NCBI GenBank assembly: GCA_001793095.1
Contig: MGHG01000015.1
Span: forward strand, 1 to 54,496
Reading direction: 5' to 3'
DNA: 54,496 nucleotides
Source of the DNA: Candidatus Woesebacteria bacterium RIFCSPLOWO2_01_FULL_39_23
GTDB lineage: Bacteria > Patescibacteriota > Microgenomatia > UBA8517
The notes under the pieces are model-generated. The model was not told the DNA's origin, searched no databases, and was given only the letters and a program-made list of their open reading frames with translations. Shown here piece by piece: positions 1-54,496 of this stretch. A program made the translations under genes and the position numbers. How positions within the stretch are numbered: position 1 is the first letter of the stretch; every line of letters begins with the position of its first letter.

Positions 1-105
1 AACAACATCAGGCCCCATGAATCTCTTGATTACCAGACACCAATTGCGTATGCTACCCAAAGATTTAAAGTGTCACCGATGTGGTCGTCCAGCACATTTC
101 GTTGA
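1..105 (+). CDS. Transposase C-terminal fragment (IS481/IS3-like, rve fold), cut by the window edge
   Basis: Frame 1 is open from the first base to a TGA at 103-105. It reads NNIRPHESLDYQTP followed by about 20 less conserved residues. The pattern N-x-RPHESL-x-Y-x-TP is the typical C-terminal end of DDE (rve) integrase-core transposases of the IS3/IS481 type, after the catalytic Glu helix. Only this tail is visible, so the family and the activity of the element cannot be judged. The end of the insertion sequence should lie shortly after the stop, but no terminal repeat can be assigned without the other end. Confidence 0.75.
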   Translation, partial: NNIRPHESLDYQTPIAYATQRFKVSPMWSSSTFR

Positions 106-261
106 CTTGGCAGTTTCATAAAGGTAGAATATAGCTTGGAGTTAAGGAAAATGCTGAAGATAACTCAAATTTTAGTTTCTTCAACCGGTTTACCGACTGT
201 ATAGTTTGGTAATATTTTATTGACTCCTCAATTTTAGTTAAATTCTAAATAATAAATAACT

Positions 262-291
262 TTGGATGTAGATGATAGAGAGTAGTATTTT
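262..291 (+). promoter_or_regulatory. Putative promoter for rny, leaderless
   Basis: TTGGAT at 262-267, an 18-base spacer and TATTTT at 286-291. The expected start of transcription falls at about 298, which is the ATG itself, and no Shine-Dalgarno sequence is seen. The -35 hexamer is the same as in the promoter at 3612. Confidence 0.4.
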
Positions 292-297
292 ACTAAT

Positions 298-1545
298 ATG
301 ACTGATAAAGACGATTTGAAACTATTAATAGTTGATCTTAAAAAACAAAGAGAAGCGCTTGAGGCGAAAGAAAGTAAACTAAAAAGTTTGGAAGAGGAGC
401 TTAAAGAAATTTTGGCAAAGGCTTCAAAAGTGTCAGTAGAAGAAGCAAAAAAACTTCTTTTGGATCAGGTACAAATAGACTTAACCGCAGACATTGCTAA
501 AAAAATCCGTGCAGCAGAGGAAAAAATTAAACTCGAAGCAAACGAAAAGGCTAAAGCAATTCTTGTTGATGCAATGCGCCATGGTGCAACCTCGTATGTA
601 GCTGAATTTACTGTTTCATCAGTTCCTGTGGCTAATGAAGAGGTGAAGGGAAGAATTATTGGCCGGGAAGGAAGAAATATTCGCACCTTCGAGAGAGAAA
701 CCGGAGTTGAGATTGAAATTGATGAAACGAATGAAATTAGGCTATCTTCCTTCGACTCTGTAAGAAGGGAAATTGCCAGACGCGCTCTTGAGGAACTCTT
801 AAAAGATACGAGGATTCAACCTTCAAGAATAGAAGAGGTTGTAGCGAGGATTAAAACCCAAATGGATGACGTACTTTTAGAAGAGGGGAAAAAAATAGCT
901 GAGATGTGCGGCGTCTATAATCTTCCTTTAGACATTCTCAAATTAATTGGCAGATATAAATTCAGGACATCATATGGTCAAAATTTAGGGGTGCATACAA
1001 TTGAAGAAACTAAAATCGGAGTTGCCTTAGCCAATGAAATTGACGCTAATGTTGAGACAGTAAGACTTGGATGTCTTCTCCACGATATCGGTAAGGTTGT
1101 AACAGACGAGGAGGGAACGCATGTCGATGCCGGAGTTGCAGTTCTCAAAAGACATGGTTTTCCCAAAGAAGTTGTTTCTTGTGTCGCCGAACACCACGAA
1201 GATAGACAGTTTACTTCTATAGAGTCTGTTATTGTCTGGACTGCCGACGCTATTTCAGGTTCAAGGCCAGGAGCAAGATACGAACCCCATGAAGGATATG
1301 TACAACGGATGGGCAAGATCGAGGAGATAGCTAAGAATTTTTCTGGTGTTGAAACAGTATTCGCTTTTCAGGCAGGCCGCGATGTCAGAGTAGTTGTTAA
1401 ACCGGATGAAGTCGACGATGATAAATTGACAATTCTTGCACATGATATCGCTAAAAGGTTAGAAAAAGAAGCGGAGTATGTCGGCCAAATTAAAGTTACT
1501 GTGATTCGGGAAGTCAGAGCAACAGATACAACTGTGGCGCGGTAA
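298..1545 (+). CDS. rny: Ribonuclease Y (short form without membrane anchor)
   Basis: Endoribonuclease of the KH/HD family that starts mRNA decay. Residues 1-100 are charged and helical, a predicted coiled coil. A KH domain follows, with GRIIGREGRN around residues 117-126. The HD phosphohydrolase domain has LLHDIGK with the metal-binding pair His262/Asp263, followed by the usual AEHHED and ADAISGSRPGAR blocks. It is 415 residues, against about 510-520 in Bacillus-type enzymes, and lacks the N-terminal membrane helix. An in-frame TAG at 283-285 excludes a longer start. It may therefore be soluble or tethered by a partner. No operon partner: the next gene is about 200 bases away with its own signals. 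Confidence 0.93.
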   Translation: MTDKDDLKLLIVDLKKQREALEAKESKLKSLEEELKEILAKASKVSVEEAKKLLLDQVQIDLTADIAKKIRAAEEKIKLEANEKAKAILVDAMRHGATSYVAEFTVSSVPVANEEVKGRIIGREGRNIRTFERETGVEIEIDETNEIRLSSFDSVRREIARRALEELLKDTRIQPSRIEEVVARIKTQMDDVLLEEGKKIAEMCGVYNLPLDILKLIGRYKFRTSYGQNLGVHTIEETKIGVALANEIDANVETVRLGCLLHDIGKVVTDEEGTHVDAGVAVLKRHGFPKEVVSCVAEHHEDRQFTSIESVIVWTADAISGSRPGARYEPHEGYVQRMGKIEEIAKNFSGVETVFAFQAGRDVRVVVKPDEVDDDKLTILAHDIAKRLEKEAEYVGQIKVTVIREVRATDTTVAR

Positions 1546-1619
1546 GAAGATATTAAGTTGGCAATAATTCAATAAATCAGTAAAACAACAAAGTATTAAA
1601 CACGGGAATAATTTAACTC

Positions 1620-1649
1620 TTGACATAGAAGTACGATCTTATTCATAAT
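1620..1649 (+). promoter_or_regulatory. Putative sigma-70-type promoter upstream of the AsnRS-like/MGS gene
   Basis: TTGACA at 1620-1625 and CATAAT at 1644-1649 with an 18-base spacer. Transcription would start near 1656, giving a leader of about 95 bases that contains the strong terminator-like hairpin at 1722-1747 just before the start codon. Confidence 0.5.
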
Positions 1650-1651
1650 CT

Positions 1652-1688
1652 AATCCCAGGGGGCGAAAAACCTTGGGAATTTTTTTTA
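1652..1688 (+). terminator. Imperfect hairpin plus T-run, probable terminator after rny
   Basis: AATCCCAGG at 1652-1660 pairs imperfectly with CCTTGGGAATT at 1671-1681, and a run of eight T follows. It overlaps the predicted start site of the promoter at 1620-1649, so it more likely ends transcripts arriving from rny than transcripts from that promoter. Confidence 0.5.
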
Positions 1689-1721
1689 GGATAAATATTA
1701 CTCATTTTTTAATAGCAATAT

Positions 1722-1747
1722 AAGAGCCGGGAGGCTCTTTTTTTTTT
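1722..1747 (+). terminator. Perfect terminator hairpin directly before the start codon (candidate attenuator)
   Basis: AAGAGCC, loop GGGA, GGCTCTT, then a T-run reaching 1747. The ATG of the next gene is at 1752, only four bases beyond. With a promoter upstream at 1620-1649, a terminator in this place is best explained as transcription attenuation, or as sequestration of the initiation region. No T-box specifier or tRNA-binding element was recognised. Confidence 0.65.
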
Positions 1748-1751
1748 GGAT

Positions 1752-3239
1752 ATGCTGGACGCAAAAAAACATATTTCGAGCCTCGTTAAAGTGAATTCCG
1801 CGCTGAATTGGGGAGTGCAAAATCATTACAGGAAGTTGGGGCTGACATATGTAGATGTCCCCGAAATTGTTGGCATAACAGGCGCTTGCGAGAACGTCGA
1901 CACTCTTTTTAAAGTGGGGAATCGTCTAAGTGTCCCTCTTTTTATGACGCAAACCGGACAACTATCACTCGAACAATCTCTCCAATATTACTCCGGTGTT
2001 TATACACTTATTCATAGTGGTCGTGATGAAGAATTTGAAGACGAAAGACATTTGAGGCAGTTTAGGTTGATAGAAGAAGAATTTGATTGCACGCTTGCTG
2101 GTATGACAAGGGCAAACTGTGACGATGAAAAAATGTTTACAGCATTACTTGATCATATTGAGCATGCGGTGCAAGCGGCGATTATGGCAGTTGTGGAAGA
2201 ATGTGGTGAGGAATTGAGAAATCAATACGACCGGGATGTTGATTGGTTAAAAGAAGTCGGTCAAAGACCATTCTTTAAAATACCATACGAAGAAGCAATC
2301 GTTATTCTTGGGTGGAACGGTTTTCCTAATATTAAGTTTGGTGATGACTTGAAAGCTAATCATGAAGAAACAGTTGTTAATTTAGTTAACCAAAAATTAA
2401 ACAAAGGAAAAGAAGGTAAACGATTATTACCTGTATTTATTACCAAATATCCTAAAGAAATTAAATTTTTTAACATGAAAGTGTCCCTCGCAGACCCGCG
2501 GGTTGTAATGAGTGCTGATTTGATTCTACCTTTATCCGGGGAAGCAGCCGGTTCGGCAGTTCGGGAACATGATGGCGATAAACTTAAAGACAGATTACTT
2601 AGCTCAACGATGTATGAATTGCATATTGGTAGAGGGGGAACATATGAGGATTTTAAATGGTATGTCGACGGAATTGTAAATGCAGGAAAGACTAATCCGC
2701 ATGCTGGATATGGAATTGGCAATGAACGTGTAATTCAATTCATTCTTGGAAAGAATGATATCCGTGAATGTTCTTTATTTAGTTTATTGACAAAAGAATC
2801 AGGAGATTGGGATGTGTCGAAAAGTGGGAAAATGTATCTTTTTTCTGCCGATAAAAAGATGGTACTGCTATCAATTGGGAAAGAAATTAATAAGAAAAAA
2901 CTGCTTCCAACTATTAAAAAATTAACGGACAGTAATTTTGTATTTTATGCAACCGAAAAAACACACCACTTTTTAAATAATAATAATATTAATTCCACTT
3001 TGGTTTATAAAATCAGTGAGAATGGGAAACCGAATATTAAGGATCTTTTGAGGGAGAACTTCTTTGACGTTATAGTAAATATTCCGACTCATAAATTTGC
3101 TCCTAACAGCGAGCTTACAGATGGAAGAAGAATTCGAAAGGAAGCGTTGCGGACAAAAGCTGCATTGATTACAGATATGCAAGTCGCGGAAGATTTTTTA
3201 CGGGAGTATGGGGTGACTTCCAAAATCCCAAACCCTTGA
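1752..3239 (+). CDS. AsnRS-like class II synthetase core (asparagine synthetase-like) fused to an MGS-like domain
   Basis: 495 residues. Residues 1-340 have the class II aminoacyl-tRNA synthetase catalytic fold of the Asp/Asn branch. Motif 2 is RDEEFEDERHLRQFRLIEEEF-like, with its Arg near residue 90. Motif 3 is GYGIGNERV, with Arg near 326. There is no OB-fold anticodon-binding domain, as in archaeal asparagine synthetases related to AsnRS and in bacterial AsnA, so ATP-dependent asparagine synthesis from aspartate and ammonia is the best guess. Residues about 355-485 resemble the methylglyoxal-synthase-like domain that acts as regulatory module in carbamoyl-phosphate synthase (FDVIVNIPTHKF, then ITDMQVAEDFL). 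The fusion suggests allosteric control. ATG 1752 is preferred over TTG 1746, which lies in the terminator T-run. No obvious ribosome binding site. Confidence 0.7.
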   Translation: MLDAKKHISSLVKVNSALNWGVQNHYRKLGLTYVDVPEIVGITGACENVDTLFKVGNRLSVPLFMTQTGQLSLEQSLQYYSGVYTLIHSGRDEEFEDERHLRQFRLIEEEFDCTLAGMTRANCDDEKMFTALLDHIEHAVQAAIMAVVEECGEELRNQYDRDVDWLKEVGQRPFFKIPYEEAIVILGWNGFPNIKFGDDLKANHEETVVNLVNQKLNKGKEGKRLLPVFITKYPKEIKFFNMKVSLADPRVVMSADLILPLSGEAAGSAVREHDGDKLKDRLLSSTMYELHIGRGGTYEDFKWYVDGIVNAGKTNPHAGYGIGNERVIQFILGKNDIRECSLFSLLTKESGDWDVSKSGKMYLFSADKKMVLLSIGKEINKKKLLPTIKKLTDSNFVFYATEKTHHFLNNNNINSTLVYKISENGKPNIKDLLRENFFDVIVNIPTHKFAPNSELTDGRRIRKEALRTKAALITDMQVAEDFLREYGVTSKIPNP

Positions 3240-3264
3240 CAATTTTTAGTCTTTAGTCTATCCT
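3236..3264 (+). promoter_or_regulatory. Promoter of the HU gene, leaderless
   Basis: Perfect TTGACA at 3236-3241, overlapping the stop codon of the upstream gene. A 17-base spacer leads to TATCCT at 3259-3264. The predicted start site (about 3271) is within four bases of the ATG at 3275, leaving no room for a Shine-Dalgarno. Confidence 0.6.
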
Positions 3265-3274
3265 TCTTTGATAC

Positions 3275-3553
3275 ATGACTAAACGAGAACTTGTAGATAT
3301 CGTTGCACGAAAAGCACACTTGACAAAAAGAGCGGCTGAAGAAGCCATAAATGTATTTTTAAGTGAAATCGGACGTGCTCTTGGTAAAGGTGAATCAAGG
3401 ATAGTGCTTTCGGGCTTCGGAACTTTTAAAGTTAAATGGATGGAAGGTAAAACTGTTAAGATTCCGAAAAGAGATGAAACAGTAACAATAAAACGCCACA
3501 GGCTTCCCCGCTTTACTCCCGGGAATGATTTAAAAAGACAAATTAATCGATAA
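3275..3553 (+). CDS. hup: HU-family DNA-binding protein
   Basis: 92-residue histone-like protein that bends and compacts DNA. It starts with MTKRELVDIVARKAHLTKRAAEEAI and has the beta-arm core GFGTFKVKWMEGK and the C-terminal RFTPGNDLKRQI, all at standard HU positions. In the arm, the usual RNP tip is replaced by a lysine/arginine-rich stretch (KIPKRDETVTIKRHRLPRF). Monocistronic with its own promoter overlapping the upstream stop codon, and apparently translated from a leaderless mRNA. Confidence 0.93.
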   Translation: MTKRELVDIVARKAHLTKRAAEEAINVFLSEIGRALGKGESRIVLSGFGTFKVKWMEGKTVKIPKRDETVTIKRHRLPRFTPGNDLKRQINR

Positions 3554-3611
3554 CTTACAACTTAGAACTCAAAACTGATAACTCATAACCTCGTAAATCC
3601 TCTTTTTATGT

Positions 3612-3640
3612 TTGGATTTGTAACTTCTTCGGGTTATACT
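3612..3640 (+). promoter_or_regulatory. Promoter of the ABC exporter operon, leaderless
   Basis: TTGGAT at 3612-3617, a 17-base spacer and TATACT at 3635-3640. Predicted initiation near 3647, two bases before the ATG at 3649. Confidence 0.5.
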
Positions 3641-3648
3641 TTGTTCAA

Positions 3649-4650
3649 ATGACGAAGACGGAAAATACGGTAATTATTAAAGGTTTAACTAAAAATTTTG
3701 ACGTTAGGTTTAAAGAGGCAGGATTGGCGGGATCCATAAAATCTTTAATTAAACCAAAGAATATAGTAAAGAGAGCCTTAAAAGGCATATCTTTTACGGT
3801 CAGTAGGGGTGAGCTGATTGGTTTTATTGGTCCGAATGGTGCCGGTAAAACAACAACACTTAAAATTCTTTCCGGTCTTCTTTATCCAACGAATGGTTTT
3901 GTTCAAGTACTTGGTTTTAATCCTTGGGAAAAAAAGCCGGAGTTCTTAAAAAATATTTCACTTGTCATGGGGCAAAAAAATCAATTGTGGTGGGATTTAC
4001 CTGCAATAGAGTCTTTAAAACTTAATCGCGCAATTTACGAAATCTCTCAAAAAGATTTTACTGAGAGACTAAATAAGCTAACGGATTTATTGGACGTAGG
4101 AAATCTTCTTTCAACTCAAGTTAGAAAACTATCGCTTGGCCAGAGGATGAGATTGGAGTTTGTAACAGCGCTGATTCATGAACCCGAAATATTATTTTTG
4201 GATGAACCTACAATTGGTCTTGATGTTATAGCACAGCAGAAAGTACGCGATTTCATTTACGAATATAATCTGAAAAACAGAGCAACGATACTTTTAACTT
4301 CTCATAACATGAATGATTTGTTGGATTTAACAAAGAGAGTAATTGTTATTGATAGCGGAGAAATTTTGTATGACGGTTATTTGTCGGAGCTGGTGAGGAG
4401 TTTTGCCAAAGAAAAGATAATCAAGGTTTATTTAGCTAAGGAGTCGGATATAAAAAAGTTTGAAACAATCGGCAAAATAATTAAGCTAGATTTACCTTAT
4501 GTGAGTTTGTCTGTCCCGCGTGAGAGTGCGGCAGTTGCTGCCTCAGAGATACTCCAAAGCTTTGCAGTTGCCGATTTAACAATCGAAGAAGAGCCAATCG
4601 AAGGAGTTATAAGGCGTGTATTTAAAGGAGAAATGGTCAAGCAAAGTTAA
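3649..4650 (+). CDS. ABC-2 type exporter, ATP-binding subunit
   Basis: 333 residues with one ABC ATPase domain. Walker A GPNGAGKTT is near residues 61-69, the signature LSLGQRMR near 162, Walker B ILFLDEPT near 181 and the H-loop TSHN near 217. The N-terminal extension (RFKEAGLAGSIKSL) before the ATPase core is typical of the subfamily paired with DUF990-type (ABC2_membrane_6) permeases. It heads a three-gene operon with two permeases, so the complex is probably a heterodimeric membrane exporter. The substrate cannot be read from sequence. Confidence 0.9.
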   Translation: MTKTENTVIIKGLTKNFDVRFKEAGLAGSIKSLIKPKNIVKRALKGISFTVSRGELIGFIGPNGAGKTTTLKILSGLLYPTNGFVQVLGFNPWEKKPEFLKNISLVMGQKNQLWWDLPAIESLKLNRAIYEISQKDFTERLNKLTDLLDVGNLLSTQVRKLSLGQRMRLEFVTALIHEPEILFLDEPTIGLDVIAQQKVRDFIYEYNLKNRATILLTSHNMNDLLDLTKRVIVIDSGEILYDGYLSELVRSFAKEKIIKVYLAKESDIKKFETIGKIIKLDLPYVSLSVPRESAAVAASEILQSFAVADLTIEEEPIEGVIRRVFKGEMVKQS

Positions 4651-4654
4651 TGAG

Positions 4655-5458
4655 ATGTCTAAATATAGCCAAGTATTTAAAATATCCCTTCAGGATGAAT
4701 TCGTATACCGACTCAATTTCGTGCTATGGAGACTGAGAAACGTTTTTTCAATCTTTTTAGTTTTTTTTCTCTGGGATAGTATTTTTTCTGTTCAAGACAG
4801 AGTGATTTTTGGTTACGATCGTGTGAAGATATTGACGTATATCTTCGCTCTTATGTTTGTTAAAGCAATCGTTTTTGCTTCCAAAACGATGGACGTGACA
4901 GGTGAGATAGCACGGGGTGATTTAAGTAACAGCTTACTAAAGCCTCTTGATTATTTTAAATATTGGCTTACTCGTGATGTTGCGAGTAAAACTTTAAATT
5001 TAAGCTTTGCATTAGTTGAGACAACATTATTGTTTTTAATATTAAAACCTCCTTTCTTTCTGCAAAATAATTTAATATCAATCCTCTTATTTATTGTTTC
5101 ATTACTAATTGCTGTCGCTCTATATTTCTTAATATTATTTATTGTCAGCTCCTCCGCTTTTTGGGTTCCCGAAATGGGTTGGGCAATACATTTTATTATT
5201 ACGATAGTTATCTTGGAATTTTTGTCCGGTTCACTTTTTCCATTAGATGTTTTACCAAAGCCTATATTTTCAATTCTAAGCTTTACCCCCTTTTATTATT
5301 TGATTTTTTTCCCCATCGAAGTGTATTTAGGTAAAATTTCAGGTGGAGAAGCTGTCAGAGGTATTCTAATTTCCTTTGTTTGGGTAGTTATTTTATATCT
5401 ATTAATGAGGTCTATTTGGCAAAAAGGTCTTAAAGTATATCAGGCATATGGCAGGTAA
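4655..5458 (+). CDS. ABC-2 family permease, first subunit
   Basis: 267 residues with about six hydrophobic segments, beginning with a cytoplasmic helix MSKYSQVFKISLQDEF and a first membrane span rich in Phe/Leu. The block GDLSNSLLKPLDYFKYW and the spacing of spans fit ABC-2 permeases of the DUF990 type. ATG 4655 is four bases after the stop of the ATPase gene. The reading frame stays open upstream to about 4616, but that part overlaps the ATPase coding end and is not permease-like. Works with the ATPase and the following permease. Confidence 0.8.
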   Translation: MSKYSQVFKISLQDEFVYRLNFVLWRLRNVFSIFLVFFLWDSIFSVQDRVIFGYDRVKILTYIFALMFVKAIVFASKTMDVTGEIARGDLSNSLLKPLDYFKYWLTRDVASKTLNLSFALVETTLLFLILKPPFFLQNNLISILLFIVSLLIAVALYFLILFIVSSSAFWVPEMGWAIHFIITIVILEFLSGSLFPLDVLPKPIFSILSFTPFYYLIFFPIEVYLGKISGGEAVRGILISFVWVVILYLLMRSIWQKGLKVYQAYGR

Positions 5459-5475
5459 TATTTTTTAGTAAAAAA

Positions 5476-6303
5476 ATGAAATTTCCAATTAAATTACTCA
5501 ATATAAAAACTATTGTTAAGAGAACTGGTTACTACTTAAAGATATGGGTTTTGATGAGCAGGAACGCACTTCTCGTAGTTTTATCTCAGAGATTTATGTT
5601 TATAATATTCTTATTGGCGAAAATTATCAGATATAGCTTTTTTATATCCTTTTTATATTTCGTCGTTAAGGGAACCAACACAATCGCGGGTTATGATTTA
5701 AACCAGGTAATATTGATTTATCTCACCTTTACTTTTATAGATATTGCATCGCAGTTTTTATACCGTGAGGTATATAGGTTTAGGCCGTTAATTATCTCAG
5801 GAGATTTCGACTTAGTTTTGGTGAAGCCGGTAAGTGCTTTATTCCGCGTACTTATGGGAGGGGCAGATATCATTGATTTTGTATTGATTCCACCGATCAT
5901 TTTTGCAATCTGGTTTATTGGAGCGAAGATGGACCCGTCTTTTATTCAGGTAATTCTATATGTTTTACTTTTAGCAAACGGACTTTTAATTGCGACCGGA
6001 TTTTATATTTTAGTTTTATCTTTTGGGATCCTTACTTTTGAGGTAGACCATACGGCAATGATTTTCCGCGACATGGCAAGTTTGGGAAGACTTCCGATAG
6101 AAGTATATAGACAACCACTTAGAAGTTTTTTAACTTTTCTGATACCGCTTGGAGTTATGATCACCTTACCCTCGAGAGTTCTGATGGGTATAATTTCACC
6201 CTTAAGTGTAGTCGGTTCATGTGCGCTTGGAATTGTCTTTTTGTATTTCTCAACTAAAATTTGGAGCTTTGCTTTAACCAAATATACAAGTGCGAGTAGC
6301 TAG
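5476..6303 (+). CDS. ABC-2 family permease, second subunit
   Basis: 275 residues, about six membrane spans. It is paralogous in layout to the preceding permease: the matching block reads RPLIISGDFDLVLVKPVSALFR, in the same place where the first permease has GDLSNSLLKPLDYF. This duplicated-permease arrangement is characteristic of the DUF990/ABC2_membrane_6 exporters. It starts 17 bases after the first permease, and the cluster ends here. Confidence 0.8.
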   Translation: MKFPIKLLNIKTIVKRTGYYLKIWVLMSRNALLVVLSQRFMFIIFLLAKIIRYSFFISFLYFVVKGTNTIAGYDLNQVILIYLTFTFIDIASQFLYREVYRFRPLIISGDFDLVLVKPVSALFRVLMGGADIIDFVLIPPIIFAIWFIGAKMDPSFIQVILYVLLLANGLLIATGFYILVLSFGILTFEVDHTAMIFRDMASLGRLPIEVYRQPLRSFLTFLIPLGVMITLPSRVLMGIISPLSVVGSCALGIVFLYFSTKIWSFALTKYTSASS

Positions 6304-6383
6304 ATGCCCCAGTAGTAGCTTGCCGCTCCCGAGGTCTACGTCCTCGCGTCACGGTGTCGCAACTACGGGGTAATAGCATATTT
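6304..6383. repeat. Short GC-rich palindromic intergenic segment
   Basis: The 80 bases between the exporter and miaA are much richer in GC than both neighbours. They contain CGAGG/CCTCG arms (around 6332-6348) and an outer pair GCCCC-AGTAGT / ACTACGGGG. It looks like one of the dispersed palindromic inserts of this genome. No ORF was found. Confidence 0.4.
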
Positions 6384-7385
6384 ATGAGAAAGTTATTAGT
6401 TATTTGTGGACCAACTGCGACCGGTAAAACAGAACTTGGGATGTATTTGGCAAAGATGTTGGCCGCCGGCCCAAAGGGCTCCGGCCCGGGGGGTGAAATT
6501 GTGTCCGCTGATTCCCGACAGATATATAAGGGAATGGATATAGGAACGGGTAAGGACCTACCAAAAAAATCCAAAATTCAAAAACTCCAAGACTCCAAAC
6601 TTGAATATGGTTTTTTTAATATTACTGGTGTTAGGATGTGGGGGTATGATATTGTTGAACCGAATGAAGATTTCAGCGTTGCGCGTTATATTAACACGGC
6701 GAATTTGATAATCAAAGATATTTGGCGGCGGAACAAATTACCAATATTGGTGGGCGGAACAGGTTTTTATATTAAGGGAGTTGTTGACGGAATCCCAACG
6801 GCTTCGGTACCGAAAAGTTTACGTATAAGAGAAAAGTTTAAAGATAAATTGGTCAAAGAACTTCAGGATGTGCTTAGAAAATTCGACGCAAAGAGATTTG
6901 CTTCTATGAATGAGTCGGATAAAAATAATCCAAGGAGGCTGGTTAGAGCAATAGAAATATACAAGTCTAAGTACAAGTTTGAGTATAAGAAACACAGCGA
7001 ACCGAATTTTAATACGCTATTCATAGGTTTGACGACTACAAAACAGATATTAGATAGGAGGATTGAAAAGCGAGTAAGGAACAGATTGCAAGTAGGTTTT
7101 GAAGATGAAATTAGGAATTTATTAAAAGCCGGAATTACATGGGATAACCAAGCAATGCAAGCACTGGGTTATAGACAATGGCAAGAGTTTTTCACTACAT
7201 CCGCTAAATCCGTTAGAAATCAGCGTGAATTTGCAATTGAATCATGGATTCGATCGGAAAAGCAATATGCCAAGCGACAATTAATTTGGTTTAAGAAAGA
7301 CAACAGAATAAAGTGGTTTGATATTAAGGAAAAAGACTATGTTGTTAGGGTGGAAAAGTTAGTTAGGGAATGGCATAATAATTAG
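6384..7385 (+). CDS. miaA: tRNA dimethylallyltransferase
   Basis: Transfers a dimethylallyl group to A37 of tRNAs reading UNN codons. The protein has 333 residues. The P-loop GPTATGKT is at residues 8-15, followed by EIVSADSRQIYKGMDIGTGK and GGTGFYIKGVVDG, both family hallmarks. ATG 6384 is chosen because the P-loop is then at its normal distance from the start; the upstream open stretch (GTG 6354) lies in a palindromic intergenic segment. An in-frame, GC-rich insertion (AAGPKGSGPGG, around residues 27-37) separates the first helix from the SADSRQ strand; see the repeat at 6465-6485. The sequence is otherwise normal, so the enzyme is probably active. Confidence 0.93.
   Translation: MRKLLVICGPTATGKTELGMYLAKMLAAGPKGSGPGGEIVSADSRQIYKGMDIGTGKDLPKKSKIQKLQDSKLEYGFFNITGVRMWGYDIVEPNEDFSVARYINTANLIIKDIWRRNKLPILVGGTGFYIKGVVDGIPTASVPKSLRIREKFKDKLVKELQDVLRKFDAKRFASMNESDKNNPRRLVRAIEIYKSKYKFEYKKHSEPNFNTLFIGLTTTKQILDRRIEKRVRNRLQVGFEDEIRNLLKAGITWDNQAMQALGYRQWQEFFTTSAKSVRNQREFAIESWIRSEKQYAKRQLIWFKKDNRIKWFDIKEKDYVVRVEKLVREWHNN
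6465..6485. repeat. Palindromic repeat inserted in frame in miaA
   Basis: GCCGGCCC, AAA, then GGGCTCCGGC form a near-perfect hairpin in otherwise AT-rich DNA. It encodes the extra AGPKGSG residues in MiaA, at a surface position just after the first helix. Confidence 0.6.
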
Positions 7386-7431
7386 AGTGTAAGAGCTGGA
7401 GAGTGTAGGGGTGTAAGATTAGAAATGTACA

Positions 7432-8418
7432 ATGGAAAACAAAGTCCAAAAGGTTGAAATTTCTCATAAAACAATAATTTTTACGTTTTTCTTCCTTCTT
7501 TTTATGTTATTTCTATATAGCATACTGGACGTGATACTCCAATTTTTTGTATCTCTTATTATAATGGCGTCGTTTAACCCAATTGTTACAAGGTTGGGGC
7601 GCTATAGAATACCAAGAGCTGTGGCTGTTATCTTTGTCTACTTAATATTCTTTTTGATTTTGGGAATCGCTGTTTATGCCTTAATCCCGGCTCTGATTGA
7701 GCAAACAACCAGTTTTGTAGCTAACCTCCCGATTTATCTGGATAACCTTGGGATTCCGACGGTCGTTAGAGAAAAAGTCCTTTCTGAATTTTTAGTGCAG
7801 ATTGGCGGTCTTCCCAGCCAAATTGCAAAAACAACTATTTCTATTTTCTCGAACGTTTTGGGGGTTATAACTGTCTTAATTTTTGCATTTTATCTCCTTA
7901 TTTACAGAAATAAGTTTGATGATATTTTAACCAACTTTTTAAGTGACGAAAAAAGAAGAGAGGTTAGACGGGTGATCGATAGACTCGAGACGCAGCTTGG
8001 CGGTTGGGCGAGGGGTGAGCTACTTTTAATGTTTTTAATAGGAGTTCTCACTTATACCGGCTTGTTGCTTTTAGGAATTCCATTTGCACTCCCTCTGGCA
8101 ATTTTAGCGGGCATGTTTGAGATAATTCCTATAATCGGGCCTGCAATATCAGCTTTGCCGGCGATTATAATCGGATTTGGGATTTCGCCTGTCACGGGTA
8201 TTGCAATGGCATCTTTAGCATTTTTAATTCAACAAGTCGAAAATTATGTATTTGTTCCCAAAATCATGCAAAGATCAGTTGGAGTAAATCCGATTGTCAC
8301 GCTTTTAGCTTTAACCATAGGCTTTAAATTGTCAGGAATTGTCGGTGTCTTAATTTCCGTTCCGGTTGTAATAACCGCGCAGGTCCTCGTTAAAGAATTT
8401 TTAACTTCGAAAGCTTAA
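7432..8418 (+). CDS. AI-2E family transporter (permease)
   Basis: 328 residues, seven to eight predicted membrane helices in the typical arrangement of the PF01594 family. There is an N-terminal hairpin, the conserved stretch around FNPIVTRLGRYRIPR, a long amphipathic linker, and the C-terminal GMFEIIPIIGPAISALPAIIIG block followed by QQVENYVFVPKIMQ. Members include the autoinducer-2 exporter TqsA, but also Na+/H+ antiporters and proteins of unknown substrate, so the cargo is not assigned. It stands alone, 46 bases after miaA. Confidence 0.87.
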   Translation: MENKVQKVEISHKTIIFTFFFLLFMLFLYSILDVILQFFVSLIIMASFNPIVTRLGRYRIPRAVAVIFVYLIFFLILGIAVYALIPALIEQTTSFVANLPIYLDNLGIPTVVREKVLSEFLVQIGGLPSQIAKTTISIFSNVLGVITVLIFAFYLLIYRNKFDDILTNFLSDEKRREVRRVIDRLETQLGGWARGELLLMFLIGVLTYTGLLLLGIPFALPLAILAGMFEIIPIIGPAISALPAIIIGFGISPVTGIAMASLAFLIQQVENYVFVPKIMQRSVGVNPIVTLLALTIGFKLSGIVGVLISVPVVITAQVLVKEFLTSKA

Positions 8419-8447
8419 AAAGGAAAACCCCTCCTTTCGGAGAGGTT
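8415..8447 (-). terminator. Rho-independent terminator of rnpB
   Basis: Read on the minus strand: AACCTCTCC, loop GAAA, GGAGGGGTT, then TTCCTTTTT. A GNRA-capped nine-base stem with a T-rich tail, directly after the 3' end of the RNase P RNA. Confidence 0.75.
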
Positions 8448-8454
8448 AATCCAT

Positions 8455-8915
8455 ATACCCTGGAGGGTAGTAAGCCAGGTTCTGTTTCCCCCGTGAGATA
8501 TGAAATTATCTCACTGGGTAGATAATCATCTGTCTTTGCCCTCAAACTTCTGTCCACCCCGAGCTAGACTCGGTTTCGGGAAGGCGACCTAATGTCGGAC
8601 AATTCGGAGGTTGCAACTGGGAGGATTGTCTCTTTTCACTCGTTCTCCAATACATTTTAAGTATTGGGGTCGACATCGTTTCTGTGACTCTCCCGTTCTG
8701 TTAATTCAGAACCGGTGTCTTCCACCGATTGGCGGATGACCACTAGCTGTTTGCCTTCGGCTTCGCTCAGGTTTTCGACACTGAGTTCAACCGATGGCTT
8801 CCAGTCAGAGCTTACGCTCCGTCCCATACCTTCTGTTGCCTGGACTTTCCTGACCGTGAGATGGCGAGCTTTGCAAGCTCTATCTCATGGCCCGATTATC
8901 CCTCCTCCAGAGTAT
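8455..8915 (-). ncRNA. rnpB: RNase P RNA (bacterial type), about 460 nt, with an inserted repeat
   Basis: Catalytic RNA that removes the 5' leader of pre-tRNAs. On the minus strand the conserved 5' core AGGAAAGTCCAGGC (consensus GAGGAAAGTCCGGGC) and the 3' core ACAGAACCTGGCTTA are present at the proper ends, and ACAGAAACGATG lies between them. Helix P1 forms from ATACTCTGGAGG (8915-8904) and CCTCCAGGGTAT (8466-8455). The RNA is longer than the usual 350-400 nt. Part of the excess is a palindromic repeat at 8751-8790, in the position expected for variable helix P12. Promoter and terminator are both recognisable. Boundaries are set by P1 and are good to a few bases. Confidence 0.92.
8751..8790. 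repeat. TTCG-type palindromic repeat inside rnpB
   Basis: Contains CCTTCGGCTTCGCTCAGG and the arms CTCAG (8766-8770) and CTGAG (8781-8785). Its vocabulary (TTCGGCT, GCTCAGG) is shared with the repeats at 14030-14125 and 53432-53493. Confidence 0.5.
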
Positions 8916-8919
8916 GTAT

Positions 8920-8925
8920 ATTATA
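8920..8925 (-). promoter_or_regulatory. -10 box of rnpB
   Basis: TATAAT on the minus strand; initiation about seven bases further falls at about 8913, exactly at the beginning of helix P1. No good -35 hexamer was found. Confidence 0.55.
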
Positions 8926-9049
8926 CTCCATGAATGCTAATAATTCATTTTTTTGGTTCCTCGTCTCTGGACAATCACCAGCCGTTGATGCAATAATGGG
9001 AGAGTAAATCACCCACCCCATAAGGGGTAAGGGTAGTTTTTGCTTGCCC

Positions 9050-10729
9050 ATGTTAATATCCGATGAAAAATTAAAAAAGATACTTGTCGGATCGGGATTT
9101 GTTGGTGAGAAGGAATTTGAAGAGGCTTCAAAAAGTGCCACAGATATAGGTAAAGATATTTCAGATGTGTTGATTTTCAGAGGTTTAATAAGTGAAGATG
9201 CTCTTGGAAAACTTATATCAGAACATCTTAACGTCCCCTACGCTGATGTTAAACGCCTTTTTATTTCTGCGGATATTTTAGGCTTAATTCCCGAGAAGCT
9301 TGCTCGAACTTATCGTATGGTGCCGTTTGAGTTAAAGGGAAAGATACTCAAAGTGGCAATGGAGAATCCGGAAGATTTTGAGGCGATCGAATTTGCGAAA
9401 CGTCAGACCGGCTACGAAATTGTGCCTTATTATGCAAGAGCCGAAGATATTGCACGGGCGTTGGGTCAATATAAGAAGAATATTAAATATGACTTTGACA
9501 AGGAAATTGCCGAGAATCTTAAGAAAGCTTCTCCAGGACAGAATTTAGAGCGGGCAGCTGAAGAAATTCCGATTGTCAGAATATTAAACACAATAATGGA
9601 ATATGCTGTGGCAGAGAGATCAAGCGATGTGCATATCGAAACCCAATCTGAAGATGTAATCGTACGTTTTAGGGTGGATGGGGTACTCCGCGATATTATA
9701 AAATTTCCCCGGGGAGTAGAGGAAGCACTGGTTGCCAGAATAAAAATTCTCTCGAATCTTAAAATAGATGAACACAGAATTCCGCAAGACGGACGGTATA
9801 AATTCAGTATCGATGAAGAAATAATTGCGCTCCGTATTTCTATCATCCCCGGATTTTACGGTGAAAACGTAGTTATGAGGATTTTGCGGGAGACCAATCG
9901 ACCGCTGTCAATGGAAGAATTGGGAATTACTGGAATTTCTCTCAAACTTATCAGAGACAGTATGTTAAAACCTCATGGCATGATTTTAATTACGGGTCCG
10001 ACCGGGTCGGGTAAAACGACTACTTTATACTCGATTCTTAATATTTTAAATACGGTTGAGGTTAAGATTTGTACAATTGAGGACCCAATTGAGTACGGAA
10101 TTAATAGAGTCAGCCAGATTCAGGTAAATCCAAAAACGGGGTTAACATTTGCTACAGGTCTAAGGGCTCTAATGAGGCATGATCCAGATATAATAATGGT
10201 AGGTGAGATTAGAGATAAGGAAACTGCTGAGATAGCAATTCACTCCGCTCTCACGGGCCATTTAGTGTTGTCGACTCTTCATACAAATACCGCAACAGGA
10301 GCAATTCCGAGACTTCTTGACATGGGTACGGAGGCATTCTTACTGGCCTCAACTTTAAACATAATTATTTCCCAGAGACTTGTTCGAAGGATTTGTCCTT
10401 CGTGTATTGCCAAATATACACCTGAGGATGTTTTAGTTAAAAGACTGACAAAAGAACTCGGGGTGGAGCATTCTAAAATTAAATTTTATAAAGGCAAGGG
10501 ATGTGACAATTGTAACCAAAAAGGTTATTCTGGAAGAGTCGGTATTTATGAAATACTTCCAATAACCGAAAAGCTAAGAAATTTAATTATTCAAAAACCA
10601 TCGACAGACGAGTTATTAAAGGTTGCGCAAGACGAAGGTATGGTAACTATGTTACAAGACGGAGTTGATAAAGTTTCGTCGGGATTGACAACAATTGAAG
10701 AAGTATTCAGAGTTGCAAGTGAAACTTGA
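9050..10729 (+). CDS. pilB: Type IV pilus extension ATPase PilB/GspE
   Basis: Cytoplasmic hexameric motor that powers pilus polymerisation. The protein has 559 residues. An N-terminal MshEN-type domain covers residues 1-150, and the T2SSE ATPase follows. Walker A GPTGSGKTT is near residue 315, then the Asp box TIEDPIEYG, Walker B DPDIIMVGEIRD and the His box TGHLVLSTLHTN. The tetracysteine zinc motif CPSC (about 449) and CDNC (about 484) is present and favours PilB over PilT. ATG 9050 is used, since the upstream TTG adds only two residues; the purine-rich AAGGGGTAAGGG lies 18-29 bases upstream. Followed by pilC after three bases. Confidence 0.95.
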   Translation: MLISDEKLKKILVGSGFVGEKEFEEASKSATDIGKDISDVLIFRGLISEDALGKLISEHLNVPYADVKRLFISADILGLIPEKLARTYRMVPFELKGKILKVAMENPEDFEAIEFAKRQTGYEIVPYYARAEDIARALGQYKKNIKYDFDKEIAENLKKASPGQNLERAAEEIPIVRILNTIMEYAVAERSSDVHIETQSEDVIVRFRVDGVLRDIIKFPRGVEEALVARIKILSNLKIDEHRIPQDGRYKFSIDEEIIALRISIIPGFYGENVVMRILRETNRPLSMEELGITGISLKLIRDSMLKPHGMILITGPTGSGKTTTLYSILNILNTVEVKICTIEDPIEYGINRVSQIQVNPKTGLTFATGLRALMRHDPDIIMVGEIRDKETAEIAIHSALTGHLVLSTLHTNTATGAIPRLLDMGTEAFLLASTLNIIISQRLVRRICPSCIAKYTPEDVLVKRLTKELGVEHSKIKFYKGKGCDNCNQKGYSGRVGIYEILPITEKLRNLIIQKPSTDELLKVAQDEGMVTMLQDGVDKVSSGLTTIEEVFRVASET

Positions 10730-10732
10730 TAT

Positions 10733-11941
10733 ATGGCGCTTTACACATACAAGGTAAAAACAAAAAAGGGAGAAATAATAGAAGACGTTGCGCAGGCAAA
10801 TGACAGGAAAGATATTGCAGCTTCCCTCGCGGCTGAAAATTTTCAGATACTAACAATCCGAAAACTTGACACAAAGGCTGCTACAACGTCAGGAGGTGGG
10901 ATTTCAGTTTCCGAAAAAGCTGCTTTTTGCAGATTTCTGGCAACTATGCTCCGGGCTGGTATGACACTGCCTGAAGCAGTTGAGATAATAAAGGAAGAGA
11001 CAAAAAATAAAAAACTGGAAAAAATATTGTATGACCTCTCTTACGAAGTGCGAAAAGGTAAGAGCATATCTTCAGTCTTGTCTAAATATAAAAGAGACTT
11101 CGACGCTACATTTCTAACGTTAGTTAAAGCTGGTGAAGAATCCGGAACTTTAGATAAATCCTTTGACTATCTCGCTAAACAACTATTGGCGACACACGAG
11201 CTAATTCAAAAAATAAAAGGGGCCATGATGTATCCGGCTGTTATTGTCGTCGCCATGTTCGCCAACTTTCTTATCATGCTTGTTTTTGTTCTTCCCAAAC
11301 TGGGTGAAGTCTTTTTTCAGTTGAATGTTCCGCTACCTGTCGCAACAAAATTTATTTTGGGAATTGGGATTTTTGTAGGCAAGAATACAATCCCAGTTAT
11401 TATCGGGACCTCGATAGTATTATTTTTGATCGGAGTGGTTTTCTATACGTATAAAACAAGACTAGCTTTATTTAATTTCTTTTTGAGGCTTCCTGCTATC
11501 AAAAATATTGCGACACAAGTCGACATTGCCAGGTTTTCAAAAACACTTGCAACGCTTCTTAGAAGCGGAGTTCCGATAATGGTAGCTCTTGATGTTAGTT
11601 CGGACGTGATAAAACAACCCCAACTAAAAAAACAATCAAAACTGTTCAGTGCTGGAGTTGCTTCCGGAAAGTCTCTTTCTGAAATTATAACTACTGGTAA
11701 GGGGTCTTTTCCTTCAACGGTTGTGCAAACTATTAAAGCAGGTGAGAAAAGCGGTAGCTTGGAAGAAGTACTTGATGAAATGGCTGATTTTTATGAAAAA
11801 GAGGTGGACTATAACTTAAAAAGGTTAACCAGTTTACTCGAGCCGTTTTTGATGCTTGTGATCGGCGTTGCTGTGGGTGCATTGGTAATAATAATGATTA
11901 CACCAATATATTCTTTGGTTGGTGGTATGGGTAAATTTTGA
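10733..11941 (+). CDS. pilC: Type IV pilus inner-membrane platform protein PilC
   Basis: 402 residues with two T2SSF domains (about 65-190 and 265-390), each starting with the FxRxLATMLRAG or FSKTLATLLRSG signature and ending in membrane helices. The second signature is followed by VPIMVALDV. The N-terminus MALYTYKVKTKKGEIIE is the usual PilC start. PilC couples the PilB motor to pilin insertion in the membrane. It starts three bases after pilB and ends three bases before the next ORF, so the three genes form one operon. Confidence 0.95.
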   Translation: MALYTYKVKTKKGEIIEDVAQANDRKDIAASLAAENFQILTIRKLDTKAATTSGGGISVSEKAAFCRFLATMLRAGMTLPEAVEIIKEETKNKKLEKILYDLSYEVRKGKSISSVLSKYKRDFDATFLTLVKAGEESGTLDKSFDYLAKQLLATHELIQKIKGAMMYPAVIVVAMFANFLIMLVFVLPKLGEVFFQLNVPLPVATKFILGIGIFVGKNTIPVIIGTSIVLFLIGVVFYTYKTRLALFNFFLRLPAIKNIATQVDIARFSKTLATLLRSGVPIMVALDVSSDVIKQPQLKKQSKLFSAGVASGKSLSEIITTGKGSFPSTVVQTIKAGEKSGSLEEVLDEMADFYEKEVDYNLKRLTSLLEPFLMLVIGVAVGALVIIMITPIYSLVGGMGKF

Positions 11942-11944
11942 CAG

Positions 11945-12640
11945 ATGGCAAAACCTCTCGACTGGAAAAATCTCTTGAAAGACCCGATTAATGTCGCGAT
12001 TTTTATATTTATTTTGTTAATTGTCACGATAGGCATTGTTAGTTTATTAAGAGCCGTTTTTATAAAAAAATCTTCTCTCGGGATAACCGAAGAGCAAATT
12101 AAAGTTCAAAGAGGAGACGATATTTTAATAGTTAATAGTAATGGTTTGGTTGAATATCATTACAAAGATAACGTGTTTTATGAAACGTGGGATTCCGGGA
12201 AAATAAGTTCGTTTTTTTCAAGTATGGAAGCGAAAGCGAAGCAATATGCAAAAAATAAAAGTGACTGTAAATATCAAGTAACAATGTATATTAATGGGCG
12301 ATTGACAGAATTTTGTATTGGCTCAGGTGACAAAGAAATGGATAGCGTGTTTAATGATTTAGACCAGAGTGTAACGGGAGGTTCGATATCCGAGTTCTTT
12401 GATCCTGATGAGACGGAAGATGAAAGTGGAAACGAAGATTTGTCGGAGATTAATTATTTCCCTACACCAAGTTCGGTTCCGACTGTAAATCCCACTCCCA
12501 CAACGCAACCGGCAGCTGGCGGGCAGACAAATTATCCACCCATAAAAGCAGATTGCGAAACTTGGAGCAGTTCAATTGTCAGAAATCGGGCGATTATTTC
12601 AAATACTTACTGTACTGTTTTGCCTACTCCAACGCCATAA
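11945..12640 (+). CDS. Membrane-anchored hypothetical protein in the pilus operon
   Basis: 231 residues, not recognised. One membrane helix (about 18-38) follows a short cytoplasmic N-terminus. A compact extracytoplasmic domain follows, with two Cys (KSDCKYQV and EFCIGSG, perhaps a disulfide). Then come an acidic stretch and a Pro/Thr/Ser-rich linker, ending with CETWSSSIVRNRAIISNTYCTVLPTPTP, which has two more Cys. It belongs to the pilBC operon by spacing (three bases), so an accessory or surface-exposed pilus-system role is plausible. It converges with the minor pilin operon on the other strand; the gap is eight bases. Confidence 0.7.
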   Translation: MAKPLDWKNLLKDPINVAIFIFILLIVTIGIVSLLRAVFIKKSSLGITEEQIKVQRGDDILIVNSNGLVEYHYKDNVFYETWDSGKISSFFSSMEAKAKQYAKNKSDCKYQVTMYINGRLTEFCIGSGDKEMDSVFNDLDQSVTGGSISEFFDPDETEDESGNEDLSEINYFPTPSSVPTVNPTPTTQPAAGGQTNYPPIKADCETWSSSIVRNRAIISNTYCTVLPTPTP

Positions 12641-12648
12641 ATAAAACT

Positions 12649-14163
12649 TCATTCCTCTGTCCAGGAAATAAAACGGTATTCACCCGTACTGGGGAAATAC
12701 GGGGGGGGCGCATAAAGAGCATTTGTATCAAAGTTAATCTCTCTTACCCTAAATCCGGATTCGGGACCTGATCCGAAATTCCAATACGACTTGAAATAAG
12801 TAATAATCGATCCGTTTATTGTTAATTTTTCTTTAACAGCCCAATCGGTTCCACCACACCAATTGAAGTACCCATGCCGTAGAATTGTTCCCTGCTGTGC
12901 GATCATTATTGCATCGACCTGAAAATAATCAGGCACATCTCTTGTGAAGTAGATATCATTTTCTGCAACCAGTCCGAGGACGTCCGAACCATCTTGACTG
13001 GAGTAGGTGATGCTATTTGGTATCCAAATAACTGCACTGCTCGAGGTTATCGGAAATCTTACGGCAGCTACCGTAATTCTGCCTTTAACCTCTCCCTCGA
13101 CCCATAAATCATCTTCTGCAAAAAGGATTGGTGTTTCGATAATGTTATATGTTCCGACATAACTCTCATTGGTTATTAGCATGTAATTATTTCTGCATCC
13201 GCCTTTGCCGAATTCACCCAAACCCTGGCCCGGTACAGCATAACCTCTGAGTTTATCCGTTGCCTCTATCTTATTAACCCGATATGTTCCGTCTCCCAGG
13301 AAAAGGATGTGATATCCAAGCGCATCAGATGAACCGAGATAAAGGCCATTATCAATGGCTGACTGCTTCATGCTGGTAAAGTCCAAAGAAATGCTGTCCA
13401 AGTCAACGTACGAATAAGGAAATTGCCAGAGTGCTTGGTCACCGCCTATTCCCCATACTCCAGGTTTTTCCTCGGGAGGATGGCAGCCGGTTTCACTTCC
13501 ACACATATAAGTTGATTGGTAACTGGATACAATTGAAGTATTGGTTCCATCCATTCTGATGCCGTTATTTGAGTGTACTCTGCCGTTGACAACCGATCCT
13601 ACTCCGTACCATGCACTTGCATTCGACAGGAATGAAAATTCAGCCAGCGAGGGAATTCCATACTGCGCTTTTATTGTTCTTGTGATATTTGGATATTCTT
13701 TTACCCAACCGGTCGAATGTATCGTAACTATAGAGGAGCCGCCTGTCGGTTCATCTATGGTAAGCGAATATCCTCCGATAACCGAACCTTGAGGATCTTT
13801 ATATTCATGGTTATATGGTCCCGGGCCGCCGGTCCCGTCTTTAAAGTCTCCGGGTGCATGGGATAGGTGCCATTTATAGTAATTGACTCCAGCTTCGGCA
13901 ATATGAAGTGCCCGCTCAGATGCTGTTTGTCTATTGGAAAATTCCATCTGGAGACCCAGGATAAAAAGTAAACCATAGATAATTATTATAAAAGACGTGG
14001 TGATGATAAGAATAGCGGGCGTCGCCGAACCCCTTCGACTCCTTCGATTGCACTCAGGACAAGTTCGCTCAGGGTTAACAACCCTTCGGCTGGGCTCAGG
14101 GTTAACAACCCTTCGGCTGGGTTCAGAGTATGATCTTAGTTTGTTTCTATTCATATTGAACAT
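12649..14163 (-). CDS. PilX-like minor pilin/assembly protein with repeat-derived N-terminal extension
   Basis: 504 residues. The hydrophobic helix after RRGSATP (about 52-72) followed by a Glu-containing amphipathic helix (SERALHIAEAGVNYY) is the PilX/DUF4900-type class of pilin-like proteins. The remaining 400 residues are a beta-rich extracellular domain with a Cys-containing GSETGCHPPEE segment. The first 48 residues are abnormal: they are encoded by a palindromic repeat region that includes an exact tandem 27-base unit, giving EPSRRVVNP twice. A Gly-Ser bond at RRG/S could be the prepilin peptidase site. Last of three minor pilin-like genes on this strand. Confidence 0.72.
   Translation of the reverse strand: MFNMNRNKLRSYSEPSRRVVNPEPSRRVVNPERTCPECNRRSRRGSATPAILIITTSFIIIIYGLLFILGLQMEFSNRQTASERALHIAEAGVNYYKWHLSHAPGDFKDGTGGPGPYNHEYKDPQGSVIGGYSLTIDEPTGGSSIVTIHSTGWVKEYPNITRTIKAQYGIPSLAEFSFLSNASAWYGVGSVVNGRVHSNNGIRMDGTNTSIVSSYQSTYMCGSETGCHPPEEKPGVWGIGGDQALWQFPYSYVDLDSISLDFTSMKQSAIDNGLYLGSSDALGYHILFLGDGTYRVNKIEATDKLRGYAVPGQGLGEFGKGGCRNNYMLITNESYVGTYNIIETPILFAEDDLWVEGEVKGRITVAAVRFPITSSSAVIWIPNSITYSSQDGSDVLGLVAENDIYFTRDVPDYFQVDAIMIAQQGTILRHGYFNWCGGTDWAVKEKLTINGSIITYFKSYWNFGSGPESGFRVREINFDTNALYAPPPYFPSTGEYRFISWTEE
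14030..14125. repeat. TTCG-type palindromic repeat with exact tandem 27-base unit, inside a pilin gene
   Basis: Two identical 27-base units at 14068-14094 and 14095-14121, each starting CTCAGGGTTAACAACCC and ending TTCGGCTGGG. An incomplete related unit lies before them (CCTTCGACTCCTTCG, AAGTTCGCTCAGG). 27 bases keeps the frame, so the minor pilin gains nine residues per unit. Confidence 0.8.
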
Positions 14164-14165
14164 AA

Positions 14166-14783
14166 CTATAAATTATCCTTTAACATTCTAATCTGGCCAA
14201 AAGATTCCAATTCATAATTTTTATTAGGATCATTCGTTAATGTGTTAACAATAAGATAAATCTTTATAATTCTAGTATCGGATAGTCTGTTTGCGGCGGC
14301 AAGGGGATTATTTGTTACATCTTCCGGCCAGTCTGAATTGTAATAATAAAATACCGGGCTGGTCCCGTTCCTGACGTTTGTTGTAAGAGTTGTTTGAACT
14401 TCGTTCGCCGGAAGATATGTAAACGGATACCCGGTCGGTTCGATTACACCTTTAATAAAGTTTGTTCCGGAAAGAGAATAACGTACCTTTTCTGTAACTC
14501 CGTCAAGGTCTATGTCCGAATAGAATTTAATCTCGGAATCATTGAGCGTATCGAACAAATATGCACCATTGTCACTCATTTTTGCAGCTCTTATTTCTTT
14601 AATAAATGTGGTAACAGATACATTTGCTTCATCTAATGATTTGTAGCTATTGATCACGAGGACTTGGTTCTTTCCGAGAACATACTGGAGAGATACAATT
14701 CCAAGACCCAGAATTCCCAGTATTGTCATGGCAACCAGAACTTCAATCAGAGTCATTCCGCGGCTATTTTTAAAAGCGATCAT
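14166..14783 (-). CDS. Minor pilin, PilW-like, with type IV prepilin signal
   Basis: 205 residues. The N-terminus has a class III prepilin signal: basic leader, then SRG/MTLIEVLVAMTILGILGLG with the Gly cleavage site and Glu at +5, and a 20-residue hydrophobic helix. The rest looks like a PilW-type minor pilin head with no Cys. It lies between a PilX-like gene (downstream, two bases apart) and a PilV-like gene (upstream, four bases apart). Minor pilins of this kind prime pilus assembly at the inner membrane. Confidence 0.82.
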   Translation of the reverse strand: MIAFKNSRGMTLIEVLVAMTILGILGLGIVSLQYVLGKNQVLVINSYKSLDEANVSVTTFIKEIRAAKMSDNGAYLFDTLNDSEIKFYSDIDLDGVTEKVRYSLSGTNFIKGVIEPTGYPFTYLPANEVQTTLTTNVRNGTSPVFYYYNSDWPEDVTNNPLAAANRLSDTRIIKIYLIVNTLTNDPNKNYELESFGQIRMLKDNL

Positions 14784-14787
14784 ATTA

Positions 14788-16137
14788 TTACTCGGGAGTC
14801 ATTATTATTTTTTCTTCTTTATAACCCACTATATCGAGAGTGCCGTTGAAATTTATAAAGCCGGAAGCAGTTGCGACTAAGTTATAAATCTTATTGTCGA
14901 GAGAAGAAAAAAACGATTCTCCAAAATCGGGATGTGTTGCAATTCCGCTTGATGCCGAAGCAACAAGAGTTGAGGCATCGTATAAGTTTGCCGAGACTGA
15001 GGCGATTTGAGTATCGGCCGGGTCAGTAAAAACAACCAAGACGTTATTTGTTGTATGGCCTGTTAAAGCAAATTTTAGGTCAATTTGTGTATCGGGTGTC
15101 AAACCGATTGGGTGGTATGGAGTTATGCCTGAAATATCCCACCCAGTTGCCGAATCAACGGTTATTTGATAATTATCCCACTCAAGATCGGGAATTGTAA
15201 CTTTACCGTCGCTTCCGGTCACAAAAATATCTTCGTACTTATAAACCGGCGAATCGTCTGAATCTGTCCCGATAATCTTTTCACCTCTTATATTAAAGCT
15301 AATGTTTGATAGGCTTTCAAAGTTATTTTCCCTATCTTTGTATGAATAAGCTGTTATTGTCGAAAGTTTATCGATTGCGAAGGAGATCTCGCTGAGCTGC
15401 TTTGAATATATTGAGAGGTTTGGTTTGTCCGGATTGACTACTTCGGCTACCGAGTAAGTTCTGTCTGTACTGTAACCTTCTTTCGTGACGCTTATTTGGT
15501 AGCAAGAATTAGTACATGGGGGCGCTCCCGGAAGAATAACCCGGCCATTAACGTCGGTATCTAAATTTAAATCAACTGCTGGAGTCGTTCCCGCCTGTAT
15601 GGTTACAGTAGCTCCGGAAACAGGCTGGGCATTAGCATCGAATACCAGTATCGAGAGTGTGCCTCCTCCTGTCGTCGTTTCTATTCCGGCCGGCGAAATG
15701 TCCGTGATAATCGTGATAGGACTTCCCCTCGAAGGCGTTAGTCCTTCCCAGGAAATATCGATTTTTATTCTTTTATAATCCGTTGCTAGAAGATCGGCGG
15801 GTGCCAGCTGATCGAACTGATCGTCGATATAAACAATACTTGTAACTATCTGGTAATTTAAGCCATTTCTTTGTACTGTCTCGTTTTGCAGTAGATCGCC
15901 TGACGGAATTCCGCCAACTGTTCCGATTTGGGAGTAAGGCATATTTCGGATTTCTTCAATTTTTTCCTGGGCTAAATGTTTACCCACATTGCGGGCGCGG
16001 TTATAAGTCGTGATTGAATAGGACGTTGAAAGAAGAGTAAAAAGAGCTTGTGAGAGTATTATAAAAAGAGCAAGCGAGATTAAAACACTGATTAAAACTT
16101 GAGCTCTGTAACGATTTTGGTATTTGGGCAGCCTCAT
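14788..16137 (-). CDS. PilV-like pilin with carboxypeptidase-regulatory-like (CarboxypepD_reg) domains
   Basis: 449 residues. A short basic leader is followed by AQVLISVLISLALFIILSQALF, a pilin-like helix lacking the canonical Gly-Phe/Met cleavage site. An amphipathic helix with NVGKHLAQEKIEEIRNMP follows, as in PilV/PilI. Then come repeated beta-sandwich modules: GTLSILVFDANAQPVSGATVTI, followed by DVNGRVILPGAPPC, is the CarboxypepD_reg/Cna-B pattern. A second and third module follow. This long stalk probably displays the tip of a minor pilin complex. First gene of the minus-strand minor pilin operon. Confidence 0.72.
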   Translation of the reverse strand: MRLPKYQNRYRAQVLISVLISLALFIILSQALFTLLSTSYSITTYNRARNVGKHLAQEKIEEIRNMPYSQIGTVGGIPSGDLLQNETVQRNGLNYQIVTSIVYIDDQFDQLAPADLLATDYKRIKIDISWEGLTPSRGSPITIITDISPAGIETTTGGGTLSILVFDANAQPVSGATVTIQAGTTPAVDLNLDTDVNGRVILPGAPPCTNSCYQISVTKEGYSTDRTYSVAEVVNPDKPNLSIYSKQLSEISFAIDKLSTITAYSYKDRENNFESLSNISFNIRGEKIIGTDSDDSPVYKYEDIFVTGSDGKVTIPDLEWDNYQITVDSATGWDISGITPYHPIGLTPDTQIDLKFALTGHTTNNVLVVFTDPADTQIASVSANLYDASTLVASASSGIATHPDFGESFFSSLDNKIYNLVATASGFINFNGTLDIVGYKEEKIIMTPE

Positions 16138-16153
16138 AGCAATTTCAAGGAAA

Positions 16154-16258
16154 CCGTGGGCCCTTAGCCCACGGAGGAATTGACAACGTCAAACGTTGGT
16201 TATTCACTTGATATGTCATTCTCTTTCAAAAGTGAAACCGCGGACTCGCAGTCCACGG
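16154..16258. repeat. Pair of 21-base palindromes between divergent pilus operons
   Basis: CCGTGGGCCCTTAGCCCACGG at 16154-16174 and CCGCGGACTCGCAGTCCACGG at 16238-16258. Both are 21 bases, both preceded by GAAA and followed by AG, with different inner bases that still pair. They are two copies of one hairpin family with compensating changes, placed between the minor pilin operon (minus) and pilM (plus). They could serve as bidirectional structure elements or be mobile palindromes. Confidence 0.7.
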
Positions 16259-16291
16259 AGAGTGTCATAATATCCAGTATAACATTTCTGA

Positions 16292-16319
16292 TTACAACTT
16301 AAGTTATTTTAGTTATAAT
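16292..16319 (+). promoter_or_regulatory. Promoter of the pilMN operon
   Basis: TTACAA at 16292-16297, a 16-base spacer and a perfect TATAAT at 16314-16319. The gene starts at 16334, so the leader is at most about ten bases. Confidence 0.6.
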
Positions 16320-16333
16320 AAAGGTGTCCTGCC

Positions 16334-17734
16334 ATGAATAAAAAAGCTTTTGTTTCACTTTTCTTTTCTTCCGATAAGTTACAGGTAGTAAAGCTGTCTG
16401 CTGCTAGGAAAAAAGTGGAAACTTTTGCGACTATCGACCTTCCCAATGGGCTTATTGTAAATCATGAAGTAAAAGATACAGATGCTTTAGGAGGAATCTT
16501 AAAGAAACTGTGGTCTAAATTGCATCTTAGAGAAAAGAGTGTCGGAATAGTTGTACCTGAGTTTTCAACCTTCATTAAAGGTATGAATATGCCGAAGCTT
16601 GAAGGAGATGAGCTGGACGAGGCAGTCCGTTGGCACGCTGAAGAATTCTTGCCGATTGATCCGAAGGAAATGATAGTAGACTGGAAAATAATCGGCAGCG
16701 ACGCATTCGAATACCAGGTGCTTTTGGTAGCTATAAAGGAGTCGATATTAGCAGGTTATGTTAATGCAGCAGCAAGCGCGGGATTATATCCGTTGGTTGT
16801 TGAAACACCTTCGATCTCGCTTGCCAGAGTAGCCAATACTCCACAGGCAAAAATAATTCTCTATACTGCTTTTGATGAAATAATACTTGTGTTAACAGTC
16901 AGCGAAAAAGTGATAACCAGTTCGGTTTTATCCTATGACAATGCGACAGAGGTAATAAGTACGGTTAACAGGATGATGCATCATTACAAGGATTTGAATA
17001 TCGAAAGTATTTATGTCGGGGGAGTAGGAATAAATACGGATTTTCTAAATGACTTAGGGCAAAAAAGCGGAGTTAAGCTCGAAAAAATTAGTGTTCCCGT
17101 CAGTGGTATGACAGCTGATGATGTTCAAAGGTATATAGTTCCAGTATCACTTCAATTTAAAGACCCGGCGGAACCGGTTTCTGCTGCTACTATTAATTTG
17201 CTGCCCGAGCCGGTTGTCAAAAAGTATGAGAAGAAGCGCCTTAACCTTCAAATTTGGAGTTTACTTATGCTGGTTACTTTAATGGTTGTAGCTTCCTTTT
17301 TGACGACACTCGGATCATATATTTATATGACCCAGCAAATATCGAGCCAGAAATCAAAGGTAGTAAATGTTGTTACAGCAAATACTAAAAACAAAGACGC
17401 ATCAATGAAGATTAAGGCGGTTAATGACAATACGGATAAGGTTATGAAAATTTTGTCACTAAGTACACCTCCCCAAGAGGCATTTAACGCTATTTATAAA
17501 TCTAAGCCTGCTGGCGTTACACTCAGCAGTTACCGTGTTGATTTGGAAAAAAATACAATTTCAATTGCCGGAATTTCTGCAACCCGCGACGATTTAATAG
17601 CCTTTAAACAGGAGATTGAGAAAAGCGGAGTTTTCGGAAAAGTTACCCTTCCCTTAGCTGCATTTGAAGTTCAAAACGATCTTAATTTTTCCTTAAATTT
17701 TACGTATTTAAATCCGAGTGCGGTTAAAAAATGA
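16334..17734 (+). CDS. pilM: PilM-PilN fusion, type IV pilus alignment subcomplex
   Basis: 466 residues. Residues 1-295 are PilM, an actin-like ATPase-fold protein (SLFFSSDKLQVVKL at the start, AVRWHAEEFLPIDP in the middle). Next comes NLLPEPVVKKYEKKR, the cytoplasmic PilN peptide that normally binds PilM. A single membrane helix (about 305-330) and a PilN periplasmic-type domain (340-466) follow. In most bacteria pilM and pilN are separate genes; here they are one polypeptide. Start ATG 16334 has AAGGTG seven bases upstream. The pilO-like gene follows 28 bases later. Confidence 0.85.
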   Translation: MNKKAFVSLFFSSDKLQVVKLSAARKKVETFATIDLPNGLIVNHEVKDTDALGGILKKLWSKLHLREKSVGIVVPEFSTFIKGMNMPKLEGDELDEAVRWHAEEFLPIDPKEMIVDWKIIGSDAFEYQVLLVAIKESILAGYVNAAASAGLYPLVVETPSISLARVANTPQAKIILYTAFDEIILVLTVSEKVITSSVLSYDNATEVISTVNRMMHHYKDLNIESIYVGGVGINTDFLNDLGQKSGVKLEKISVPVSGMTADDVQRYIVPVSLQFKDPAEPVSAATINLLPEPVVKKYEKKRLNLQIWSLLMLVTLMVVASFLTTLGSYIYMTQQISSQKSKVVNVVTANTKNKDASMKIKAVNDNTDKVMKILSLSTPPQEAFNAIYKSKPAGVTLSSYRVDLEKNTISIAGISATRDDLIAFKQEIEKSGVFGKVTLPLAAFEVQNDLNFSLNFTYLNPSAVKK

Positions 17735-17762
17735 TCCTTCGATAAAGTTTACGAATAATAAT

Positions 17763-18404
17763 ATGGATAAAAAACGAGAAAATACGCAGATAAAAGAAGA
17801 CAAGACAGAAGTAGCTAAAAATACCATGCTTAATGAAACTATGAAGCCGGAGAGGGCTAAGAAAATTTCAAAATCAAAAGGGAAATCTTTCCCTGTTTTT
17901 GCCTTCGTTGGTGTGCTTATTTTAGCTCTGATGACTTTAACGGTTATTATTTTGTCTTCATTAGACTCCAAGGCGCAGGAGCTGAAAAAACTTAGAAACG
18001 AAGCACTCGACGCTCAAGCTAGCTCGAGAGTTGAAAAGGAGGATTTGGATATAAAATCTATCCAGGAAAATGTCGAAAAAATCAACTCGCTTTTTCCCAA
18101 TGAAACAGGACTTGTTAATTTTGTAAGAGAAATAGAAAAAATGAAGGAAGGCGGAGTTGTTAAGGGAATTTCTTTTGTCAGTCAGGACGCAGTTCGGGAT
18201 AAGAATAAATATTTGGGCATACCATTTGTAATAGACATGGAAGGGAGTTGGGAAAGTATCGATTTGGCACTTCAAGGTATCGAAAAATTACCTTATTTGG
18301 TTCGGACAATTACAGTTGAAGCGAGGGTAAGTGAGGGAGGGGGTGTAAACTTTAAGTACGGAGGTTTTATTTATGTCGATGAAAGCCTTGCAAAAAATAG
18401 ATAA
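17763..18404 (+). CDS. pilO: PilO-like pilus assembly protein
   Basis: 213 residues. A charged cytoplasmic N-terminus of about 45 residues precedes one membrane helix (FPVFAFVGVLILALMTLTVI). A coiled coil follows (SSLDSKAQELKKLRNEALDA), then a ferredoxin-like domain typical of PilO (INSLFPNETGLVNFVREIEK, with a GSWESIDLALQGIEKLPYLV strand-helix). The position directly after PilMN supports it. The frame is open from a GTG at 17718 inside pilMN, but ATG 17763 is preferred. Confidence 0.78.
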   Translation: MDKKRENTQIKEDKTEVAKNTMLNETMKPERAKKISKSKGKSFPVFAFVGVLILALMTLTVIILSSLDSKAQELKKLRNEALDAQASSRVEKEDLDIKSIQENVEKINSLFPNETGLVNFVREIEKMKEGGVVKGISFVSQDAVRDKNKYLGIPFVIDMEGSWESIDLALQGIEKLPYLVRTITVEARVSEGGGVNFKYGGFIYVDESLAKNR

Positions 18405-18609
18405 ATTTTATGTAGTTTTTATCCTGTCAATGGTCGTGATGGGGATATTTCTGATTTATACATTCAGGTCAATTTTTACGTCGGTAACGACCTCAGGGGA
18501 TGTGGAAACAAAGGTTACTGAAGCAGAGCTTCGCATTGATAGGGAGAAATTGGGGAATGTTCTAAAAAGTTATAATGAAAGAAAGATTGTTCCCCTCGAG
18601 ATAAGATGA
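18373..18609 (+). CDS. Small single-span membrane protein of the pilus operon
   Basis: 78 residues: a short basic N-terminus, one membrane helix (YVVFILSMVVMGIFLIYTF) and an amphipathic/coiled C-terminal segment ending LGNVLKSYNERKIVPLEIR. It overlaps the end of the pilO-like gene by 32 bases and precedes a pilin gene, so it is translationally coupled to the pilus operon. Not similar enough to PilP to be named; it may be the third member of a minimal PilN-O-P-type membrane ring. Confidence 0.65.
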   Translation: MSMKALQKIDKFYVVFILSMVVMGIFLIYTFRSIFTSVTTSGDVETKVTEAELRIDREKLGNVLKSYNERKIVPLEIR

Positions 18610-18653
18610 TAAAGTTAATTGGTAGTAGGTAGAAAGTAGAATGAATTAAGGGT

Positions 18654-19136
18654 ATGCAAAATTCCAAATACATTATACATAATACAACATACCGGGCGTT
18701 TACATTTATCGAGATGCTTTTGGTAATGAGTATTATCGGGATTTTGGCAACTGTCATGGTTGTCGTTGTTAACCCTGCACACCAGCTTGCAAAAGCTAGG
18801 GATACGCAACGCGAAACCGATATATATTCAATAGTTGCTACCATTCAGCAATATGCAGCCGAACATGGCGGAACTTTCCCTGATACCGATGGTGATCCGG
18901 ACACCAGTAATTTCCCGACAACATTAACTTGTATCGGAACAGGTGGAGGTTGCTTCAACTTAGCGGGTGCTGGAGACGGAACAGATTCTATAGTGCCGAC
19001 TTATGTTGCATCTCTTCCGAAAGATCCGAAAATAGGAAGCACTGAGGATAGCGGTTACTTAATCATGGTTGATGCTAATAAGCATCTCACAGCCTCCGCT
19101 TCAGGCGAAACAAAAACAATAACCTTGACAAAATAA
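18654..19136 (+). CDS. Type IV prepilin (probable major pilin)
   Basis: 160 residues. Prepilin signal YRA/FTFIEMLLVMSIIGILATVMVVV with Glu at +5; the residue before the cut is Ala rather than Gly, which is tolerated in some pilins. The conserved helix continues with NPAHQLAKARDTQRETDIYSI, a hallmark of CPR and Gram-positive PilA-like proteins. The head has a Cys pair (TCIGTGGGCF) and the terminal strand seen in pseudopilin-type heads. It closes the pilMN-pilO operon; the gap before it is 44 bases. Confidence 0.87.
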   Translation: MQNSKYIIHNTTYRAFTFIEMLLVMSIIGILATVMVVVVNPAHQLAKARDTQRETDIYSIVATIQQYAAEHGGTFPDTDGDPDTSNFPTTLTCIGTGGGCFNLAGAGDGTDSIVPTYVASLPKDPKIGSTEDSGYLIMVDANKHLTASASGETKTITLTK

Positions 19137-19152
19137 CAGAACTATATTCCTC

Positions 19153-19180
19153 TTGCATTACAAAACTTCCATCTTATAAT
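19153..19180 (+). promoter_or_regulatory. Promoter upstream of the M23-like secreted protein
   Basis: TTGCAT at 19153-19158, a 16-base spacer and TATAAT at 19175-19180; the gene starts 30 bases further at 19210. Confidence 0.5.
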
Positions 19181-19209
19181 ACAACTAGATAACCTACCCG
19201 GATACTTAA

Positions 19210-21579
19210 ATGAAAACCGGTTGTACATTTAAACTCTTCTTATTTTTATTTTCATTCGGATTAATACTATTAAAATCATCAAGCCCTGCTGCAGCACAAT
19301 CCTGTACTGATAGCGACGGACTGGATCCTTTTCAAAAGGGTAGTGTTCAAACATCGAATGAAACTGTCAGCGATTATTGTATTGCTGATAACACGGTAGT
19401 TGAATTTTATTGTGACAATGTTACGCGAAGATCGCTTAATGCTGGCTGTGGGGCTGAAGTTGATACTACACTTTGTTTTAACGGCGAATGCTGTGGTTGG
19501 ACTAATGCACTGTGTACAGAGGACAGTGATTGTTGCGTAAATTTAACTTGTCAAAGTGGAGTGTGTCGTCCACCGGAGAATAATATTGTTCTTGTTGAAG
19601 CATATGGACGGAGTTGTTATTCCTATTGCCAAGGATTGGGTTTTTCGCATTGCGTGAGCGTAGGAACGGATCCCGAGGCTTCAAACGGAATGGTTTATCA
19701 CTACGGTTTCCAGCAAAATGCATGTGAATTGTATTCGGATTACCGCGCATCATGCAATACCGTACTTTATGATAATTTATATTCCTGCGGTGGTCGTGAA
19801 GCGGATTGGGCATATTGTAACTGCGGTGGTTCCATTCCTTTCCCGACACCAACATTAACACCGACACCGACTTTAACTCCCACTCCTTCTCCGATTCCTA
19901 CACCGCTTCCGACTATACTACCACCGCTTTCATTTCTCGACTTGCCTTGGGATTATGCAAGTAAGGGAAAAACCTTTAGTGAAGCTGCTTTAGCTATTAA
20001 CTCTTATTTCGATCACGAATATCCGTTATTAAGTACAATTTTAGTAGAATCCCCTGAATCGAGAGACAACTTGACTACTTTTAGAGGAGAGTTTAGGTCT
20101 GCGCTTAAATATTCTTCTCATGATGGTTATGATTACGGAAGCAAAGCCGGGACAAAAAAAGACGAACCTATACTTGCCCCATTTAGCGGTTACGCGATTT
20201 ATAAAAATGATTGTGGTGCGTGCGGTAATGCAATACTCATAGATCACGATAATCATTATCAAACCAGGTATTATCATTTGCAGAAAGAAGGTTTGGTGAC
20301 AAATAGTACTACTTCAGCTGTGTTTGTCAATAAAGGCCAACAACTAGGTAAAGTTGGCTATTCGGGCAATGTCTCTCCGGCCGGTGAGAAAGGGGCACAT
20401 CTGCATTTTATGATTATTGAAGATAAAAATCGTGATGGGAATTTTGAAGATAATATTCCTGACGGAATTACGGATCCCTTCGGCTGGCAAAGTGCAGAAA
20501 TTGATCCCTGGCCAATTTATAATTTTACGTATAAAGGAATACAACGGACGGGGAATTTCAGTAATTACCTTTTTATAAAACCCATCGCTAATTTATCAAA
20601 AGAATTTACTGCCAACGGTGGTTTTTTTGATCTTGAACATCTAAGTCTTACGTTTCCTGAAGGTGCCAGGGATAGTACTTACATTGTAGATGCAGCTTAT
20701 GCACCGATTGCTAGATACTCTACAGAAATAGAATCTATTGATGCAAACTTTTTAATTACAGCAAAAGATACTCTAGGTAATCTGATCTCAACTTTTTTTA
20801 AACCCTTTACAATTACAATTGATTTCAGTACAAGTATACTATCGAATTATAAAGCCGGAACATTTTCAATGTACTCAAGTGAGGATGGAGTAAGTTGGAA
20901 TAAAGAAAATACCGTAGTTGATATGACAACTAAAAAAGCAACAACTGAAGTGAATCATATGAGTTATTTTTCTTTAATGGCGGAGAGGATTGATACGACA
21001 CCCCCCATTACGGAAGCACTATTAATTGGAGAAAAAGGTGAGGATGGTTGGTATAGAAGCGATGTTAATCTGATATTACTTACTCAGGATGGAGAAGGTT
21101 TGGGGGTAGATTATACCTTGTACAGAATAGTAGATGATGATTGGGGTGAATATAAAGAACCAATAATATTTACAGAAGAGGGAGAATATAAAGTAGAATT
21201 TTATTCTGTTGATAAGGATGAGAATATTGAAGAAACAAGGCTGGTAGAATTTAATATAGATAAGACATTTCCAGCGCTTACTCTCTTAGTAGAACCGTTG
21301 ATACTTTGGCCGCCGGATGGAAAAACGATAGATATAAATATTTCAGGAAGTGTTATTGATAATTACTTTAAAAATGTAGTTTTTACAGTGGAAGATGAGT
21401 ATAATGAAATTGAGCCAATAATTGCCAACTTTGGTGATATTATAAAACTTGAAGCAAGCAGAAAGGGGAAAGATTTGGACGGCAGGAAGTATGAGATAAA
21501 GGTCGACGCATTCGATTTAGCCGGAAATTCGTCTGCATCGGGTGCAGCAGTATTAGTGCCGCATGATCAAAGTAACTAA
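19210..21579 (+). CDS. Secreted multidomain protein with M23 (LytM) peptidase domain
   Basis: 789 residues. A signal peptide (about 1-29, ending PAAAQS) precedes a Cys-rich N-terminal region with disulfide-knot pattern CCGWTNALCTEDSDCC. A Pro/Thr linker follows (about 212-240). The M23-type domain then has HDGYDYGSKAG (His304, Asp308) and GAHLHF (His-x-His near 397-399), the zinc ligands of LytM-like endopeptidases. The C-terminal 350 residues are Ig-like or Big-type beta modules (DTTPPITEALLIGEKGEDGW, DNYFKNVVFTVEDEYNE). It could cut peptidoglycan of the cell itself or of a host. It follows the pilus operon and overlaps the next gene by 17 bases. Confidence 0.8.
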   Translation: MKTGCTFKLFLFLFSFGLILLKSSSPAAAQSCTDSDGLDPFQKGSVQTSNETVSDYCIADNTVVEFYCDNVTRRSLNAGCGAEVDTTLCFNGECCGWTNALCTEDSDCCVNLTCQSGVCRPPENNIVLVEAYGRSCYSYCQGLGFSHCVSVGTDPEASNGMVYHYGFQQNACELYSDYRASCNTVLYDNLYSCGGREADWAYCNCGGSIPFPTPTLTPTPTLTPTPSPIPTPLPTILPPLSFLDLPWDYASKGKTFSEAALAINSYFDHEYPLLSTILVESPESRDNLTTFRGEFRSALKYSSHDGYDYGSKAGTKKDEPILAPFSGYAIYKNDCGACGNAILIDHDNHYQTRYYHLQKEGLVTNSTTSAVFVNKGQQLGKVGYSGNVSPAGEKGAHLHFMIIEDKNRDGNFEDNIPDGITDPFGWQSAEIDPWPIYNFTYKGIQRTGNFSNYLFIKPIANLSKEFTANGGFFDLEHLSLTFPEGARDSTYIVDAAYAPIARYSTEIESIDANFLITAKDTLGNLISTFFKPFTITIDFSTSILSNYKAGTFSMYSSEDGVSWNKENTVVDMTTKKATTEVNHMSYFSLMAERIDTTPPITEALLIGEKGEDGWYRSDVNLILLTQDGEGLGVDYTLYRIVDDDWGEYKEPIIFTEEGEYKVEFYSVDKDENIEETRLVEFNIDKTFPALTLLVEPLILWPPDGKTIDINISGSVIDNYFKNVVFTVEDEYNEIEPIIANFGDIIKLEASRKGKDLDGRKYEIKVDAFDLAGNSSASGAAVLVPHDQSN

Positions 21580-22084
21580 AAATAATAAATCTCTATTATT
21601 TGGTTTGGTAATCCTACTGTTAATAGTCGTTTGGGTTTACCTTACAAGAGCTAACAAACCAACGGTAAGTACAGTATTTACTACTAGTCCTACTCCTATT
21701 TCTACTAGTCAGAACCTGAAAACTTTTAAGTCATCAGAGATAATGGATTTTACAATTGAGACGCCACGAGATTACCAGGTGGTAGAAAAATATGGCTTAG
21801 CAACTTTAACGTCGTCGAAAGGTAAAATAATAATTTCCCAGAACGCAACAAACTACGACAATTTGTCTGATTTTTTAAAAGATAATCGAGGCACTTCATA
21901 TACTAATATAACTAATAAAAGATATTTAAATATAAATAATTTAGAAAGTGTTAGTGGTTTTATTGGTGAAGAGAAAATTTACTTCATTTATGTAGATTAT
22001 ACCGTTTATTTGATTAGCTCTAAAACAGGAGCTCTTTTCTCCGATCTTGATCAAATCGCCCAATCCTTCCGCTACACTCCGTAG
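21563..22084 (+). CDS. Membrane-anchored hypothetical protein
   Basis: 173 residues, function not recognised. One N-terminal membrane helix (LLFGLVILLLIVVWVYL), a Thr/Ser/Pro linker with TTSPTPIST, then a globular domain of about 110 residues facing outside. That domain has alternating beta strands ending FSDLDQIAQSFRYTP, similar in layout to PsbP-like or DUF-type surface lipoprotein heads. It overlaps the end of the M23-like gene by 17 bases, which argues for coupled translation and joint function at the envelope. Its stop lies within the first palindrome of the cluster described next. Confidence 0.6.
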   Translation: MIKVTKNNKSLLFGLVILLLIVVWVYLTRANKPTVSTVFTTSPTPISTSQNLKTFKSSEIMDFTIETPRDYQVVEKYGLATLTSSKGKIIISQNATNYDNLSDFLKDNRGTSYTNITNKRYLNINNLESVSGFIGEEKIYFIYVDYTVYLISSKTGALFSDLDQIAQSFRYTP

Positions 22085-22216
22085 TGTAACTATCTTACAA
22101 AGATATAATTTAGTGGATGATTTTGTACTTTACACTACATCACTACGTAGTGATGTAGTGAACATAAAAATATGAATCGGGAAGATAAAATCTACATCTC
22201 AACGTTGAGATGTAGA
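22073..22216. repeat. Cluster of three palindromes
   Basis: TACACT-CCGT-AGTGTA at 22073-22088. A perfect 28-base palindrome at 22133-22160 whose left half is CACTACATCACTAC. A perfect 26-base palindrome at 22191-22216 whose left half is TCTACATCTCAAC. The two large ones share CTACATC/GATGTAG arms, and the first shares ACTAC/GTAGT letters. They have no loop, so they form cruciforms or protein sites rather than ordinary terminators. The rest of 22085-22375 is AT-rich and without an ORF. Confidence 0.8.
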
Positions 22217-22375
22217 AAACTTTGAGATTGCAAGAAGTGATAAGGGTTTGGATGTAGGAGTATTTGATTTCGGTGGGGGTAAAAAGATATAATTCAATAC
22301 AGTAACAATTAAGCCCGAGAGAATGAACATTTTACCTTACGTAAACTTTAACCTTTACTAACTCCAATTCCGTCT

Positions 22376-23422
22376 ATGCTTCTTTTTAATAAAAAACACA
22401 TTAAAGAAATCGACGGACACAACTTAATAGCATACATAAGTGATAAAAAAGTTGGGCTTGAAGGGTATATTGCGATCCATAGAAAAAATTCCTCACATCC
22501 ATCTTTTGGTGCAACTCGTCTTTGGAACTATTCATTAAATGACGATGCAATAAAAGAGGCTCTCAGACTCTCGAGGGCGATGTCTTATAAATCAGCTCTG
22601 GCAGGTTTACCTTGCGGAGGAGGAAAAGCCGTTCTGATGTCTAAAAAAGATGCGTTCACTCATAGAAAAGAATATTTAAAATCTTATGCTAAAAAAGTAA
22701 ATTTGCTGGGTGGAAATTTTATAACCGGGTCGGACGTTGGGATAACCAGAGACGATGTGATGTTGATGAGAAAAGTAAGCCCGTATTTTGTCGGTGTAAA
22801 AACCAATCCGGAGAAATTTACTGCAATGGGCCTTTTATATGGATTGGAAACTTGCCTTTTAAGTGTTTTTGGTTCGGAAGATTTAGCCAATCGATCGTTT
22901 GCCATTCAAGGGGTAGGGAAGATTGGTACCGAATTTTTGAAACTGATTTATTCTAAGGCCAAGGAAATTTATGTTGCAGATATAGATACACTTAGAGTCG
23001 GGGAGATTAAAAAGATGTTTCCGGGCGTAATAGTAGTAACTCCACAGGAAATTCATAAAGTTGCGGTTGATATTTTTTCTCCTTGTGCATTAAGTAATTG
23101 TATCAACCATCGTAATGTTGCCGAGCTAAAGTGTAAGGCAATTGTGGGTGGAGCGAATAATCAGTTGGAAAATTCAAGTATAGGGAGTTTATTGCATAGA
23201 ATTGGAATAGTGTATGCGCCTGATTATGTTGTTAACGCGGGGGGACTAATTAGTGTTTACGATGAATATGAATACGGTAATACAAGAGTAAAAAGAGTTG
23301 AGGAGAGAATTCATAATATCAAAAAAACTTTGAAAAAGATATTAGACGAAAGCAAAAGGGAGAAAGTTCCTACAAATATTGTCGCCGACACAATGGCAAA
23401 AGAGATAATTGCGAGTTATTGA
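22376..23422 (+). CDS. Glu/Leu/Phe/Val dehydrogenase family protein (leucine-dehydrogenase-like)
   Basis: 348 residues. NAD(P)-dependent oxidative deamination of an amino acid is the family reaction. The catalytic Lys region reads LPCGGGKAVL and the substrate-binding Asp region GSDVGITRDDVMLM. The Rossmann motif FAIQGVGKIGTEF, then ADIDTLRV, is close to Leu/Phe dehydrogenases (Leu-DH usually has LPYGGGKAVI), and the 350-residue length fits these rather than the 420-450-residue glutamate enzymes. It stands alone. The intergenic space upstream contains the palindrome cluster, but no convincing promoter hexamers were found. Confidence 0.85.
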   Translation: MLLFNKKHIKEIDGHNLIAYISDKKVGLEGYIAIHRKNSSHPSFGATRLWNYSLNDDAIKEALRLSRAMSYKSALAGLPCGGGKAVLMSKKDAFTHRKEYLKSYAKKVNLLGGNFITGSDVGITRDDVMLMRKVSPYFVGVKTNPEKFTAMGLLYGLETCLLSVFGSEDLANRSFAIQGVGKIGTEFLKLIYSKAKEIYVADIDTLRVGEIKKMFPGVIVVTPQEIHKVAVDIFSPCALSNCINHRNVAELKCKAIVGGANNQLENSSIGSLLHRIGIVYAPDYVVNAGGLISVYDEYEYGNTRVKRVEERIHNIKKTLKKILDESKREKVPTNIVADTMAKEIIASY

Positions 23423-23433
23423 TTTAATAATAA

Positions 23434-23895
23434 TTAATCGGATGGTGGAGGATAGTCAGGATATGCTTCAATTCTAGATATTATAGGTTCTGTTGCATTT
23501 GTAACAATAGTTTCAAAATAAAAGACTTGTCCAATTTTCAGATTAATAGGACCGCCCCTTAAAGATGTATAAGTATCCGTTAATACAAAAATAGACTTTT
23601 TGTTTAAATTCATATCACTGGCAGTTGGGGGCGTGTTTGCTTCATTTCCGACTACACGTATATTAAATCTAATGGAATCGACATCTTTAAAACCTATACC
23701 TAATCCTGTTAATACATTTCCTTTGCCTTCAAGTACATCAGGGAAATGTGGATCCTTAAATACGACATCATCACTTAAGATTTCTCCTAATGTATTAAAA
23801 TCTTTTAAAGATATTAAATCGAACGATTTAACAGCAATCTCTTCAGATGGTGTATATTTACGTTTCTCTCCTGAAATATCATTTTCCGTCGTCAT
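23434..23895 (-). CDS. SnoaL/NTF2-like fold protein
   Basis: 153 residues. The segment YTPSEEIAVKSFDLISLKDFNTLGEILSDDVVFKDPHFPDVLEGKG is the usual start of an NTF2/SnoaL-like alpha-beta barrel, where a helix is followed by a metabolite-cavity strand and a DPHFP turn. The C-terminal strands (GQVFYFETIVTNATEPIISRIEAYPDYP) complete the sheet. Such proteins may be small isomerases, hydrolases or binding proteins; no catalytic set can be named. Convergent with the dehydrogenase gene (11-base gap) and divergent from the MFS gene. Confidence 0.6.
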   Translation of the reverse strand: MTTENDISGEKRKYTPSEEIAVKSFDLISLKDFNTLGEILSDDVVFKDPHFPDVLEGKGNVLTGLGIGFKDVDSIRFNIRVVGNEANTPPTASDMNLNKKSIFVLTDTYTSLRGGPINLKIGQVFYFETIVTNATEPIISRIEAYPDYPPPSD

Positions 23896-23972
23896 GTCTA
23901 GTGAAGTATATGGTGGTTGATGGTATTTTACAAATAAATTGCTTCAGGATAAAATGAATATTACTTATATAA

Positions 23973-25136
23973 ATGAAAAAACGAGCTTTCACTTTTCTTT
24001 TTATAACTGTCTTTATAGATTTTTTATCTTTCGGTATAATTTTTCCTCTTCTTCCTTACTATGTTGAAAGTTTTGGCGCTTCAGCATTAACGATCGGACT
24101 TATTGCGGGCTCGTTTTCGTTTATGCAGTTTATTTTTTCACCCGTTTGGGGAAGAATTTCAGATAAAGTAGGACGGAAACCTATAATTTTAATCAGTTTG
24201 TTGGGGACGAGTATTTCACTTGTAGGTTTCGCTCTTGCCCCAAGTATTTTTTGGTTGTTTGCGACCCGAATATTAGCTGGGTTTTTTACAGCGGCATCTC
24301 TTCCGACAACGTATGCTTATGTGGCTGATTTAACCGCAGAAAAAGAGAGAGCAGAAAAATTCGGAATGTTGGGGGCTGCATGGGGATTAGGTTTTGTGTT
24401 CGGGCCTGCATTTGGCGGAATATTAAGCAAAATTTCTCCAGCTACACCTTTTTTTGTGGCTGCCGGAATTGCTTTTATTAATTTCTTATTAACGACAGTT
24501 TTTCTTCCGCAGTCAAAACCAAAGGAATCTCTAGAAATAGTTAGCAAAGGTCGTTTATTCGATTTAGCAAGAGTTACTAAACATTTGCAGGGTGACGTCG
24601 GGAATTTATTTATTATCTTTTTTATAGTTGCTTTTGCGCTGTCAGGTCTGGAAATAGTTTTTCCTCTTTTTGCAAAGGAAAAATTCAATTTTAACGAAAC
24701 TAATATCGGTTTTTTCTTTACATTAATTGGTGTTGTAGTAGGAGTTACTCAAGGAGTATTGGTCGGAAAGGCAGTAAAACGTTTTGGGGAGTTTAAAACT
24801 ATCACTATTGCACATGTTTGTATGATTGTAGGTTATTCTGCGTTAAGTCTGTCTCCAAACTTGGTTTTTTTAGTCTTATCCGCAATAATTCTGGCAGCCG
24901 GAATTGCACTCAACGAGCCTTCTCTTGCCGCATTAATCAGTCAAAGAAGTAAAGAGGCTCAAGGCACAACACTCGGAGCAACGTGGTCTTTTGATTCTTT
25001 GGCACGTATTATTGGACCTGCTTTTGCGGGGTTTTTATTCGGTAGTGTTTCTTCCCGAGCTCCCTTTTTCAGTAATTCGCTAATGTTAATATTTTCGATT
25101 TATGTTTTAAAGATTTATGCTTCAAAAGAAAGATAA
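23973..25136 (+). CDS. MFS multidrug/tetracycline-type efflux transporter
   Basis: 387 residues with 12 predicted membrane helices. MFS motif A is GRISDKVGRKPIILI between helices 2 and 3. Motif C-like GLGFVFGPAFGG in helix 5 marks drug/H+ antiporters (DHA1, TetA-like). A central cytoplasmic loop (SKPKESLEIVSKGRLF) separates the two halves. The substrate is unknown. It ends five bases before the ATG of the E1-like gene, so it may be transcribed with the following two genes. Confidence 0.88.
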   Translation: MKKRAFTFLFITVFIDFLSFGIIFPLLPYYVESFGASALTIGLIAGSFSFMQFIFSPVWGRISDKVGRKPIILISLLGTSISLVGFALAPSIFWLFATRILAGFFTAASLPTTYAYVADLTAEKERAEKFGMLGAAWGLGFVFGPAFGGILSKISPATPFFVAAGIAFINFLLTTVFLPQSKPKESLEIVSKGRLFDLARVTKHLQGDVGNLFIIFFIVAFALSGLEIVFPLFAKEKFNFNETNIGFFFTLIGVVVGVTQGVLVGKAVKRFGEFKTITIAHVCMIVGYSALSLSPNLVFLVLSAIILAAGIALNEPSLAALISQRSKEAQGTTLGATWSFDSLARIIGPAFAGFLFGSVSSRAPFFSNSLMLIFSIYVLKIYASKER

Positions 25137-25140
25137 AAAG

Positions 25141-25926
25141 ATGATAGATTATAAAACCCTGTTCTCCAGAAATATAGGAATTTTAAAAGAAGAAGAACAG
25201 GAAAAAATAAAAAATACCAAGGTGGCAATTTTAGGATGCGGTGGTGGAAGTGAAATAGCTCGGCAAATGGTACAATCTGGTTTTGTAAGCCTTAAATTGG
25301 CAGACATGGATACGGTTGCACCGCATAATCTAAATCGACAATTTTACTTTCAGAAAGATATAGGTAAAAAGAAGACACACGCGCTTGATGAAAATTTACG
25401 TATGATAAATCCTAATATAACAACAGAGATTTTAGATCAAGGAGTTAATACTAATAACATAGAAGAGATTGTATATAAAAGTGATTTGATAATTGATGCA
25501 ATTCCTCAGGACACTGCTCTAAGAGAGGAAATGTTATTAGCTAGGGAAGTGAGAAAGAGTAATAATAAATATCTTTTATATTTTATGGATATTGTGTGGG
25601 GTGCAAAAGCTTTAATATTTTCAAAAACTAGTCAAACACTTGAGGAATTTTATGGTTTAGAACCAAATTGTGAACTTTATAAGCTCGATAAATTGAGTAT
25701 AGAAAAGCGTTTCAGTTCTTATTTGGAGAATGCATCGAGTGACATGATTCGAGTTGGGAACATGATGTATAAACGTGAACTAAATTATTACCCACAAATG
25801 GCTCTGACTGTTTCACTTGCCGGATCTGTTGTTGCAACAATGTGTATTTTTCTTATTATGGGAAAGAAAATACCTCTTGCACCTTTCATATATCACATCG
25901 ATTATTATAAAGATCTGGTTGAATAG
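25141..25926 (+). CDS. ThiF/MoeB/HesA-family E1-like adenylating protein
   Basis: 261 residues. Rossmann-type nucleotide-binding start VAILGCGGGSEIARQMVQSGF, Asp for ribose (LADMDTVAPHNLNRQFYF), the Arg of NLNRQ and the downstream Lys in KKTHAL. All are E1-superfamily marks. The catalytic Cys region is not obvious: no CxxC zinc motif is seen, and LEPNCELYK holds one of only a few Cys. Members adenylate the C-terminus of ubiquitin-like proteins or small-molecule carboxylates. No ubiquitin-like or E2 gene is present, but the next gene is an AMP-forming ligase. ATG 25141 preferred; the frame reaches 25117 inside the MFS gene. Confidence 0.8.
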   Translation: MIDYKTLFSRNIGILKEEEQEKIKNTKVAILGCGGGSEIARQMVQSGFVSLKLADMDTVAPHNLNRQFYFQKDIGKKKTHALDENLRMINPNITTEILDQGVNTNNIEEIVYKSDLIIDAIPQDTALREEMLLAREVRKSNNKYLLYFMDIVWGAKALIFSKTSQTLEEFYGLEPNCELYKLDKLSIEKRFSSYLENASSDMIRVGNMMYKRELNYYPQMALTVSLAGSVVATMCIFLIMGKKIPLAPFIYHIDYYKDLVE

Positions 25927-25930
25927 GTAT

Positions 25931-27460
25931 ATGACTAACAGTTACATTACGCCCTCCGACTTCGAGAATCCCCGAAAGATATTAAAATGGTTACCTAAAC
26001 AAAGTGAAGAATATTGGCTTGAAGGCGTAAGAAATAACGCGTTTAAGGTTTTTGAGATATTAAGAGACAAAATTCCTTTTTATAAGGAATTTTTAAAGGA
26101 ACATGGTGTTGAAATCAATGATATAAAGAATTCCCAAGATATAGACATGCTTCCTGTCATGACTAAAGAAAATTATCTTAATAAATTTGGGTTGGAGGGA
26201 TTGTTGAATGGTAAAGTTGAAGATATAAAAAGTTTTTATATGAGTTCGGGATCCAGTGGTAAACCTGGTGTATGGCCCAGGCTTGAACAATCGAATTTAG
26301 CCTACGCTATTTTTGTTAATTTTTTCTACACTTTATATTGGGATATTGATGTTAAAAAAACATTATACATTTCCGCTATGGATTTGGGGATTTGGGCATC
26401 TGGAAATTTACAATTCCATGCTGCAACATACTGTGCTCATAGACATAGGTTTACTTTCGCTAATTCGGGGGCTGACTTTAGTTTCATTTATCATATTTTG
26501 AAAGAACTGGGTTCCTATTATGATCAGGTTATTATTGCTACTTATCCTTCATGGGCAAGACGAGTTTTAGATTATTTGCTAGACAAAAAGGATATAGATC
26601 TTAAAAAATTGAATATCAAGCTTATGTTAGGCGGAGAACCACATACGATAGAGTGGAGACAATTTATATTAAAAAAAATCGGTCATTCTGAAGATGGATT
26701 AACTGATGTGATGGATTATTATGGCACTAGTGATTCTGGTGGCCCCGGATCGAGCACTCTATTAAGTACGTTAATTCAAAACTTATGCGAAAAGGATAAT
26801 TTATTGTGTAATGATTTATTTGGACAGCCAATAGTTCCCTCATTGTTTCAGCAAAATCCCACCCTTTACGTAGAAGCCGTAAACGGAAATATTGTTATTA
26901 CATATCCCGGCCAGTTACCGCTATGTCGATATGATAGTGGGGATACTGGTGGAGTAATAAAGTTTTCAGAAGTTATAAAGAAACTTGAAAAACACGACTA
27001 CGACATAAATGGACTTATGTCTAAATATGGTTATAAAAACTTTATATGGAAATGGCCATTTGTATATTTAACTGGAAGGTATGACTTAGCGATAAATATT
27101 GGCGGGGCTATTGTCTATCCCAAAGATATAGAGGGATTATTTTTTGGAGATGAAACTAAAGAAATAAATAGCTTTAAACTTGCCGTTGAGTCAGGTGAAG
27201 ATCAAAAATATAGTTTTAAAGTTTATCTAGAGTTAAAACATAATATTATACTTTCTTCCAGTGAAAGGGAAAAATTGATAGAGAAGTATACGAAAATTAT
27301 ATTAAATAAACTAGTTGAATCCAATTTGGATTATGCTGCAGCCTATGATATGGATAAAGACTTAAGTAAGCCGGATGTTAATATTTGTAACTATCGAGAA
27401 CCACCTTTTGAGAGCGAAGAAATTAGACAAAAACCCCTTTTTGTTAAAAAATATAATTAA
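25931..27460 (+). CDS. PaaK-like AMP-forming acyl/aryl ligase
   Basis: 509 residues of the phenylacetate-CoA ligase-type branch of adenylate-forming enzymes. P-loop-like SSGSSGKPGVW, YYGTSDSGG (A5-like), YDSGDTGG and the hinge/ribose block LTGRYDLAINIGGAIVYPKDIE are in order. Then comes a C-terminal alpha-beta subdomain. Whether the acceptor is CoA, a carrier protein or a sulfur/amine nucleophile is open. It starts five bases after the E1-like gene and ends one base before a convergent methyltransferase gene. The pair suggests a small biosynthetic or modification pathway. Confidence 0.75.
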   Translation: MTNSYITPSDFENPRKILKWLPKQSEEYWLEGVRNNAFKVFEILRDKIPFYKEFLKEHGVEINDIKNSQDIDMLPVMTKENYLNKFGLEGLLNGKVEDIKSFYMSSGSSGKPGVWPRLEQSNLAYAIFVNFFYTLYWDIDVKKTLYISAMDLGIWASGNLQFHAATYCAHRHRFTFANSGADFSFIYHILKELGSYYDQVIIATYPSWARRVLDYLLDKKDIDLKKLNIKLMLGGEPHTIEWRQFILKKIGHSEDGLTDVMDYYGTSDSGGPGSSTLLSTLIQNLCEKDNLLCNDLFGQPIVPSLFQQNPTLYVEAVNGNIVITYPGQLPLCRYDSGDTGGVIKFSEVIKKLEKHDYDINGLMSKYGYKNFIWKWPFVYLTGRYDLAINIGGAIVYPKDIEGLFFGDETKEINSFKLAVESGEDQKYSFKVYLELKHNIILSSSEREKLIEKYTKIILNKLVESNLDYAAAYDMDKDLSKPDVNICNYREPPFESEEIRQKPLFVKKYN

Positions 27461-28105
27461 TCAACTTCTGGTAAACCTAGCAGTATAGAAGAAAAACCAG
27501 CCTTGAATATTTTGTTTAATAAATCCAGCTTTCTCGCAGAGTTTTACTGTTGCTGACTTAAATGCAAAGTCAGGATCCATAAAATATTCAGTTATTGCTA
27601 GTATTCCATTTGGTTTCAACACTCTCTTAATTTCAATTAACGCTTTAAGTGAGTTAGGAATTTCTTGAAGTACATCTATTAAATAGACTAAATCAAACGT
27701 ATTTGGTTTAAAAGGTAGTTTAGATGCATTGGCTTTTACAATTTTTATATTATTTAGGTTGTGAAATTCTTCTTTCTGTAATTTAGCTTTTAATTGAGCT
27801 AGCATTTCGTCTTGTAAATCTACAGCATATACTAAACCATTTTTACCTACGGCGCGGGCGGTATCTGTAGTATATGCACCGCTTCCGCAACCCAAATCTA
27901 ATACGGTCATTCCCTTAGTAATGCCCGATCTTTTCAAAATTAGCTCAGTTGGCTGTAATTTTTTTCTTAACCTGCTATCAAAAAACGGTCCGCCTTTTGG
28001 AGACGCTGGGACGGGATTTTTATGACGTTCCTGTCGAAATTTAAGCTCTTTGTAAAGTAATTTTGTTGCTATCGTGGCAAAAATAATTATTAGAACAATG
28101 TACAT
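27461..28105 (-). CDS. Class I SAM-dependent methyltransferase with N-terminal membrane helix
   Basis: 214 residues. An N-terminal hydrophobic segment (MYIVLIIIFATIATKLLY) probably anchors it in the membrane. The Rossmann methyltransferase core has motif I VLDLGCGSGAYT, the acidic residue in YAVDLQDEM and motif IV FDLVYLIDVLQEIPN, as in UbiE/Methyltransf_11 proteins. Its substrate is unknown. It converges on the PaaK-like gene with no spacer. Confidence 0.82.
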   Translation of the reverse strand: MYIVLIIIFATIATKLLYKELKFRQERHKNPVPASPKGGPFFDSRLRKKLQPTELILKRSGITKGMTVLDLGCGSGAYTTDTARAVGKNGLVYAVDLQDEMLAQLKAKLQKEEFHNLNNIKIVKANASKLPFKPNTFDLVYLIDVLQEIPNSLKALIEIKRVLKPNGILAITEYFMDPDFAFKSATVKLCEKAGFIKQNIQGWFFFYTARFTRS

Positions 28106-28263
28106 ACTATTGTTTAAAAGTATTCTAACATACTTATGGGGTCAATAAATAACTAACGAAAGTTATGTTTTTGTGGTGCAAAAGGAATAAAAAGAATGAA
28201 TTTTGTTTCAAATTATCAAAACACCTTCTTTTATTTCTGTAAAACATGTATTATTTATATTAA

Positions 28264-29877
28264 ATGAACATTGTTAATAACATATTACTAAATGCAATTA
28301 TAGTAATTTTGATAACAGTAAGCTCATTTTATTTAGGTTTACTTGCCTACAGGGAAAATAGAAAATCCTCTTCAAACCGAATCTTTGCACGTTTCGCTAT
28401 AGCTACAGCATTATGGATCTTATTAGCTTTTATTCCTGATGTACCATACTTCCGGGGTATCGCGTTGATTAGCGCTAAACTAAATTATTTAGCTTTATTA
28501 GTAGTAGGTTTCACATTAATTGAGCTTCCATTCTATTTTCCTCACGAACGTAGAATAAACCCCTATTTAAAATATCCTATTTTAGGAATTGCAGTGATTT
28601 TAGGAATTCTTACCTTGTTTACAGATAAAGTAATTGCGGGATTAAGTTTTTTTGAGTGGGGTACAAGCTATGTTGATGGTGAGTTCGCAGGTCCTATTTA
28701 TCTTTATATGATGTTGGCGCCAATAATTTCATTTATTCAATATGTGTTTCTTTGGAAAAAAATCGATCAACAGGATAAAAGAAGGGTGAAGTTATTTCTA
28801 ATGGGACTTTTTATATTTATGGCTGTAAATATTATTGCTCAATCGATAGTTGAACCTCTTATTACTCATACTGATGAGTTTTATAAAATTGGGAATTACT
28901 CTGCGATCTTTATGATAGTCTTGACGAGTTATGCAATTGTTAAATACGAGTTGTTTAATATTAAGGTACTTGCAACTGAAATAATTACAGTAGCTCTTTG
29001 GGTAATATTATTTTCCAAGATTCTTGTATCAACTTCTCTTACTGAGACGATAGTTAATAGTTCTATCTTCATTCTCGTTCTAGTTTTTGGGATTTTACTA
29101 GTCCGCAGTGTTATGAATGAAGTTAGGCAACGAGAAAAGTTGGCGGAGCTTAACGAGAAATTAAAAGCCTTGGATAAGCAAAAGGATGAATTTATTTCGA
29201 TGGCTGCCCACGAGCTTAGATCCCCTCTTACCGCAATCAAGGGTTATGTCTCGATGATTATTGAAGGAGATACTGGCGATATTCCTGAAAAAGCACGAGA
29301 ATTTTTAGCTGATGCTCAAGCTGTTACTGACCGCTTGGTCAGACTCGTTAATAATATGTTGAATGTCAGTAGGATCGAAGAGGGACGACTTGTTTATCAG
29401 CTTGAGACAACTTCTCTTATCAGAGCAGTTCAGGAAATTTATTTTGCATTCAGAGTTGAGGCTGAAAGAAAAGGCTTAAAAATTACTATGGATATTCCGG
29501 ATGGTATCAAGGATCAGGTGTATGTCGATCCCGACAGAGTCCGCGAAGTAATTAGTAATCTCGTTAGTAATGCCATAAAGTTTACCGTAAAGGGTTCGGT
29601 CACGATCAAGATGCGCAATCCCACTCCCGGTACGGTAAAAGTAGAAGTAATTGATACCGGTCCTGGCATTTCGACGGAAGAACAGGTAAAGCTTTTCCAG
29701 AAATTTTATAGAGCGGAGTCAACGGCAGGTAAAACTTTCGGAACAGGGCTGGGTCTTTATATTACAAGACTTTTAATTGAGAAATTCGGTGGTAAAATTG
29801 GAGTAGAATCGCAAGTAGATCGCGGAAGCAATTTCTGGTTTGAGCTTCCGGTATCAAAAGGTGCTACAATTAAATAA
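28264..29877 (+). CDS. Sensor histidine kinase with seven-helix membrane sensor
   Basis: 537 residues. Residues 1-285 contain about seven hydrophobic helices (7TM histidine-kinase N-terminal type). A coiled coil follows (RQREKLAELNEKLKALDKQ), then HisKA with AAHELRSPLTAIKGY (His316 is the phosphorylated residue). HATPase_c has NLVSNAIKFT, DTGPGIS, FGTGLGLYI and the terminal GSNFWFELP. It begins a two-component operon with a response regulator four bases after the stop. The signal is unknown; the membrane module suggests an envelope or ligand cue. Confidence 0.92.
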   Translation: MNIVNNILLNAIIVILITVSSFYLGLLAYRENRKSSSNRIFARFAIATALWILLAFIPDVPYFRGIALISAKLNYLALLVVGFTLIELPFYFPHERRINPYLKYPILGIAVILGILTLFTDKVIAGLSFFEWGTSYVDGEFAGPIYLYMMLAPIISFIQYVFLWKKIDQQDKRRVKLFLMGLFIFMAVNIIAQSIVEPLITHTDEFYKIGNYSAIFMIVLTSYAIVKYELFNIKVLATEIITVALWVILFSKILVSTSLTETIVNSSIFILVLVFGILLVRSVMNEVRQREKLAELNEKLKALDKQKDEFISMAAHELRSPLTAIKGYVSMIIEGDTGDIPEKAREFLADAQAVTDRLVRLVNNMLNVSRIEEGRLVYQLETTSLIRAVQEIYFAFRVEAERKGLKITMDIPDGIKDQVYVDPDRVREVISNLVSNAIKFTVKGSVTIKMRNPTPGTVKVEVIDTGPGISTEEQVKLFQKFYRAESTAGKTFGTGLGLYITRLLIEKFGGKIGVESQVDRGSNFWFELPVSKGATIK

Positions 29878-29881
29878 TACT

Positions 29882-30259
29882 ATGGCTGAGGAGGGTAAAA
29901 AGAAGGTATTAATTATTGAAGACGACCCGTTCCTCCTAAAAATATATCAGGAGAAATTTACGGGTGAGGGTTTTGATGTAGTAACTGCTGAGGATGGTGT
30001 AGAAGGATTGAGGTTGGCAAAGGAGGGTAATCTTAATATTGTAATTTTGGACATTTTAATTCCCAAACTTTCCGGGGTTGATCTACTTCTTAAACTGCGG
30101 GAAGATGATAAAGGAAAGACTCTTCCGGTAATTGCTCTTACTAATCTTACCCAACCGGAGGAGCAACAAAAAGTAATGACTTTGGGCGTTAAGGAATACC
30201 TTGTTAAAAGCGACTATACTCCGAACCAAGTTGTCGAAAAAATCAGAAAGTATATCTGA
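29882..30259 (+). CDS. Single-domain response regulator
   Basis: 125 residues, a CheY-like receiver only. Acidic pair in VLIIEDDPFLLK, phospho-Asp57 in VILDILIPKLSG, Thr/Lys in IALTNLTQ and EYLVKSDY. There is no output domain, so it acts through protein contacts or as a phosphate relay. ATG 29882 is taken; the frame reaches 29840 inside the kinase gene but lacks receiver sequence there. Cognate partner of the preceding kinase. Confidence 0.9.
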   Translation: MAEEGKKKVLIIEDDPFLLKIYQEKFTGEGFDVVTAEDGVEGLRLAKEGNLNIVILDILIPKLSGVDLLLKLREDDKGKTLPVIALTNLTQPEEQQKVMTLGVKEYLVKSDYTPNQVVEKIRKYI

Positions 30260-30261
30260 CC

Positions 30262-30870
30262 TTACCCCCTAGGCCGCGTGAGAACGAATACTAATCCGAG
30301 TATTGCTATCAGTGCGAGGCCTGACGCGAGTCCGGCTCTTTTAAGTCCCAGAAGAAGTCGGTCTTTAGCCGAAGATTTTGGAGTTGGGGTTTCTTCCGGT
30401 GTCGTAGTTTCTTCATCACCACCCGACGTCGGAGCAGGAGAACCGGGTTTTTCCAAGAAAGTAATCGGTTTGATAGAACCTTTCATGACGACATTCCCGG
30501 CTGGAGCTTTGGTGTTGGGATTTTCTTCAGTTGTAACAAAGAGAGAGGTAAAAGCAGGTTTAACATCAAATTGAGCTTTCCCCAATCCTAACGCTCCAAC
30601 TTTTACTGGGGCGCTGGCATCCGCCGGATTTGCCCAAAGAATATATGAGAAGATTGTGTTATCAACCGGGTATAGTATGTCACGGCAGGACACGGTTACT
30701 TTATAAACTAAATTTTGCATTTGGAGAGATGCAGCAAAACATCTGTAAGTGTTGTCGTTTGTACTTCTGAGTTCAAATGTTCCCTCTGATGCAAAAGCAC
30801 TACCTTTTGAGATTAAAAATAGACCACTTGCAAGAATTAATGATGTTACTAAAATAGTTCTTTTTTTCAT
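30262..30870 (-). CDS. Secreted, C-terminally anchored hypothetical protein
   Basis: 202 residues. A signal peptide (about 1-28, ending SAFASE) is followed by a beta-rich domain of about 110 residues, with two Cys (YRCFAAS, SCRDILYP) likely to pair. Then come a Thr/Pro/Ser/Glu-rich stalk (GGDEETTTPEETPTPK) and a C-terminal membrane helix followed by RPRG. This is an exported surface protein of unknown function. It lies on the opposite strand between two single-domain response regulators. Confidence 0.72.
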   Translation of the reverse strand: MKKRTILVTSLILASGLFLISKGSAFASEGTFELRSTNDNTYRCFAASLQMQNLVYKVTVSCRDILYPVDNTIFSYILWANPADASAPVKVGALGLGKAQFDVKPAFTSLFVTTEENPNTKAPAGNVVMKGSIKPITFLEKPGSPAPTSGGDEETTTPEETPTPKSSAKDRLLLGLKRAGLASGLALIAILGLVFVLTRPRG

Positions 30871-30921
30871 GCAACTTAGGTAATTATATACTTATTCTCT
30901 TTTGCTTTGCAATTTGAATGA

Positions 30922-30950
30922 TTGAAAAGAGGGTATATCTGATTTAATAT
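30922..30950 (+). promoter_or_regulatory. Promoter of the second response regulator, nearly leaderless
   Basis: TTGAAA at 30922-30927, a 17-base spacer and TAATAT at 30945-30950. Initiation near 30957 leaves about three bases before the ATG at 30960. Confidence 0.5.
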
Positions 30951-30959
30951 GAATCTAGC

Positions 30960-31418
30960 ATGAATGGGCAAAATTCTACCACCAACCAGAAACAAAATCC
31001 GGTTCAGGCAGCCCCTGCCCCGAATATCGGCTCGGAAAACATTAGCCTGCCGGTTATTCTTCTCGTCGAAGACGATCCGGTTCTTTCGAAGATGTATACC
31101 GAAAAATTTAAATTTGAGGGCTTCAGTGTCCTGACTGCTGCGAATGGTGAAGACGGACTACACGTTGCATTAACCCAAAAAGTTGACTTGATACTACTTG
31201 ACTTGATGCTTCCGAGACTTTCCGGGACCGAACTATTAGCAAGACTGCGTGAAGATCCGAAAGGTAAGGGAGTAGTTGTCGTGGCTTTAACAAATCTTGC
31301 TGAGGAAGAGGAAAAACAGAAAGCAATTCAACTCGGAGTTAAGGAATATTTAATCAAAGCCATGCAAACACCCGAGGAAGTAGTCAAAAAGGTCAAGGGT
31401 TATATAGGAAAGTCTTAA
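30960..31418 (+). CDS. Single-domain response regulator with a flexible N-terminal extension
   Basis: 152 residues. A 30-residue Gln/Asn/Pro-rich extension precedes a CheY-like receiver: VEDDPVLSK, phospho-Asp81 in LLDLMLPRLSG, VALTNLAEEEEK and EYLIKAMQ. It is close to the regulator at 29882 in the second half of the domain (ALTNL, LGVKEYL), so the two are likely paralogues that could share the nearby kinase. Its end overlaps the convergent phosphorylase gene by four bases. Confidence 0.88.
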   Translation: MNGQNSTTNQKQNPVQAAPAPNIGSENISLPVILLVEDDPVLSKMYTEKFKFEGFSVLTAANGEDGLHVALTQKVDLILLDLMLPRLSGTELLARLREDPKGKGVVVVALTNLAEEEEKQKAIQLGVKEYLIKAMQTPEEVVKKVKGYIGKS

Positions 31419-33076
31419 TATAGCTTTTCTACGTATTCTTCGAACATTCTTTTTGCAGAAAATGCTTTGGCAGTATCAATTGATTTTTTCATCCTTTCAA
31501 TCCAGAGTTTTGGGAGACCTTCGGCGTTTCTGTCGTAATATAGTGGCGCGATTTCGTTCTCAAGGAGTTTATAGAAGTCATCGGCCACGTTATCTGGACT
31601 CATAACCCAACCAATTCCGTCCCAATTAACTTCATACGTCCATCCGTCAAGTACCGTACAATTGAGCACACCATTGCCGATAGCCTTCATCCCCGAAGTT
31701 CCGCATGCTTCTAAATTGCCTTTCGGGGTATTTAGCCAGATATCTGACCCGCTCGTCAGATGATTGGCGAGAGATACATTATAATTCGGAATGAAAATAG
31801 CGTGCCCCGATAGGTCAGTTGAAAAAATTTTAATTATTTCTTCAATAATAGATTTTGCGTGAGGGTCGGCAGAATGGGAGTTACCAGCAAAAAGGAGTTG
31901 TATCGGTTTATCGGTAGTCGAAAGAATGTTTTTTAATCTTGCAATATCGGAAAATATAGCTTTCGGTTGTTTATATTCTGCCAGTCTTCTTGCCCAGGTA
32001 ATAACTAAGTGATTCGGGTCATAACCGAAACCTGTTCTTTGAATAACAGTTTCGACAAGCTCTCTTTTTTTAAGCATATGGAGATGCCATAAATCTTCAT
32101 CGCTGATGTTAATCTCTCTGTAATCGCTGTCCTGCCAGCGCTCACTACTTACGCCATTTGTTATGTATGTCCAGGTATAGTTCGGGTAAGCTTCCTTGCA
32201 ATATTTTTCGTGGATTTTGCTGACGGCGGTATGTTTACTGGAAATGTTCAGTGCAAATTGTGTAATAGCGAAAGTATTAGCATCTTGTGCTCCGTCTCTA
32301 ATAAGAAGGTCAGTGTCGACTCCTGCTTCCTTTGCAAACGCTTGACCCCACCACTGAAGAGTTCCAAGGGGATAAGTTAGATTACCCGCGGCGACGAGTG
32401 TGTGATTGGTGTAAACTATTTTTTTGACTGCTTTTTTCCAACCTTCATTGAAACTAACCCTCTCGGCAACAGAGATATTTTTGGCGATTTCCCAAATGAT
32501 AAAACCGGGACGGCCCTCATTGATATGATAAATTCTTGGAGTTATTCCGAGCTTTTCCAGTAGTTTAACTCCCCCAACCCCTAAAAGTATTTGCTGACGG
32601 ATTTGACTACCGGTATCTCCATGGTACAGGGCATCCATATCCGATATCCATTCCGGCGGATTACCGTCGACGTCGGTTGATAAGAAAAAAAGAATTGCGG
32701 TGTCCGAGAGTCTGATGTGGTAAGACTTGAATTTTATTTCTCCCGTCGGAGATGGAAGAGTTAGAATTAAGGGTTTACCGGCTTCAGTTGTTGGTCTAAG
32801 AAACGATGCATCATGATCAAATTCCGAATCCCGCTTTTCTTCTCTGGCATCGGCCGTAATGTGCTGATTAAACTCTTTGCCTTTATAAAGAATTCCCACT
32901 CCGACGAAGGGGTAATGAGCCGTTGCGGCAGCATTGATAAGATCAGATGACAGAACACCTAAACCTCCGGAGTAGGTAGGAAGATCATTATCTATTGCAA
33001 ATTCACTGCAAAAAAATGCGACAGGATTTTTTATTTCAGGCAGTTTCACTTTATTAAATGTAGCATTCAACAACAT
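31415..33076 (-). CDS. glgP: Alpha-glucan (glycogen-type) phosphorylase, short form
   Basis: 553 residues of the GT35 family. FCSEFAIDNDLPTYSGGLGVL at the start, LLFAGNSHSADPHAK in the middle and EACGTSGMKAIGNGVLNC, the PLP-binding region, near residues 465-480. The sugar-phosphate and PLP-contacting Lys (GMK) is present. The length matches the short archaeal/Thermus-type alpha-glucan phosphorylases rather than the 800-residue glycogen enzymes. The reaction releases glucose-1-phosphate from alpha-1,4-glucans, a common carbon entry in fermentative CPR cells. Monocistronic. Confidence 0.88.
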   Translation of the reverse strand: MLLNATFNKVKLPEIKNPVAFFCSEFAIDNDLPTYSGGLGVLSSDLINAAATAHYPFVGVGILYKGKEFNQHITADAREEKRDSEFDHDASFLRPTTEAGKPLILTLPSPTGEIKFKSYHIRLSDTAILFFLSTDVDGNPPEWISDMDALYHGDTGSQIRQQILLGVGGVKLLEKLGITPRIYHINEGRPGFIIWEIAKNISVAERVSFNEGWKKAVKKIVYTNHTLVAAGNLTYPLGTLQWWGQAFAKEAGVDTDLLIRDGAQDANTFAITQFALNISSKHTAVSKIHEKYCKEAYPNYTWTYITNGVSSERWQDSDYREINISDEDLWHLHMLKKRELVETVIQRTGFGYDPNHLVITWARRLAEYKQPKAIFSDIARLKNILSTTDKPIQLLFAGNSHSADPHAKSIIEEIIKIFSTDLSGHAIFIPNYNVSLANHLTSGSDIWLNTPKGNLEACGTSGMKAIGNGVLNCTVLDGWTYEVNWDGIGWVMSPDNVADDFYKLLENEIAPLYYDRNAEGLPKLWIERMKKSIDTAKAFSAKRMFEEYVEKLY

Positions 33077-33103
33077 TTAGTTAAAGTACGTAGTGTTTTG
33101 TAA

Positions 33104-33109
33104 TATAAT
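33104..33109 (+). promoter_or_regulatory. -10 box upstream of the 546-residue membrane protein
   Basis: Perfect TATAAT with initiation expected near 33116, ten bases before ATG 33126. No good -35 hexamer seen. Confidence 0.45.
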
Positions 33110-33125
33110 AGTTGAGGTTAGCAAT

Positions 33126-34766
33126 ATGAATGAAAATAGTGAAAAAATCGATGAGTTTACCCTTAGTCGGGAAATTCTGAATTTAATTGATAGTTATAAA
33201 GAAGCGGGAGGTGGTAAAAAGAACGGCTCGATAGAATCGACGATAAAGGTCAGCCAGGTATTAGGACCGCTTGCTTTTTTTTATGAAAGGGTGAGAAACG
33301 CTCTCGAATACAAGGGTGAACACCTGATTAAAAGAAATGCAATTGAACGCATGCTCAGGCGGCAAATTTGGGAAAGACGCTCGCACGATCCAAAAATCCT
33401 TGCGGATACCTTAATAAAAGAGCTTATTTGGGCACGGTATGTTAAAAACGATTCTGTTCCAAAAAGAAAACTGACACTGATCAGTAAAATTATTGCTAAA
33501 TACCTCAAGATCTTCGCAGCCCTCTCAAGAACCGCCGACAATTATAATTACACCGACTTGAAAGATTGGCTTTTGGGAATATTTTCATGCGAGATTGAAG
33601 AAGTTCTTGACTCCTCTTATTTCTATAAAGAAGCACTCAATTATGCTGTCTTTTCTTGGTTTAAGAAGAACTACGAATGGCTTGACGGCGGATTAAGCCA
33701 GAAGGAAAAAGAAACGCAAATTTTTATTGCGGTTCACCGGAGTTTATCGAAATCGGATAAAGCCGGCATTCGCTACAGACTGCTAAAGGTTTATTATCCA
33801 TCCTGGATTGAAATGAAGGACGAAGAATTTCCAGTAAACTTGGAAAAACTTATCAATTCATATCGAGAAATTGAAAAGGAAATAACTTCCCCCTATCAGT
33901 CGAAGATGTATCGTTTTGTCCAAAGACAATCGGCTGCCTTTCTAGTTTTAAGAGAGGTGATTGGTGATAATCCGGAACTGGCAATGGATGTAATAAATAA
34001 ACCCCAGAAACTCGAGGCTAAAATAAAAGAGGTATGTAGCAATAAATACTCACAAATCAGAAGGCGGGTAAATAGAGGAATTTTACGGAGTATTATTTAT
34101 ATCTTTTTAACGAAAGTTTTATTGGCTATACTAATCGAAGCTCCGTACGAAATTTTCTTTAAAGACAGATTTAATGTTGTACCTATTTTGATAAATGTGA
34201 TGTTCCCGCCTTTTTTAATGTTTTTAGTGGGCTTGAGTATTAGAAAGCCGGATGAGGATAACACTCAAAGAATTATTACTATTATTAATAGTTTTGTATA
34301 TAGCGGTAGTGATAGTATTAAACAGGAATTTTCTCTTGTATCCAATACCGGGGGTGGTTTGATTTATCGGATATTTTTTGTAATTTACAGCTTACTTTTC
34401 CTGCTAACATTCGGCGGCATTAGTCTTATTTTATTTGACCTCGGCTTTAATATCATGTCGGCAGGAATATTTTTTGTATTTATATCACTCGTCTTACTCT
34501 TTGCTTACCGTATCCGCTACACGGCGGGGGAGTTAAGCGTCAGGGGAGAAAAGGAAAGTTTCATGTCCCACATGATTACCAATCTGGCCTTACCGTTATT
34601 AAATCTTGGCTCGTGGCTTTCGCAAGGACTGCAAAAATTTAATTTTTTGCTTCTTTTTATGGATTTCCTTATTGAGGCACCCCTGAAAAATATTATTCGT
34701 GTCTTTGAAGAGTGGACAAGTTTTATTAAAGAGAAGAGGGAAGAAGTAGTTGAAGTCCCGAACTAG
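33126..34766 (+). CDS. Large hypothetical protein with C-terminal membrane domain
   Basis: 546 residues, not recognised. Residues 1-315 are charged, helical and probably cytoplasmic (repeated Tyr/Trp/Glu-rich helices such as KDWLLGIFSCEIEEVLDS). Residues about 318-365 form two membrane helices, and about 415-465 two more. The C-terminus is amphipathic and basic. ATG 33126 is preferred because a TATAAT at 33104-33109 would place transcription start after the earlier GTG (33093). GAGGT, eight bases before 33126, could aid initiation. Its neighbours on both sides are on the other strand, so it stands alone. Confidence 0.7.
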   Translation: MNENSEKIDEFTLSREILNLIDSYKEAGGGKKNGSIESTIKVSQVLGPLAFFYERVRNALEYKGEHLIKRNAIERMLRRQIWERRSHDPKILADTLIKELIWARYVKNDSVPKRKLTLISKIIAKYLKIFAALSRTADNYNYTDLKDWLLGIFSCEIEEVLDSSYFYKEALNYAVFSWFKKNYEWLDGGLSQKEKETQIFIAVHRSLSKSDKAGIRYRLLKVYYPSWIEMKDEEFPVNLEKLINSYREIEKEITSPYQSKMYRFVQRQSAAFLVLREVIGDNPELAMDVINKPQKLEAKIKEVCSNKYSQIRRRVNRGILRSIIYIFLTKVLLAILIEAPYEIFFKDRFNVVPILINVMFPPFLMFLVGLSIRKPDEDNTQRIITIINSFVYSGSDSIKQEFSLVSNTGGGLIYRIFFVIYSLLFLLTFGGISLILFDLGFNIMSAGIFFVFISLVLLFAYRIRYTAGELSVRGEKESFMSHMITNLALPLLNLGSWLSQGLQKFNFLLLFMDFLIEAPLKNIIRVFEEWTSFIKEKREEVVEVPN

Positions 34767-34774
34767 GTGTTACT

Positions 34775-35389
34775 TCATCCCATTGCTGCAACGTAATTTC
34801 TTGCGACTTCTTGCCAATTTACGATATTCCACCAGGCTCTGATATATTCTGCGCGGCGATTTTGGTATTTAAGATAGTATGCATGTTCCCAAACATCGAT
34901 TCCAAGTATTGGAACATTGTCGTCGGATAAAGGGTTATTTTGGAAAGAATGTTTCTTTAGCGACAACTTTTTATCGGGAGTTAGGATAAGAAATGCCCAA
35001 CCGCTGCCGAAAACGCCCATGGCTTTAGTTGTAAATTCTTCTTTAAATATGTCGATTGATCCAAAGGTTGAATTGATGGCATCTTTTAATTCCTCCGAAG
35101 GCGGTGATGAGTCAGCCTCGGAAGCCATTATATTCCAAAAAAAGCTGTGGTTAGCGTGACCACCTCCGTTATTGATTACGCCTTGTTTAATATCGGCGGG
35201 TAAGTCATCGAGGTTTGATAATATTGTTTCGATACTTTTTTCATAAAATTGCGGATATGGCTCCAGCAATTTATTGAGATTGTCAACGTAAGCTCCGTGG
35301 TGTTTATCATGGTGGATTGTCATAGTTTCCTTATCTATGAAAGGCTCAAGTGCGTCGTAGTCGTACGGTAAGTCGGGTAGAGTAAACAT
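34775..35389 (-). CDS. sodA: Superoxide dismutase, Fe/Mn family (Mn-like)
   Basis: 204 residues. Metal ligands His26 (TIHHDKHH), His81 (ANHSFFW), Asp165 and His169 (DVWEHAYY) are all present. GGGHANHSFFW, with Gly in the second sphere, and the SFQNNPLS segment, with Gln near 150, are features of Mn rather than Fe enzymes, though cambialistic forms exist. It detoxifies superoxide, unusual in a presumed strict fermenter and pointing to at least transient oxygen exposure. Monocistronic, convergent with the membrane-protein gene. Confidence 0.93.
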   Translation of the reverse strand: MFTLPDLPYDYDALEPFIDKETMTIHHDKHHGAYVDNLNKLLEPYPQFYEKSIETILSNLDDLPADIKQGVINNGGGHANHSFFWNIMASEADSSPPSEELKDAINSTFGSIDIFKEEFTTKAMGVFGSGWAFLILTPDKKLSLKKHSFQNNPLSDDNVPILGIDVWEHAYYLKYQNRRAEYIRAWWNIVNWQEVARNYVAAMG

Positions 35390-35570
35390 AATTAATTATT
35401 GCCAGAGAGCATATATTTATCTGTAATAATAATTACACTATTTGTATTATAGCTAATACCCAAATTGCTACTTGATTTTTAGTTTATCAATTAGTATTAT
35501 TGAGCTCTTCATCCTTATTGATTCCCTTTTTGTTTTTGACAAAGTGGCGTATTTTAAGCGCCTTGCAAAC

Positions 35571-35602
35571 TTGCCGAAGCGTAAGCAGTGGCGGGCCTGC
35601 CC
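35571..35602. repeat. GC-rich palindromic repeat in an AT-rich gap
   Basis: TTGCCGAAGCGTAAGCAGTG, then GGCGGGCC and TGCCCAC. GTGGCGGGC pairs imperfectly with CTGCCCAC. It resembles dispersed palindromes rather than coding DNA. The surrounding 35390-35623 stretch otherwise holds nothing I can assign. Confidence 0.4.
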
Positions 35603-35623
35603 ACAAAAGATTATATGCCAAAC

Positions 35624-35716
35624 ATGAGAGCTGAAGAAGCATTTTATATCGTTACATTTTTTTCTATGGCAACCTTTTTTCTGGTTTTGATAGGATTGGT
35701 GGGGTTGATTATTTAA
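35624..35716 (+). CDS. Possible 30-residue single-span membrane peptide
   Basis: MRAEEAFYIVTFFSMATFFL, then VLIGLVGLII and stop. One complete hydrophobic helix after an acidic start. TTATAT at 35611-35616 would give transcription starting one base before the ATG, the leaderless arrangement seen elsewhere here. The end overlaps the convergent FecR-type gene by a few bases. Tiny ORFs of this kind arise by chance, so this is tentative. Confidence 0.35.
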   Translation: MRAEEAFYIVTFFSMATFFLVLIGLVGLII

Positions 35717-37184
35717 TTACAATACTCACTTCGTTCGAGTATGTAACAATGTGGCCGGCACCGTCATATACGCCGACTCTGAAGTAATAAGTTGTTCCGC
35801 TTGTTAAGCCCGTCCAAGGATAATCCCTTAGCTCGGGTCTGTTTTCATATCTCCCAAGATCCTCGCCGTTTCTGGGGGGGTATGTCGGACCTGGGTTTTG
35901 TGAATATATTAATTTAAAACCTTTAGGAGCGCTTCCTCCTGAAATAGTCCAGGTAAGTTTTGCCTGAGCTGTTGTAGATGACTCAACATTTAAGTTTACG
36001 GACGTTGCGTAATTTCCACTGGTCGATTCGCCTTGCGTAGGCGTAGCTGTTACATCGTTGGAATAGGAAACTATTTTCCCGCTATTATATATACCAACTC
36101 TGAAGTGGTAGGTAGTGCCTGCATTAAGCCCGCTCCAGGTGTAGCTTCTGTTATCGGAGGATATGAATACTGCCTGATCTCCTTCTCTTGCTGGATATGT
36201 CGGATCGGAATTGCGTGAACTTACGACTTTGAAACCGTACGGGGAAGACCCGGTAAGTGTCCAATTTAGTGTTACCTTGCCTGCTCCGGCGGTTGCACTG
36301 AGGGTGAGAGACCCGCTTGCCGGTTGGCCGGATTCGGCAGGTTTAGTTGTCGGTTTTGGGGTAGGGACACTTGTGGTAGTTGGCGTGACGTTTGAACTTT
36401 GTTCCTTGTCTTCATCGAGTATTTTATTCCACTCATAAAAATTTTCGTTTTGCTCGCTCGTGCTGAGTTCCGATGTAGCGAGTTTTTCGCTCTTGTTATC
36501 GTAAGTTGCTTTTTCACCTTTCCCGGCAGTATCTGATTGGGTTTCTTCTCCTTTAGCAGTTATCTGGACACTATTCTCAAAAACCGCAATTTCCGTAGAT
36601 TCTTCTTCCGCATTGCTGGTTACACTGAATTTTGTTCCGAGCGCAGTTGCCAGTACATTTAAACTTTTGACGTTATAGACGAGCGCTCCGGGTTGGACGC
36701 GGTGATAGACACGGCCTTGTAGTTGGGTAATGAGGATAACGGAGTCAGTGAGTGCTGAAAATTGTGCTTCAGTATTTTCGTCAAAACGCACTGAGCTACC
36801 ATCGTCGATTTCGAAGACCGCTTTACTTTCAGCACCAGTCCTGATTTGATCGCCTCCAATAATTTTTTGTCCTTTATCCAGCGACTTCCAAGTCCCGTCC
36901 GTATTTTCAATTTCGACTGTCCCTTCTTTAATAACAAGTACACCCGCAAGTTTGTAATTTTTTGTTTCGGTTATGACGGAATCGGAATTTTCTTTTCCGT
37001 CAGGCTGATTATCTTGAGATAAAAATGTTTTGCCGAGGAAAATTCCAGCCAGGAATATTAAAACAAGAAGTAATACAACAAGTATTGAAATGATATATAA
37101 CTTTTTACCTTTTTTTGGTGGTGTGGGAGTAGTAATAGTTGGTTCGGGGGCTGGTACAGGTGATTTCGGGATAGCGTCGTCCAT
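35709..37184 (-). CDS. FecR-domain membrane protein with two FN3-like repeats
   Basis: 491 residues. A Pro-rich cytoplasmic start (SPVPAPEPTITTPTPPKKGKK) precedes a membrane helix (about 30-52). A FecR domain (about 75-205) has IRTGAESKAVFEIDDGSSVRF and ALGTKFSVT, the family pattern. After a Ser/Thr/Pro linker, two repeats of about 95 residues follow with the same framework: LTWTISGGS/LNWTLTGSS, PTYPPRNG/PTYPAREG, TTYYFRVGVYDGAG/TTYHFRVGIYNSG. They are fibronectin-III-like. It probably senses or binds envelope material; no anti-sigma partner gene is nearby. Confidence 0.8.
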   Translation of the reverse strand: MDDAIPKSPVPAPEPTITTPTPPKKGKKLYIISILVVLLLVLIFLAGIFLGKTFLSQDNQPDGKENSDSVITETKNYKLAGVLVIKEGTVEIENTDGTWKSLDKGQKIIGGDQIRTGAESKAVFEIDDGSSVRFDENTEAQFSALTDSVILITQLQGRVYHRVQPGALVYNVKSLNVLATALGTKFSVTSNAEEESTEIAVFENSVQITAKGEETQSDTAGKGEKATYDNKSEKLATSELSTSEQNENFYEWNKILDEDKEQSSNVTPTTTSVPTPKPTTKPAESGQPASGSLTLSATAGAGKVTLNWTLTGSSPYGFKVVSSRNSDPTYPAREGDQAVFISSDNRSYTWSGLNAGTTYHFRVGIYNSGKIVSYSNDVTATPTQGESTSGNYATSVNLNVESSTTAQAKLTWTISGGSAPKGFKLIYSQNPGPTYPPRNGEDLGRYENRPELRDYPWTGLTSGTTYYFRVGVYDGAGHIVTYSNEVSIVIK

Positions 37185-37232
37185 ATGCTTACTTAAATAT
37201 TATTTAATAATATGGGATATGTCAAGTTGGGG

Positions 37233-37415
37233 TTACCACGTAAGATACCAGAGTGCGGTTCCCGCTCCCCAGACAATAAAACCCATACCGGCGAGGGGTT
37301 TATTGAAGAAAAATAAAATAATAAGACCTACTAAAATAATAATGTGTATCATAAATCTTCTTAAGAACCTGTTTACTTTGTAGCTGTTAAAAAAGTTCGT
37401 TTGATTATAATCCAT
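37233..37415 (-). CDS. Small two-span membrane protein
   Basis: 60 residues with a basic N-terminus (NSYKVNRFLRRF) and two hydrophobic helices (MIHIIILVGLIILFFF and GFIVWGAGTALWYL) joined by NKPLAG. The hydrophobicity and the positive-inside pattern look like a real small membrane protein rather than a shadow ORF. It is upstream of, and on the same strand as, the FecR-type gene, 48 bases apart. Function unknown. Confidence 0.5.
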   Translation of the reverse strand: MDYNQTNFFNSYKVNRFLRRFMIHIIILVGLIILFFFNKPLAGMGFIVWGAGTALWYLTW

Positions 37416-37511
37416 GATTATTTATGGTAACACAAATTTTCAAGGAAATTTTTTGTTTTATGCTAAATTTTGTTTCATCTGTACATTTAAATTTATTATA
37501 GGAACATTCAA

Positions 37512-37600
37512 GAATGCCCCGCTAAGCGGGGATGAATTGAACGTTCATATGTCATCCTCCTTTAGAGGAGTACCCGAGTTTGACTCGGGAGGATGTCATG
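37512..37600. repeat. Structured palindromic element upstream of comM
   Basis: CCCCGCTAAGCGGGG (37517-37531), TGAACGTTCA (37538-37547), then an outer arm pair CATCCTCC (37553-37560) / GGAGGATG (37588-37595). The latter encloses CTCC-TTTA-GAGGAG and CCCGAGT-TTG-ACTCGGG. It resembles the terminal-repeat-type small mobile palindromes common in CPR. The -35 box of comM lies inside the last hairpin. Confidence 0.7.
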
Positions 37601-37608
37601 GGTACAAT
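37580..37608 (+). promoter_or_regulatory. Promoter of comM, leaderless, embedded in a hairpin
   Basis: TTGACT at 37580-37585, a 17-base spacer and TACAAT at 37603-37608. Initiation near 37615 leaves about three bases before ATG 37618. Confidence 0.6.
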
Positions 37609-37617
37609 CGAGTTATC

Positions 37618-39150
37618 ATGCTCGCCAAAATTACTTCAGGGGCAACCGTAGGGCTTAATGCTACAACTATCGATGTTGAAGTTGATATCCCAAACGAAGG
37701 CTTGCCGAGCTTTACAATAGTTGGTCTTCCCGATAAAGCCGTCGAAGAAGCAAAGGAAAGAGTGCGAAGTGCGATTAAAAACTCAGGGGCCGACTTCCCT
37801 ACGACCAGAATCACGGTTAATCTTGCTCCGGCGGATCTTCCCAAAGTAGGACCGGCGTATGATTTGCCGATTGCATTGGGTATATTAATTGCATCAGGGA
37901 ATATTGCGCCTCGAATTTCCGACACTCTTTTCTTCGGTGAACTTTCTCTTGATGGAAGTTTGCGTCACACAAACGGAATTCTTCCAATGGCGTACCTGGC
38001 AAAGGAGAAAGGTATCAAAAGGCTTTTCATTCCTAAAATTAATGAAAAAGAAGCAGCTGTGGTATCAAACATCGACGTTTTTGCGCCCGAGTCACTTCTT
38101 GATCTGGTCAGATTTCTTTCAGGAACAATTGCTATTGAAAAAACTAAAAAAGTTAGTCTTTTATCTCTCCTTAAAACTTCGGAAGCGGAATTTGATTTCT
38201 CCGAAATTATAGGTCAGGAACATGCGAAACGGGCGATGGAGATCGCTGCAGCCGGATCTCATAATATATTTATGAAAGGCACCCCCGGATCCGGAAAAAC
38301 TATGCTTGCCCGTGCTCTTCCTGGAATACTTCCGACATTAACAGAGGATGAAGCATTAGAGGTAACAAAAATTTATTCGATAACCGGTAATTTACCCTCC
38401 GGACAATCGATAATTACCAGCCGACCGTTCAGAAGTCCGCACCATACAACTTCACGGATTGGTTTAATTGGAGGTGGATCGAATCCGTTCCCCGGAGAAA
38501 TTTCCCTTGCCCATCGGGGAGTCCTTTTTCTTGACGAATTTCCGGAATTCCCAAGGCATGTATTGGAATCGATAAGGCAGCCGATGGAAGATGGTGTTGT
38601 AACAATATCGAGGGCAAAGGGGTCGGTTACGTATCCTGCACAATTTTTACTTGTGGCAGCGAGCAATCCTTGTCCATGCGGGTATTTCGGCGATCCGAAG
38701 CGAGCCTGTAAATGTCTCCCCGGCATGATTTTACGATATCAGAAGCGAGTTTCGGGGCCTATTCTTGACAGAATTGATCTGCACATATCATTGCGTTTGT
38801 TGGAGACTGATAAATTGGTAGGAAATAAAGAAAAAGCTGAAAGTTCCAAGTCAATTCAAGCTAGAGTTCAAAAAGCCAGAGATATGCAGATTAGACGCTT
38901 CAAGGGTTCTAAGTTTAAATCAAATAGTGAAATGAGCTCGAAAGCAGTTAAAGAATTCTGCAAGTTATCTCCGGAATGTTATGCAATATTAAGAAGTGCA
39001 GTAGCCTCGATGAATCTAACCGCGCGTTCATATCATAAAGTCATAAAGGTAGCCAGAACTATTGCAGATTTGGAGGGGGCGAAAGATATTACTACAAACC
39101 ATATAGCCGAAGCCCTCCAGTACAGACCCCAGAATGATGACGAGATTTAA
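37618..39150 (+). CDS. comM: ComM/YifB-family Mg-chelatase-like AAA+ ATPase; chimeric, 3' end supplied by the integrated element
   Basis: 510 residues. The N-terminal Lon-protease-like fold (GATVGLNATTIDVEVDI, LPSFTIVGLPDKAVEEAKERVR) and AAA+ core (Walker A GTPGSGKT near 220, GVLFLDEFPEF Walker B, CPCGYFGDP zinc loop) are standard. ComM is a branch-migration helicase in natural transformation. ATG 37618 fits the promoter; the earlier in-frame stretch lies in repeats. Up to Asp387-Leu388-His389 the sequence is canonical (DRIDLH). Then, instead of the usual HVxVP, it reads ISLRLLETDKLV. The displaced tail at 53394 carries HVDVPSV. I infer that codons after 389 came from the element and keep the gene functional. 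Confidence 0.9.
   Translation: MLAKITSGATVGLNATTIDVEVDIPNEGLPSFTIVGLPDKAVEEAKERVRSAIKNSGADFPTTRITVNLAPADLPKVGPAYDLPIALGILIASGNIAPRISDTLFFGELSLDGSLRHTNGILPMAYLAKEKGIKRLFIPKINEKEAAVVSNIDVFAPESLLDLVRFLSGTIAIEKTKKVSLLSLLKTSEAEFDFSEIIGQEHAKRAMEIAAAGSHNIFMKGTPGSGKTMLARALPGILPTLTEDEALEVTKIYSITGNLPSGQSIITSRPFRSPHHTTSRIGLIGGGSNPFPGEISLAHRGVLFLDEFPEFPRHVLESIRQPMEDGVVTISRAKGSVTYPAQFLLVAASNPCPCGYFGDPKRACKCLPGMILRYQKRVSGPILDRIDLHISLRLLETDKLVGNKEKAESSKSIQARVQKARDMQIRRFKGSKFKSNSEMSSKAVKEFCKLSPECYAILRSAVASMNLTARSYHKVIKVARTIADLEGAKDITTNHIAEALQYRPQNDDEI
38764..38801. other. attL-type junction of the integrated element inside comM
   Basis: The central CA at 38782-38783 lies in the His389 codon. Bases to the left are host comM. 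The element-side half-site CATATCATTGCGTTTGTT is 38784-38801. Its inverted counterpart is in the right junction (53379-53396), matching at 16 of 18 positions. Confidence 0.75.
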
Positions 39151-39212
39151 CTCCTTAGTGCTTCTTATTTCAACAATTTAAAGCTATAATTCGTTATAGT
39201 ATTAAAATTAAT

Positions 39213-39938
39213 ATGAATCTTAAAGATAAAGTAGTATTAATTACCGGATCGAATCAAGGATTGGGGAAAGTTCTTGCTAAAAAGGTTGCAAAGGATGGAG
39301 CAAAAGTAATTCTTTTGGCAAGAAGAGAGAATCTTCTTAAAGAAGTTAAAGATGAAATAACTAAAGATGGAGGTTTAGCGGAGTACTTCGTTTGTGACAT
39401 TCGCGATAGTAAACAGGTAACAAAAACAGTAAATAATCTTATCCACAAATACAAAAAAATCGATGTCTTAGTAAATAATGCAGGAGTATGGACAGATGAT
39501 GAAAGTGAGAAGAGAAAACCAGAGTTAAGGAAAAACGCCTTTGATACCAATGTTTTTGGGCATGTTCAGGTTACTGAAGAAATATTACCTTACCTAAATA
39601 AAGACGAAAGTATTATCTTCAATACAATTTCTACAGCAGGAGTACCAGATATTCCATCAGGCAATAATTTGATGTGGAAATCATATGGAGCCTCAAAATG
39701 GGGAATGGTTGGTTATACACAGGCACTACGGGAATCTTTAAGAGATACTAATACAAAAGTAATCCAGTATTTTCCTGGTGGTTTTGAAAGCAATTTATAT
39801 GAGAATGCAGGAAGAGAAAATCCTCATAATCAGCCTTGGATGATGAAAACGGTAGATGTTGCAGACATAATTATATTTGCATTAACCAGACCGAAAGATG
39901 TTTATATGGAGAAAATTGTTGTGTCGAAAAAGAAGTAA
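39213..39938 (+). CDS. Short-chain dehydrogenase/reductase (SDR)
   Basis: 241 residues, classical SDR. Cofactor motif TGSNQGLG near residue 11, NNAG near 89, catalytic Ser (TISTAG) and YGASKWG (Tyr-x-x-x-Lys) near 152. The Arg in LARRENL suggests NADP preference. The substrate is unknown. It is the first gene of a tightly packed nine-gene cargo operon in the element. Two TATAAT-like boxes lie upstream (TATAAT 39185-39190 and TATAGT 39195-39200). The cupin gene follows after five bases. Confidence 0.87.
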   Translation: MNLKDKVVLITGSNQGLGKVLAKKVAKDGAKVILLARRENLLKEVKDEITKDGGLAEYFVCDIRDSKQVTKTVNNLIHKYKKIDVLVNNAGVWTDDESEKRKPELRKNAFDTNVFGHVQVTEEILPYLNKDESIIFNTISTAGVPDIPSGNNLMWKSYGASKWGMVGYTQALRESLRDTNTKVIQYFPGGFESNLYENAGRENPHNQPWMMKTVDVADIIIFALTRPKDVYMEKIVVSKKK

Positions 39939-39943
39939 ACATT

Positions 39944-40312
39944 ATGGCTAAACCTAACAAAATAAATTTAAAAGATAAGTTTAGTAAATTTACTAATTTA
40001 TGGAGTCCAAAAGTAATTGGTGAACTTCACGGGGTATCACTTAAAGTGGTTAAGGTTAAGGGTGAATTTAACTGGCATCATCATGATAATGAAGATGAAC
40101 TGTTTTGGGTTATTAAAGGCCAACTAACGATTCATTTTAGAGATGGTGATGAGATTCTTAATCCAGGAGAACTATTAATTATTCCCCATAAGATTGAGCA
40201 CAAGCCCGAAGCAAAAGAAGAGGCAGAGATAGTACTTATTGAACCTAAAGAAACACTAAACACTGGTAATGTAAAGACCGATAAAACAATTGAGAAATTA
40301 GAGGAGATATGA
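39944..40312 (+). CDS. Cupin-domain protein
   Basis: 122 residues, one conserved beta-barrel. Motif 1 is FNWHHHDNEDELFWVIKGQL (His/His/Glu metal ligands), and motif 2 is GELLIIPHKIEHKP with a further His. Small cupins bind a metal and act as isomerases, dioxygenases or sensors; which one cannot be told. ATG 39944 is chosen since the upstream open frame lies within the SDR coding end. Overlaps the next gene by four bases (ATGA). Confidence 0.82.
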   Translation: MAKPNKINLKDKFSKFTNLWSPKVIGELHGVSLKVVKVKGEFNWHHHDNEDELFWVIKGQLTIHFRDGDEILNPGELLIIPHKIEHKPEAKEEAEIVLIEPKETLNTGNVKTDKTIEKLEEI

Positions 40313-40782
40313 CATTTGTTCCTAAAGACTTTAAAGTACCAGAAAAACTTAAGCAGACAGATTTTCTAATACGTAAATTATGCGCGAGAGATGTCTACCT
40401 TGATTATTTGGCTGTAATGTCGAGCATTGATGTTATTCAGAAAACCCGAGGGGGGAGTTGGCCAACCAAAGACCTAACATTTGAAGATGATTTAATTGAT
40501 TTAGCTTGGCACCAAAGAGAGTTTGAACATAAATCCTCTTTTGCTTACACAGTGATGAATAAAGACGAAACTGAATGTTTAGGTTGTCTTTACTTCTATC
40601 CTCCAAGATTCCGAAAAGAAGCTCCTGAAGGAACAGACGTTGATGTCAGTTTTTGGGTAACACAGAAAGCTTATGAACAGGGTTTATACGATAAGCTGTA
40701 CAAAACAATAAAAGAATGGCTTACAAAAGACTGGCCATTCAAGAAACCGTTTTGGACAAATAAAGAGATTCCCACAATATAA
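40309..40782 (+). CDS. GNAT-like acetyltransferase fold protein
   Basis: 157 residues. The layout of an N-terminal strand-helix (DFLIRKLCARDVYLDYLAVM), a central strand pair (FAYTVMNKDETECLGCLYFYPP) and DVSFWVTQKAYEQGLYDKLYKTIKEWL is that of the GNAT fold. The usual Q/R-x-x-G-x-G/A acetyl-CoA loop is degenerate (VTQKAYEQGL). It may still bind CoA weakly or have another role. Coupled by ATGA overlap to the cupin gene and followed after six bases by a flavin-binding-type gene. Confidence 0.6.
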   Translation: MTFVPKDFKVPEKLKQTDFLIRKLCARDVYLDYLAVMSSIDVIQKTRGGSWPTKDLTFEDDLIDLAWHQREFEHKSSFAYTVMNKDETECLGCLYFYPPRFRKEAPEGTDVDVSFWVTQKAYEQGLYDKLYKTIKEWLTKDWPFKKPFWTNKEIPTI

Positions 40783-40788
40783 ATTAAT

Positions 40789-41262
40789 ATGGGTGATTTA
40801 AATAAACTAGCTAAAGAAGTAATTAAAAAAAATCAGTATCTTGCCTTAAGTACAGTAAGGGCTGATGGAAAGCCTTGGACCTGTATTTTGGCTTATATAT
40901 TTGATGATAATTACAACTTTTATTATGTTTCACTTCCTACTTCAGAGCACTCAAAACATATAGAAAAATCTAAGAATGTGTCATTTGCAATTTATGATTC
41001 AACTCAAGGATTTGGTTTAGGGGCAGGATTGCAGGTTGAAGCAGAAGCGGAAAAATTAAACGAAGAAAAAATCCCTGAAATATCAAAGATGTATTTTGAA
41101 AGGAAGTATCCCTACGGGAATATATCCAACGATTTTACCGTAGGTCTTAAAAAGATGATAGAGAGTGGAGTTTATTTCTTCTATAAGTTAACGCCAATTC
41201 ATATTTGGATAAATGACCCAAACGTTGATACAGATAGAAGAGTAGAAGTTTTTGCTAAATAA
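40789..41262 (+). CDS. Pyridoxamine-5'-phosphate-oxidase-like flavin-binding protein
   Basis: 157 residues with a split-barrel fold. QYLALSTVRADGKPWTCILAYIFDDNYNFYYVS and SEHSKHIEKSKNVSFAIYD are the typical PNPOx-like strand pattern, and GAGLQVEAEAEKL continues it. Members bind FMN, F420 or haem and often reduce or detoxify small molecules. The flavin-contact residues were not checked by alignment. It has the same direction and close spacing as its neighbours, so it belongs to the cargo operon. Confidence 0.75.
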   Translation: MGDLNKLAKEVIKKNQYLALSTVRADGKPWTCILAYIFDDNYNFYYVSLPTSEHSKHIEKSKNVSFAIYDSTQGFGLGAGLQVEAEAEKLNEEKIPEISKMYFERKYPYGNISNDFTVGLKKMIESGVYFFYKLTPIHIWINDPNVDTDRRVEVFAK

Positions 41263-41305
41263 AGGAAGTTTATAGTATAAGCCACATATAGTAATTAAGA
41301 TTAAT

Positions 41306-41929
41306 ATGATCATAAATTATAAGAATAAAGAACAAGAAGTATTGGTTAAAACAAATCTCAAGAAACTTCTGGATAAAATACCCAATCTTCGTTCAGTAAT
41401 TGAAACCTTAAACAAAAACAATATTAAATATGGTTTATATGCAGGGGCTCACGTAGCGGTTTTGACTTCTAATAGAGAGTCAACAGATGTTGATTTGCTC
41501 GTAGCTGATGAAGATTTTGACAAGTTGAAAGAACTATTTCCAAATTCTGTAATAAAGGGTGGCAAAAGTAATATTTCAGATGGTATTTTTCTTTATCCAG
41601 GAGGAGAAGAGAAAATAGAGTTTATGGCTAATGCAAATATGATTGAGGATGGTAAAAAGTATCCTAATCGACTAACCGAAGCTGTTTGGAATAAAGTTGT
41701 AAGGTATGAAGTTGATGGACTTACTTTCCTAATGCTAGATCCTGTTGATACAGTGGTAATGAAAGCAATACTTCAGAGAGGAAAGGGACAAGGTAAACAT
41801 GATATAGAAGACATTGAGGCTATTGTTAATGTAATAGATCTGGATAAGGAATATCTCAAAGCACGACTTAAGGAGGTAGAAGCAGACAAAAGAGTGTTTA
41901 GAGTATTAAAGAAGTTCAATTTGATTTAA
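41306..41929 (+). CDS. Nucleotidyltransferase-fold protein
   Basis: 207 residues. YGLYAGAHVAVLTSNRESTDVDLLVADEDFDKL has the fold layout of a nucleotidyltransferase: small-residue turn, then STDVDLLV with the Asp-x-Asp metal pair. The third acidic residue may be in KIEFMAN. The C-terminal half (LMLDPVDTVVMKAILQRGKGQGKHDIEDIEAIV) resembles the DUF/AbiEii-like or MNT-type helper helices. The natural substrate is unknown. Within the cargo operon; gap of 43 bases before it. Confidence 0.65.
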   Translation: MIINYKNKEQEVLVKTNLKKLLDKIPNLRSVIETLNKNNIKYGLYAGAHVAVLTSNRESTDVDLLVADEDFDKLKELFPNSVIKGGKSNISDGIFLYPGGEEKIEFMANANMIEDGKKYPNRLTEAVWNKVVRYEVDGLTFLMLDPVDTVVMKAILQRGKGQGKHDIEDIEAIVNVIDLDKEYLKARLKEVEADKRVFRVLKKFNLI

Positions 41930-41934
41930 AAAAT

Positions 41935-42792
41935 ATGTCGTGGCAATTATTAGTTGGAATTAGTGTTGTTTTGTATTCAGTTTCCGTGCTTCTTCAAAGA
42001 CTCCTTCTGAAAGATGAAAAGAGTGAACCCATATCTTTCTCTATATTTTTTCAGGTAGGAGTTGCGTTAACAATAGCTGTATTAGTTCTCTTAATTCACG
42101 GCAGTATTCCATTGCCAGACTTTTCAGAAATCTCGTGGAGTGTTTTAATAATGACAGTTTTATATGCCTTAGCGAATATTTCAATATTCAAATCTTTAAA
42201 AGCCACTGAAGCCTCACGATTTACTGTCATATTTTCAAGTCGAACAATATTTGCTGTAATTGCTACCTCAGTTGTTTTTTCCGAAACATTAACAATAAAT
42301 CAGTGGTTCGGAGCATTATTAATAATAATTGGTGTAATTATTGTTTCAATCAAAGAAACAAAATCAAAGATAAATAAAGGGGATTTACTGGCAATGATAG
42401 CAGCTGTTCTTTTCGGGCTTGCTAATACTAACGACAGATTTCTAGTCAAATTTTTTGATCCATACTCTTATGTGATTATTGGATTTCTTTTACCCGCAAT
42501 CTTAATTGGAATTATTTACCCGAAGAAAATTACTGGTATTAAGACGTATTTCAAAAAGGATTTTATTTATAAAATGATCTTACTCTGTACCTTATATGGT
42601 CTTTCAGCTTTAGCTTTCTTTACGGCATTACAGATTACTCCAAATGCCTCATTAGCATTCGCTATGTATGCGTTTAGTGGTGTTTTAACAGTTGTTTTAG
42701 CAATAATACTCCTTAAGGAAAAGGATTATCTTTCGAGAAAAATTGTAGGGGCGGTGTTAAGTTTGGTTGGTTTATTGTTAACGAACAAATGA
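41935..42792 (+). CDS. EamA/DMT-family transporter
   Basis: 285 residues, about ten membrane helices in two EamA repeats. The internal symmetry is visible in FSSRTIFAVIATSVVFSETL (first half) and AMYAFSGVLTVVLAIILLKE (second half), each followed by a helix ending in a conserved Gly-rich turn. It moves small metabolites or drugs across the membrane; the cargo is not known. Overlaps the deaminase gene by four bases. Confidence 0.85.
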   Translation: MSWQLLVGISVVLYSVSVLLQRLLLKDEKSEPISFSIFFQVGVALTIAVLVLLIHGSIPLPDFSEISWSVLIMTVLYALANISIFKSLKATEASRFTVIFSSRTIFAVIATSVVFSETLTINQWFGALLIIIGVIIVSIKETKSKINKGDLLAMIAAVLFGLANTNDRFLVKFFDPYSYVIIGFLLPAILIGIIYPKKITGIKTYFKKDFIYKMILLCTLYGLSALAFFTALQITPNASLAFAMYAFSGVLTVVLAIILLKEKDYLSRKIVGAVLSLVGLLLTNK

Positions 42793-43298
42793 AAAACCAT
42801 TTTTCAGAAAAAAAGTTAAGATACTTTATAGGAGAAACTATCAAAGAGGCTCAGATAGCTGTCAGTAAAGGTAATTATCCAATAGGGTCTCTTATTGTTG
42901 ATGAAAAAGGAAATATTATTGCGAAGTGTCAAAATGAAAACGCGACCAGAGATGATATAACTGCGCACGCAGAAGTTTTATGTCTGAGAAAAATGGGATC
43001 AAAAAGACTTGCGAAGGAAAATGGTAAAAGTTATTATTTATTTTCCTCTCTTGAACCTTGTGGGGGTTGTGGATTTTTCATGGCAAGAACTAATATTAAG
43101 ATAGTTTATATTGCTTCTTTAGATCCCTACAGATCTGGTATGAGCGTTCTTAAGAAATCAACTGACTTTTCTGAAATCTTTAAAAATATAAATGTAGTTG
43201 TTTGTGATTTTCTCGATTTAGCAACAAAATCTAAGTTGCTAATGAGAGATTATTTAATAAAAAAAGGTAAAAAGGAGGCAGCGAAAATATATGAGTAA
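42789..43298 (+). CDS. Cytidine/deoxycytidylate deaminase-family enzyme
   Basis: 169 residues. Zinc motifs THAE-type (ITAHAEVLCL, His and catalytic Glu) and PCGGC (EPCGGCGFF) with both Cys ligands are intact. The PIGSLIVDEKGNIIA start is the pattern of tRNA-adenosine/guanine/nucleoside deaminases in the CDA fold. Free nucleosides or bases are more likely than tRNA because it lies next to NUDIX, nucleotidyltransferase and transporter genes. Overlap of eight bases with the next gene. Confidence 0.85.
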   Translation: MKNHFSEKKLRYFIGETIKEAQIAVSKGNYPIGSLIVDEKGNIIAKCQNENATRDDITAHAEVLCLRKMGSKRLAKENGKSYYLFSSLEPCGGCGFFMARTNIKIVYIASLDPYRSGMSVLKKSTDFSEIFKNINVVVCDFLDLATKSKLLMRDYLIKKGKKEAAKIYE

Positions 43299-43767
43299 AG
43301 ACTACGATTTTGTATCAACCACAAATATGCTCATCGTTAAAGACGGGAAAGGTTTGTTTATCAAACGGAGCGAGAAATTAGAGAATTTTCCAGGTTGGTT
43401 GATGCTTCCTGGTGGAAAACAAGAGGTTGATGAAACTCCACAACAAGCAGCAATTAGAGAAACTTGGGAAGAAACAGGAATAAAAGTATTAAACCCCAAA
43501 CTCAGGGTTGTAGCCACACACAACCATTTTTACAGGAACAAGGTTTACTTAGTTTTTATCTTCCAATCAGATGAATTTTCAGGAGAACTTAAAGAATCAG
43601 ATGAAGGAACTCCACTATGGCTTCCTCTTGACGAAGTACTAAAAGATCCTAAGTTATACCCCGATCTTAAGCGTCATATTAAGTTAGTTTTGGAAGCAGA
43701 AAATGATCAAGTGATATTTACTTACCATAAATTTAATAAAGATTTAGAAATAATCGAGGAGGTTTAA
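43291..43767 (+). CDS. NUDIX hydrolase
   Basis: 158 residues. The complete Nudix box GGKQEVDETPQQAAIRETWEETGI starts near residue 42, with all metal-binding Glu residues. It hydrolyses nucleoside diphosphates linked to another moiety, such as oxidised nucleotides or nucleotide sugars. Start ATG 43291 overlaps the deaminase gene, indicating coupling. The flanking genes are deaminase and GNAT. Unlike the NUDIX gene at 53846, this copy is intact. Confidence 0.9.
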   Translation: MSKDYDFVSTTNMLIVKDGKGLFIKRSEKLENFPGWLMLPGGKQEVDETPQQAAIRETWEETGIKVLNPKLRVVATHNHFYRNKVYLVFIFQSDEFSGELKESDEGTPLWLPLDEVLKDPKLYPDLKRHIKLVLEAENDQVIFTYHKFNKDLEIIEEV

Positions 43768-43769
43768 AT

Positions 43770-44234
43770 ATGAATGTAATAGTTAAAACAGCAAAAAGTG
43801 GAGATTGGGAAACCATACAGAAACTTAATAACCAAGTTTTTATTAATGACCAAGAGCATGATAATGATCTTGATATGAATTGGCCGTTTTCTCCAAAAGG
43901 TATAAAGTATTACAAAGATTTGGCGAGCGGGAAATACGGGAAATGCTTCATTGCATATCTTGATAATCAGCCCGTAGGTTATATAGCATTGGCCATTAAA
44001 GACTTCGGGTATCGAAAAAGTAAATATATTGAAATCGAAAATATCGGAGTTAATCCTCAACACCGGTCAAAAGGAATAGGTAAAATGCTAATGGATGAAG
44101 CTGTTGGGTGGGCAAAAGAACAAAAAGCTACAAAATTATACGTTTCTGCTTATTGGGGTAACGAGAGAGCTATAGATTTCTACAAAAAGAATGGTTTTTA
44201 CGAATCGGGTGTAGAAATGGATAAGAGATTGTAA
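43770..44234 (+). CDS. GNAT-family N-acetyltransferase
   Basis: 154 residues. Classic GNAT motif A: IENIGVNPQHRSKGIGKMLMDEAVGWA, with R/Q-x-x-G-I-G for acetyl-CoA. Motif B is LYVSAYWGNERAIDFYKKNGFYESG. This one looks fully functional, in contrast to the degenerate GNAT at 40309. The acceptor may be an amine of an antibiotic, a polyamine or a protein. Last gene of the cargo operon; the capsid-gene remnant follows. Confidence 0.9.
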   Translation: MNVIVKTAKSGDWETIQKLNNQVFINDQEHDNDLDMNWPFSPKGIKYYKDLASGKYGKCFIAYLDNQPVGYIALAIKDFGYRKSKYIEIENIGVNPQHRSKGIGKMLMDEAVGWAKEQKATKLYVSAYWGNERAIDFYKKNGFYESGVEMDKRL

Positions 44235-44254
44235 GTCACTCCTTTTCTGGGACT

Positions 44255-44515
44255 TCTTTAGTAAATATAAATAACGACAGCTACATCTGGCGAGATTCTG
44301 CATAGGGAAGAATGTCGGGGCAAGTTGAAAGACTTCCTGACCTTCTATATGGATATCCTTTCTATGAGCAAAACGACATTAATCAGTCTGAGATTTATTT
44401 CGGAGACTGGAAGATGTATGTCATCGGGGATAGACAGACAATCTCTGTCAGAACAACAACTGAAGGTGGAGAAGCTTGGAGAAGAAACTCAATGGAGGTT
44501 AAATTTTCTTCCTAA
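44255..44515 (+). pseudogene. Remnant of an HK97-type phage major capsid protein (C-terminal end), broken by an in-frame TAG
   Basis: Read in one frame: NNDSYIWRDSA, TAG at 44303-44305, GRMSGQVERLPDLLYGYPFY, then a stretch with FGDWKMYVIGDRQ and TISVRTTTEGGEAW. The order YIW...LLYGYP...GDW..Y.I.DRQ.ISV...TEGG matches the C-terminal P/A domain of HK97-fold capsid proteins (HK97 gp5 has LWGVPV, GDF, DRQDITIEV, TEHGD). The first residues before NND are uncertain. No prohead protease, portal or terminase is present. It is a degraded phage relic inside the element. Confidence 0.55.
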
Positions 44516-44524
44516 GATAGCTTC

Positions 44525-44553
44525 TTGACATTTTATTTAAGTATAGTTAAGAT
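44525..44553 (+). promoter_or_regulatory. Promoter of the HNH endonuclease gene
   Basis: Perfect TTGACA at 44525-44530, a 17-base spacer and TAAGAT at 44548-44553, 23 bases before ATG 44576. It overlaps the inverted repeat at 44546-44572. Confidence 0.6.
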
Positions 44554-44572
44554 ATACTCAAGATATCTTAAC
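44546..44572. promoter_or_regulatory. Putative operator, perfect 10-base inverted repeat
   Basis: GTTAAGATAT, seven bases, ATATCTTAAC. It covers the -10 box and the start region, so a bound repressor would block transcription of the endonuclease gene. Confidence 0.6.
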
Positions 44573-44575
44573 ATA

Positions 44576-45274
44576 ATGACCAAAAAAAGCGGAAAAATAG
44601 TTAAGTGTGTCTGGTGCGGCAAGTCTTTATATAAGATACCAAGTCGAGTTCGTAAGTTTAATTTTTGTACGCCTGAGCATTATAGAACTTTTCTAGCCAG
44701 TCCAAAAAATAAAACACTAAGTAAAGGTTGGAAACATAGTGAAGATGCAAAACAAAAGATAAAACTAGCAAATTTGAGTAGGAATTATGATGAAATTTTT
44801 ACAAAAGAAACTCGAAAAAAACTTGCAGAAAGCGCTGGAAATAAAATATGGACTAAAGAGGCTAGAGATAATGCTAGAAAATCTCATTTAGGTAAAAAAC
44901 TTTCTTTAGAACAGATACGGAAAATAAAAGATCATGCAAAATATGATTGGAGAAATAAATCTTGGCGAGGTCGTTATTCAAGTTATGTTGCAAAGCATGT
45001 TTGGGCTGCAAAACATATAAGGAAAACTAGATGTGAATATAAAGACTCTGGTTTCGGTCCATGTAATGGTAAGTTACAGTTAGCAAATATCGATCACAAA
45101 TATTATAAGAGAATCAAGGACTGGAAAGTATTATGTAAATTCCATCACGACTTATACGATTATAGACATGGCTTAAGAAAATTGACAAGTAAAACCAAAC
45201 GCATGTATGTAAGATTTGATCCTCTTCAATTAAGAGACTTTACTGTTGATGGGATAATAGTCAGCTCTACATAA
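44576..45274 (+). CDS. HNH endonuclease with NUMOD3-type DNA-binding motifs (phage-homing type)
   Basis: 232 residues. The N-terminal zinc-finger-like CVWCGKSLYKIPSRVRKFNFC is followed by NUMOD3-like helices (KGWKHSEDAKQKIKLANL, then KLAESAGNKIWTKEARDNARKSHLGKKLS), repeated. The C-terminal part has CEYKDSGFGPCNGKLQLANIDHKYY and CKFHHDLYDYRHGL, a zinc/HNH-like pattern with the IDH catalytic-type His. Homing endonucleases of this type are abundant in phages and mobile elements. Own promoter and operator. Confidence 0.72.
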   Translation: MTKKSGKIVKCVWCGKSLYKIPSRVRKFNFCTPEHYRTFLASPKNKTLSKGWKHSEDAKQKIKLANLSRNYDEIFTKETRKKLAESAGNKIWTKEARDNARKSHLGKKLSLEQIRKIKDHAKYDWRNKSWRGRYSSYVAKHVWAAKHIRKTRCEYKDSGFGPCNGKLQLANIDHKYYKRIKDWKVLCKFHHDLYDYRHGLRKLTSKTKRMYVRFDPLQLRDFTVDGIIVSST

Positions 45275-45279
45275 ATAAT

Positions 45280-45636
45280 ATGAGAACGACTTACAAGAAA
45301 ATGAATAATATAGAAGATATACTAAGGCGCTTGAGTTTGAAGCAATTAGAAGCGCTTGCGGTTTTTATACCAACAGGCGAGAGAGCTAGTACACATATGA
45401 GTATTGAGACGGCTAGCAATACTATTCACACTGCGGTAAATGACAATATAAAAAGAAAGAAAGCAATTGGGGGTGTAATTTCGACTTTGTGTAAGATTGA
45501 AACTCCTTATGGCAAACTTATTTTGCCAGCCGCATGGACTAAGGAAGAAGGAATGCGTTGGACTCTAAATGAGAAAGTTATAAATAGACAGGAACTGAAG
45601 GAGATATTGTTACAGATACCAGGATTAAATATATGA
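45280..45636 (+). CDS. Hypothetical protein, possibly winged-helix-like
   Basis: 118 residues, not recognised. Helix-rich N-terminal part (IEDILRRLSLKQLEALAVF), then GGVISTLCKIETPYGKLILPAAW, which could be a wing, and a C-terminal helix EVINRQELKEILLQIP-like segment. It could be a small DNA- or protein-binding factor. An internal ATG at 45301 is an equally possible start. It begins five bases after the HNH gene and overlaps the next ORF by four bases. Confidence 0.55.
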   Translation: MRTTYKKMNNIEDILRRLSLKQLEALAVFIPTGERASTHMSIETASNTIHTAVNDNIKRKKAIGGVISTLCKIETPYGKLILPAAWTKEEGMRWTLNEKVINRQELKEILLQIPGLNI

Positions 45637-45881
45637 GCAGGTTGAAAAATCAGAAAACATTTCAAAAAGATGGTTGGAGAAGAATGTTATGTAAAGCTTG
45701 TGCGCGTATTATTGGCGAAAGTCACCTTAATGAAAAAAATAGTAGAGAGATCAGATGTAAGGAATGTGGAAACATCCAAATAATAGCCCCTCCGAGAAAA
45801 GGTACTAAGAACGGAAAAATTGGATACTTTTGGTATGAACCAGGTGATAGCTGTTTTACGGCTATAGTGTATAACAATTGA
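45633..45881 (+). CDS. Small zinc-ribbon protein
   Basis: 82 residues. Two CxxC pairs, CKACARI and CKECGN, 25 residues apart, form a zinc ribbon; basic N-terminus (RLKNQKTFQKDGWRR). It resembles small Com-like or topoisomerase-type zinc ribbons of phages, with no further function assignable. Coupled by ATGA to the preceding ORF and followed by a terminator at 45925-45968. Confidence 0.6.
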   Translation: MSRLKNQKTFQKDGWRRMLCKACARIIGESHLNEKNSREIRCKECGNIQIIAPPRKGTKNGKIGYFWYEPGDSCFTAIVYNN

Positions 45882-45924
45882 ATTTTGAGTTAATTTAGGT
45901 TCCTGTTTAAGGAAATATTAGAGA

Positions 45925-45968
45925 ACTCAGCTTTACGCATCTTCAGATGTCATGAGCTGAGTTTTTTT
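45925..45968 (+). terminator. Rho-independent terminator
   Basis: ACTCAGCT (45925-45932) pairs with AGCTGAGT (45955-45962) and a run of seven T follows. The 22-base apical part can form a second stem CATCT/AGATG. Confidence 0.85.
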
Positions 45969-45979
45969 ATGGAGAGGTT

Positions 45980-46138
45980 ATGAAGAAGAGAGAAAAATAC
46001 AAAGTAGTAAATAATCTCAATTCAGAGAGCGATAAAAATATGATAGCAAAAATATTAGGAAAAGAATTTTTAATATTTCTTAACAAAAACATTAGAGCAT
46101 ATAAAGATAGTAATAATTCAAAAAATGAAAGGGAGTGA
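45980..46138 (+). CDS. Small basic hypothetical protein
   Basis: 52 residues: MKKREKYKVV, an Asn/Ser/Lys-rich stretch, LGKEFLIFL and a basic tail. GGAGAGG lies three bases upstream of ATG, a strong Shine-Dalgarno. It sits right after a terminator at the head of a run of small ORFs that leads into the recombinase genes. Function unknown. Confidence 0.55.
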   Translation: MKKREKYKVVNNLNSESDKNMIAKILGKEFLIFLNKNIRAYKDSNNSKNERE

Positions 46139-46143
46139 TAATA

Positions 46144-46368
46144 ATGGCTATTTATAAAGTGGATCTGGAGGAAATTTGGATAAGGTCGATATATACCCGT
46201 GCGAGTTCTGAAAAGAAAGCGCTTGAGAAAATTTTAAATGGAGATAACGAGGCAAATCTAATAGCTGATAATTTTAACTACGATCGAATAAATACATCAA
46301 CAAAAGATAATTGGTTAGTTGAAAAAGTGGAGAAGAAAGATTTACCAAGTAAATTAAAACAATTTTGA
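46144..46368 (+). CDS. Small hypothetical protein
   Basis: 74 residues, MAIYKVDLEEIWIRSIYTRA start, alternating strand and helix (SSEKKALEKILNGD), acidic to neutral. GGGAG eight bases before ATG 46144 decides the start over the GTG at 46135. The fold may be a ferredoxin-like strand-helix unit, but no family was recognised. In the same small-ORF run as the 52-residue gene. Confidence 0.55.
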   Translation: MAIYKVDLEEIWIRSIYTRASSEKKALEKILNGDNEANLIADNFNYDRINTSTKDNWLVEKVEKKDLPSKLKQF

Positions 46369-46378
46369 TAAAGAACAA

Positions 46379-46854
46379 TTAGATTAAACGACCGTAAGTC
46401 AGAGAGACTGAAAAGTTAATGAAAATATGAGATAGGTGGGGGTGATAAAAATGAGTAAAAAAAGGAAAAAAAAGGACAGAAAGTTTAAATGTCTTACTTT
46501 GAATGAGTTAAGACTTATAAGCGATAGCTTAGTGGCTTATAAAGCACTATATGCTATGAAGCTATCCAATTTATATAGAGAATATTTTGACAAATCAGAA
46601 GTGATGGATACTTTTACTGAAGATATTCAAAAAGCAAATTTTGAATGGCCAGATAAAGATGATTTTTGTAACGAGATAGAAAGAGAAATAAGCACGAGAG
46701 AAGTTAATGAAGATTAATTAGATTAAATAAGGATTTAACTCAATTTTTAGCCTTAAAAATAAACTATAAGTTATTTAAATTTATTATATGTAACCTTAAA
46801 TAATAATCAATAGCCAAAAATAATCTATGTATTTTATTAGATTAAATCCTTATT
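46379..46854. repeat. TTAGATTAAA repeats and 13-base inverted repeats before the recombinase operon
   Basis: TTAGATTAAA occurs at 46379-46388, 46718-46727 and 46837-46846 in the same orientation. AATAAGGATTTAA (46726-46738) is the inverted match of TTAAATCCTTATT (46842-46854), spanning an AT-rich, gene-free 100 bases in front of the excisionase gene. They could be arm-type sites for the tyrosine recombinase/excisionase, or replication iterons. Confidence 0.6.
46451..46717 (+). CDS. Small basic hypothetical protein
   Basis: 88 residues. It starts with a run of Lys (MSKKRKKKDRKFKCL), followed by two helices (LNELRLISDSLVAYKALYAMKLSNLYREYF, and one acidic at the end). GGTGGGGGTGAT, ending five bases before ATG 46451, is a clear Shine-Dalgarno. 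A basic tail followed by an acidic helix pair suggests a nucleic-acid or protein adaptor. Not recognised. Confidence 0.5.
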   Translation: MSKKRKKKDRKFKCLTLNELRLISDSLVAYKALYAMKLSNLYREYFDKSEVMDTFTEDIQKANFEWPDKDDFCNEIEREISTREVNED

Positions 46855-46861
46855 AAAACGC

Positions 46862-47050
46862 ATGGAAGAAAAGATATTAACAATTAGAGAAGTGGCAACT
46901 TTACTCAAATATTCTGAAGCTACTATACGATCATGGGTAAAGTCCGGAAAATTACCAGCATTTAAGATAGGAAGAAAGTATAGGATTCGGCTTAGGGATA
47001 TAAATAAACACTTTAAACAGCATTTGCAGGAGGATAATGAAGATGAGTAG
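46862..47050 (+). CDS. Excisionase-family DNA-binding protein
   Basis: 62 residues. ILTIREVATLLKYSEATIRSWVKSGKLPAFKIGRKYRIRL is a complete winged HTH_17 (Xis/MerR-like) domain. It likely acts as recombination directionality factor, or as regulator, for the recombinases that follow. The repeats at 46718-46854 directly precede it. The next gene overlaps its end by eight bases. Confidence 0.82.
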   Translation: MEEKILTIREVATLLKYSEATIRSWVKSGKLPAFKIGRKYRIRLRDINKHFKQHLQEDNEDE

Positions 47051-47942
47051 TTATAAGTTAGAAACTGCGATAAATGGTTTTCTAGGCTATTTAAGAAGTG
47101 TTAAACGCCTCTCAAACAGGACTATTAAAGCATATCAATATGATTTGACAAGCTTTTTAGGTTATTTCAGAGATAATAACGTCTTAGATATAGAAGACAT
47201 ATCGAAAGAGCATATCAACCAATATTTATCTTGTATAACATTATCAAAAACAGGTTCAACAGCAAATTACAATAGAAAATTATCTTGCATAAGGTCTTTT
47301 TACAATTATTTAGGGCAAAAAGGATTCAATAAAGCTTTTATTGAAGAATATCGGCCAGTTAAGAACCACTCTAGACAAATAAGTTATTTAACGGAGGTCG
47401 AAAAGAAAAAATTTATAGATACAGTTAAATATCACTCTACCCCTTTTTATAAAATTCGAGATTTATCAATAATATCACTCTTTCTAAATACAGGAATTAG
47501 AGTAAGTGAGCTTGTTAATCTTAGGATTGACGATATAGATTTTAGAAAGGAAGGCTTCAGTTATATTCGAATTACGAGAAAAGGCGGCAGTGAGGAAACT
47601 CTTCCATTATCGAATGAGGTTGCAAAAAGAATACAGAAATATTTAAAGAAACGTCCACAAATTAAAGAAAGAAGAGTATTTATAGGCCGTAAAGGAACAA
47701 ACTTACAAGCTAACTCTATATATTACTTAGTCAAAAAATATTTAAGAAAAGCCGATATAAATAAGAAAAAAATGGGACCCCATATGTTAAGGCATACAGT
47801 AGGGGTCAGCCTTCTGAAAAAGGGAGTTGATTTGTTTACCATTCAAAAGATCTTAGGTCATAAAAGATTGGACACTACTTCTGTTTACCTACATGTAGAA
47901 CCGGAAGATATTGAACGCGCTATTAATCTTATCACCATATGA
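47043..47942 (+). CDS. Tyrosine recombinase (XerC/D-like integrase)
   Basis: 299 residues. The N-terminal core-binding SAM-like domain (about 5-90: TIKAYQYDLTSFLGYF) precedes the catalytic domain. Catalytic residues: Arg in TGIRVSELVNL, Lys in TRKGGSEETL, His-x-x-Arg in HMLRHTVG, His in LGHKRLDTT, Tyr in SVYLHVEPE. The set is complete. AGGAGG is nine bases before ATG 47043, preferred over ATG 47037. The serine recombinase gene follows with four bases of overlap, so both are made from one mRNA. Confidence 0.93.
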   Translation: MSSYKLETAINGFLGYLRSVKRLSNRTIKAYQYDLTSFLGYFRDNNVLDIEDISKEHINQYLSCITLSKTGSTANYNRKLSCIRSFYNYLGQKGFNKAFIEEYRPVKNHSRQISYLTEVEKKKFIDTVKYHSTPFYKIRDLSIISLFLNTGIRVSELVNLRIDDIDFRKEGFSYIRITRKGGSEETLPLSNEVAKRIQKYLKKRPQIKERRVFIGRKGTNLQANSIYYLVKKYLRKADINKKKMGPHMLRHTVGVSLLKKGVDLFTIQKILGHKRLDTTSVYLHVEPEDIERAINLITI

Positions 47943-49627
47943 ATATGTTAGGAACATATGACCATCATGCAACTTATGTAAATGAAGATAGTGGGCTCCA
48001 AAAGTCAAAATTTATAGTGGCAGTATATATACGAGTCTCCGGTGAATCGCAAGCCGAAAAAGACAAAGTCAGCTTAGACATTCAAAAGAAAGACTCATTG
48101 AATTATGCAAACAAACAATGTTGGAGAGTATTTAAAGTTTATGAAGATGTTTTAACTGGCTATTTAGACTTTGAAAACAGAATCGGAGGAAAAGAACTTT
48201 TGGATGATGCAAGACAAGGAAAATTTAATTTAGTACTACTTTGGGATAGTGATAGGACTGGCAGGGACCCTGAAGCTTTGGCAGCAAAGCTTTTTAGGCA
48301 TTATATGAGAGAGTTGGGAATACAAGTTACGTCACTTGACCAGCCCCTTATTCTAAAAGACCCAGATGAATATAAATATGACCCATATGATGAGGGACAA
48401 ATATTTATGGAAACAATACATGACTTACAAAGTGCTACTACAGTAAGCAAGTTTAGACGTAGAAGTATGGAGTCAAAGCAAGAGAGGGCTAGGGGTGGAA
48501 AGATGCTTAATACACCGCCCTACGGTTATAAGCTTGAGCCCCTTCGAGACGAAAATGGAAACATCATTATTAAAAAAGATGGCAGGATCGTTTATAAAAG
48601 AGTCGTTCAAGAGAAAGAAAAACCTATCGTTTTGAGAATTTATCATGAATACGTATTTAAAGGTAAAAGCATGAATGGAATTAGAGATCAGTTAAATGCT
48701 GAAGGTGTACCTACACGTAAAGGCAGACATTGGGAGAGAGCTATGGTTGCCAGAATATTGAAAAATCCAGTTTATTTTGGAGCATTAATCTATAACAAAT
48801 ATTTTAGAAGAAAAAATGCTTTAACAGGCACAACGAAAATGGGAAAAAATCCGTTCGAGAAATGGATTGTAGTTCCTCCCGGACAAACGGAACATGAGGC
48901 AATTATTAAAAAAGATTTATTTGATAAAGCTCAAGAGGTAAGGAAAGCAAAATTAAGATTAGGATCGGTGGCAGTTTATAACGACTTCTTATTAAGTGGA
49001 TTATCTAAGTGTGAAATATGCGGCAGTAAGATGTATCGAACGAAAGTAAAAACAACTTATACGAGGAAAAGTGATGGAGTTACAACAAAATCTCAAAGTA
49101 ATGGTTATATATGCGGAAGATGGCAGAGGTTTAGAGATACAGAAAGAAACTATATATCTGAGTCAGAGTTAAAGAGTGCTGTAATAAACGACTTAAAACG
49201 TCTAAAAGATAACCCAGATGTCTTAAAAGGATTTTTAGCTGAAAGCGATAAAAAAAAGGTAGATGACATTTCGAGTAGGTTGGAGTTTTTAAGGAGTAAC
49301 CTATCAAAAATAGACAGCAGATATAGTCGTCTAAGGCGTGCTTACGAATATGGAAGTTTATCAATGACTAAGTTTAATGATGCGGTAGACGAGTTAGGGC
49401 ATGAAGAAGGGGTTATGAGGGAACAAGTTGTAAAACTTGAGAGCCAGATAAAAGATGAACAAAGAAGGGAGCTTACCAGAGAAGATTTTAAACAGGCAAT
49501 TAACAGGTTTGAGGAAATATTTCTAAAAGGAGACATTGCTGACCAAAAAGCATTTTTAAGATCTCTAATACAAGAAATTGTGGTTGGTAATAAGAAGATA
49601 ACTATCAATTATTTAATTAGTAGATAA
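47939..49627 (+). CDS. Large serine recombinase (integrase)
   Basis: 562 residues. The resolvase domain has the nucleophile Ser34 in VYIRVSGESQ and the conserved Asp/Arg in DRTGRDP. A recombinase domain (PF07508; YGYKLEPL, IYHEYVFKGKSMNGI, RKGRHWERAMVARILKNPVYFG) follows. The zinc-ribbon region has CEICGSK and YICGRW, three of the usual four Cys. A coiled coil comes next (about 440-510), the module that controls integrase direction. It is the best candidate for the enzyme that inserted the element into comM. It overlaps the tyrosine recombinase gene by four bases. Confidence 0.92.
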   Translation: MNMLGTYDHHATYVNEDSGLQKSKFIVAVYIRVSGESQAEKDKVSLDIQKKDSLNYANKQCWRVFKVYEDVLTGYLDFENRIGGKELLDDARQGKFNLVLLWDSDRTGRDPEALAAKLFRHYMRELGIQVTSLDQPLILKDPDEYKYDPYDEGQIFMETIHDLQSATTVSKFRRRSMESKQERARGGKMLNTPPYGYKLEPLRDENGNIIIKKDGRIVYKRVVQEKEKPIVLRIYHEYVFKGKSMNGIRDQLNAEGVPTRKGRHWERAMVARILKNPVYFGALIYNKYFRRKNALTGTTKMGKNPFEKWIVVPPGQTEHEAIIKKDLFDKAQEVRKAKLRLGSVAVYNDFLLSGLSKCEICGSKMYRTKVKTTYTRKSDGVTTKSQSNGYICGRWQRFRDTERNYISESELKSAVINDLKRLKDNPDVLKGFLAESDKKKVDDISSRLEFLRSNLSKIDSRYSRLRRAYEYGSLSMTKFNDAVDELGHEEGVMREQVVKLESQIKDEQRRELTREDFKQAINRFEEIFLKGDIADQKAFLRSLIQEIVVGNKKITINYLISR

Positions 49628-49642
49628 AGGGGGTGATTAAAC

Positions 49643-50161
49643 ATGAAGGAAACAGAAAAGATTAAAAAATGCCCTCATTGTGATAAAGATATTTCATTTC
49701 GAGCTAAGAAATGTCCTTATTGCCAGTCAGATTTGCGAAGTTGGGTAAATAGACATCCCATTTTAGCTTTCTTAAGTGCAATAATCTTATTACCGTTCTT
49801 TTTGATGATAGTGGTTGGATCAACTACAGATACTAATGAGTCAGTAGAACAAACGCCACGAAGAGAATCTTTTAGGGCTAATGTGAATTTTACAGGTACC
49901 CAATTTGTAATAAGTAATTTGGATGATGTGGATTGTTTGGGATCGCAAATGAGTATAAATGGAGGATTACTCAAAGGAGGTTATGAATTGAATGACTACA
50001 ACTTGAGAGCAGGTGAGACTTATACAGTAGGTGCTCTGCAGTTTGCTGATGATAGCGGTAATAGGTTTAATCCATTAACGACTAAACCTAAAACTTTTTA
50101 TATTTACTGTCGAGGTAATAATGAATTGCATGGTACGGGGTGGGGAGGAGAGTTTAACTAG
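49643..50161 (+). CDS. Zinc-ribbon membrane protein
   Basis: 172 residues. The N-terminal double CxxC zinc ribbon (KKCPHCDKDISFRAKKCPYC) is followed by one membrane helix (ILAFLSAIILLPFFLMIVVG) and an external beta-rich domain of about 110 residues with two Cys (VDCLGSQ, IYCRGNN). AAAGGGGGTGAT lies before ATG 49643 with correct spacing. A cytoplasmic zinc ribbon linked to an outside domain is a common regulatory-type layout. Follows the serine recombinase by 15 bases. Confidence 0.7.
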   Translation: MKETEKIKKCPHCDKDISFRAKKCPYCQSDLRSWVNRHPILAFLSAIILLPFFLMIVVGSTTDTNESVEQTPRRESFRANVNFTGTQFVISNLDDVDCLGSQMSINGGLLKGGYELNDYNLRAGETYTVGALQFADDSGNRFNPLTTKPKTFYIYCRGNNELHGTGWGGEFN

Positions 50162-50299
50162 TCGAGGATACTTTATCATTAAAGTTAAGTGTTTTCTCTG
50201 AGGCTAGCTTGATGAATAAAAATTGAGATTTTATAAAAGATGATTACCCATACCTCTTTTAGGTAAAATTGATTTTTAATTCAGGTAAAAAAATGCTAT

Positions 50300-50950
50300 T
50301 TACTTCCCTTTTAAAAGGTTTATAAGTTTCCCTTGGACTACAAAATTGTTAACAATTGGACTGTATTTTGGATTAGCGGGAACTAGAATTGGCCAACCAT
50401 CAACGATTTTGAATTTTTTCAAAGTAACTCCCCTATCTGGTATCAAAGCTGCTACGATATCTCCATCATTTGCTATAGGCTGTGAGGCAATGATAGCTGT
50501 ATCGCCATCATCTATTCCAGCACCAATCATGCTATCACCTGTAACTTTTACAGCAAATACATTTGTAATACCTTTTGTGTCTTGTATTGAGACATCAATT
50601 TTAGAATCACTGAATTCGTCGACCATAGAAGCGTAGCCGGCAGGTATTGGGGAGGTCATTAAGGGAATGGAGATTGTTTCTTCTTCCTCTGCAAATGGTA
50701 CGGAAACTGTTTTATTAGAAGAAGTTCCTAGTAGAGCGGGGTTTAAATAAATACCTCTCGCGCCACGGTTCCTTGTAATATAACCAGCTTCTTGTAATGC
50801 TTCGAGTTGCAAGATTACGCCCCGTGTGGATTTGATGCCAGATGCTTTTTGAATTTCTCTTATTGTGGGCGAATTACCAAAAGTGTTTACTTGAGTAACT
50901 ATAGTATCTAATACTTTTTTCTGCCTATCTGTGAGATTTTTATAGTACAT
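50300..50950 (-). CDS. lexA: LexA-like repressor (HTH plus S24 self-cleaving peptidase)
   Basis: 216 residues. The N-terminal winged HTH (LTDRQKKVLDTIV, SPTIREIQKASGIKSTRGVILQLEAL) is followed by the self-cleavage bond Ala104-Gly105 (PIPAGYA) and the Ser140/Lys178 dyad (VTGDSMIGAG, GVTLKKF). A DNA-damage-sensing repressor of mobile elements is likely rather than the host SOS LexA, because it sits inside the element. It is divergent from the GIY-YIG/effector/CD-NTase operon; the shared 104-base region has dyads that could be its operators. Confidence 0.88.
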   Translation of the reverse strand: MYYKNLTDRQKKVLDTIVTQVNTFGNSPTIREIQKASGIKSTRGVILQLEALQEAGYITRNRGARGIYLNPALLGTSSNKTVSVPFAEEEETISIPLMTSPIPAGYASMVDEFSDSKIDVSIQDTKGITNVFAVKVTGDSMIGAGIDDGDTAIIASQPIANDGDIVAALIPDRGVTLKKFKIVDGWPILVPANPKYSPIVNNFVVQGKLINLLKGK

Positions 50951-50958
50951 TAATAATT

Positions 50959-50990
50959 TGTTTACTTGGTATACTTGACTTATGTTTACC
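50959..50990. promoter_or_regulatory. Putative operator region between lexA-like gene and the defence operon
   Basis: Dyad GGTATAC (50968-50974), nine bases, GTTTACC (50984-50990), matching as inverted repeat at six of seven positions. TGTTTACT (50959-50966) and TGTTTACC (50983-50990) are direct repeats 24 bases apart. TTGACT at 50975-50980 inside could be a -35 box for the rightward operon. Confidence 0.45.
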
Positions 50991-51013
50991 TAAAATGTTA
51001 CCATTCTTGCAGT

Positions 51014-51042
51014 TCTTATGTCAAGCATATTTTGGCATAAGA
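51014..51042. promoter_or_regulatory. Imperfect 11-base dyad before the GIY-YIG-like gene
   Basis: TCTTATGTCAA, seven bases, TTGGCATAAGA, inverted with one mismatch. It lies 12 bases before ATG 51055, so it may be an operator or an mRNA hairpin at the ribosome site. Confidence 0.45.
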
Positions 51043-51054
51043 GGAAATCAAAGA

Positions 51055-51348
51055 ATGATAATAGCAGATTACAACTTCGAAGGTCCGTGGTCTTTAGATC
51101 AAATCTTCAATGATGTTCCTGGTATTTATGTAATTTATACTTCCCAAAAATGGTTGGATGTGGGAGAAACAGATAAATTAGGTCAACGCCTTAATGGAGA
51201 AAACCATGAGAGGAAATCTCAGTGGATTTTGAATTCTAATAGACTTCCAATAAGTATTGCATTTTTACAGGTTGACAACATAGCTCTTAGATTAGTGGTT
51301 GAGTCTCGGTTAAGACAGGTATTGTCTCCCGTTTGTGGAGAAAAGTAA
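51055..51348 (+). CDS. GIY-YIG-like nuclease-fold protein
   Basis: 97 residues. DVPGIYVIYTSQKWLDVGETDKLGQRL resembles the GIY-YIG start (GIYxIY, then xxVGxTxxLxxRL), with the second motif Y-I-G changed to L-D-V-G. The Arg of the active site is kept and VVESRLRQ may hold the metal-binding Glu. Nuclease activity is therefore possible but uncertain. First gene of a three-gene unit: two bases before the membrane protein gene. ATG 51055 is used. Confidence 0.6.
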   Translation: MIIADYNFEGPWSLDQIFNDVPGIYVIYTSQKWLDVGETDKLGQRLNGENHERKSQWILNSNRLPISIAFLQVDNIALRLVVESRLRQVLSPVCGEK

Positions 51349-51350
51349 AA

Positions 51351-51902
51351 ATGAATTTAGACAAAATAAGCTCTGCATTAACTATTTGGGATATTGTCAA
51401 AGTAGCATTTGGATTCTTGGTTCTCTTTTTTGGATTCCTGATTATATTTTGGAGGTCAATTAAAGTCTTTTTTCGATTAGGTAGAAATTTAGGTCGTAAA
51501 GTTTTTGTCTTTTGTCCTCCCGGAGGAAACAGGAATTCTGGAACTAATAAAAATATGGAACGGGAGCTAATAGTTCTCAGAAATTCTGGTTATTTTGAAG
51601 TACCTAAACAACCAATAACTGATTTTAATTCGATTGATGTTGTTGATATCGAAAAAGCTGGAGTGATCGTATTGGGATATCATCAGGAAATGAAAAACTT
51701 TAATGAATTTGTTGACTTAGTTAGACATGTCGGTAAACCTCTTATTATTTACACTTTTGAGTTGGGGTATCAACTTAAAGAAGAACATAGAAAAAAAGTT
51801 AAAGGTTACAAATGGTATGTGTTATCGAGTATGCCGCTTCGATTAGTGAGCGACCTCTTTGCTGTTATGGCTTCATATAAATATGAACAAGAACGAAATT
51901 AA
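51351..51902 (+). CDS. Membrane-anchored Rossmann-like (TIR-like?) protein, candidate CBASS-type effector
   Basis: 183 residues. One or two N-terminal membrane helices (about 19-41, VAFGFLVLFFGFLIIFW), a basic boundary (RLGRNLGRK), then an alpha-beta domain. Its strands VFVFCPPGG, AGVIVLGYH and KPLIIYTFELG, with ERELIVLRNS between, look like a TIR/Rossmann-type fold. It does not match a named CBASS effector on sight. Its gene lies 20 bases into the CD-NTase gene by overlap, the usual tight coupling of effector and synthase. Inference: membrane-disrupting or NAD-cleaving effector switched on by the cyclic nucleotide. Confidence 0.6.
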   Translation: MNLDKISSALTIWDIVKVAFGFLVLFFGFLIIFWRSIKVFFRLGRNLGRKVFVFCPPGGNRNSGTNKNMERELIVLRNSGYFEVPKQPITDFNSIDVVDIEKAGVIVLGYHQEMKNFNEFVDLVRHVGKPLIIYTFELGYQLKEEHRKKVKGYKWYVLSSMPLRLVSDLFAVMASYKYEQERN

Positions 51903-53313
51903 TACCACTCTAGAAGAATTTTGTAGAAAATATTTATCCCCTTCATCAGACGAGAGGACGTCAATTTCCAAACTCTATAAACAGCTTCAAGATATATTGC
52001 CAGGTAATGAGATTTTTCAAAGTGGTTCATATAAAAGGGAAACAGCGGTAACCCCCGTTCATGACTTAGATGTAATTTGGGTGTTACCTGAATCTTTACA
52101 GGTATCAGGAGAGGAGTTGTTTTCTAGAATCAGTCAAGGAGAACCTTTTTATTTTGATGTCAAAAAACCGCTTGAAAGTTTAGCTTCGGTGTTGACTGAC
52201 GGTTATAGAAAAGTTGGTATGGATATAAAAATAGACTTGTCGCAAACACACTCTGTAAATATATCCTTTCCTAAAGAAAAAGACTTCTCAGTAGACGTTG
52301 TTCCTGCTCTGAGGTCAGGTAGAAAAAACAAGTATGGAGATGATGTCTACCTGGTACCTGAAATTCAGAAGTTTAGTCGTGGAAGGCGAGTTGAAATGTA
52401 TAAAGCATACGGTGAAAAAATTCCGTGGATTTTGTCTGACCCAAAAGGTTATACAAGTCAGTCATTAGAGCTTAATTCGAATCTAAGTTATAGAAAAACA
52501 GTTAAATTTGCCAAAGTTTGGAAGAAATCGTGCAATGCGAGTTTGATAGACTTTGAGTTGAAATCTTTCCATTTAGAGCTGATTGTTGTCGATATATTTC
52601 TCCGAAACAAAAGTATAAATTTTTTTGATGCTATCTGTCTTTTTTTCAGCAACCTGGACACATGGCTAGCAGCTCCAACAATACCAGATATGGCAGACTG
52701 TAATATGTTTGTAGATAGTTATTTAAATGATGACGTTGCAGGCTTGCAAAGAGAACGAGCTATAAACTTTGCTTCAAAAACCCTAGATAGGCTGCAGAGT
52801 ATGTTACTAAAAAATAATATCGATGAGCTTTATTTATTGCTCAGGGAATCTTTAATTTCCACACCTCCATGGGGCGCTAACTCGTCTGCGAGAAAATTAG
52901 AAATTACTTGCCAGATTGAACGTAGAGAGAAAGATAAATTTCGCAACTCAACTAATTTGAAAAGAATAAAGAGTAATCTGCCAAGTTATGCGCTTCAAGC
53001 GATTAACGGACCGAAGCCTATGATCTCTGGGGAATATATTGGAAAAGAATATTTTTTACTTTTTACTCCTCTGATTGATGGATTAGAGTATGATGATATA
53101 CGATGGTTGGTTGTGAATAACGGTATAGAAGCTTTAGATATTGCCAGAATAGGAGGCTGGAGGGGTAATGAGTTTCATTTCTGTGAGAAAGATTCTATTT
53201 CTCGAGAAGAGCATACAGAATATCCAGGTATGCATTGGATTGAGTGCTATGTAATTAAAGAAGGAGTCTGCGTAGGCTCAGGCAAGTTCTACGTAGGAAT
53301 TAGATCAGATTGA
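51883..53313 (+). CDS. CD-NTase (cGAS/DncV-like nucleotidyltransferase) with AGS-C-type sensor domain
   Basis: 476 residues. The nucleotidyltransferase core has GSYKRETAVTPVHDLDVIWV: Gly48-Ser49, metal ligands Asp61 and Asp63. FSVDVVPAL supplies the third acidic residue, Asp138. A helical middle part follows (about 200-350). The C-terminal about 100 residues (from IGKEYFLLFTP to KFYVGI) resemble the adenylyl/guanylyl and SMODS C-terminal sensor (AGS-C) domain known in CBASS CD-NTases. ATG 51883 overlaps the effector gene. These enzymes make cyclic di- or trinucleotide alarms after phage infection. Confidence 0.8.
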   Translation: MNKNEINTTLEEFCRKYLSPSSDERTSISKLYKQLQDILPGNEIFQSGSYKRETAVTPVHDLDVIWVLPESLQVSGEELFSRISQGEPFYFDVKKPLESLASVLTDGYRKVGMDIKIDLSQTHSVNISFPKEKDFSVDVVPALRSGRKNKYGDDVYLVPEIQKFSRGRRVEMYKAYGEKIPWILSDPKGYTSQSLELNSNLSYRKTVKFAKVWKKSCNASLIDFELKSFHLELIVVDIFLRNKSINFFDAICLFFSNLDTWLAAPTIPDMADCNMFVDSYLNDDVAGLQRERAINFASKTLDRLQSMLLKNNIDELYLLLRESLISTPPWGANSSARKLEITCQIERREKDKFRNSTNLKRIKSNLPSYALQAINGPKPMISGEYIGKEYFLLFTPLIDGLEYDDIRWLVVNNGIEALDIARIGGWRGNEFHFCEKDSISREEHTEYPGMHWIECYVIKEGVCVGSGKFYVGIRSD

Positions 53314-53378
53314 GACTCGTTTTGTTTCTCTTCATATCTGGAAACTACAACCAACCGTTGCAATATTTTTAAAATAAA

Positions 53379-53416
53379 AACAAACTAAATGATATGCACG
53401 TTGACGTCCCAAGTGT
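53379..53416. other. attR-type junction of the integrated element
   Basis: Element-side half-site AACAAACTAAATGATATG is 53379-53396, central CA at 53397-53398, then host comM (codons for His-Val-Asp-Val-Pro). Pairs with 38764-38801. Confidence 0.75.
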
Positions 53417-53792
53417 AGAGGTGCAGAAGTTAACCGAAAGTTCAACCCGTTCGGCCAGCTCAGGGTTGATGCTGAGCAAAGTCGAAGCATCGAAGGAAAT
53501 TCAAAAACGAGTACAAAGCGCAAGGAATATTCAAATTAAAAGATTCAAGGGAACCTTTATTAAATCGAACGCCGAAATGAGTACTAAGGACGTTAAAAAG
53601 TATTGCGAAATGTCGACGGACTGCAGAATGATGATGATATCAGCAACGGCTAGTATGAATTTAACAGCCAGGTCTTACTTTAAAGTAATCAAAGTTGCCA
53701 GAACAATCGCTGATTTAGAAGGAGTAAAAAATATTACAACAAATCATCTAGCAGAAGCACTTCAATATCGGCCTCAAGAGGAAGAGTTTTAA
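53391..53792 (+). pseudogene. comM: Displaced 3' end of comM
   Basis: About 133 residues reading DMHVDVPSVEVQKL to ALQYRPQEEEF, the C-terminal Mg-chelatase domain of ComM (IQKRVQSARNIQIKRFKGTF; MNLTARSYFKVIKVARTIADLEG). It starts inside the D-x-H motif with no preceding gene part, so it cannot work alone. It clearly differs from the C-terminus of the chimeric comM at 38784-39150, hence two different origins. It holds a TTCG-type palindromic insert (53432-53493) typical of host DNA. A host remnant left by integration. Confidence 0.85.
53432..53493. repeat. TTCG-type palindromic repeat in the displaced comM end
   Basis: CCCGTTCGGCCAGCTCAGGG followed by TTGATGCTGAGCAAAGTCGAAG and CATCGAAGG. The stems CTCAG/CTGAG and TTCG/CGAA are those of the repeats in rnpB and the minor pilin gene. 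It adds an in-frame segment (STRSASSGLMLSKVEASK) at the variable linker. Confidence 0.6.
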
Positions 53793-53845
53793 AAATGAAA
53801 TTTAAAAGTAAAAACAGGAATTGCTGATATAATTGCTTTATAAAT

Positions 53846-54348
53846 ATGAATGATTTTAGCAAATACACAGATTATAAAACGGTTCTTTCGGTAAACGCTT
53901 TAATATTTTGTGATGGTAAAGTGTTACTACTCAAAAGAGCTGATGATAAAAAAGTTGATCCAGGATTTTATTCAGGGATTGGTGGAAAAGTCGAGCCGCA
54001 TGAAAGTTTTATAATGCGCTACTTAGAGAAATAGAGGAAGAAACTGGAATTAAAGAATTTGAAGACGTCAGACTCTTTTCTGTAACTCAACATCCATTTC
54101 CTCCAACTGATTCTGAATGGGTAAACCTATACTTTATAGTAAATATTAAAAAGCAAATAGAAATTAAACCTTCAAGTGAAGGAACTTTCCACTGGCACAA
54201 CCCTAAAAATATAAATTCATTGCCAATGGTTAAGGATTTGAAGGAATATCTAAAAACCCTGACAGTTAACCCAAAAGCATTTATCTTCGGTTTTTTCGAC
54301 CACGATAAAGAAGGTAATTTAATAAGCAAAACAACAAATACACTTTAA
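53846..54348 (+). pseudogene. NUDIX hydrolase gene with a frameshift in the Nudix box
   Basis: The first frame reads MNDFSKYTDYKTVLSVNALI to GGKVEPHESF and then runs into a stop. A -1 shift at 54007-54010 (AGTTTTAT) restores the box, FYNALLREIEEETGI, and the rest up to SKTTNTL with stop at 54346-54348. Together they form a full-length NUDIX protein of about 167 residues. A one-base deletion or a homopolymer sequencing error in the T-run is the simplest cause; programmed -1 frameshifting is less likely. Leader sequence is AT-rich without a clear promoter. Confidence 0.75.
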
Positions 54349-54428
54349 GCTTTTTCACTAATCAGATTTGAATCGGACTACTGTCTCTCAGAGCAATCAA
54401 ATCGGTATGTTTCCGTAAATATCCGGCA
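54349..54428. other. Probable IS end sequence
   Basis: Eighty bases with no ORF between the NUDIX gene and the stop of the minus-strand transposase. Should hold the end of the insertion sequence (candidates near 54372-54400), but no terminal repeat can be proven from one end. Confidence 0.3.
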
Positions 54429-54494
54429 CTAATGCCTTTCTAAAGGTGGTTTCATACCAAGACTTATATGGGGTCTATGGTAATGATATCTCTC
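54429..54494 (-). CDS. Transposase C-terminal fragment (IS481/IS3-like), cut by the window edge
   Basis: On the minus strand: RYHYHRPHISLGMKPPLERH, then stop TAG at 54431-54429. Y-x-RPH-x-SLG-x-K-P is the end of rve-type transposases. It differs from the fragment at 1-105 (NIRPHESLDYQTP), so these are two different insertion sequences and not two copies of one. Only about 22 residues are visible. Confidence 0.7.
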   Translation of the reverse strand, partial: ERYHYHRPHISLGMKPPLERH

Positions 54495-54496
54495 AA

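Follow-up and report, generated by a model that had tools for sequence, protein, structure and literature searches.

In the established pathway of UMP synthesis, aspartate or asparagine is used only upstream of dihydroorotate and DHODH, and, to our knowledge, the first three steps of de novo pyrimidine synthesis are regarded as nearly invariant across life. The described systems closest to the gene considered here are the class IIb AsnRS (P. horikoshii, 1x54), the free-standing class II synthetase cores deployed in metabolism, namely E. coli AsnA and the archaeal AS-AR (3p8t), and the large subunit CarB. We know of no MGS domain in AsnA or AS-AR and of no linkage of their genes to pyr genes. 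Both activate aspartate and have been described as AspRS-linked or AspRS-derived (PMC3532385). CarB bears a C-terminal MGS domain (PF02142) with a UMP/IMP site, where Thr977, Lys993 and Ser948 of the E. coli protein matter for the binding of UMP or the response to it (PMC6245113).

The gene lies in a stretch of 54,496 nucleotides from Candidatus Woesebacteria bacterium RIFCSPLOWO2_01_FULL_39_23, the whole of which we call the window, and its product combines an AsnRS-like catalytic core with a CarB-type MGS domain (Table 1). Pfam searches with the window protein recovered tRNA-synt_2 (E = 5.4e-27) and MGS (7.5e-13; 48.9 bits against a cut-off of 24.1), the latter agreeing with an earlier note, made from the DNA letters, which had read the second half as CarB-type MGS. 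The NCBIfam model of the CarB C-terminus gives 45 bits, and a PDB search matches the C-terminus of the protein to the CPS MGS domain 2yvq. Unlike CarB, the fusion lacks the ATP-grasp CPSase domains, its catalytic part being the class II synthetase core. In the PDB search the alignment with P. horikoshii AsnRS begins only at about AsnRS residue 130 (132); hence the N-terminal OB anticodon-binding domain is absent, as the earlier note had maintained. An AlphaFold2 model (pLDDT 86.5, pTM 0.73) finds AsnRS catalytic domains as its top PDB structural matches. An in-frame TTG at 1746 offers an alternative start, less likely than the ATG at 1752 because it lies within the T-run of a terminator-like hairpin. 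Since the same fusion is found in 13 further genomes, a frameshift or assembly artefact is ruled out and the architecture is confirmed as real. Within the literature searched, coverage of which was partial, we found no description of the fusion or of its pyrimidine context; both appear to be undescribed, in keeping with the earlier note's remark that it knew of no enzyme with this layout.

Table 1. Features of the fusion gene and its upstream region (positions in the window)
Feature	Position	Strand	Basis and remarks
Promoter-like site TTGACA-N18-CATAAT	1620..1649	+	11/12 consensus positions; consensus match only
Putative leader ORF, TTG start, MGIFFRINITHFLIAI, preceded by CCCAGGGGGC	1673..1723	+	Stop TAA 1721-1723; ends at terminator stem base; suggestive only
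Intrinsic-terminator-like hairpin and T-run, candidate attenuator	1722..1747	+	7 bp stem 1722-1739
AsnRS-like core and MGS fusion protein	1752..3239	+	Single ORF, ATG 1752 to stop 3239, 495 aa; Pfam, NCBIfam, PDB matches
Class II D/N/K synthetase catalytic core	1764..2783	+	Residues 5-344; Pfam PF00152; tree; fold match to AsnRS
Motif 2 region	2016..2081	+	Residues 89-110, including R91, E93, E108; alignment and residue table
Motif 3 region	2700..2729	+	Residues 317-326, including R326; alignment and residue table
MGS-like effector domain, CarB UMP/IMP-site residues kept	2901..3173	+	Residues 384-474; PF02142; residue table

A scan of 84,980 species genomes for homologues yielded 24 loci, two of which (L059 and L060) look like ordinary AsnRS; a profile search splits the family (E < 1e-100) from ordinary AsnRS proteins of at least 438 aa (about 1e-62). 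The complete fusion is encoded in 14 genomes, the window's included, with the ORF split into two frames at one locus (L051). The core occurs without the MGS domain in Gottesmanbacteria, Paceibacterota, Uhrbacteria, one genome of the window's own class (G200), three Bdellovibrionota and, among archaea, G076, G580, G746 and G750. Prevalence is low throughout: 13/374 members of the class, 3/58 genomes of the Bdellovibrionota group and 4/398 of the archaeal group. In a midpoint-rooted maximum-likelihood tree covering the family, AsnRS and AspRS but neither AsnA nor AS-AR, 27 members from Patescibacteria, Bdellovibrionota and archaea form one clade (support 100/100) as sister to AsnRS, with AspRS set apart (98/94) and the AsnRS group itself weaker (84/45). 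Judged from its sequences, the family is a distinct AsnRS-derived clade; the first half of the window protein thus does not group with tRNA synthetases possessing an anticodon domain, and no family member has such a domain. The missing OB domain, the separate clade and a score of 155.8 bits against the cut-off of 342.6 for the NCBIfam AsnRS model TIGR00457 rule out a true AsnRS. Sequence criteria likewise fail to place the protein with AsnA or AS-AR, to which its similarity is low: the window protein has no match to the AsnA Pfam family and scores at most 48.8 bits with the NCBIfam AS-AR models (cut-offs at least 309), and an E. coli AsnA query has no tblastn match in the window genome. The family is best described as a metabolic aminoacyl-tRNA-synthetase paralogue, and may represent a categorically new pathway.

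The class II motifs that the earlier note had recognized hold across the family, with R91 and E93 of motif 2 and R326 of motif 3 invariant in an alignment of 22 homologues. Every member tabulated has L73, E108 and R271, which is the archaeal AsnRS pattern, in place of the K/D/R of AspRS. The AspRS Lys equivalent to L73 is K198 in E. coli numbering; the AspRS Asp (D233) is replaced by Glu, as in AsnRS, and the substrate Arg (R489) and every ATP-site residue checked are retained. With this Leu/Glu/Arg pattern and the ATP site kept, the pocket looks made for asparagine and not for aspartate. The family also has signatures of its own, TGACENxDTLF and KEIKFFNM (KEIKAFYM in AsnRS), both probably near the active site, and their position suggests that the reaction has changed.

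The MGS domain of the window protein keeps all six positions of the E. coli CarB UMP/IMP site (S948, K954, T974, T977, K993 and N1015). K954, T974 and K993 are kept in all other fusion members; the S948 position is S or T except for A in L043, that of T977 varies only to S in L043, and that of N1015 only to C in L044. These residues point to UMP, perhaps IMP, as the effector, and by analogy with CarB the domain likely regulates a first committed step. Apart from L046, the AsnRS fusions have MGS domains that group together (98/100); in L046 the domains of its AsnRS-MGS and ArgG-MGS proteins pair with one another (85/91), which suggests that domains were exchanged within this cluster.

Genes of the pyrD/E/F/K/G set adjoin the gene in 12 of the 14 MGS-bearing members, the window and L043 being the exceptions; cluster annotations were tested on representatives, and close relatives do not contribute independent counts. 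The usual order is fusion gene, pyrD, then pyrF/pyrE, often with pyrG or upp; pyrD often follows directly, with a 4 bp overlap in L037. MGS-less genes show comparable settings: in three Bdellovibrionota genomes they are flanked by pyrE and pyrF, in the archaeon G580 an OMPDC-OPRT fusion follows immediately, and in the archaeon G750 the neighbours are PyrF and a PyrK-like protein. L052 has a divergent DHODH gene about 1.8 kb away, and no pyr linkage was seen nearby in G746, G076, G200, L049 or L053. That the linkage recurs in three groups as far apart as Microgenomates, Bdellovibrionota and archaea is the most telling evidence for a role of the core in UMP synthesis. The connection with pyrimidine metabolism that the earlier note had offered as one option therefore stands, strongly supported by this context and by the conserved UMP-site residues; the downstream pyr genes are absent from the window genome.

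We found a CPSase large-subunit domain (profile search), a DHOase above the TIGR00857 cut-off or an ATCase above cut-off in none of the 14 MGS-bearing genomes, and DHODH in 12 of them (not in G059, for instance). Three OTCace_N matches first taken for ATCase were reclassified: those in G062, adjoining carbamate kinase, and G070, adjoining argininosuccinate lyase, are of the ornithine-carbamoyltransferase type, and that in G065 is ATCase-like and under cut-off. The closed single-contig genome G061 (= G046; 1.02 Mb) has pyrD, E, F, G and upp, and CarB, PyrB and PyrC are absent from it. In the Bdellovibrionota group CarB is found in 0/3 holders versus 43/55 non-holders. Within the window's class CarB-type MGS matches occur in just 5/55 relatives, so a missing CarB is weak evidence there and we dropped it as a strong argument. 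Canonical enzymes also stand beside core-only members, in G067 and G074 (CarB, PyrB and PyrC), G076 (PyrB and PyrC), G580 (CarB) and G071 (ATCase), which rules out that the protein replaces CarAB-PyrB-PyrC in every holder. Given this coexistence, the scarcity of CarB in the class and the many holder genomes that are incomplete MAGs, the putative substitution characterizes the fusion genomes and does not hold for the family as a whole.

The window genome (1.126 Mb, 18 contigs, 99.45% complete) encodes PyrG, a Tdk-like kinase, AsnB, GatCAB and an AspRS-type enzyme (C17); CarA, CarB, PyrB, PyrC, PyrD, PyrE, PyrF, Upp and Udk were not detected in it. Single-sequence queries can overlook genes, as PyrH and Cmk were not found with E. 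coli queries in either of the genomes tested. One assembly gap could also hide pyrD, pyrF and pyrE, because in relatives the three are arranged as a single operon of about 3 kb. The copy in the window may be orphaned, may have been lately retained, or may have its partner operon in an assembly gap; it keeps all family-invariant residues and is hence unlike a decaying pseudogene.

Upstream of the gene, the stem of the hairpin ends 12 nt and its T-run 4 nt before the start codon. Terminator-like hairpins lie at most 60 nt upstream of the start in 7/20 family genes, as against 2.7-2.8% of 1,308 ORFs from two genomes (binomial 8e-7, relatedness ignored). Short leader ORFs ending at or inside the hairpin are found in the window, L038, L039, L040, L043, L044 and L045, a reading weakened by the frequency of short ORFs in AT-rich DNA. 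The layout seen in several copies, the one in the window among them, with a promoter, a leader ORF and a terminator right up against the start codon, is suggestive of a putative attenuator like the E. coli pyrBI leader (pyrL), where a short leader ORF likewise reaches or crosses an intrinsic terminator immediately ahead of the structural gene; the sequences are unrelated. No run of Asn codons occurs in the seven leader peptides, and window positions 1-10000 gave no Rfam match to a known RNA family before the gene.

The best explanation of these observations, to which we give just short of an even chance, is a feedback-regulated, AsnRS-derived adenylating enzyme that supplies dihydroorotate or its precursor from asparagine (or aspartate). 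An enzyme that binds asparagine or aspartate, uses ATP, is encoded directly before DHODH and carries a CarB-type sensor would most likely feed that step. We infer that such a free-standing enzyme of pyrimidine synthesis would bind asparagine, favoured because of the AsnRS-type pocket, or less likely aspartate, together with ATP, and would bypass carbamoyl phosphate in making dihydroorotate or its immediate precursor. The fused MGS domain would set the rate by sensing UMP (perhaps IMP), and the leader attenuator would further limit transcription in several species. Between them, asparagine and CO2 provide all the ring atoms of dihydroorotate in the correct order. In one specific version, possible and yet somewhat unlikely, the N-carboxylate of asparagine (Asn + CO2) would be adenylated and the side-chain amide nitrogen would close the ring to give dihydroorotate, AMP and PPi; asparagine would contribute N1, N3, C4, C5, C6 and the carboxylate, and CO2 would contribute C2. 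TsaC/Sua5 provides a precedent for the adenylation of an amino-acid carbamate. The formation of N-carbamoyl-aspartate from aspartate, CO2, NH3 and ATP is a doubtful alternative. Against the best explanation, the alpha-carboxylate is what a pocket of the AsnRS kind would normally activate, and dihydroorotate formation has no need of that; moreover, the window genome is without pyrD/E/F, upp and a detectable udk, and G059 is without DHODH.

Taken more broadly, it is possible, if less likely than not, that these proteins mark a pyrimidine route unknown till now, in which a class II synthetase-derived enzyme converts asparagine or aspartate, CO2 and ATP to dihydroorotate or carbamoyl-aspartate, bypassing carbamoyl phosphate, ATCase and dihydroorotase and placed under UMP control by a captured CarB domain, in Patescibacteria, some Bdellovibrionota and some archaea. 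If true, this would be a new pathway with a tRNA-synthetase-derived replacement bearing a captured effector domain, would be a case of ring formation by a recruited synthetase core, and would explain UMP synthesis in some Patescibacteria that have pyrD/E/F and no carAB, pyrB or pyrC.

The alternative that survives best, still an unlikely one, is an asparagine synthetase that uses ammonia, is regulated by UMP and came to resemble AsnA by convergence from an AsnRS ancestor; its clustering with pyr genes would reflect the draw of both pathways on aspartate, with pyrD/E/F serving orotate or dihydroorotate salvage. The window genome has the gene and no pyrD/E/F, as this would allow, and a class II core without an anticodon domain recalls AsnA and AS-AR (PMC3532385). 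The earlier note had offered a regulated asparagine synthetase as one of two guesses, and this one is now weakened by the Asn-type pocket, with Leu for the AspRS Lys and Glu for the AspRS Asp, and by the leader peptides without Asn-codon runs. The search for asnB elsewhere in the genome that the note had advised recovered a full-length copy (C9:288825-290657), which counts against this alternative. AS-AR is described as AspRS-derived (PMC3532385), whereas the clade here is sister to AsnRS, and the poor AS-AR and AsnA scores given above stand against it too; nor would it account for the linkage to pyrE/pyrF that is seen in Bdellovibrionota and archaea. Even if asparagine synthesis were the function, a UMP sensor on a synthetase core would be a form of control undescribed within the literature searched.

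Less probable again is a nucleotide-controlled AsnRS paralogue that adenylates the alpha-carboxylate of asparagine and hands asparagine on to a protein or small molecule, the pyrimidine linkage being incidental to the chemistry. All AsnRS substrate-binding residues checked are present, the family-specific changes close to the pocket (AFYM to FFNM and xEG to CEN) hint at a new acceptor, and PoxA/GenX and HisZ are precedents outside translation (PMC3532385); the clusters, however, hold no acceptor candidate, and both the CarB-type effector domain and the place of the gene in pyr operons of three groups speak for UMP synthesis. A residual tRNA synthetase charging tRNA-Asn, for which AsnRS ancestry and intact class II motifs might speak, is highly improbable, as no member has an anticodon domain, the AspRS-type enzyme and GatCAB of the window genome are available for Asn-tRNA, and the MGS domain and pyr linkage would be unexplained.

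A second MGS fusion, of which we know of no earlier description, joins ArgG to a C-terminal MGS domain (L041:2284-3972, L042:2495-4108, L043:3123-4742, L046:3783-5390, L278:7604-9226 and L279:8053-9687). Its MGS domain is 46-50% identical to that of the window protein and it occurs in the same gene clusters as AsnRS-MGS; it differs in its N-type ATP pyrophosphatase core, a canonical ArgG by NCBIfam. Six of the genomes carry it, most of these with an amidohydrolase, and the pair may supply dihydroorotate by another way. In L279 the gene precedes an amidohydrolase and pyrD, and G047 and G049 have ArgG-MGS without the AsnRS-like gene. The amidohydrolase of the ArgG-MGS/pyrD clusters (L041:3962-4957, L047:2443-3444, L279:9690-10661) is in L041 NCBIfam NF005365 (PRK06886, hypothetical). 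One idea would be that it hydrolyses the ArgG product, or a cyclic form of it, to carbamoyl-aspartate or dihydroorotate, as a second carbamoyl-phosphate-free route.

In these clusters a second, divergent DHODH type (L041:6430-8349, L042:6416-7495, L044:6438-8291, L047:6467-7591, L279:10665-11735) alternates with class 1B PyrD. The L041 protein is long, at 639 aa, and its C-terminal half has a weak PRTase-like match; the best NCBIfam match of the L042 protein is PreA (74.5 bits, under cut-off). Window positions 298-1545 encode an RNase Y-like protein of 415 aa with KH and HD domains, whose match starts at RNase_Y_N position 114, the N-terminal part seemingly missing. An archaeal OMP decarboxylase-orotate phosphoribosyltransferase fusion of 447 aa (L274:9778-11121) lies directly downstream of an AsnRS-like core. 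The AsnRS-like core of L048:3597-6122 (also in G199; 843 aa) is extended at its N-terminus by about 470 aa, and a Pfam scan of the 476 added residues in L048 gave no match. This fusion gene belongs to a carB-pyrB-pyrC cluster, and pyrD-pyrF-pyrE lie a few genes further.
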